The translations under genes and the position numbers were made by a program. From positions 1 to 29,767 of the IMG/VR virus record IMGVR_UViG_3300020477_000091: DNA of 29,767 nt, one strand, 5' to 3'. Of the stretch, positions 1 to 29,767 are shown piece by piece. A model generated the notes under the pieces. It had not been told where the DNA came from, did no database searches, and saw only the letters and a list, made by a program, of their open reading frames with translations. The stretch is from a virus. Within the stretch, counting starts at the first letter, position 1; every line of letters begins with the position of its first letter.

Positions 1-1
1 T

Positions 2-247
2 GGTATCGGTGTGCCCCTTGGCGGCGGGAACGCTCCCGCGCACGCGACCGCCGTGTCGGTCACCGTCAACCTCGCCGGTGCCCTGGCGTCAGGCCAGGAC
101 GGCCCGGTCATCGACGTGCCTTGTACGGTCGGGGTCCCCTCCCTCGCCGAGCAAGCCGGGCCGGCGGTGGACGCCCCGCCGTCGGTAGCCTCTACCCAGC
201 CCCGCCGCAGCGTCACGTCCAGTCGACGGCGCACCCGCCACGACTGA
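2..247 (+). CDS. 3' end of an unidentified protein, truncated by the window edge
   Basis: An open frame runs from the left edge to a TGA at 245-247 with no stop, so this is probably the C-terminus of a longer gene, although a GTG at 11 could start a 78-residue protein. I see no ribosome binding site before that GTG. The first half (about residues 5-45) is rich in Val, Ala, Gly and Thr and looks like beta-structure, as in many phage structural proteins. The last 20 residues are Arg/Ser-rich and basic. I do not recognise the family. A stem-loop follows directly, which fits a gene end. Whether it is coding at all is uncertain, because no upstream sequence is available. Confidence 0.4.
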   Translation, partial: GIGVPLGGGNAPAHATAVSVTVNLAGALASGQDGPVIDVPCTVGVPSLAEQAGPAVDAPPSVASTQPRRSVTSSRRRTRHD

Positions 248-249
248 CC

Positions 250-270
250 GTCCAGCCCGGCAGGCCGGAC
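250..270 (+). terminator. weak stem-loop after the first gene
   Basis: Bases 250-257 pair with 263-270 around a 5-base loop, with one A/C mismatch. It starts three bases after the TGA of the left-edge gene. No T-run follows (the next bases are G-rich), so it is not a classical intrinsic terminator. Position is the main support. Confidence 0.25.
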
Positions 271-600
271 CGGGGGGTGGGGGGCCGAGGGTACCGGGTC
301 TGAGGTGTGGGTTCCTGCTGCAATCGTCTTTGCGTGCTTGGCTATATCTTTTGGGGGTACGGTGGTTTCGTTTGGGGCCCCGTTGGGTTTGCGCCTTGTT
401 GGCGCGCTTCCCCCTTGTCGGGGGTCGCTGATGAGCCGTGCGCGTAGTTGCCTACATCGGGGTTTGTGTGTGTTGTCAAGGGTTGGTGTGGTTGTTGTGT
501 GATTGTGGTGGTTTGGGTGTGGGTTTTGGTTTGCTCTTCGATTTTGGGTGTTGTGGTGTAGGGTTTTGTGATGTCTGAGGGTTTTGGCTGGGTGTTTTGA
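271..600. other. gene-poor, G+T-rich intergenic stretch
   Basis: No convincing gene lies between the left-edge gene and the polyvalent gene. A 65-codon frame at 305-502 has no ribosome binding site and its composition simply follows the base skew. From about 300 the plus strand becomes rich in G and T, and 470-600 is nearly devoid of C and A, with many TGTG, GGTT and GTTT words. A 5-bp hairpin (five C, five-base loop, five G) sits near 412-426. A TATATC at 343-348 could be a -10 element, but I see no matching -35. The stretch may hold a promoter, a replication or packaging signal, or decayed coding sequence; nothing here decides which. Confidence 0.5.
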
Positions 601-3600
601 ATGGCGGGTCCGAAGTCTCGTAGCGAAGCTGAGTGGCGGAACTACGTCAGTGAGTTGGCGTATCCTTGGGGTCCTGATCAGACGTTGACCCCTGAGGCTG
701 CGGAGGAGGAGGCGCGCGCTGCTTACGACGAGCGCATGGCTTCTGCGCTGTTGCTTGACGCCCTTCGTTCCGGCGATCTGGTCAACCAGTCCGGCGTGGA
801 TCCTTCCCGTGTGGATCCCTTGATGGTCGATGGTCTTGTGGCGCAGCCGGGTTTGGATGCGGGCGAGCAGGTGCGTGCTTACGGCGACTTCTTCGTGGAT
901 CCGTTGTTGAATCTTGCGTCGTCCGCTCCTGGGTTGATGTCGAGGTCTTTGGCTCGTCGTGGTGGTGGCGAGTTGCCTCCTCTGACGCCTGACGATGAGC
1001 GTGCTGCGCTGGACGCTGCGTTGATGGGTGTTGCTGGCCCGGTGGGCAGGGTTGGAGGGAGGGCTTGGCGTTGGTTGACGCAGACGCCTGGGTTGACTCG
1101 TTCCGTGCCTGGCGGTTGGCGTACTTTTGCGGGTGGTCCTGTGCATGGGGCACCGGCGGCCCCTGTTTCGGGTCGTAGGGGCAAAGCCGAGAAGTTGCAT
1201 GACTTGGCTTCGGATCCTCGCACGCCTGCCCATGAGGCGGCAGCGGCCCGTTCCGCTTACGAGAATCTGACGGGGGAGTCTTTGTCGCCCCCTTCGGGTC
1301 GTGCGTCGATGCGGGCTGCGTACGAAGCGCGGGCTCCGAAGCCTGCCGCCCCGAAGTTCGGCGACCCTGTGGGGGACGAGTTGGCGGCGTGGAGAAGTGC
1401 GGTCTCCAAGGGCGGTCATGCGGGGCAGGCTGGTCTTTCCGCCGACGAGGCGGCCCTGGTCAGCCGGTTGCGCTCCGAGGTGTTGATGTCCCCACACCCG
1501 GAAGCCGTCAGGGCGTGGAATGAGGTTGAGTCCGGTCGCATGGCTCTCGACCCTTCGTATGTCCCCCGGAATCTTCCTGCGGAATCTCGGCCTGTTGCCG
1601 GTGCTTGGTGGTCCGACCGCCTGAAACAAGTCACGGACCCGGAGGCACGGGCCGTGGCTCAGGCGGCGGTGGACGACTTCGTCTCCGCCCTGAACGCCTA
1701 TGAACGTGCGGATGCGAGCCCTTATCGGCCCGGTGCCTTTGAAGAGTCCGTTCCGGGCGAGTTCCTCTTTGAGGATCTGCTTCCGAGGCGCGTCGACCTC
1801 GTCCAGGCAGCGGACAGACTGGACAGCCTGCTTCCCCCGGCTCGGACTCCGCAACCGGAGTCTCCTGCTGCCCGGAGAGCGGCTTTTGAACTTCTTCGCG
1901 GGGATGATTCGATCCTGGGTCCGGCAGAGGGATTGGCCCCTGCCAGAGATGAGCGCATCGCCACGAAGGAGGCGTATACGGCCGTCGATCTGGGCTACAA
2001 GCCTAGCTCGTTATCCGCCGAGTTGGCTGTGCAGAGGTGGGCTGCAAGCGACGACATGATTGAGATGGGGCGCTTTAATCAGGCAGACCTGTCCCTGATA
2101 CGTCAACTCAAGAAGAAGTTGATGAAGTACGACCCCCGAATCCGAGAGCCTGGTCCGACTGATCCTCGTTGGGGGCGAGGCGAAAGGGAACTTGGGTGGG
2201 TTTTGTCAGGGTTCAAGGCTCACAGTCTGTCTCTGCCGCTAAATTCACCACAGAGCAAGGCCGCCGACAGGTTTGGACATGCCCTGAACGCCTACGAGGA
2301 CCTTGGATCCGAAGCCTTCCTGGGGTTGGACGACGACGCTCTCCTGTCTGGAACCATCGACCTCATATCCGCAGCCAGGGTGCTTGAGAGGACGCTGGCA
2401 TCGGCCCCCTCCACCGGCCGCACGCATGCGGGAGGAGGCGCGCGCCATGGCGCCCTCGAGGCCCTGCGCGCTGCGTACGAAGCGCGGGCTCCGAAGCCTG
2501 GACGGGCTGGGGTGCGAGAGGCGCACGCCAAGGCTAGGCCGGAGTTGGTGGCAACTTCCGAGGAGATCCCACTGGGCCTCAGCAGGCCCCCCGTGCGAGA
2601 CGTGTCCCTTGAAGGGATGGCGGACGACGCCTTCGGTGAGCACTGGAAAAACATCAACAGGCACCTTTCCGGTCTTGAACGGAGGTTTGACGAGGATCTG
2701 GCGCTTGAGAGGGACCCGGCGTTCCGGCGAGAGTTGGCTGAGGCGCAAGATGAGTGGGTCGCTGCGGACATGGAGAGGTTCCGCCGAGACATTGGCCGCA
2801 TCCACCCGGAGAGTATCTTCAACCGCCTGTTGGAGCTTCGCCCAAACAGCGCCGAAGATCGCATGAAGATGCAGATTGTCGTGGAGGAGATGGCGGCCGA
2901 CCCGGATCCAAACGTTCTGCGGCAACTTGAGGCGGAGTTCGTGCGCTACGGTGAGCAGAGCGCCAGTCACGCCGAAGTGGCGAAGCGCATATTGGAGGAC
3001 ATTAAAAATGTCCGACCTGCCCCCGCCCCCGCCCCCTCCACCGGCCGCCCGGCCCTGCGCGCCGCCTACGAAGCCGGCAAGCCGGAGCCTGTAGCGCCGG
3101 AGCCACAGACGCCCACGCAGACGCCCGCGCAGACGGGGGCTATGGAGTCGGTTCCAGTTGAAGCACTAGAGTCGAACGAGTCGTTTAGGGAGTGGATTCG
3201 TTCGCAATCTCGGGGGGGCAACAAAGAAATCATCAAGAAACTACAGGGCGAGTTGAATGACATAAGGGCTTCGCAGGAGTCTGCGCCAGGGGAGGTTTTG
3301 TATCACGGGACAGGTCGTCACGTTGCCGACCAGATCGAGTCCGAGGGGTTTTCCCTGTCCACCGGGAGAAGAAGTGGCCCATTCGGAGACACAAAGGAAA
3401 TTCAGAACCAAGCGGTTTTCCTCTCTCCACAGAAAGATGTGGCCCGGTCCTATGGGCAGAACAAGTATGAACGTGATGATGTCCTTCTGACTGCAAAAGT
3501 AAACGCCCAGAAGCAACTGGACTTCACCGATCCGTCCACAATTCCGTCCGATCTGCGGAAGAAGGCTCTTGAGGTTGTGCGTGAGTATGAGGGGCCTTCC

Positions 3601-4320
3601 GTGGCAAGACTTCGACAGGAGGACATTCACTGGCTTATCGACCAGCAGGGCTTTGCTCAGGCTTTGCGAGATCGTGGATACGATTCTGTTCGATTCCTTG
3701 AATCGAGTTCGACAAGCAAGTCATTGGGGTTGGACCGGAGAGGTGAGACTGTCGCCGTCTTGGACCCTGCAATAATTTCTCTTGAGCCAAAGAACCGTGG
3801 AGGGCTGGCCTGGAGCAGAGAGCAGATAATGAAAGGCCGCTCCCCCTCCCCCCCGCCCCCCACGCGGGGTCCGTTCGATCCTACGACCACGGACATGCCT
3901 TTCATCGACAACATGCTCAAGGATCCGGGTCGTCGAGACTACTTCCGCAGGGAAAAGGGTTACGAATACCACCAGAGAACAATGACCCCGCAGGAATACC
4001 TCGACATTTCCGCCTCGGGCGGCAAAGGAACGGGTCCGGACGCAGGTGTTCATGGGGCCAAGGTGGCGGACTACGCCGCAAGGATGCGGCAAGGCGAGTC
4101 GTTCCCCACGCTGGTGCTTGACTGGTCATCGGGCAGGTTGAGCCAAGAAGGTCGCCATCGTGCGTTGGCGGCGATCGAGGCGGGGGTTGATGAGGTCCCT
4201 GTAGTCGAGGTCTTCCCTACAGACTGGCGGTTGGCGGAACTAGAGGACAAGGGTGGGCTTTCGGATGCGGCAAGGGATCGGCTTTCCCCGCCCCCCACGC
4301 AGACGCCCGACAAGGACTAG
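601..4320 (+). CDS. polyvalent protein with ART-like and ParB-like domains
   Basis: A 1239-residue multidomain protein. Residues about 897-1062 resemble the ADP-ribosyltransferase domain of phage polyvalent proteins: a LYHGTG motif at 900-905, a VFLSP...ARSYG motif from 939, a GYDSVRF segment, and a closing AVLDP strand near 1050. Residues about 1150-1215 resemble a ParB-like domain, with MTPQEYLD upstream and QEGRHRALAA at 1182-1191. Residues 1-230 and 660-810 are mostly helical and unassigned. Domains are joined by Pro/Ala linkers containing a repeated RAAYEA..PKP motif (near 237, 621 and 820). In the polyvalent family such proteins are thought to enter the host with the phage DNA and modify or protect molecules there; for this protein that is inference. 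The ATG directly follows an in-frame TGA at 598-600 and has no good ribosome binding site. The first ~700 bases favour T-ending codons, unlike the C-ending bias elsewhere. Confidence 0.85.
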   Translation: MAGPKSRSEAEWRNYVSELAYPWGPDQTLTPEAAEEEARAAYDERMASALLLDALRSGDLVNQSGVDPSRVDPLMVDGLVAQPGLDAGEQVRAYGDFFVDPLLNLASSAPGLMSRSLARRGGGELPPLTPDDERAALDAALMGVAGPVGRVGGRAWRWLTQTPGLTRSVPGGWRTFAGGPVHGAPAAPVSGRRGKAEKLHDLASDPRTPAHEAAAARSAYENLTGESLSPPSGRASMRAAYEARAPKPAAPKFGDPVGDELAAWRSAVSKGGHAGQAGLSADEAALVSRLRSEVLMSPHPEAVRAWNEVESGRMALDPSYVPRNLPAESRPVAGAWWSDRLKQVTDPEARAVAQAAVDDFVSALNAYERADASPYRPGAFEESVPGEFLFEDLLPRRVDLVQAADRLDSLLPPARTPQPESPAARRAAFELLRGDDSILGPAEGLAPARDERIATKEAYTAVDLGYKPSSLSAELAVQRWAASDDMIEMGRFNQADLSLIRQLKKKLMKYDPRIREPGPTDPRWGRGERELGWVLSGFKAHSLSLPLNSPQSKAADRFGHALNAYEDLGSEAFLGLDDDALLSGTIDLISAARVLERTLASAPSTGRTHAGGGARHGALEALRAAYEARAPKPGRAGVREAHAKARPELVATSEEIPLGLSRPPVRDVSLEGMADDAFGEHWKNINRHLSGLERRFDEDLALERDPAFRRELAEAQDEWVAADMERFRRDIGRIHPESIFNRLLELRPNSAEDRMKMQIVVEEMAADPDPNVLRQLEAEFVRYGEQSASHAEVAKRILEDIKNVRPAPAPAPSTGRPALRAAYEAGKPEPVAPEPQTPTQTPAQTGAMESVPVEALESNESFREWIRSQSRGGNKEIIKKLQGELNDIRASQESAPGEVLYHGTGRHVADQIESEGFSLSTGRRSGPFGDTKEIQNQAVFLSPQKDVARSYGQNKYERDDVLLTAKVNAQKQLDFTDPSTIPSDLRKKALEVVREYEGPSVARLRQEDIHWLIDQQGFAQALRDRGYDSVRFLESSSTSKSLGLDRRGETVAVLDPAIISLEPKNRGGLAWSREQIMKGRSPSPPPPTRGPFDPTTTDMPFIDNMLKDPGRRDYFRREKGYEYHQRTMTPQEYLDISASGGKGTGPDAGVHGAKVADYAARMRQGESFPTLVLDWSSGRLSQEGRHRALAAIEAGVDEVPVVEVFPTDWRLAELEDKGGLSDAARDRLSPPPTQTPDKD
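1315..1345 (+). repeat. 31-base linker repeat, copy 1
   Basis: Identical over 31 bases to 2470-2500. It encodes the AAYEARAPKP linker core of the polyvalent protein. A third, diverged copy (encoding RAAYEAGKPEP) lies near 3055-3092. The repeats mark boundaries between domains. Confidence 0.85.
2470..2500 (+). repeat. 31-base linker repeat, copy 2
   Basis: Perfect copy of 1315-1345, in the same reading frame and 1155 bases (385 codons) downstream. Recombination between the copies would cleanly delete or duplicate the intervening domain. Confidence 0.85.
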
Positions 4321-4793
4321 CCCAGCGGCGGATTCAGCGCAGAAGCAGGCACGAACCACGCCTCCCTTGAACGCCCCTTCGTCCGAAGCAGAGGGTCGTC
4401 CTTCCACTCGTCGCGCTGAGCGTCACGACCCCAAATCCAACCCTTGACCTCGTAGTCCCCGTCGCGACCGACCAACAGCCAATACTTGTGGCTGTCCTCC
4501 ACGTTGCCGAAGTTCAGGCACAGACGGCCCGCAGAGTACGTCGTCTGCTTCACCTGATGGTTCGGAGCCACGTCGGCGCCACGAAACTCGCCCTTCCCGG
4601 CGTAGTAGACGCCAAGGAACTTCGCCAACGCCATCTCCGCCATGACCCCCTCTATCTCCGCGTGCCAAGCGTGCTGGGGGTCGAAGCCGTGGGCGTCGGT
4701 GCGGCTGTGAATTCGCACGTTCTCAAGGCGTCTTCGGGTGGCGATGAGAGCAGCTTGGGCGCACTCGATCCCTGTCAGTCGTACCTGCGTCAT
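4317..4793 (-). CDS. PD-(D/E)XK nuclease-like phage protein
   Basis: 158 residues, last gene of the minus-strand cassette. The order of conserved elements matches small phage proteins with a restriction-endonuclease-like fold: a helix with two Glu (HAEIEGVMAEMALAKFLG), then GADV, then HQVKQT, then a WLLVG strand, a KGWIWG turn and a C-terminal AWFVPASAL. Asp of GADV and Lys of QVK would be catalytic. The usual Glu before that Lys is Gln, so activity is uncertain. The start is the ATG at 4791-4793: it overlaps the upstream stop (ATGA) and has GGAG 10 bases upstream. A TTG at 4820 would add nine residues but sits inside the upstream gene. The stop meets the polyvalent gene's stop inside one shared CTAG (4317-4320), so the two genes converge with no gap. 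A real gene is near certain; the nuclease assignment is from motif pattern only. Confidence 0.75.
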   Translation of the reverse strand: MTQVRLTGIECAQAALIATRRRLENVRIHSRTDAHGFDPQHAWHAEIEGVMAEMALAKFLGVYYAGKGEFRGADVAPNHQVKQTTYSAGRLCLNFGNVEDSHKYWLLVGRDGDYEVKGWIWGRDAQRDEWKDDPLLRTKGRSREAWFVPASALNPPLG

Positions 4794-4921
4794 TCCAACG
4801 GTTCTCCGTAGCCAGGACAACCGTCATCGGGGCAAGACTCCGCCTCGCTGTCCTTCGGGCCACGCCAACGACAGTCGCACTCAAAGCAGATGTACCACTG
4901 CTCGTCTGCGTCGAAACTCAT
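4790..4921 (-). CDS. 43-residue zinc-ribbon-like micro-protein
   Basis: A tiny gene filling the only gap in the cassette. It has cysteines in the pattern WYICFECDCRW and CPDDGC, separated by an acidic stretch, which would suit one bound zinc. Its ATG (4919-4921) overlaps the stop of the upstream gene as ATGA, and its own TGA (4790-4792) overlaps the ATG of the nuclease-like gene as ATGA. That perfect fit on both sides is the best evidence it is real. It is very acidic overall (many Asp and Glu). The function is unknown; small zinc proteins of this kind are common in phage early regions and may bind nucleic acid or a host protein. Confidence 0.7.
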   Translation of the reverse strand: MSFDADEQWYICFECDCRWRGPKDSEAESCPDDGCPGYGEPLE

Positions 4922-5100
4922 GGGTTGGGAAACAAGGCGGTTAGCCGAGGGTCGCCGTCATCGCCTTCCACAAGGCGGACATACAACCGGCAAGCCTTGC
5001 AGATCAGGCCGCTTTCGGCGCTCCAGCAGTGCAAGTGCGGACAGCGGTCGGGGTGCTTCAGGGGTTTCTCCCTGCGCTTTCGTCGGCGAGCCATCGTCAT
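4918..5100 (-). CDS. 60-residue basic zinc-binding-like protein
   Basis: It begins with a basic stretch (MARRRKRREK) and carries CPHLHC...CKAC, a plausible zinc site with four Cys plus His, in the middle third. It starts at the ATG at 5098-5100, which overlaps the upstream stop as ATGA; a second ATG two codons later is possible. It ends in an ATGA overlap with the 43-residue gene. The basic N-terminus suggests nucleic acid binding, but that is inference. I do not recognise a named family. Confidence 0.7.
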   Translation of the reverse strand: MTMARRRKRREKPLKHPDRCPHLHCWSAESGLICKACRLYVRLVEGDDGDPRLTALFPNP

Positions 5101-5447
5101 TTCGCCCTCCAGCGGTTGCTACGCGCGCTCATCCGCTCCTCGGCCAACCCAGCCGCTTCAAGTTCCTGGCAGGCGGTGAGGGCTCTGTGTTCGTTGGCGG
5201 GGATTGTCCCGTCCCCCCATGTACCCTTGACCGTCTTGTTGCGCTTGTCGCCCCCCGGGGTGGGTCTCCACCATCCGCACCTTTGGGCGATCCCTTTGAT
5301 GGTTCGCCCCCCCTTGGCTGATCGAAGGAGGTCGAGGACGGTTCTCGCATCCTCGGACAGTCCATCGCCCCAAAGACGGTCCCAGCCGTCTCGGTAACGG
5401 TCTGTCGCCGCCTTGGACGAAAACGAATCCTCCAAGAACTTGGTCAC
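5097..5447 (-). CDS. winged-helix-like DNA-binding protein, hypothetical
   Basis: 116 residues from a GTG at 5445-5447. I chose this start because the GTG overlaps the upstream gene's TGA as GTGA, matching the ATGA junctions of the rest of the cassette. An ATG at 5486 would add 13 residues but would overlap the regulator by 43 bases and has no ribosome binding site. DARTVLDLLRSAKGG followed by TIKGIAQRCGW looks like a helix-turn-helix core. The C-terminal ALTACQELEAAGLAEE followed by a basic NRWRAK end looks like the recognition helix and wing of a winged-helix domain. It is probably a DNA-binding or transcription-modulating protein co-expressed with the ribbon-helix-helix gene. The target is unknown. 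Confidence 0.7.
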   Translation of the reverse strand: MTKFLEDSFSSKAATDRYRDGWDRLWGDGLSEDARTVLDLLRSAKGGRTIKGIAQRCGWWRPTPGGDKRNKTVKGTWGDGTIPANEHRALTACQELEAAGLAEERMSARSNRWRAK

Positions 5448-5626
5448 AGCAGAGACAGCCGATCTTCTCTGACGTTGCGCTCGCATGCAGGCAACGACAG
5501 TTTGATCATGCGCCGCACCAGTTGGCTGATCGGGATGTCGGAGTCCTCCGAAAGCGTCTTCAGCCGCCCGTGCATATCGTCGTTGACCCGCACGTAGAGG
5601 ACACTGTCTTTCGTTTGTCTTGGCAT
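5444..5626 (-). CDS. ribbon-helix-helix (Arc/CopG-type) regulator
   Basis: 60 residues. The N-terminal SVLYVRVNDDMHGRLKTL is the strand plus first helix of a ribbon-helix-helix fold, and DIPISQLVRRMIKLSL is the second helix. The length is typical for the Arc/CopG class, which binds DNA as dimers on short inverted repeats. It is the first gene of the cassette and lies just downstream of an inverted repeat (5648-5663) covering its candidate -35 box, so it probably represses its own operon. No ribosome binding site precedes the ATG, and the candidate -10 lies only 7 bases away, so the mRNA may be leaderless. The frame extends upstream to 5896, but that part is antisense to the next plus-strand gene and is not protein-like. 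A CopG-type antitoxin role is possible, but no toxin is recognisable beside it. Confidence 0.85.
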   Translation of the reverse strand: MPRQTKDSVLYVRVNDDMHGRLKTLSEDSDIPISQLVRRMIKLSLPACERNVREDRLSLL

Positions 5627-5633
5627 GTGGTGC

Positions 5634-5662
5634 AACGTATTGCGGAACTTGACTAGCGTCAA
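5634..5662 (-). promoter_or_regulatory. candidate minus-strand promoter for the cassette
   Basis: On the minus strand, TTGACG (5657-5662) and TACGTT (5634-5639) are separated by 17 bases. The -35 is 5 of 6 to the sigma70 consensus; the -10 is only 3 of 6. Transcription would start at or next to the regulator's ATG. Confidence 0.45.
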
Positions 5663-5663
5663 G
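5648..5663. promoter_or_regulatory. inverted-repeat operator candidate
   Basis: CTTGAC, four bases (TAGC), GTCAAG: a perfect 6-bp inverted repeat. It covers the minus-strand -35 box and lies in the divergent region between the regulator and the plus-strand late genes. Its size and symmetry suit a ribbon-helix-helix dimer site. Because TTGAC occurs on both strands, it could also affect a plus-strand promoter. Confidence 0.5.
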
Positions 5664-5752
5664 GTGTTCGTTCCAAATCTCACCAACCGGAGGTCGAGTA
5701 TCCCGCGCATGCGGGGGTCAACTGTGAGGACCGATCCGAAAAGGAAAAACCG

Positions 5753-6442
5753 ATGATCAAGAACCGCAACATCGCCGCTGACGCCAACATCGACCTGTCG
5801 AAGATCAACCTCACCGGAGGCGAGCGCGCCTTCTGGGAGGACTTTGACGAGACGGGCACGACCAACATCGATGCCCTCTACGGTCTCGATGCTCACCTGT
5901 CCGGCGGCACGGCCCAGGTCAGTAACGCTGTCAACAGTTGCGGGGCTCTAGTCACTACCGGTGGGTCTAACTGGAAGTCCATGATCTTCGGCGGCGGTCG
6001 GTGGAGTGCAGCGAAAAACTGCAAACTCGTCGTCCGCCTCAACTCCCTGACCGTTGCGACCTCGATGTTCCTTCTCGCCGGATGGACCGACGATGCAGGG
6101 GTTGGCGATGTCGATGCGCCTGTCACGGGCACGCCCGACATGGCTGCCTTCATGTACTCATCCGTCGACTCTGCCAACTGGCGGTTCCGGTCCAGCACGG
6201 GGGCAGCGAACACCGACACCCAGCTTGGAACGTCCGTTTCCACCGGCGTCACCACGTTGACCGTCGAGTTGAACTCGGCCGGCGGCATCATTGCGAAGAT
6301 CAACGACACGAAGGTCGGTGAGTCGATCGGGTCCGTGACCACTGGCAAGACGGACTGGCACCCCTTCGTTCGACTGCTCGGCGGGGCCGCCAGCAACATC
6401 GTCAACATCGACTCGATCTCGATCTCCGAGAGCCGCACCTGA
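5753..6442 (+). CDS. beta-sandwich (concanavalin/LamG-like) virion surface protein candidate
   Basis: 229 residues, first plus-strand gene after the inverted cassette. AAGGA at 5741-5745, 7 bases before the ATG, is a good ribosome binding site. The protein is rich in Gly, Thr, Ser, Val and Asn with alternating beta-strands. It follows a layout common in lectin-like jelly rolls: an EDFDE opening, strand-rich middle with FLLAGW, a WRFRSS strand, then LTVELNSAGGIIAKINDTKV, and a closing NIVNIDSISISES strand. Such folds decorate capsids or form receptor-binding tips. The protein at 25917-26630 shares the same arrangement, so the two may be distant paralogues. Role in the virion is inferred from fold type and from its place ahead of the terminase. 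Confidence 0.65.
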   Translation: MIKNRNIAADANIDLSKINLTGGERAFWEDFDETGTTNIDALYGLDAHLSGGTAQVSNAVNSCGALVTTGGSNWKSMIFGGGRWSAAKNCKLVVRLNSLTVATSMFLLAGWTDDAGVGDVDAPVTGTPDMAAFMYSSVDSANWRFRSSTGAANTDTQLGTSVSTGVTTLTVELNSAGGIIAKINDTKVGESIGSVTTGKTDWHPFVRLLGGAASNIVNIDSISISESRT

Positions 6443-6576
6443 TGCCTGGCCTGAAATACACCAGGGCGAAGGACGGGTCGAAGGTCGCCAACAAGAACAA
6501 GGCGAAGGCGGCCCCCAAGAAGAAGAAGGCGGCCCCCAAGAAGAAGGCGGCTTCCAAGAAGAAGAAGGACGCATGA
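6442..6576 (+). CDS. 44-residue Lys/Ala/Pro-rich histone-tail-like peptide
   Basis: The ATG overlaps the preceding stop (TGATG) and its own TGA overlaps the next ATG (ATGA), so it sits exactly in the operon. The C-terminal two thirds are AAPKKKK-type repeats, like the tail of histone H1 or of bacterial H1-like proteins. About 18 of 44 residues are Lys, so it should bind DNA or another polyanion. It may be a virion- or packaging-associated DNA-binding peptide, given its position two genes before the large terminase. The coding DNA is a short tandem repeat (6505-6567), so length may vary between relatives. Confidence 0.65.
   Translation: MPGLKYTRAKDGSKVANKNKAKAAPKKKKAAPKKKAASKKKKDA
6505..6567 (+). 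repeat. in-frame 18/21-base tandem repeat
   Basis: Three units of AAG GCG GC(C/T) (C/T)CC followed by two or three AAG codons encode KAAPKKK, KAAPKK and KAASKKK. Units one and two are identical apart from one AAG codon. Confidence 0.85.
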
Positions 6577-6815
6577 GCATCCCGCGCGACTGCATGGACC
6601 GACCTGCCGGCAAGAGAAACAGGTTCTCGGTTGGCGACCCCGTGAAGACGCGTGCCGATCATGTGTCCGGAGACCCGGTTTCTCCCCTGGCCGACGCCGA
6701 ACAGCGCAGCAGGTTCGCCACGGGGCAGGCTCGCTACCGAAAGGAGTGGAGTCTGACCAAGGAGAGGACCCGCAATGTGCGGATCAAGCCCGGGGAGCTT
6801 CGGAGGCCGCGCTGA
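6573..6815 (+). CDS. 80-residue hypothetical protein upstream of the terminase
   Basis: It starts in an ATGA overlap with the Lys-rich peptide and ends at 6813-6815. The sequence is basic and hydrophilic, with many Arg and Asp and no membrane segment. It holds the position where the small terminase subunit is usually found, but at 80 residues it is short for that family and shows no recognisable helix-turn-helix or oligomerisation helix. The overlap with the terminase is 70 bases if the terminase uses the GTG at 6746, but only 4 bases (CTGA) if it uses a CTG at 6812. Confidence 0.6.
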   Translation: MSIPRDCMDRPAGKRNRFSVGDPVKTRADHVSGDPVSPLADAEQRSRFATGQARYRKEWSLTKERTRNVRIKPGELRRPR

Positions 6816-8866
6816 CGACGACGCCCGACCTCTCGTCCTTCCGGCCTCCGTGGTATGTCGGTCGAAGTGCCGAGGAGTTGTGGAGAAAGTGGGCTCTTTT
6901 CAGAGCGCTCGCCCCGGAAGACCCGGCAAAGGCGCATCCCTGGAGCACGGCAAAGCAACGCGAAGCCCTGCTCGACGTACTGCGCCTGATTCAGCGCAAT
7001 CCCGCCTTCTTGCTCCATGAGTTCATGGATATCCGCACCAAGGAAGGTGGGCGGCGGCGCTTCGACAACTGGACGCCGGCCCAACGCCGCTTCTACGTGG
7101 AAAGCCTGCGGCAGTACGCCTCCGGACAGCCCGTCAGGACGGTCATTCTAAAGGCAAGGCAGATGGGCATCTCGACCCTCTGCGAAGGGATGCTTTTCTG
7201 GCGCACCGCCTTCTTCAGAGACGCCACCAGCATCATCGTTGCCCACGAAGAAGAAGCCGTCAACAACATCTACGGCATGTTCCGGTTGTACTTTGAGTCC
7301 CTGCCGGACCTGATAAAGCCGCTTGTGGACAAGTTCAACCAAAGCGAGATCGTCTTCGACCAGCCGAAGGTGAAGTTGAGGAAGTCCGACCCAGGCATGG
7401 GTAGCCGCCTCATTGTGAAGACCGCCGCACTTGGCGGTTCCTCCAAGGCGAACGCAGGAAAGGGTCGTTCTGCGACCTATCACGCCGCACACTGCTCCGA
7501 GGCGGCGTTTTGGGCGGAGCCTGCGACCTTCTGGGGAGGTCTTTCGCAGGGCATTCCGGACGCCCGCAACACCTGGGTCTTCGTGGAGTCCACCGCGAAC
7601 GGCGTCGGCAACTGGTTTCACGACTTTTGGCGACGGGCTGCGGACGGGTGGGATATGCGCCCCGACGACAAAGGGCGGCCCGTGTGGCAACTGGTCGACC
7701 CTTCCGCCAGCCGCTCCGCCTACCTCCCCGTCTTCCTGTCCTGGCTGGAGCACCCCGGCTATCAGGTGCGTCCGGAGGGGATGCCGATCGACGTGTCCAC
7801 GAACAAGGGCATTGCCCGTTACGTCAAGGACTACGACGAGGACGAACGCAAGCTGTCCGACCGCTTCGGGGCCACGCCCTACCAGATCGAGTGGAGAAGG
7901 CGCACAATAGCCGACAAGTGCGACGGCGACCTACATATGTTCCATCAGGAGTACCCTGTGCTCCCCGAGGAGGCGTTCGTCTCTTCCGGACGCAAGGTCT
8001 TCGATGTCGGGGCTATGAAGGACTATGAGCGCGCCGCCTGGGACAGGTCGAGAAGCACGGTGGCCCAGCGAGTCTCTTTCGATGTCGATGCATCCAGGGT
8101 CGACAGCCAGGACCGGGCGATGTGGACGCTGAAGAACGACCCGGACGGCCCCGTTCAGGTCTGGGCTCTTCCGCAGCCGGGTCGAAAGTACGTCATCGGA
8201 GCAGACTCCTGCTACGGGAAACCTAACGGAGACTACGCCTGCGGGCAGGTTGTGGACTTGACGAGTTGGGAGCAAGTGGCCTGTCTGCATGGCCGTCTTC
8301 CACCCGAAGATTTCGCTGAACTTTTGCATGCGCTTGCGGGGTGGTACAACGACGCACTTGTCGTACCTGAAATCAACGGCCCCGGGATCAGCGTCTTGAA
8401 CAGGCTTCAGGCGCTAGGACAGTGGAATATGTACCGTCGCATCGAGTTCGATGGAGTCAAGCGCAAGCCGAAGCCCTCCTGGGGTTGGACGATGAGCGCC
8501 AAGGCTCGGTCGAGGATGGTGGACGAGTTGAAGTCCGCAGTCAGAAACCGCAGGCTTGTCTTGAACGACCCGGACACCATTCGGGAGATGCGTGAGTGGA
8601 TTGTTGTTTCCAACCCGCGCACCGGAAAGGCAAAGGAGATGCCCTCGGGCGGACCCTACGCCTACGACGACCGTATCACCGCTCTCGGCATTGCGCTGGT
8701 GGGTGGTGTTCTGGACAAGGGCATGGGAGGTGCGCTTGTCAGCAAGACCGTGGCCGATTCCGAAGGAACGGCCGAGACCAGGCGACTCGGGTTCATCGAT
8801 CCCGAAGCGTTGAACATGTCGTCTTCGGAAGAAGCGATGCACCCCGTGTTGGGAACCTGTTTCTAG
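6746..8866 (+). CDS. terL: terminase large subunit
   Basis: The packaging motor: an ATPase that pumps DNA through the portal and a nuclease that cuts the concatemer. Numbered from the GTG at 6746, the Walker A-type motif KARQMGIST is at 136-144. The Walker B-type segment YHAAHCSEAAFW has the catalytic Glu at about 252. The RNase H-like nuclease domain has Asp 487 (VIGADSCYG), Glu 542 (VPEING) and Asp 641/642 (YAYDDRITALG). All key residues are present. 706 residues is long for the family (about 450-600). The GTG at 6746 has AAGGA abutting it with no spacer, so it is a poor start. A CTG at 6812 has GGAG six bases upstream and overlaps the preceding stop by 4 bases, giving 684 residues. The family assignment is firm; the start is not. 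Confidence 0.95.
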   Translation: MESDQGEDPQCADQARGASEAALTTTPDLSSFRPPWYVGRSAEELWRKWALFRALAPEDPAKAHPWSTAKQREALLDVLRLIQRNPAFLLHEFMDIRTKEGGRRRFDNWTPAQRRFYVESLRQYASGQPVRTVILKARQMGISTLCEGMLFWRTAFFRDATSIIVAHEEEAVNNIYGMFRLYFESLPDLIKPLVDKFNQSEIVFDQPKVKLRKSDPGMGSRLIVKTAALGGSSKANAGKGRSATYHAAHCSEAAFWAEPATFWGGLSQGIPDARNTWVFVESTANGVGNWFHDFWRRAADGWDMRPDDKGRPVWQLVDPSASRSAYLPVFLSWLEHPGYQVRPEGMPIDVSTNKGIARYVKDYDEDERKLSDRFGATPYQIEWRRRTIADKCDGDLHMFHQEYPVLPEEAFVSSGRKVFDVGAMKDYERAAWDRSRSTVAQRVSFDVDASRVDSQDRAMWTLKNDPDGPVQVWALPQPGRKYVIGADSCYGKPNGDYACGQVVDLTSWEQVACLHGRLPPEDFAELLHALAGWYNDALVVPEINGPGISVLNRLQALGQWNMYRRIEFDGVKRKPKPSWGWTMSAKARSRMVDELKSAVRNRRLVLNDPDTIREMREWIVVSNPRTGKAKEMPSGGPYAYDDRITALGIALVGGVLDKGMGGALVSKTVADSEGTAETRRLGFIDPEALNMSSSEEAMHPVLGTCF

Positions 8867-8876
8867 GAGGCCCCCC

Positions 8877-9044
8877 GTGAGCAAGAAGTACAATTCCAAG
8901 CGCAATTTCCCCGCCAACGACGTCGGCACGGATCCCGTGCAGCGCAAGCACGGCGGCACCCCCAAGACGAGCCTCGGCGGCGGCGGCACCAAGTCGTCCT
9001 CGGCCAAGGACGCCAAGTCGGCGGCGAGCGGCAAGATCGGTTAG
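8877..9044 (+). CDS. 55-residue basic Gly/Ser/Lys-rich protein
   Basis: GTG start with AGGAGG at 8865-8870, six bases upstream: one of the strongest ribosome binding sites in the window, so high expression is likely. The sequence is low in complexity (SKKYNSKRNF start, a GGTPK segment, then a run of Gly and Ser/Lys/Ala residues) and probably disordered and positively charged. It lies between terminase and portal and shares one base with the next gene (TAGTG). It could be a small virion or assembly protein. No family recognised. Confidence 0.65.
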   Translation: MSKKYNSKRNFPANDVGTDPVQRKHGGTPKTSLGGGGTKSSSAKDAKSAASGKIG

Positions 9045-9445
9045 TGGACGCCGGCGCTCCCGTCGCTGCTTGGCTGTCTCTTTCGGCAGCCGTGCTGTTT
9101 CAAGGTTTCATCCTCGCCTGGCTTGTGGTGCGGGCGCAGGGTGAGGCCGGCCGGGAGCGTCGGCAGACTCATGAGTTCATGCTCGGAGCCCTGGACAGGG
9201 TGAGGGGTGAGGCGGTGCGCGATGTGCTCTCTGCCGAAACCCACCGGGAAATGGCTCGTCTTGAGTTGTTGTCCAACGAGGCCGCCGCCATGTCCATGGA
9301 GGAAAAGGTCGCAGAGCAGATTAGGTTGGGGTTTGTCGGCGACGACGCCCTGGCGCGTGTTCTGATGTCCGACTCCGGCATGGACCCCGACGATCCCGAT
9401 CAGGTCGATCAGTGGAACGCCATTCACCTGGGATCCCCTAACTGA
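9044..9445 (+). CDS. 133-residue protein with an N-terminal membrane segment
   Basis: GTG start sharing one base with the preceding TAG; the TGA overlaps the portal ATG (TGATG). Residues about 7-28 (VAAWLSLSAAVLFQGFILAW) form one membrane-spanning helix. An amphipathic helical region with many Arg and Glu follows, including MSMEEKVAEQIRLGF, and the C-terminus is acidic (DPDDPDQVDQ). Its place between terminase and portal suggests a head or packaging accessory, but a membrane anchor there is unusual. No family recognised. Confidence 0.7.
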   Translation: MDAGAPVAAWLSLSAAVLFQGFILAWLVVRAQGEAGRERRQTHEFMLGALDRVRGEAVRDVLSAETHREMARLELLSNEAAAMSMEEKVAEQIRLGFVGDDALARVLMSDSGMDPDDPDQVDQWNAIHLGSPN

Positions 9446-11565
9446 TGCCGAAAAACGTCTACAAGATGCCCTTCAAGGGCGCTGCCTTGGACGACACGGC
9501 TAGGGATGTGCTCGGCGTGGTCAACGAGACCAAGTCGATCCTTCAGAGTTTCCAGTGGGCCTGGTGGGAGGCTGTCGCCTTCTTCCGGGGTGACCAGTGG
9601 ACCGCTTGGGATCACACGGCGGGGCGGCTCCGGCAGCGTCCTGTCGTTCCTTGGCGTATCCGGGTGGTGGACAATCAGGTGCTTCCGCAGATCATGCGGC
9701 AGCAGGCGATGCTGATCGAGCGGCGTCCCGTTTTCTCGGCGATGCCCAGGACGGACAACGAGGACGACGTCCTTGCCGCTTTGGGTTTCGATGCACTGAT
9801 GATGTGGCATTGGGATCGTCTGAACTGCACGGACAAGCTGTCAGAGGCTTTGCTGTGGGCCTTGATCTGCGGAACGGGGTTCTGGCGGGTCGATTGGGAC
9901 GCCACGGCGGGGGACGGGGTGCTGATCCCCAAGGGCGTGGGCTCCGATATGGCCGGTGCCCCGGATGCCCCGACCCTGGAGGAAGGTCTGGAGCAGGAGG
10001 CGGAGGACGAGGACGAGTTCTTCGTCCCCGGACTTCCCGAGGAACCGGAAGAAGTCGAGGTGAGGACCGGCGACGTCCAGATCCGGGTCGTCTCGCCCTT
10101 CCAGATGTTCGTGGACCCTTCGGCCTCTCGGCTGGACGACGCCCGGTGGGTGGCGCAGGAGTCCTTCGTGCATGTGGACCTGCTGCGCGATCGCATGGGT
10201 TCTGCGGCGAAGGACATAGCGCCGGACGTGACGGCCTCGGAGTATTACAACTACGAGCAGTCGCTTCGTTTCGACCGCGGCACCAGCAGTATGCTGTCCG
10301 AGGACACCCGGGATCAGGTCAGGGTGATCGAGTATTGGGAGCGCCCCAGCAAGAAGCACCCAAGCGGCCGGGTCGTGACCATCGCCAATGAGCGGACGCT
10401 GGACGAGCGGGACAACCCCTATGGTGGGAGCTTCCCCTATGTCGCTTTCCGGGGGATCAAGGTTCCCGGTCGTTTCTGGGGCGATGGCTACGTAAAGCAT
10501 CTGCGCCCCTTGCAGACGATGCACAACCGTGCGGTCAGCCGTTACCACGAGATCATGAACCTCATGGGCAATCCCAAGTGGGTCGTGGACAAGGGCAGCG
10601 GGATCAAGGAGACCTCGATCAACGACCGTCCCGGGGAGGTCATTACCAAGACTCCAGGGATGGAGGTCGTGGCGGTTTCGCCTCCGCCGGCTCCCACGAT
10701 TCACCCCAACGTGATGTCGCTTGCGCTGAACGGGATGCAGACGATCAGCGGCATCAACGACCCGCTGGTTGGCCAAAACCCTCCGAATGTCCGAAGCGCC
10801 TCCGCCCTGTATGGGCTTCAGGAGGCTGCGATGCGTTCTTTCGTGCCTTTGGCGCTGAACACGGAGTCTTCCTTGCGGGATTCCGGTCGCCTGGTTCTGA
10901 ATCTGATCAAGCGGTTCTATACCGAGGATCGTGCATTCCGGGTGTTGGGAGACGCCGGGCGTGCGGAGGTCCACTATCTGAAGGCTGCGGACGTGGAACG
11001 CGTGGCGGATGTCACGGTCGTCCATGGCTCGATGTTCCCGAAATCAAAGGCGGCGCAGCAGGACCGCGCACTGCAACTGCTGCAAGTCGCCCCCATGTTG
11101 TTCATGAAGGAGGACGGCTCCTTCGACACCGATCGGCTCATGTCCATGTTGGAGATGCCGGCCGTGGATCAACGTCTGTCTTCGGCCCGTCAGGACCGGG
11201 CGCAGGCGTTCGCAGAGCATGTGGATGTGGAGGAAGGGCGGCCGTTGGTGGCGCAGCCCTGGGAGGACCACCAACTCCACATGCGTCTGCACATCGCCCG
11301 GTTGCAAAACCGGACATGGACTGAAGAGCACCCCGAAGCCGCCCAGGCTCTCGCCGCCCACCTTGCGGATCATGAGAACCTGTTGCAGCAGAAGGCGGCG
11401 CAGGCCGCCGGCGGGATGCCCCAGGTTCCAACGGAAGGGATGGGTCCCCCATCCGGGCCTATGGGGGGAGGCGGTCCAACCCGACCTCCCGCGGGCGGAC
11501 AGCCGTCTCCCGGTGGCCCAGGTGGTGAATCCTTTGCTCCCTCTCCGTTCGGAGGTGGAGGCTGA
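9445..11565 (+). CDS. portal protein, P22-like
   Basis: Forms the dodecameric ring at the capsid vertex through which DNA enters and leaves. The 706-residue length is close to P22 gp1 (about 725). Features match that class: an N-terminal helical region with WWEAVAFFRGDQW; DNQVLPQIMRQQAMLIERRPVF; CGTGFWRVDWD; a FQMFVDPSA segment; EYWERP; FPYVAFRG; and a long helical stem-like part with NRAVSRYHEIMNLMGNPKWVV. An acidic insertion lies at about 178-208. The last ~50 residues are Gly/Pro/Gln-rich and probably disordered. It lies directly after terminase and before the scaffold-like and capsid genes, the canonical order. Start is the ATG coupled to the upstream stop. Confidence 0.92.
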   Translation: MPKNVYKMPFKGAALDDTARDVLGVVNETKSILQSFQWAWWEAVAFFRGDQWTAWDHTAGRLRQRPVVPWRIRVVDNQVLPQIMRQQAMLIERRPVFSAMPRTDNEDDVLAALGFDALMMWHWDRLNCTDKLSEALLWALICGTGFWRVDWDATAGDGVLIPKGVGSDMAGAPDAPTLEEGLEQEAEDEDEFFVPGLPEEPEEVEVRTGDVQIRVVSPFQMFVDPSASRLDDARWVAQESFVHVDLLRDRMGSAAKDIAPDVTASEYYNYEQSLRFDRGTSSMLSEDTRDQVRVIEYWERPSKKHPSGRVVTIANERTLDERDNPYGGSFPYVAFRGIKVPGRFWGDGYVKHLRPLQTMHNRAVSRYHEIMNLMGNPKWVVDKGSGIKETSINDRPGEVITKTPGMEVVAVSPPPAPTIHPNVMSLALNGMQTISGINDPLVGQNPPNVRSASALYGLQEAAMRSFVPLALNTESSLRDSGRLVLNLIKRFYTEDRAFRVLGDAGRAEVHYLKAADVERVADVTVVHGSMFPKSKAAQQDRALQLLQVAPMLFMKEDGSFDTDRLMSMLEMPAVDQRLSSARQDRAQAFAEHVDVEEGRPLVAQPWEDHQLHMRLHIARLQNRTWTEEHPEAAQALAAHLADHENLLQQKAAQAAGGMPQVPTEGMGPPSGPMGGGGPTRPPAGGQPSPGGPGGESFAPSPFGGGG

Positions 11566-11733
11566 ATGAGCTTTCACCCGACATCGGCTCGTCGCCACAT
11601 CGCGGCCCGGCGTGAAGGGCGTGACGACGGGGTGGGAGCCCGGCTTGTCCGGGTGGATTTCGACTCGGAGACATCGCTGCCCGGCGTAAAGGGCGTCTTC
11701 GGCGAGAAGGGAGGATTCGATGATCGACGTTGA
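11566..11733 (+). CDS. 55-residue hypothetical protein between portal and scaffold
   Basis: ATG immediately after the portal stop; it ends 14 bases inside the next gene. The first third is basic (ARRHIAARREGRDD), then VRVDFDSE and a Gly-rich end. The tail of this gene carries the GGAGG that serves the next gene. It is too short to assign; good codon use and tight spacing are the only support. Confidence 0.5.
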   Translation: MSFHPTSARRHIAARREGRDDGVGARLVRVDFDSETSLPGVKGVFGEKGGFDDRR

Positions 11734-12406
11734 AGAGACGACCGAGGTGCAAGAGCAGACGACCGACGAGGTTGTCGAGGAACAGCCTACGGAGCAGCCT
11801 GCGGAGCAGGAAGAACGGCAGTCCAGGGCGCAAGAGCGCATCCAAGAGTTGCTGGCCAGGACGCGGGAAGCGGAAGAACGGGCTCGACGGTCCGACGAGA
11901 TCGCTTCCGGCCTGATTCAGCGCCTGGACGCTGCCCAGACCCCGACCGCCCCTGTCGAGGACGAGTGGGAGGACCCGGCAGAGAAGGCACTGCGTCGCAC
12001 CGCAGAGGTGGAGCGCAAGCTGTCGGAACAACAGGACTTGATGGCGCGCAGGGATGCCCTGCACTCCATCGATCGGGCCGTGTCGGCGCGGCAGTGGGAG
12101 GACGCCGATGATACGAAGGAAAGGCTCGCGGAGAGGGCGTTGTTGGCCCTCAACATGAACCGTCAGTTCGATGCCGAGGCCGAAGCACAGCGGTTGTTTG
12201 ACCGCGAGGTCAAGCGTATCGACGGGCGGAAGAAGGCGTGGGCCAGAACGAAGCAGGAGCAGGCGGACGCCACGAAATCGGCCATGTCCGCTCCGTCGCC
12301 ACCCACATCTCCCGCTGTTCAGGAGCGTCCTGCGATGGGCACTCCGGAGCGGCGGCAGTGGGAGGACGACATCGAACGGCAAATTCTCGCAGAACATCGA
12401 ACATGA
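11720..12406 (+). CDS. scaffolding protein candidate
   Basis: 228 residues with a strongly acidic first 35 residues (Glu, Thr, Val, Gln), then long helical coiled-coil stretches (QSRAQERIQELLARTREAEE and KALRRTAEVERKLSEQQDLM), and a more basic helical C-terminus. Size, charge layout and position between portal and major capsid genes are those of phage scaffolds, which direct procapsid assembly and then leave or are degraded. GGAGG stands at about 11710-11714 before the ATG. There is no recognisable protease domain, so it would act as a free scaffold rather than a fused protease. Confidence 0.8.
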   Translation: MIDVEETTEVQEQTTDEVVEEQPTEQPAEQEERQSRAQERIQELLARTREAEERARRSDEIASGLIQRLDAAQTPTAPVEDEWEDPAEKALRRTAEVERKLSEQQDLMARRDALHSIDRAVSARQWEDADDTKERLAERALLALNMNRQFDAEAEAQRLFDREVKRIDGRKKAWARTKQEQADATKSAMSAPSPPTSPAVQERPAMGTPERRQWEDDIERQILAEHRT

Positions 12407-12417
12407 GGTAAACGGTC

Positions 12418-13776
12418 ATGGCTCTTCAGACCCACTCTGCCGCTGCCGCGTTGCTCAAGCGCAAGTACGGCCCCGGCATTCAAGATCAACTCCAAAACGA
12501 AACCATCGCCCTCGGCATGCTCCAGCGGATCGGCAAGGAGAAGTGGGGAGGCAGCGCCTTCTTCCACTCCCTCCGCACCGGTCGCAACCGCTCGATGCGT
12601 CCTGGCGGGGAAAGCACGGCTTTGCCCACGGCGCAACGGCAGGCGTACACCAACGCCCAGATCGGCTGTCGCATCTACCACGGCGTCGGCGGATTCACGG
12701 AGTTCGGCGCTGCGGCGACGCAGGGTTCGGACGCCGCCTTCGGCGAGATGGTCAAGACCGAGGTCAACGGCCTGATCGCCGACGCCCGGAAGGACTTGAA
12801 CATCGACGTGTACGGCACGCCCCTTGGCGTTCTGGCGCGCATCAACGGCGCGCACGGCGAAGTTGCTACGGTCAACCTGCACCAGGCGCAGGCGCTCGAC
12901 CCGTTCAACACCTACGGCAACCGCTACCTCAGCCCCAACATGCTGATCGACATCGTGGATCAGCAGAACGGCACGGTTCACAGTTCCGGCCTCACGGTGG
13001 CGTCGGTGGCTTCCGCCAACCGCACCCAGGTGACGTTCACGGGCAACATCGCCGACCCCATCGATGACGGGGACCTGCTGGTCCGCAGCGGTACGCAGAC
13101 CACTGCCGCCGCCGCCGCCCGTGCCTTCGATGGGTTGGAGATGCTCATTGACGACACGACCACGATGCCCACAGACCTCACGGCGATGGGCTTCGATCTC
13201 GATACGCTGGAGGGGATCTCTCGGAGCACGTTGGACGGGGACGGCAACCCCAACAACAACGAGTACTGGCGCGGGAACGTCATGGACCTCGCCGGTGCGG
13301 CGCTGTCGGAGACGCACTTGCAGAACATCGTGTACCTCTCCGAGGAGCGCGGTGGGTTGTACCCGGACGTGTTCCTGACCCACCGGTCGGTGCAGTACGC
13401 CATCCAGCAGTTGATGGTCGGCGACCGGCGCTTCGTGCCCCAGGAGTTCCCTGGTGGTTTCAAGGCGGTCTCGCTGGTCTACAACGCCGGCGACATGGAC
13501 ATCCCCGTGGTCGTTGACCGGGAGTGCCCGTACGACCGGCTGTACGCCCTGAACCTCGATTGCCTGCACATGTACGTCCTGCGTGATGTGGAGTTGATCG
13601 AGAACGACGGATCCGTGCTGCGCCAGGCTTCCAGCAACGGCGACGAGTGGGAGTTCGCCATCCGCCTGTTCGGCAACCTCGGCACCACGCAACCCAACGC
13701 CCTCGGCAAGCTCGTCCGGATCGGCGGGGCTGACGAGGCGTTCGGCATCGGTGCCGCCCGCGTGTACGACTTCTAG
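12418..13776 (+). CDS. major capsid protein, HK97 fold
   Basis: 452 residues, forming the icosahedral shell. Recognised from position after the scaffold, size, codon use (strongly C-ending) and sequence features: LQRIGKEKWGGSAFFHSLRTGRNRS at the N-terminal arm, an ATQGSDAAFGEMVKTEVNGL spine-like helix, DLNIDVYGTPLGVLARING, and a C-terminal half with DIPVVVDRECPYDRLYALNL typical of the axial domain. Residues about 180-225 (TVASVASANRTQVTFTGN) look like a strand-rich inserted segment. GAGGT lies 8 bases before the ATG. A long hairpin follows the gene, as often seen after capsid genes. Confidence 0.88.
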   Translation: MALQTHSAAAALLKRKYGPGIQDQLQNETIALGMLQRIGKEKWGGSAFFHSLRTGRNRSMRPGGESTALPTAQRQAYTNAQIGCRIYHGVGGFTEFGAAATQGSDAAFGEMVKTEVNGLIADARKDLNIDVYGTPLGVLARINGAHGEVATVNLHQAQALDPFNTYGNRYLSPNMLIDIVDQQNGTVHSSGLTVASVASANRTQVTFTGNIADPIDDGDLLVRSGTQTTAAAAARAFDGLEMLIDDTTTMPTDLTAMGFDLDTLEGISRSTLDGDGNPNNNEYWRGNVMDLAGAALSETHLQNIVYLSEERGGLYPDVFLTHRSVQYAIQQLMVGDRRFVPQEFPGGFKAVSLVYNAGDMDIPVVVDRECPYDRLYALNLDCLHMYVLRDVELIENDGSVLRQASSNGDEWEFAIRLFGNLGTTQPNALGKLVRIGGADEAFGIGAARVYDF

Positions 13777-13804
13777 GGACAGGGTCGCACACAGCGGTAC
13801 ATAT

Positions 13805-13845
13805 CCCCCCCGGGTCGCCGACTCTGGCAAAGCGGCCCGGGGGGG
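13805..13845 (+). terminator. long GC hairpin after the capsid gene
   Basis: Bases 13805-13818 pair with 13832-13845 over 14 positions (13 Watson-Crick, one G-T wobble) around a 13-base loop. Seven C pair with seven G at the base. There is no T-run after it, so it may act as a partial terminator or an RNA-stability element that keeps the capsid message abundant rather than a full stop. The next gene begins 15 bases later. Confidence 0.65.
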
Positions 13846-13860
13846 CTCTCAAGGACTTGC

Positions 13861-14451
13861 ATGCCTGCCATTTTCCCAGACCCACTCGCCGCACAGGCCG
13901 CCCAATCGGGGTGGACTGCTCAAGCACAGCGTCGTGGGAAGTCTTTGCCTATCAATGCGGGTGCGACGACGGACAAGATTCCTGACTCGACGGTGTTGCG
14001 GGCTTTGAGGGAAATCGACCCGCGTCTTGCGCTGGAATGGCGTCCGATGGGTCGTTGGTGGACGACCTTTGGCCAGAAGGAGCGTCCCCCCGGGGCGTCC
14101 TACGGGGCCTGGAGACTGACCCTGAAGGGGAAGTCGGGTCAGCGCATGGGTTTGAAGTTGTGTCCTCCCTGGTGGGCCACCAGCGCCAGCCAGGGCGAAC
14201 TTGCAGCCTACCTGAGCCGGCACTGGCTCCCCAGGCTCAAGAACATCCGAGACTACTACCAGACGACGGAAGGCTTCTCGGACGAGTTGGACGACAAGGT
14301 GCGCCGGGATCGCCGCGCTGCCGCAATCGACAGGGTCGACCACGGCGAGATCCGGCATGAGAGCCGCTTTGCCCATGCAGAGTCGACAGGAGCGGGCTTT
14401 AGCGGTCGTGAGTTCTTCAGCGCCGGCGGTTCCGGCCCGGCGAAGTTGTAA
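13861..14451 (+). CDS. 196-residue hypothetical virion-module protein
   Basis: It starts at the ATG after the capsid hairpin and ends in a TAATG overlap with the connector-like gene. Early codons use many T-ending forms. The middle (ALEWRPMGRWW and LKLCPPWWATSAS) is Trp-rich; a helical region follows (LAAYLSRHWLPRLKNIRDYY), and the C-terminal 60 residues are charged and probably flexible. It lies where phages of this type encode head-completion or capsid-associated proteins. No family recognised. Confidence 0.7.
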   Translation: MPAIFPDPLAAQAAQSGWTAQAQRRGKSLPINAGATTDKIPDSTVLRALREIDPRLALEWRPMGRWWTTFGQKERPPGASYGAWRLTLKGKSGQRMGLKLCPPWWATSASQGELAAYLSRHWLPRLKNIRDYYQTTEGFSDELDDKVRRDRRAAAIDRVDHGEIRHESRFAHAESTGAGFSGREFFSAGGSGPAKL

Positions 14452-15209
14452 TGGCCACCCTTCAAGTCATGCGCCAGCGGGTCAGCCGGAAGTTGGACCA
14501 ACCCCTTGTTGATGGGGACATCCCCGAGAGCGGTGTCTTCTGGACCCGGGCGGAAGTCAACGACTGGATCAACGAGGGACGGCGTCAGGTCTGGGCGGAG
14601 ATCGCCGAGGTCGAGGGTCCGACCCTGGAGTTGGACGCTACGGGGACCTATACGGCGAACTCCCGAGAGGTCAACGTCTCCGGCACCAGCGGGGCGGCCG
14701 GGGGAATCTTCAACATCGCTGAACCCGTGAAGTTGCTGTCGCTCCACGACATATCAAGCGATGCGACAGGAATCGGCACCTTGCTTCCGATTGTGCCGTA
14801 CAACGAGCTTTCCACTTTGATGGACGGTTTTGGGGACCCGATTCGCACGACCCCGTACACGCGTCGAGTTGCTTCTTGGCGAGGGTCCAACCCGATGCGC
14901 CTGGTCCTGTTTCCAAGGCCCTCGTCTGCGGTCACCCTTCGGCTGGGCTATGTGCCCAACCCGACCGACCTGACAGCAAACGATCATTCCCCATACGAAC
15001 TTCCGGTCATCCACCATGATCTCTTGGTGATGTACGCGGTGGTCCAGGCCAAGAAGAAGGAGGAGGATTCTTCCTGGCAGGACGACTTCGTCACATACAC
15101 CGAACAACTGCGCCGCATGATCGCCACGATGGACGAGCGGCAGAGCGTCAACAGCAGGACCGTCGTCGTTACGGACTTCAACGAGTATGACGGCGGGACA
15201 GGCTACTAG
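14451..15209 (+). CDS. head-tail connector (adaptor) protein candidate
   Basis: 252 residues. The N-terminal MRQRVSRKLDQP followed by VFWTRAEVNDWINEGRRQVWAEI is the typical helical opening of P22 gp4-like and other podovirus adaptor proteins that attach beneath the portal. A beta-rich middle follows (LELDATGTYTANSREVNV), then a segment with SNPMRLVLFPRP and a C-terminal helical part (IHHDLLVMYAVVQAKKKEED) matching the long helices of the same family. It lies two genes after the capsid gene and before the tail hub. Start is the ATG coupled to the preceding TAA. Confidence 0.7.
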   Translation: MATLQVMRQRVSRKLDQPLVDGDIPESGVFWTRAEVNDWINEGRRQVWAEIAEVEGPTLELDATGTYTANSREVNVSGTSGAAGGIFNIAEPVKLLSLHDISSDATGIGTLLPIVPYNELSTLMDGFGDPIRTTPYTRRVASWRGSNPMRLVLFPRPSSAVTLRLGYVPNPTDLTANDHSPYELPVIHHDLLVMYAVVQAKKKEEDSSWQDDFVTYTEQLRRMIATMDERQSVNSRTVVVTDFNEYDGGTGY

Positions 15210-15220
15210 GGAGGAACGAG

Positions 15221-15835
15221 ATGCCATTGATTTTCACAGGGATTCCAGAGAACAGCCCCCGATATGAGGAGTGGGTGGACAAGGGTCGCCCGCCCCTGAC
15301 GGAGTTGGGCACGGCAAAGCAAGCCGGCCTGGAATTTCCCTACATGAAGTTGGTGAAGGGCTTGACGCAGGACCATGAGCGCAAGTTGGCCGCGCACTGC
15401 AAACTGCACCACATCCCTGTCCACTACTTCGATTTCACCGACGAGGACTTGGTCGCTGCCTACTACGAAGCGAACCCGGACGAGGTTCCGAAGACGCTGA
15501 AGGACCAAGCCCGGATGTACGCTCGGACGATGACGCCGGTGGGTCGTCCGTCTCGTTCTACGAAGTCGAACATCTACACGGAAGCGGACGCCGAGACGGC
15601 CTCCGCCTCGGGGATGGCGGTCACGATGCGTGGCGGTGCGGGTCGGGAGGCCCATGAGCAGCGTGCGGAGCGTGGGCAGGAGATGAGCCGGGAGATCAGC
15701 GACCGAGACGCCGTGTACGCCCAGGTCTTTGAGGAGACGAAGGCGGCGCACATGGCTTCGGGCAAGAGCGAGGGCCAGGCTGCGTATCACGCCAAGCGAA
15801 AGGCGAAGAACGCTGCGAAGAAGGCCGGCGAGTAG
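15221..15835 (+). CDS. 204-residue hypothetical virion-module protein
   Basis: Start ATG with GGGAGG about 9 bases upstream. The first half appears folded (ILTELGTAKQAGLEF-like and HCKLHHIPVHYFDFTDEDL segments). Residues about 95-204 are low in complexity and highly charged, ending in a Lys/Ala-rich helix (AKRKAKNAAKKAGE). The basic tail could contact packaged DNA. It lies between the connector and tail-hub genes. Family not recognised. Confidence 0.7.
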   Translation: MPLIFTGIPENSPRYEEWVDKGRPPLTELGTAKQAGLEFPYMKLVKGLTQDHERKLAAHCKLHHIPVHYFDFTDEDLVAAYYEANPDEVPKTLKDQARMYARTMTPVGRPSRSTKSNIYTEADAETASASGMAVTMRGGAGREAHEQRAERGQEMSREISDRDAVYAQVFEETKAAHMASGKSEGQAAYHAKRKAKNAAKKAGE

Positions 15836-15838
15836 GCG

Positions 15839-17641
15839 GTGGCGGGTCGTCGCCGGACTCTTTCGATCGGACCCCCGACGAGGGGTCTGACCGACTTTCC
15901 GGAGCACGCGACCCCGGAGCATTCCACCCAGGCTTTGAACGTCGAGTTCTGCAATGGCGGCGTTTCGACGCGTCGCGGAACCAGCATGATTTCCGCTGCG
16001 TTCTATCAGGACGGCGGAGGTACTGCGCGTTCTGCAACCGTGAAGCTCGTCAAAACCTTTTCTGGCAACACCTTCGGGCACCTTACGGCGGTTGGACTGG
16101 TTCCTACGGCTGGTGCCGAACAGGACGAGGAACGATTACTCGTCAGGTGGCAATCGAACTTCGCTGCTGCTGGAGCCCCTGCCGGGTCCTTCCAGTTGAC
16201 CGCTCCGAACGCACTCACCAACGAAGAACCATCAAGCCGGTGGGATGCCTGTCTGTTTCAGGAGACAAACCGTGCCGACCCCACACTGGTGGTTTGCACG
16301 GACCACTGGATTGGCAATGCTCCGTCCGTTTTCAGGAGTACGCTTGTTGGGGGCGCACCAGCGTTTCAGGGCGTCTCGGGCATAGACCGAAACGCCAACC
16401 CCTATCACGGTGGGGTTGTCAACCCATCCCCATTTGCCGACGACCCTGGAGACTTGGCAGGTAGTTGGTACACCGGCGATGTGCGGGCTCGTTTTTGCCG
16501 GCAGAGCAGCAATCGGTTGGTTTTGGCCAATCTTCGTCAGTTGCCGGTACCGGTAACTGGTCAGGAGTCACTGCTCTGGTACAGCAATCTCGGAGACCTG
16601 AGGGGTTGGTGCATCGACAATATTGTGCCTCCTTCCGGAACGGATCCGGGTCCGGTCACTGGTTTGGCGTCGAAGCACGACAATGTCGTTGTCTTCCGCA
16701 GGTCTTCGGTCTCGTTGTTCCGGATCGAATCAGGCGGTCTCTATACCTATCGCCAAGTCATCTCGGACCGCGGTTGTGTTGCCCATTCGACCATCATCGA
16801 CAATGCGATGGGCATGGTTTTGTTTTTGTCCCATGATGGTTTTTACGGCTTCGACGGGAAGACCCTGCATCATCTTTCAGAGCCGATCAGCCGCACTATG
16901 CGAGAGGCCATTCAGTCCGGCGATGTCGGTGGTGCTCATGCTGTTCATTACCCGCTGAAGCAACAGGTTTGGGTTTCCATTCCGGCATCCGGTGACGCTC
17001 CGACCCGAACCTTCGTTATGGACTATAGGAATGGGTATCGAGGCCGCCCCGCCTGGTCGATCTTTGAATATCAGTCAGGTGCCTGGAGCGACGGAGGTCA
17101 ACGTAAGCGGTGGGGTGGGTTTGCGTCGAGCGGATGGGCTGGCGAACTGTACGGCGTGTCCATAGCAACAGACGGAAAGCCTGGTTATGAGAGGCTGGAT
17201 ATAGGATCGGCAGAGGACGAACAGGGTGCCACATCGCTGATGTTCAGGTCTCGCTGGGAGAGCGGACCGGTGGAGTATTCTCGGACGTCGGTGAACAGGT
17301 GGCGCTACTTGCGCCCCATGATACGTCCAACGAGTGCCGCCAACATTACCGGCTGGTGGAGACGGGACGAACAGCCATTCTCCAGCGTTGTTGTCGGGAC
17401 AGGTCAGTCGGTGTCCTTTGCTCCGGATAGCGATTCGGGCGGGGCTGCTCTCGGGGCTTTCGTGCTGGGTACAGACCGTCTGGGGGACGCCGAAGACCAC
17501 CACAAAAGGCTTGACATTCACAGTAACGGGGTCGGTCGATATGGTAGGGTGGGGTTCCAAACCGAGGCATCCCCGGGTGCCAAGAGTTTTGACATCCGAG
17601 GCGTGAATATCGACACCCTGGAACTTGGATTGAACCGATGA
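15839..17641 (+). CDS. tail hub / nozzle protein, P22 gp10-like
   Basis: 600 residues, GTG start. The protein is beta-rich and carries the repeat-like segments seen in podovirus tail stabilisation (hub) proteins: LLWYSNLGDLRGW near residue 247, VTGLASKHDNVVVFRRSSV near 274, RGCVAHSTIIDNAMG, and VLFLSHDGFYGFDGKTLHHL near 330, followed by VWVSIP. In P22, gp10 forms the hub below the gp4 ring and closes the DNA channel. The N-terminal LSIGPPTRGLTDFP opening is also typical. Four of four expected neighbours (portal, scaffold, capsid, connector) precede it. Assignment is from motif and position; no alignment was run. Confidence 0.82.
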   Translation: MAGRRRTLSIGPPTRGLTDFPEHATPEHSTQALNVEFCNGGVSTRRGTSMISAAFYQDGGGTARSATVKLVKTFSGNTFGHLTAVGLVPTAGAEQDEERLLVRWQSNFAAAGAPAGSFQLTAPNALTNEEPSSRWDACLFQETNRADPTLVVCTDHWIGNAPSVFRSTLVGGAPAFQGVSGIDRNANPYHGGVVNPSPFADDPGDLAGSWYTGDVRARFCRQSSNRLVLANLRQLPVPVTGQESLLWYSNLGDLRGWCIDNIVPPSGTDPGPVTGLASKHDNVVVFRRSSVSLFRIESGGLYTYRQVISDRGCVAHSTIIDNAMGMVLFLSHDGFYGFDGKTLHHLSEPISRTMREAIQSGDVGGAHAVHYPLKQQVWVSIPASGDAPTRTFVMDYRNGYRGRPAWSIFEYQSGAWSDGGQRKRWGGFASSGWAGELYGVSIATDGKPGYERLDIGSAEDEQGATSLMFRSRWESGPVEYSRTSVNRWRYLRPMIRPTSAANITGWWRRDEQPFSSVVVGTGQSVSFAPDSDSGGAALGAFVLGTDRLGDAEDHHKRLDIHSNGVGRYGRVGFQTEASPGAKSFDIRGVNIDTLELGLNR

Positions 17642-17922
17642 GCAGTAGTTGGAGAAAGGCTCAAGCTCCTGACTTTTCTAGCTTTTCAGAGGAGCAGAGG
17701 TCGCAGTTGATGGCGGCGTTCGGTCAGGATGTGGTCTTGACCAACCCTTTCACGGCGCATTATGCGGTCTTGCGTGTCAACAGGTCCGGTGATGTGGAGA
17801 TCCTGACGACTACGGGCAACCGCAAGTTGCAAGTCGCGGCCACGCTTACGAATACCGCTGGAGCTTTGTCCACTGCCGGTGCGTCCGGCGGCGGGGCCGG
17901 TTTCAACGATCCGGGGAGATAG
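17638..17922 (+). CDS. 94-residue small virion protein candidate
   Basis: ATGA overlap with the hub gene. The middle has short strands (HYAVLRVNRSGDVEILTTT and KLQVAATLTN), the end is Gly/Ala/Ser-rich. It is too short for a firm call. Position between hub and fibre genes suggests a tail component or a small assembly factor. Confidence 0.65.
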   Translation: MSSSWRKAQAPDFSSFSEEQRSQLMAAFGQDVVLTNPFTAHYAVLRVNRSGDVEILTTTGNRKLQVAATLTNTAGALSTAGASGGGAGFNDPGR

Positions 17923-17924
17923 TC

Positions 17925-18518
17925 GTGGCAAACATCGTTTGGTCACACACGTTCACGAACGGCGAGACGCTTACGCACACGTTGCTTGAGCAGATGAAGA
18001 CCGACATCACGGGTGTGGTGAACGGCGACATCGACGCAGCGAACATCGAGAACGGGTCGGTCACCACTGCGAAACTGGCCGCTCCCAACGCCGATTTCTC
18101 GGTGCTCGTCAAGCCCGTCAACTCTCCCGATGCACTGAGCGCCTGTACGACAAGTCCGATGGTGACTTCGGAGTTCGCCACGGCTGTCCCTGGCGTCGAC
18201 GCCAACCAGAACACGCTGAACACGCCTTTTCAGATCCCGGTGAACGCCACGGCAATCGGCATCTCAATCTACTGCCGGACGTCGCAGCAGGGTGCTCCGA
18301 CAACCCGCAACAACACGGCGCAGTTGTTCGTGGCAGGATCCGCCATTGGATCTCCGCTGACGTTCACATCGGGCAATATCGTGAGCAGCAGCGGAATGTC
18401 GCAGGCGATGACGACCTCGCAGACTCTTGAGATCCGGGTGGGCACGGACAGCGTGGCCACCCACGGCGTAACGGACCCGCACATCTGGGTGCATTGCAAA
18501 GCAACGCACCAGACGTAG
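17925..18518 (+). CDS. tail fibre-like protein
   Basis: 197 residues, GTG start two bases after the preceding stop. The segment NGDIDAANIENGSVTTAKLA (about residues 33-52) is characteristic of phage fibre and tail-tip proteins, where it begins a trimeric shaft. The rest is beta-rich and Thr/Ser/Asn/Gly-rich and ends with HIWVHCKATHQT, a plausible receptor-binding domain. At under 200 residues it is short for a fibre, so it may be a short tail needle or tip, or an adaptor for a longer one. Confidence 0.7.
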   Translation: MANIVWSHTFTNGETLTHTLLEQMKTDITGVVNGDIDAANIENGSVTTAKLAAPNADFSVLVKPVNSPDALSACTTSPMVTSEFATAVPGVDANQNTLNTPFQIPVNATAIGISIYCRTSQQGAPTTRNNTAQLFVAGSAIGSPLTFTSGNIVSSSGMSQAMTTSQTLEIRVGTDSVATHGVTDPHIWVHCKATHQT

Positions 18519-18527
18519 GAGGACGAG

Positions 18528-19271
18528 ATGGCAAACGGAAGCGGGATGACGACCTTCCGCAAGACAGCCGATGGTTGGGAAAGTCGCGGCCCCGGTGAAC
18601 AGGAGTGGCGGCCTGCCGAGGCGTACAGTTATGCGGGACCGTCCGGTGGGAGTTGGATCAATCCGTTCGCAGCGTCGCCCTCGGAGGTTGCGGCCCTCAG
18701 GAACCGTGCCCGCTTGAGGGCTTTTCAACGGGGCGATCACGGTGCTCCTTCTCCCTACATGCAAGCCTACCGGGACATGTTGCAATCAGGGTTGGCCGGC
18801 GGGGACCTGGGGGCCGGTTACAAGGCGACCCCGCTGTATCGCAGCCTTCAAGACCAAGTGACCCAGAAGATGAGGGGTCTTGGCCAGCGAGCGGGCAGCG
18901 AGTTTGCCCGTCGCGGCATGACTGCCAGGGCCGGTGTTGGAGCCGGCCGGCGCGCTGCGACGGAGCAAGGAGAACTTGAAAACCGGATGAGGACCCAGGC
19001 GGAAGCCGCCGCCTATCAGGCGCGTGTGGGGGAGAGGGCGCAGTATCTCGACCAGTTGGCGAGAGGAATGGGCCTGGAAGCTGGCATCATGGATCGCGAC
19101 TTTGCGAACCAGTGGAAGATGATGGCAGCCGAGATGGGGTTGAACGACCAAGAGGCGGCAGCGGCCCTTGCTGAATTGCAGATGACGCTAGGCATCATTG
19201 GCGCAGCCGCCGGGTTTGGTTTGAGTGCCTACGACACCCTCGGCGGGGCAAGTGGTGGGGGCTCGGTGTAA
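18528..19271 (+). CDS. internal virion / ejection protein candidate 1
   Basis: 247 residues with a strong GGAGG about 6 bases before the ATG. Mostly helical and Ala-rich, with an Arg/Gln/Glu-rich middle (RRAATEQGELENRMRTQAEA) and a C-terminal hydrophobic helix near 215-235 (LGIIGAAAGFGLSAYD). First of three consecutive large helical proteins, the place where P22 has ejection proteins gp7, gp20 and gp16. A late hydrophobic segment fits proteins that insert into the host envelope. Assignment rests on context and composition. Confidence 0.6.
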   Translation: MANGSGMTTFRKTADGWESRGPGEQEWRPAEAYSYAGPSGGSWINPFAASPSEVAALRNRARLRAFQRGDHGAPSPYMQAYRDMLQSGLAGGDLGAGYKATPLYRSLQDQVTQKMRGLGQRAGSEFARRGMTARAGVGAGRRAATEQGELENRMRTQAEAAAYQARVGERAQYLDQLARGMGLEAGIMDRDFANQWKMMAAEMGLNDQEAAAALAELQMTLGIIGAAAGFGLSAYDTLGGASGGGSV

Positions 19272-19275
19272 AAGC

Positions 19276-20838
19276 ATGGCTTCTCCTTACGCCCCGATCA
19301 ACGCAGGGCAACTGCTCTTCGGTCCTGTTACGAAGGTTCTGCGCTCTATGACCCAAGAGCGTCGAGCCCGTCAGGAGCGGGAAGGCGTGCGCGCTGAGAA
19401 CCGCCGCCGGTACGAGGCCGGATTGGAATTGGAGGCTGCTAGGTACGCGGAACAGCAGCGGCAGGCTGCGGAGGATCTGCGTTTGAGGCAGTTGACGACG
19501 GGGACCTTGGAGACAGCCGCCGCTGCCGAGGAAGAATATCGTCGTCGCCGCGGCCTTCCGTCGATCCCCATCGAAGAACTCGGACCTCGCGAACTGCCGA
19601 TTTACGGAACGGAGGTGCTGCCTGTGGGTCCGGCCGGTGCGGCGGACTTGCTTCCCTGGCGAGGTGGCGAGGAGCCTCCTGTGCTTTGGTCGAAGGAGTT
19701 GGGGCACCCCCCCCGCACAGAGCCTTTGCCCACCATCTCAGCCCCTTATCTCGGGCCATCGGCGTCGGGGGCTCCGGCCAGTCCGGACATGGGCGTGTCT
19801 CCGAGACACGAACGAGACCCTAGATGGGGGACAAGTGCGTGGGTCACGAGGGAGGAAGGAGGTGCGCCTCCTGGCTATGAGGAGGTTTCTGGGCTCGGCG
19901 TAATGACCCCTTGGCAGGAAGCGAGACCCACTGGACAGGTGGTTGGGACAAGGGATGTTCCGGCCCCGTCAGACTCTTTCTACGCTTTGACGAAGAAGCG
20001 TATCGAGCGGGAGAAGAGGGAGGAACGCGTCAAGAGGAGGCGTGCTTCAGGGCGCACTGCCGCCGGCCATTTGCGTGAGGCGCTTATGGCGGATCCGACA
20101 GGAGAGGGGGCTGGACTCATCTTTCAGATGGACACAAAGGGGGCCCCCCCTGTGTCCGAAGATGCCGTGGTCATCTCCGTAAAGAGGGGATTGGCGGCGA
20201 TGAGGGAGCAGCAACTAAAGCGTGCAAGGGCGGGTCGTACGGTTCGTGGTCCCCAGCCAGAAGCAGCGTCCAGGCGCCTGACCCCTGCGTTGAAGCGAGG
20301 CGACCGTGCCGGCTTCGTAAGGGTTTACTCGTCCGTCTATGGCGAGACTGATCCTGCCGATGTCGGCAGGATGTTCGATCAATACCTGAGTGATCGCATC
20401 GAGGATGCCATCGCCAAGGCCGAAGCGCGGGCTAACGACAAGCGGTTCAGTAAGAAGCACACCAGGCTGGCGCAGATCCGCCAGCTTCTGAAGAACACCT
20501 ACGACCCGAGAGTTCGCGCCCCCTACGAAGAGGAGGCTGCTTCGCTTGTGTCCGATATTGAAGACATGGACGCCAGACTGTCCTATAGCGGCCTCCCGAA
20601 AAGATTGGTCGCCGCTGCGATGGGCGACGTCGATGGCGGTAGCGACGCTTCCAAGGAATTCATGCAGAAGTTCCATGATTTCGACACACAAGTCGAGGCG
20701 ATGGAGTTCATCAGCAAGTTCGCTGCGTCCCCGGGGTGGAAGTCAATCTCTCCGTCGGTTCAGAGCCTACTGCGTCGAGCTTCGCGTCTTCCGCCTGAAA
20801 GACGACGGGAAGTCATCAGCGGGTTCCTGAAACCCTGA
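19276..20838 (+). CDS. internal virion / ejection protein candidate 2
   Basis: 520 residues from the ATG at 19276, four bases after the preceding stop. The frame runs back to a GTG at 19225, but that would overlap the previous gene by 47 bases. Residues about 25-95 form a long charged coiled coil (QERRARQEREGVRAENRRRY); a Pro-rich, probably flexible region follows at 95-235; the C-terminal 250 residues are helical (AGFVRVYSSVYGETDPADV and ISKFAASPGWKSISPS). Second of three internal-protein candidates. No enzyme motif seen, including no lytic transglycosylase signature. Confidence 0.6.
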   Translation: MASPYAPINAGQLLFGPVTKVLRSMTQERRARQEREGVRAENRRRYEAGLELEAARYAEQQRQAAEDLRLRQLTTGTLETAAAAEEEYRRRRGLPSIPIEELGPRELPIYGTEVLPVGPAGAADLLPWRGGEEPPVLWSKELGHPPRTEPLPTISAPYLGPSASGAPASPDMGVSPRHERDPRWGTSAWVTREEGGAPPGYEEVSGLGVMTPWQEARPTGQVVGTRDVPAPSDSFYALTKKRIEREKREERVKRRRASGRTAAGHLREALMADPTGEGAGLIFQMDTKGAPPVSEDAVVISVKRGLAAMREQQLKRARAGRTVRGPQPEAASRRLTPALKRGDRAGFVRVYSSVYGETDPADVGRMFDQYLSDRIEDAIAKAEARANDKRFSKKHTRLAQIRQLLKNTYDPRVRAPYEEEAASLVSDIEDMDARLSYSGLPKRLVAAAMGDVDGGSDASKEFMQKFHDFDTQVEAMEFISKFAASPGWKSISPSVQSLLRRASRLPPERRREVISGFLKP

Positions 20839-20874
20839 TGATCACGCCCCTTCCCTCGCAGTCGGATTAGGCTT

Positions 20875-23800
20875 ATGGCAGATCCTTTTGCAGAATTTCT
20901 AGCGCAAGAGGCCGCTGATAAGTCTGAACGCCGTCGCCACGAAAGCGACCCGTTCAAGGCGTTCCTCAGGAACCCCGAGAGTTTGGCCCACGAAAGCGAC
21001 CCGTTCAAGGCGTTCCTTGAGGACGAAGACGCCGGCATTCGTGCCGCCGAGGAGGCTCGCCGGATCGCTATGGGCGAGGCCCTTCGCTCTGACAAACTGG
21101 AGAACGTCAACCGGCTCATTGCCCGTGGTCTGTGGGCGGAACCCATGCCTGGCACCGTCCCGATGGTCGAGCAGGACCCCGAGATTGCCGAGGCCGCAAG
21201 AAGCGCGGCGCGCATGGGTGTCCCCGGTGTGGCCCAGGGCCTCGACACCGATGAACCCTCTTTCTGGGAGAAGGCCGGCAGTCTTGCCAAGACGGGGGCG
21301 ACGTTTGCTCTCCCTACCGGAAGGTCTCCAACCGGGTTGGCGAGCGAAGTCCAAGAGATGTTTCGTCCGAAGTTCACACCCCCGGGGGAAGTAAGCGTTC
21401 GCCGCCCAACGGCACTGTCCACAGGTATGGACATCGCAGAGACCCCTGCCCGTATTCTTGTGGCGGCTCCGGCGATGGCGTGGAGTGAGGGTCGACCAGC
21501 GGATGTGTTTGAGTACATGGGGAAGGCTGTACCGCTGCCCTCTTGGCAACCGGGAGTTGCGCCGAGGGACAACTTCGCCGCCTACCAGTCCTTTGTGAAG
21601 AACAAGGTCGGTGGGGACCCTAGTGACTGGAAGCACATTGTGGGTGGTTTTGTGTTTTCGCTGGCAGATCCGGCTTTCCTTGTTGCCGGCGCTGGAGGTG
21701 CCCCAAAGGCGTTGCTAGCCACGCACCAGGCTGCACTGATCGGGGGAGGTCTGAAGTCGGTAGGCGTGGGTCGGCGGATCATGCGCGGCCTTGGGGTGGT
21801 CGGGAAGGAACTGGACGTTCAGACCGCTTCTTTGGCCCGGCAGATAACCGATGACATCCATGGCGCAGGTAGCGTCAGGAAGGCCAGAGGTGCGGTCAGG
21901 GAACGCCTGGTGGACCTCTTCGGCGAGCAAGCCGGCAAACAGTTGGATGCACTCGGAGAATCCTGGGGAGAGACAGGCATCAGGGTTGGGTTGCCGTTGA
22001 CCCCGAGGGTGGAGGTCGTCTCGGCCAAGACCCTGCAAAAGGGTAAGGAGATAGGGGAAGACATACTTGGAGCCTTGAAACCGGGTGCCGTTGTCGACGT
22101 GGCGCAGGACATTGCATCCAAGATACCCGGGGTTCCGGTCAAGGCTCCGTTGAACAGGGAGCGCAAATCCGCCCTTGATGCGATCAATGCAGTTGGACGG
22201 GCTTTCAGAACAGACCTTGAAGGCGGTTTCCGTGGGTGGGACGGGGCGCTTGAGTTCTACGAGGATTCTCGGATCGTCCGAGATCCGTTTGAGCATGAGC
22301 GCGGCGTGGTTATTGGCCAGTTGGCGCGTGTTGCTCGGAAGTTGACCTCGTCCCCAGGCGGCCGAAAAGGGGTGCCGGATCCATTCCATATGGGCCTCGG
22401 CGAATTGGTGGACTATTCAAAAAAACCAGGGTTGGCGGAAGACGCCGAACGGCAATTCGGTCAGGCCGTCCTCAACTCCCCCTATCGCGCCTCCACGCAG
22501 CGAATGGACGAGGGCATCTTCGACCTTCCGGACATCGAAGCTAACGATCTGGAGGCGACCAACATCCTTCGCCGAGGATATGCAAACGCCGTCATACGGG
22601 GCCGTCGTCTTCTGAAGGACACTGCTCGGGATCTTGGCTATGAATCGGCCGCCGATCTCATGAAGCAAGCGGATGATCCGCTGGAATCCAGGGCTCTTTC
22701 TGCCCTGGAGGTGGAGGTTGCAGAAGACTTCCACCGCTATGTCCAGGGGGCCTTCGTCCAGAACGGTATGGCCGAGGACATGGCGGATCAGTTGGCGAGA
22801 ACAGCCATGGGAAAGGCCCAGTCTGCCATCTTCAAGGACACTGGCGCGTATTCGGAGTTGATGGACAGCCTCTCCGATCGTGTCGCCATCATGCTGAAGC
22901 ATAACGAGTCCACCCTTGACAGGATGCTTCAGAGTGAACGCAAGATTTTCAAGTCGTTTGCCACACAGGCTGCAAAGCGGGTTAGGGAGGCGTCGATTCG
23001 CTCCGGACTCTCCAAGAGGGACGCTGCATCTTCTGCCAAGGATGCGTACCAGAAGGTTATGGCTCGCGCTCCGGAAGAACTTGAAAACTACTTCATGCAC
23101 TACATCCGAGATCGGAACATGATCCGCAGGCGGGTCGAGGTGGCCCCGGGCGCAGCGGGTGAAGCGCCAGGGAAGCACCGCACGTTCCTCGACGTGGTCG
23201 AGAATTACGAAGCGATGCAGAACCCTTCCGACGACCTCATGCAGTCTCTCGCTGCCAGGACATATGCCCACATAAGGTTCAAGGAGAAGGCAGCCGTCGC
23301 CGATCTGGTCTTTGGCGACCGCCGGTGGGCACGGCCCGTCTCTCGGTTGCGTCACCCGAACACCGTCACCCACCACGACTACGGGAAATATTCCGCAAAG
23401 GGCGCTGATTGGGGGGAAAAGATCCACCCGATCACCGGGGAGGTCTACCTTGTTCGGGACGAGGTCGCAGACTATCTGGACCGCGCCATTTCGATGCACG
23501 ACCCCGGAGTCCTTGAAAAGATGTTCCGCACCGTCGACGGCTTCATGGGTCGATGGAAGTCCTATGCAACGCACGCCCGTGCTGCCTTTTACAACATCCG
23601 CAACTGGATTGATGACGGGGTCCGGATGCACATGGCGGGGTTCAACCACAATCCGGTGACGTATGAAGAGGCAGTGCGGATCGGGATGCTGCGCCACTTG
23701 GAGGAGGACCTGCCGGTGCTGGCCACTGAACGTGCGCTCCGGAAGCCTCGCAAGGGTGTTTGGGCAAAGGGCCGAAAGTACCTCGACAAACGCCGGGATG

Positions 23801-24984
23801 CTCTACATGTGCGGCTGGCGAAGGATGTGGCGGAACGAAAGATCCGCACCGTCGACGGCAGAGAGATCACCTATGCGGATGTCTACCGTGCAGCTATCCG
23901 CACAGGGATCGCGGACAAGTCGTTTGTTTCTGCGGAACTTGCCACCGACCTCCCCGAAAGCATGCAGTTTGCGAAGCAATGGGATCCGCGGGAGATGGTC
24001 GCAAAGACGGTGAAGTTCTGGTCGCAGGACAACCCTGTCTTTGGAACGCATGGGTTTCTGTTGAAGTCAACAGGAAATCTTGCGCGCTGGAATGAAAACA
24101 TACGGCGCATGGCGCTGTTTGTGGACAGGCTCAAGGCTGGGGAGGCTGTCGATGATGCAGCCAGAAGCGTCAAGTTGGCGTTGTTCGACTATAAGGATCT
24201 GACCCGGTTTGAGCGGGAAGCGGCGCGTCGAATCATGCCCTTCTACACCTTCTCTCGGAAAAACCTGCCTGCACAGATCAGGAGTATGCTCGATCAGCCT
24301 GGCAAGTATCTGGCCCTTGGCAAGGCGAAGCGGGCGGTCGAGGCCAGGGCAGACCACGAGTTCGGTCCCATCGGTGCTGTCAGGGACTACATGGATGATC
24401 TGTGGGCATGGCGTCTGCCTACGCAGACGGAACAGGGGTCGCCGGTCTTTTGGAATCTTGGTCTTTCGATGACCGACGTGAACCTGTTCGGCGTGCCTGG
24501 AAGGCCAGGCGAAGGTGGAGACCCTGAAATCTTCGACAGGGTCAGCCCCCTGTGGGACATTCTCAAGTTGAGCGCAGCGGCGCTTGGAACATACGACTAC
24601 CGCAGTCCGCTTACGGGTCGAAAGATCAAAGGCACCTATATGGAGCCGGACCCTGGCCTGAAGTGGCTACTTGACAAGGCTGGCGTCACGGACCGACTGC
24701 CGACGCCGACCGGAGGGTCCTATCCAGTCGTCCCGACCGCCGTTGTCATGGCGTATCGCAAGCTGTTTCCACACCTTGTTGCCTACGGTCGCGTCTTCGC
24801 CCAGGAGAGGGATGATCCTTACCAGGCTGAACAGATGCCCTTTCGCCGCCTTCGTGAGGCGGCTGGCATTTCCCTGATGCCCAACAATCCGTTGCGTGCC
24901 GAGACGGATGCTCTTCGCAAATTGGAGGAGGGTCCGTTAGCATCGGTTGCAAGAAATCCGCTGGGGATCATCCCTGGCGACTGA
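20875..24984 (+). CDS. giant ejection protein candidate with polyvalent-associated C-terminal region
   Basis: 1369 residues, the largest protein in the window. The N-terminus has two exact HESDPFKAFL repeats and a related ADPFAEFL at residues 2-9. The C-terminal half resembles the large helical domains of phage polyvalent/ejected proteins (LPD38-like): ARAAFYNIRNWIDDG near 903, WNENIRRMALFVDRLKAGE, LFDYKDLTRFERE near 1103, and IMPFYTFSRKNLPAQIRSML from 1120. In that family these proteins travel inside the head and enter the host. The middle has long helical stretches and Ala-rich segments but no catalytic motif I recognise. It ends the three-gene ejection module. Codon use matches its neighbours. 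The family match is motif-based and not confirmed by a profile search. Confidence 0.75.
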   Translation: MADPFAEFLAQEAADKSERRRHESDPFKAFLRNPESLAHESDPFKAFLEDEDAGIRAAEEARRIAMGEALRSDKLENVNRLIARGLWAEPMPGTVPMVEQDPEIAEAARSAARMGVPGVAQGLDTDEPSFWEKAGSLAKTGATFALPTGRSPTGLASEVQEMFRPKFTPPGEVSVRRPTALSTGMDIAETPARILVAAPAMAWSEGRPADVFEYMGKAVPLPSWQPGVAPRDNFAAYQSFVKNKVGGDPSDWKHIVGGFVFSLADPAFLVAGAGGAPKALLATHQAALIGGGLKSVGVGRRIMRGLGVVGKELDVQTASLARQITDDIHGAGSVRKARGAVRERLVDLFGEQAGKQLDALGESWGETGIRVGLPLTPRVEVVSAKTLQKGKEIGEDILGALKPGAVVDVAQDIASKIPGVPVKAPLNRERKSALDAINAVGRAFRTDLEGGFRGWDGALEFYEDSRIVRDPFEHERGVVIGQLARVARKLTSSPGGRKGVPDPFHMGLGELVDYSKKPGLAEDAERQFGQAVLNSPYRASTQRMDEGIFDLPDIEANDLEATNILRRGYANAVIRGRRLLKDTARDLGYESAADLMKQADDPLESRALSALEVEVAEDFHRYVQGAFVQNGMAEDMADQLARTAMGKAQSAIFKDTGAYSELMDSLSDRVAIMLKHNESTLDRMLQSERKIFKSFATQAAKRVREASIRSGLSKRDAASSAKDAYQKVMARAPEELENYFMHYIRDRNMIRRRVEVAPGAAGEAPGKHRTFLDVVENYEAMQNPSDDLMQSLAARTYAHIRFKEKAAVADLVFGDRRWARPVSRLRHPNTVTHHDYGKYSAKGADWGEKIHPITGEVYLVRDEVADYLDRAISMHDPGVLEKMFRTVDGFMGRWKSYATHARAAFYNIRNWIDDGVRMHMAGFNHNPVTYEEAVRIGMLRHLEEDLPVLATERALRKPRKGVWAKGRKYLDKRRDALHVRLAKDVAERKIRTVDGREITYADVYRAAIRTGIADKSFVSAELATDLPESMQFAKQWDPREMVAKTVKFWSQDNPVFGTHGFLLKSTGNLARWNENIRRMALFVDRLKAGEAVDDAARSVKLALFDYKDLTRFEREAARRIMPFYTFSRKNLPAQIRSMLDQPGKYLALGKAKRAVEARADHEFGPIGAVRDYMDDLWAWRLPTQTEQGSPVFWNLGLSMTDVNLFGVPGRPGEGGDPEIFDRVSPLWDILKLSAAALGTYDYRSPLTGRKIKGTYMEPDPGLKWLLDKAGVTDRLPTPTGGSYPVVPTAVVMAYRKLFPHLVAYGRVFAQERDDPYQAEQMPFRRLREAAGISLMPNNPLRAETDALRKLEEGPLASVARNPLGIIPGD
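20937..21017 (+). repeat. direct repeat of 30 bases, 51 bases apart
   Basis: Bases 20937-20966 and 20988-21017 are identical. They encode HESDPFKAFL twice, 17 codons apart. The perfect DNA match suggests a recent duplication or gene conversion. Confidence 0.85.
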
Positions 24985-25008
24985 CATGGCGTGAGTTAGG
25001 AGCCCAGC

Positions 25009-25914
25009 ATGCCCAACCCCCCTCGTTTGGCGATCCGCCCCGGTCGAGTGACCTCGGTCGGTCCGGACATCGCGAACTTCGTCGTCAACGGCAACAAGAC
25101 CGCCGCCAACGACTGCCACGCAGACATCACGGACTACACCTACGACGACACGTCGGACGATCCGGCGGGGATCGTGGCGTGGGAGGTGCAGGTCCGCAAC
25201 GAGTCGGGCGCTGACAAGCGCGTGTGGCTTGGTGGGCGGTTGTCGGACGCCACGGGGGACGGGGAGTTCGACGTCTGGTCTGCCGGTCAGTTCGTGGCTG
25301 CGTCGACCACCTACTCGGACGACACGGACGACGCGAAGGACGCCGGGGCGAACGACTTTGCGATGGGCACGACCACGAACGACGACGGTTTCCTCGTCGG
25401 TGCCGACCGCAAGTGGAACTGCCTGGTGGTCGACGTGGGGACTGCCTACAACAACGGCGGAACGGCGTTGGGTACGGCTTCGTCCAAGCACTTCTACCAA
25501 TACTGGAACGGGTCGGGCTGGACGAACGTGACCCTGCTGAGTCCTGCGGTGGACCTTGGCTTGGCGGCGCAGGAGTACGCCATCGTCTTCGCCATCCCCG
25601 ACGACTGGACCGCCTACGAGGATGGGGACGTGAACGGGGTGGACACTCGGCTGATCGGGCAGTACGTGCTGCGCTACATCAACGGCGACGCTCCTTCCGC
25701 ATCCGCTGCCTTGGCGACGCGCCTGTACGTGGGGACGGCGCGGAAGTCGATGTTGTTGGTGCCTGACGGCGGCACGGACGTGAGCGACAACGCCCCGATC
25801 CCGCTTTGCGGTCGTGACGAGCGCGTGTGGATGGTCACGGACGGTGCGGCTGCTGACGTGGAGTGCTTCCTGACCGGCGAGAAGTCGGCTGAAGTACAGA
25901 ACATCGGAGTCTGA
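25009..25914 (+). CDS. 301-residue beta-rich structural protein
   Basis: Start ATG with AGGAG six bases upstream. Acidic and rich in Asp, Thr, Gly and Val, with strand-like segments throughout (VAWEVQVRNESG, KHFYQYWNGSGWTNVTLL, EYAIVFAIPDDW, QYVLRYINGD, KSMLLVPDGGTDV). Codons end mainly in C or G, as in the capsid gene. This points to an abundant virion protein, for example a head decoration or tail-surface protein. No known domain recognised. Confidence 0.65.
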   Translation: MPNPPRLAIRPGRVTSVGPDIANFVVNGNKTAANDCHADITDYTYDDTSDDPAGIVAWEVQVRNESGADKRVWLGGRLSDATGDGEFDVWSAGQFVAASTTYSDDTDDAKDAGANDFAMGTTTNDDGFLVGADRKWNCLVVDVGTAYNNGGTALGTASSKHFYQYWNGSGWTNVTLLSPAVDLGLAAQEYAIVFAIPDDWTAYEDGDVNGVDTRLIGQYVLRYINGDAPSASAALATRLYVGTARKSMLLVPDGGTDVSDNAPIPLCGRDERVWMVTDGAAADVECFLTGEKSAEVQNIGV

Positions 25915-25916
25915 AG

Positions 25917-26630
25917 ATGAGTCGGCGCATCATTCGCACGCCCCTGTACGAGACCGATCCGATGCGGTTCGTCACGCTTCTCGATGACTTTCACGCTGGA
26001 TCCACGGAGGACGGTGAGATCGGGGATCTCGGGTGGCTCGGAGTCTCGATGAGTGGCAGCGGGGGGGCGGCGCTCAATACCATTCCGACGACAACGGGAG
26101 GGTTTGGGGTCCGGGGGCTTCGGGGGAACGCCAACAGCGACTACTGCGTAACGCGTACAGCGGAAGCGCAATCGTTCGCCGAAATGTCGGTGGGGATGCG
26201 GTTTGGCTTTCGCGTTCTGCCGGAAGGCACCAGCGATACGCGATTCTGGGCTGGGTTCGCTTCAAACTCGTCGTCGGTGCCAATCCAGGGCAACGCAACG
26301 AAGTTCCTGGGTGTTCGTTATGATTCGGCGATAGATGGGAACGTCTATGTCGTGTCGAAGAATGGCTCTGGCTCCGGCAGTGAGGACGTTCTGTCACTTG
26401 GCGCAGCGACGACGACTGCCTACAAGACGTACTGGTTCGACAGGGTCAACGCTACGACGCTGCGATGCTACTCGGGTGGGGCTCTGGTCGGGACGCTGAC
26501 GACGTCGAACTTCCCAGCGACCGGGTCAACTTGCCAGCCTGTCATGGGTATTGGGTCCACGACCGGCGGATCGGCGAAGGATCTCAATGTTGACTTCATC
26601 TTCGCTCATATCCCCATGGACAGGAGTTAG
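25917..26630 (+). CDS. beta-sandwich (lectin-like) virion surface protein candidate
   Basis: 237 residues starting two bases after the preceding stop. It opens with FVTLLDDFHAGS and continues with MRFGFRVLPEG, TRFWAGFASNSS, KFLGVRYDS, NVYVVSKNGSG, AYKTYWFDRVNATTLRCYSG and a closing LNVDFIFAHIP, an order of strands expected of a LamG/concanavalin-type jelly roll. The layout matches the protein at 5753-6442, though direct identity is low by eye. It is a candidate receptor-binding or capsid-surface protein. Confidence 0.65.
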   Translation: MSRRIIRTPLYETDPMRFVTLLDDFHAGSTEDGEIGDLGWLGVSMSGSGGAALNTIPTTTGGFGVRGLRGNANSDYCVTRTAEAQSFAEMSVGMRFGFRVLPEGTSDTRFWAGFASNSSSVPIQGNATKFLGVRYDSAIDGNVYVVSKNGSGSGSEDVLSLGAATTTAYKTYWFDRVNATTLRCYSGGALVGTLTTSNFPATGSTCQPVMGIGSTTGGSAKDLNVDFIFAHIPMDRS

Positions 26631-26632
26631 CG

Positions 26633-26836
26633 ATGTCGGCTCCCAGTGAAATCCTGGCAGTCTTTCCCCACGCCGACGATGACGATGTCTGTGCGTACAC
26701 CGGCCAGCCGCTCGCCGGGAAGGTGACGACCTCTCTGGCTTTGAAGGTCGGTTCGTCAAACGCAACAACGGTTGTGGTCCTGCTGTCGAGTCTTTCCAAC
26801 GCCACCTTGAAGGCCGGATTGGTGGAGGAAGACTGA
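26633..26836 (+). CDS. 67-residue small protein before the endolysin
   Basis: It starts two bases after the preceding stop and overlaps the endolysin ATG (TGATG). DADDDDVCAYTGQPLAGKV is followed by beta-prone KVTTSLALKV and ATTVVVLLSSL. It has no membrane helix of holin length. Probably a minor structural or unassigned protein. Confidence 0.55.
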   Translation: MSAPSEILAVFPHADDDDVCAYTGQPLAGKVTTSLALKVGSSNATTVVVLLSSLSNATLKAGLVEED

Positions 26837-27279
26837 TGAATCTCGCCCCCAACCTGACGTGGGGGGAGATCCTTCGCGGCTCCGGATACGACACGGTTGC
26901 CGACCTCCCCGCCGACGTGCGAGATGCGGTCGAGTCCATGGCTGCGCGGATGTTCCAACCCCTGCGCGACGAGTTGGGCTTCCCGCTCACGGTGCTTGCC
27001 GGCGGTGGTGTGCGTTCACCTGACATGAACAGGCGTGTGGGCGGTGCTCGCACATCGCAGCATATGGCCGGTTGTGCCCTCGACCTGCGGGGCCCTACCG
27101 AGGCGCAGACCTTGCGTATCTACGACGTGGCGAAGGAGATGCAGGCGGATCGTCGGCTTCCTCCGGGTGGCTTGGCGCTGTATCTCCGGAAGGACGGCAG
27201 CGTCCGTTTCGTGCATGTAGACTGCCGCGGGCGTAGAGCCCGTTGGAACGGGGGGGCCCGGAGGCTGGCTCTTGCGTGA
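26836..27279 (+). CDS. peptidase M15 endolysin
   Basis: 147 residues. A zinc D-Ala-D-Ala-type peptidase that would cut peptide cross-links in the cell wall for lysis. GGGVRSPDMNRRVGG and TSQHMAGCALDL give His 76 and Asp 83 of the SxHxxGxAxD motif; HVDC supplies His 127 as the third zinc ligand. The arrangement matches the M15A branch. There is no signal peptide, so it needs a holin for release. It heads a run of small membrane-protein genes, consistent with a lysis cassette. ATG coupled to the upstream stop. Confidence 0.88.
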   Translation: MNLAPNLTWGEILRGSGYDTVADLPADVRDAVESMAARMFQPLRDELGFPLTVLAGGGVRSPDMNRRVGGARTSQHMAGCALDLRGPTEAQTLRIYDVAKEMQADRRLPPGGLALYLRKDGSVRFVHVDCRGRRARWNGGARRLALA

Positions 27280-27592
27280 CGTCCTTGCCCTCATAGCCAT
27301 CTCCCTGCTTGGGTACGCCCTCTGGGTCGTCAGTCTGGACGCCCTCGATGCGGAGGCCCGTGCGAGCGAGGCCAGCGCCGCCGCCCTTGCAGCCCAGCAG
27401 GTCGCCGAGGAAGCGGAGCTTTGGGCTTTTGAGGCCACGATGAGGCGGGACACCGTCTGCGACTGCACCTACAACTTGGAAGAAGACCCGCTTGCCAAGC
27501 ACTTGCGCCATGCTGCGGCGATCGAGTGCAAGCGTTGCAAGATCGTAACGACGATGGCAAAAGACCTGCCGCCTCATGACGGGGAGCCCTGA
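27272..27592 (+). CDS. membrane-anchored protein with paired cysteines, lysis region
   Basis: 106 residues from a TTG at 27272-27274. GGAGG at 27260-27264 is 7 bases upstream and supports this rare start; it overlaps the endolysin gene by 8 bases. Residues about 3-21 form one membrane helix (VLALIAISLLGYALWVVS). An Ala/Glu-rich coiled coil follows (EARASEASAAALAAQQVAEE), then VCDC and CKRC cysteine pairs near the end. The layout suits an inner-membrane spanin subunit. The cysteine pairs are unusual and could form disulphides or bind metal. Spanin role is inference from position. Confidence 0.6.
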   Translation: MRDVLALIAISLLGYALWVVSLDALDAEARASEASAAALAAQQVAEEAELWAFEATMRRDTVCDCTYNLEEDPLAKHLRHAAAIECKRCKIVTTMAKDLPPHDGEP

Positions 27593-27906
27593 TGCCTGAA
27601 TTGATCTCCCTGCTGACGGAGGCTGGACCCCTTGCGGCGTTTGCTGTCTGGATGGCGATCCAGAACAAGCAGGCGGGCGTGAAGCACGACGAGTTGGTGG
27701 AGAAATTCCAAGCGCAGATCCGCGAACTGGACGAAAAGCGAGAGACAGACGAGGAAAAACTTCGGGACCGCTATGACGCTGTCCTCCGCCAGTACGAGGT
27801 TGAACGCAAGGAGATGCTTGAGCGCATCGCTGAAAGCATCCAGACCGGCCTCGGCGAAATGCGGCAGCATTACGCGGCGATAGCAGCGAGGGAGGATCAC
27901 CAGTGA
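27592..27906 (+). CDS. membrane helix plus coiled-coil protein (spanin or holin accessory)
   Basis: 104 residues, TGATG overlap with the preceding gene. One N-terminal membrane segment (LTEAGPLAAFAVWMAI, about residues 8-23) is followed by a long charged coiled coil (LVEKFQAQIRELDEKRETD onward). Its GTGA end overlaps the next gene. The topology fits a spanin-like or holin-associated protein. Confidence 0.65.
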   Translation: MPELISLLTEAGPLAAFAVWMAIQNKQAGVKHDELVEKFQAQIRELDEKRETDEEKLRDRYDAVLRQYEVERKEMLERIAESIQTGLGEMRQHYAAIAAREDHQ

Positions 27907-28187
27907 GCAGCGACGCGGTAGGAACCTGGGGCGGCGTGATAGGCATCGTCGGAGCGGGCGCTGCGCTTGCTATCGGCTTTGGGCTGATCCCTTCGGCGGC
28001 TGACTTGAAGCGCGTGGAGGCCAAGGCCGACCGCGTCGAGGTGGCAGAGCGCGAGATCGCGGTACAAGGTCAGCAGATCAAGGAGATCCGGTCGACGGTC
28101 GAGCGGATCGAGACGCGGCAAACGCAGCAATTCGACCGCATAATGCGGGCTTTGAGAGAGAGGGAGGCGCATCATGGGAGCGATTAG
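27903..28187 (+). CDS. membrane helix plus coiled-coil protein
   Basis: 94 residues, GTG start in a GTGA overlap, with GGAGG about 8 bases upstream. Residues about 8-29 (TWGGVIGIVGAGAALAIGFG) are one membrane segment; the rest is a coiled coil with regular hydrophobic spacing (ERIETRQTQQFDRIMRALRE). It resembles its upstream neighbour in layout but not in sequence. Lysis-region membrane protein of unknown detail. Confidence 0.65.
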   Translation: MSSDAVGTWGGVIGIVGAGAALAIGFGLIPSAADLKRVEAKADRVEVAEREIAVQGQQIKEIRSTVERIETRQTQQFDRIMRALREREAHHGSD

Positions 28188-28476
28188 GGGGCTACTGGCA
28201 AGTAGGAAATTCTGGTCGGCGATCCTCGGCGGGGTCATCGCCGCGGTCTGCGACCACCTGGGTGTCGACCAGCAGACGATCTACGGCATTCTCGGCCTGT
28301 TCGGCGTGCAGATTGCCGGCCAGGGGCTTGCTGACGTCGGGAAGGAGCGCACAAAGGCGAAGATTGAGGCCGTGCGTGAGGGCATCATCGCCGACACGGA
28401 AGGCTTGAGCCCGGCGGATCGAATTGCGGCGCTGAAGGCCGAGGCGCTCGGGGACGACGCCGACGACGAGGAGTAG
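28174..28476 (+). CDS. holin candidate
   Basis: 100 residues with AGGGAGG before the ATG; it overlaps the previous gene by 14 bases. SRKFWSAILGGVIAAVCDHLGV and IYGILGLFGVQIAGQGLADVGKE are two hydrophobic segments, in the order found in a common family of small phage membrane proteins annotated as holins. The C-terminus is charged (DDADDEE). Two membrane helices and a short charged tail suit a class II-type holin, which would release the M15 endolysin. Best holin candidate in the window. Confidence 0.7.
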   Translation: MGAIRGLLASRKFWSAILGGVIAAVCDHLGVDQQTIYGILGLFGVQIAGQGLADVGKERTKAKIEAVREGIIADTEGLSPADRIAALKAEALGDDADDEE

Positions 28477-28685
28477 TGGATCCGAAATCCTGCGAACAAC
28501 GCAGCGACGACGACTGCGGCTGCCTGGAGTGGGACTACCTTGAGGCGATGGCGGCGAAGGCGAAGGTCGTGACCTCCGGCGAATGCGTCGTGGTCGAACA
28601 GTCGCCGCTCCCCTCAGGCGTCGAGGGCGGGATCGGCGTCGCTGTAGGGCTTTTGCTGACGCTGCTGTGGGCTTTCCTTCGCTGA
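28476..28685 (+). CDS. 69-residue protein with a C-terminal membrane segment
   Basis: GTG start sharing one base with the holin candidate's TAG. Several cysteines lie near the N-terminus (SCEQRSDDDCGC) and a membrane helix at the end (VEGGIGVAVGLLLTLLWAFL). A tail-anchored topology with an acidic, Cys-rich cytoplasmic or periplasmic domain. There is no lipobox, so it is not an outer-membrane spanin. It may be a lysis accessory. Confidence 0.55.
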   Translation: MDPKSCEQRSDDDCGCLEWDYLEAMAAKAKVVTSGECVVVEQSPLPSGVEGGIGVAVGLLLTLLWAFLR

Positions 28686-28978
28686 AACGTCGCGCCTTTC
28701 GGGCTGTGCGCGAGGTGTGCGGCACCGAGATATGCCCAAAGGTGCAGGCGGCCGAGGCGCTCGGGGCCGACATGGAATGCGTCTCGGCGACCGCTCACCA
28801 GATGCGGCATGCGTTGGCGTCGTTGCTGGTGATGGCGACATCGTCGCCTGGGCGGTGTCCTAACTGCGCCGCGCTGCTACCGGCGCACGTCGACGCGTGC
28901 AGCGTCGGCCGCCTACTGCGCCTGACTTGCGACGATCCAGACGGCCAGGGCGAGTTTGGCGACCGTCCCGAGGCATAG
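28667..28978 (+). CDS. Cys-containing hypothetical protein, start uncertain
   Basis: 103 residues from a GTG at 28667, overlapping the previous gene by 19 bases. A GTG at 28706, after that gene, would give 90 residues; neither has a clear ribosome binding site. It contains CGTEIC, a helical middle (TAHQMRHALASLLVMATSS) and CPNCAALLPAHVDAC, a plausible zinc site. The last 66 bases overlap a minus-strand peptide gene. Codon use is gene-like. It may be the last plus-strand gene of the lysis region. Confidence 0.45.
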   Translation: MGFPSLKRRAFRAVREVCGTEICPKVQAAEALGADMECVSATAHQMRHALASLLVMATSSPGRCPNCAALLPAHVDACSVGRLLRLTCDDPDGQGEFGDRPEA

Positions 28979-29014
28979 CAGGGCGAAGGCGGCGGGCCCC
29001 GTTTCTCCGGTCAT
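28913..29014 (-). CDS. 33-residue membrane peptide
   Basis: The ATG at 29012-29014 overlaps the upstream minus-strand stop as ATGA, the same junction type used in the other minus-strand operon. The peptide is almost all one membrane helix (FALLCLGTVAKLALAVWIVA). It ends inside the plus-strand gene at 28667-28978, so the two converge with 66 bases of overlap. One of the two may be false. Confidence 0.45.
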   Translation of the reverse strand: MTGETGPAAFALLCLGTVAKLALAVWIVASQAQ

Positions 29015-29379
29015 CCCTTCGGGACCACCCTGCCGTCCTCTCGGGGGCGGATGCGAATATCGCCGTTCCATGTCTCTCTCGGCCTGTGCGGCGGCTCGCC
29101 GTGCCATCCGCAGGATCGACACTTGCCGGACTGCGGTTCCACGAAACTATGCGAACACGTCACCTTCATCTCGCATCGCCAGTCGAGCGGGTGTTCTAAC
29201 AGGTCGCCGACCTTGAGCGATCCGACGAGTGCCTGCGTTTCTTCTTCGTCCAACTCGATCTCGGCCAAGCTGTCGAGGCGGCAGATCAGGCCCGGCGCAT
29301 AGGGCGCTTCTTCCTCGGCCGTGATCAACGCTCGCTCCGTGGGGAGCGAGTTGCGGACTTGTTTCACTCTCCAGACCAT
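29011..29379 (-). CDS. 122-residue zinc-finger-like hypothetical protein
   Basis: AGGAGG five bases before the ATG (on the minus strand, 29385-29390) is a strong ribosome binding site. The N-terminal half is beta/helix mixed and acidic (EIELDEEETQALVGSLKVGD). The second half has C..SH and CRSCGWHGEP, a likely zinc site. It lies directly after a recombination-type gene in the same direction, so an early DNA-metabolism role is reasonable. Not recognised as a named family. Confidence 0.65.
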   Translation of the reverse strand: MVWRVKQVRNSLPTERALITAEEEAPYAPGLICRLDSLAEIELDEEETQALVGSLKVGDLLEHPLDWRCEMKVTCSHSFVEPQSGKCRSCGWHGEPPHRPRETWNGDIRIRPREDGRVVPKG

Positions 29380-29388
29380 CGGGTCCTC

Positions 29389-29767
29389 CTAGAACGGGAT
29401 GTCGTCGTCTGGGGCAAGCGGTGCCTGTGCGTTGATGGCAGCCTTCGACTTCGCCGGCCCGCCCCGCGTGACGCTCCACCAACTCTTCGGTCGCGACTTG
29501 CCCTTGTACTCCTCGGCGCATCCGGAGGCGCACTCAAGGTCGGGAGAACGCTCGCCTGGATTCCAGAAGCGGCGCGTGACGCCTTGATTGCCGCAGGACG
29601 GACAGTCCTGGGCATCGCCCCCGGCACCCTGGGGGCCATCGGGGGGAGGTCCCTGGGCGGCCGGAGCGGAAGGTGCCGGCGCAGCCTTGCGTTGCTCCTG
29701 GCGCGGCACGGAGGCGTCGAGGTCGGGATCGTCTCCCGTCTTGAGCAGGAAGGTCTCGCGAAGCAGG
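29389..29767 (-). CDS. C-terminus of a single-strand annealing recombinase-like protein, truncated by the window edge
   Basis: The frame stays open to the right edge, so the gene continues beyond it; a GTG at 29709 is probably internal. The first visible residues (LLRETFLLKTGDDPDLDA) resemble the end of the ERF-type annealing domain, where a YAL..ALGI.TGDDD-like segment is usual. A Pro/Ala-rich linker follows, then CPSCGNQGV and LECASGC, which could form a zinc ribbon, and a final DDDIPF like the acidic tip of single-strand DNA-binding proteins that recruits partner proteins. Either an ERF/Sak-type annealing protein or an SSB-related protein fits; the visible part is too short to decide. Confidence 0.55.
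   Translation of the reverse strand, partial: LLRETFLLKTGDDPDLDASVPRQEQRKAAPAPSAPAAQGPPPDGPQGAGGDAQDCPSCGNQGVTRRFWNPGERSPDLECASGCAEEYKGKSRPKSWWSVTRGGPAKSKAAINAQAPLAPDDDIPF

Follow-up and report, generated by a model that had tools for sequence, protein, structure and literature searches.

The stretch of DNA analysed here, called the window throughout, comprises 29,767 nucleotides of a virus record (IMG/VR record IMGVR_UViG_3300020477_000091, positions 1 to 29,767), and the relatives with which it is compared are contigs from metagenome assemblies. An open reading frame at 601-4320 on the plus strand begins with ATG and encodes 1239 residues with zero internal stops; the same gene is carried by contig L002, whose protein is 99.9% identical to that of the window. 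The genes for the terminase (6746-8866), the portal (9445-11565) and the major capsid protein (12418-13776) all lie downstream of it, and two genes on the opposite strand come right after its end. The gene and its immediate surroundings are made up as follows.

601-4320, plus strand: gene for a polyvalent (multi-domain) protein, 1239 residues
601-1296, plus strand: N-terminal module, residues 1-232, with a conserved 32-residue stretch at residues 195-226
1309-1344, plus strand: linker 1, MRAAYEARAPKP, residues 237-248, its DNA near-identical to linker 2
1354-2445, plus strand: module A, residues 252-615, with no recognisable domain and known from the window phage alone
2464-2544, plus strand: linker 2, LRAAYEARAPKP-GRAGVREAHAKARPE, residues 622-648, an AYEA type joined to an AYAK type
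2518-3104, plus strand: block with module B (about residues 640-815) and both flanking linkers, 90% identical in nucleotides in contig L004
3043-3138, plus strand: linker 3, GRPALRAAYEAGKPEPVAPEP...PTQTPAQTG, residues 815-846
3295-3777, plus strand: predicted ADP-ribosyltransferase (ART)-fold domain, residues 899-1059 (H902, F940, E1049), from profile, AF2 model and structure matches
3845-3865, plus strand: linker 4, PPPPT, from residue 1084, between the ART and ParB modules, its 21 nt identical to the L006 and L004 linkers
3895-4284, plus strand: putative ParB/sulfiredoxin-fold domain, residues 1099-1228, QEGRHRA at residues 1182-1188, from the model and Foldseek/VIA matches
4286-4317, plus strand: terminal linker 5, PPPTQTPDKD, from residue 1230
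4317-4793, minus strand: inverted gene, 158 residues, a member of phrog_18407 (function unknown)
4790-4921, minus strand: inverted, cysteine-rich ORF of 43 residues that overlaps the start of the 4317-4793 gene

An earlier note on this DNA, made from the letters alone, had described a polyvalent protein in which an ART-like and a ParB-like domain share one 1239-residue chain adjoining inverted genes, and would have been given up had profile and structure searches matched neither domain. Both were matched, the reading frame is intact, and the two motifs on which the proposal was built, YHGT and QEGRHRA, are indeed present, at residues 901-904 and 1182-1188. Full-length protein searches (tblastn) against annotated phages gave no match, nor did PADLOC, and no relatives of the portal were found in a bacterial and archaeal genome collection, so that no host was found. 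Elsewhere in the window, an ORF of 150 residues at 5447-5896 (minus strand) has weak Arc-like repressor matches, a Peptidase M15-type endolysin is encoded at 26836-27279 (plus strand), and ARAGORN calls a tRNA-Arg, possibly falsely, at 24813-24889 (minus strand), antisense within an ORF of 1369 residues.

The ART domain is the better defined of the two. Taken alone, it matches Pfam ART-PolyVal (PF18760) with E = 5.7e-4 and 21.1 bits, which is under the curated cut-off of 31.2, and the whole 1239-residue protein matches with E = 0.021 and 16 bits; two relatives exceed the cut-off, L005 at 59.7 bits and P0003 at 61.4. When 26 other phage ARTs, without the window sequence and L006, were made into a profile, it scored 23.1 bits against residues 899-1059 over its full length; 2000 shuffled versions of the domain reached 7.9 bits at most, and none of the other modules of the window protein is among the top scores of the profile. 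An iterated profile seeded with L005 recruited L006 and not the window ART. The AF2 model of residues 885-1070, made with an alignment of 28 sequences, has a pLDDT of 82.2 and a pTM of 0.77; in an AF2 run on the ART and ParB domains together with three sequences the ART had been unresolved. The leading PDB matches of this model in Foldseek and VIA are NatT, tankyrase/PARP, the diphtheria-toxin fold and ParT, and its viral structure matches include several proteins annotated as ART-PolyVal or polyvalent. PHROGs and NCBIfam matches for the region are to RNA 2'-phosphotransferase, an enzyme of the ART superfamily. By alignment, H902 is kept; the canonical Tyr position is taken by F940, as it is by Phe in several other phage ARTs, and the acidic residue is probably E1049. 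On the strength of the profile and the model, residues 899-1059 can be confidently predicted to adopt the ART fold.

The ParB-like domain is assigned with less confidence. In the AF2 model of residues 873-1239, useful confidence is reached only around residues 1099-1228 (block means of pLDDT about 41-81). The leading Foldseek matches of this part are mostly ParB-N, sulfiredoxin and Osa (best E 0.015, prob 0.99, to ParB-N), and the VIA list consists almost wholly of ParB, Noc, KorB, sulfiredoxin, Osa and a free serine kinase, with Z values of at most 6.7, within the range that the tool warns about. A Pfam search of the domain gave no match, and a check against PHROGs for the DdrB-like ParB subgroup gave weak matches to phrog_3256 (E 0.0016) and the ParB family phrog_1033 (E 0.18). 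Fold matches that are mostly to ParB/sulfiredoxin structures, together with a motif of the G-x-H-R type, point to the ParB/sulfiredoxin superfamily with moderate model confidence. In the other phages L132 and L109, a weak relative of this module sits in an ORF matched by the ART profile as well. Searched against phages, both the ART and the ParB modules gave weak matches only (E 0.06 and above), and a scan of IMG/VR for close relatives of either found L002 only. The gene thus encodes at least two distinct effector-type domains, of predicted ART and ParB/sulfiredoxin folds, in a single ORF beside late structural and packaging genes, which bears out the polyvalent label.

The remaining modules carry no such assignment. 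Searches of Pfam and PHROGs gave no significant family match for residues 1-232, 252-615 or 631-815, and module A gave no match to phages. Module B is found again in L004, and the N-terminal module in L004, L006 and L008, where the stretch at residues 195-226 is 75-78% identical. Third-base composition is distinct in the N-terminal module (A 2%, T 35%): over the first 250 codons it lies at the limit of the range of the structural genes or outside it, and it shifts after linker 1. The DNA at 300-1350, from upstream of the gene into its start, is strongly T/G-rich and A-poor, with an AT skew of -0.44 in the first kilobase, and the A-poor third positions continue in the first 250 codons.

The linkers between these modules, together with the exchange of the cassettes that they bound, were absent from the earlier note and are a more informative feature of the gene than the two named domains. 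Every internal junction of the window protein has one, and a further linker closes the chain. Their DNA is about 85-100% identical among related phages, whose terminase and portal DNA is only about 70% identical to that of the window; linker 3, for example, matches L006 over 85 nt at 95%. Where residues are identical, their codons agree in 49-50% of cases for terminase and portal, as against 88-100% for linker 3, 85% for module B and 93% for the neighbouring inverted gene, and this high agreement therefore indicates sharing at the DNA level. In the relatives, the AYAK type stands at junctions 1 and 2, the AYEA type at junction 3 and PPPPTQTP at junction 4, so each linker type looks tied to one position; the window deviates from this placement at its first two junctions. 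Five IMG/VR contigs contain a 22-nt PPPTQTP pattern, every match lying in this gene. The AYEA linker pattern has no match in 84,980 genomes, and a degenerate AYEA/AYAK pattern finds, in IMG/VR, this lineage and three off-lineage matches; L092, L093 and L095 were rejected as linker carriers, being chance matches in unrelated proteins.

Three long blocks shared between relatives have an edge at these linkers. The N-terminal module is 97.6% identical between L006 and L004 in a block that ends at the AYAK linker. The module B block shared by the window and L004 starts at the AYAK linker, ends shortly after the AYEA linker and is 90% identical, as against about 71-73% in the long terminase and portal blocks of the same pair. 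The ART block of L004 and L016 starts at the PTQT (PPPTQTP) linker and is 99.2% identical over 1017 nt, as compared with about 90% in the long block over the rest of these genomes. From the stop of the gene onward, L016 and L006 agree at 99.0% for 8.9 kb, yet their modules upstream of it show no relationship beyond two linkers, 60 and 46 nt long and 98% identical. The inverted gene at 4317-4793, whose protein is 95% identical in L006 and L016, forms one high-identity block with the end of the polyvalent gene: between the window and L006 the block is 610 nt long and 96% identical, starting at the last linker, covering the inverted gene and stopping at 4895, within the 43-residue ORF. Taken together, these sequence comparisons support the view that modules flanked by DNA-conserved linkers were exchanged recently, as seen in four distinct architectures only, all from metagenome assemblies and two from single contigs (L004 and L016), one of which is cut off and the other both cut off and frame-broken. 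Near the C-rich PPPPTQTP linker the frame of the polyvalent gene is broken in L003 and L004, and other members of the group are intact there; at 2130-2347 of L003 the gene is split into two overlapping frames, which may reflect sequencing error, decay or frameshifting. In the L003 protein, an HELGH motif of the kind usual in zinc peptidases lies in the C-terminal part (3237-4274), which has no Pfam match. Outside the polyvalent gene, an ORF of 197 residues at 17925-18518 (plus strand), of no known family, is 79-88% identical in nucleotides in the relatives, whose other structural-gene blocks are mostly lower, at about 64-77% to the window; judged by these identities, it also looks recently exchanged.

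The explanation that we consider fairly likely is that the gene encodes a polyvalent protein of separately folding modules, that its linkers make it a platform for exchange, and that its product acts on the host after being ejected with the DNA. The protein would be made late, packaged or ejected with the phage DNA, and would act on its targets in the host as infection begins: the ART would use NAD+ to modify a host or defence molecule, and the ParB-like domain would have DNA or nucleotides as its target. In a cell infected by two such phages, one module would be swapped by homologous recombination within the linkers, with frame and order kept. The enzymatic activity, the host targets and homologous recombination during co-infection as the mechanism are all predictions of this proposal. 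By analogy, the protein is probably delivered with the DNA, since the position of the gene, the biology of polyvalent proteins (PMC5512222) and an ejectosome match lead us to infer late expression, packaging and ejection. That match is to residues 1419-1605 in the solved structure of the cyanophage A4 pre-ejectosome, which align with the ART model at Z 8.1, tied with many other ARTs, and it may serve as a lead for an ART fold in an ejected virion protein.

It is possible, if unlikely, that the linkers are instead a peptide motif selected for packaging, processing or partner binding, with the DNA identity a by-product and the modules brought in by illegitimate recombination. At the peptide level the AYAK and AYEA linkers have (R/K)-x-A-Y and then a Pro-rich stretch in common, even though their DNA differs, and this suggests that the peptide is constrained. 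However, the codon agreement in linker 3 is far above that in terminase and portal while the modules on its flanks are unrelated, and the ends of the three long shared blocks fall at linkers; constraints on the peptide and on the DNA could also act together. A second alternative, which we hold to be very unlikely, is that the protein is a structural or DNA-ejection protein in which the ART and ParB-like folds are inactive remnants. The change from Tyr to Phe at the strand-2 position (F940), the uncertain acidic residue and the ART score under the Pfam cut-off would agree with such a loss; yet the His is kept, Phe is found at the same position in several other phage ARTs, and relatives carry different ARTs in the corresponding part, some of them above the Pfam cut-off, which suggests selection for the domain type. 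It is highly improbable that an assembler joined modules of co-occurring phages at short identical repeats, even though all the contigs are metagenomic and linkers of 20-60 nt are repeats able to mislead assemblers, because the window and L002 agree at 99.95%, L006 and L008 from different data sets agree at 99.9% over 7.4 kb, all junctions except one are in frame within long ORFs, and module B and the ART block keep 90-99% identity in differing contexts, a combination that argues against chimeras, less so for the single contigs L004 and L016.

The exchange-platform explanation bears on how phages gain and lose effector domains with the frame kept, which has mostly been inferred from old, blurred breakpoints. 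Here, phages that are near-identical elsewhere differ in linker-bounded cassettes; the exchange is therefore recent and its mechanism directly testable, and any sequence between two such linkers becomes a candidate phage effector. A stronger version, which appears quite unlikely, would have the linkers be dedicated recombination adaptors under selection, a position-specific and frame-keeping set for slot-by-slot exchange of effector modules. If true, phages would possess an intragenic cassette system for effectors, with linkers maintained in the population.

Polyvalent-protein mosaicism and the idea of boundary sequences are both known; their combination within one gene was not found in the literature searched, and a limited search of open-access papers gave no mention of DNA-conserved linkers at every junction of one gene. 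Polyvalent proteins have been described in phages and conjugative elements, with up to 50 domain combinations in those of Helicobacter phages (Iyer et al. 2017, PMC5512222). The window protein resembles them in having several effector-type domains, including ART and ParB/sulfiredoxin folds, in its location near late genes and in the variable architectures of its group; it differs in the near-identical DNA linkers that mark block ends at all junctions, as the text of that report contains neither 'linker' nor 'shuffl'. Domain mosaicism, in which protein fragments encoded by phage genes undergo ongoing shuffling (PMC10684548), is likewise comparable in that fragments are shuffled within phage genes, yet that text mentions neither 'linker' nor 'polyvalent', the two features that come together here. 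Exchange regions bordered by nuclease genes (Barth et al. 2023, PMC10448857) resemble the present region of raised identity, which also has a small accessory gene (4317-4793) at its edge; in contrast to those regions, no nuclease domain was found in this edge gene. Finally, short conserved boundary sequences have been proposed to account for phage genome mosaicism, and at most mosaic boundaries they cannot be found (both discussed in PMC3029335). The linkers described here would share with those sequences homologous recombination at short conserved stretches between modules but, unlike junctions between genome modules, they are intragenic, in frame, several per gene and largely position-specific in appearance.
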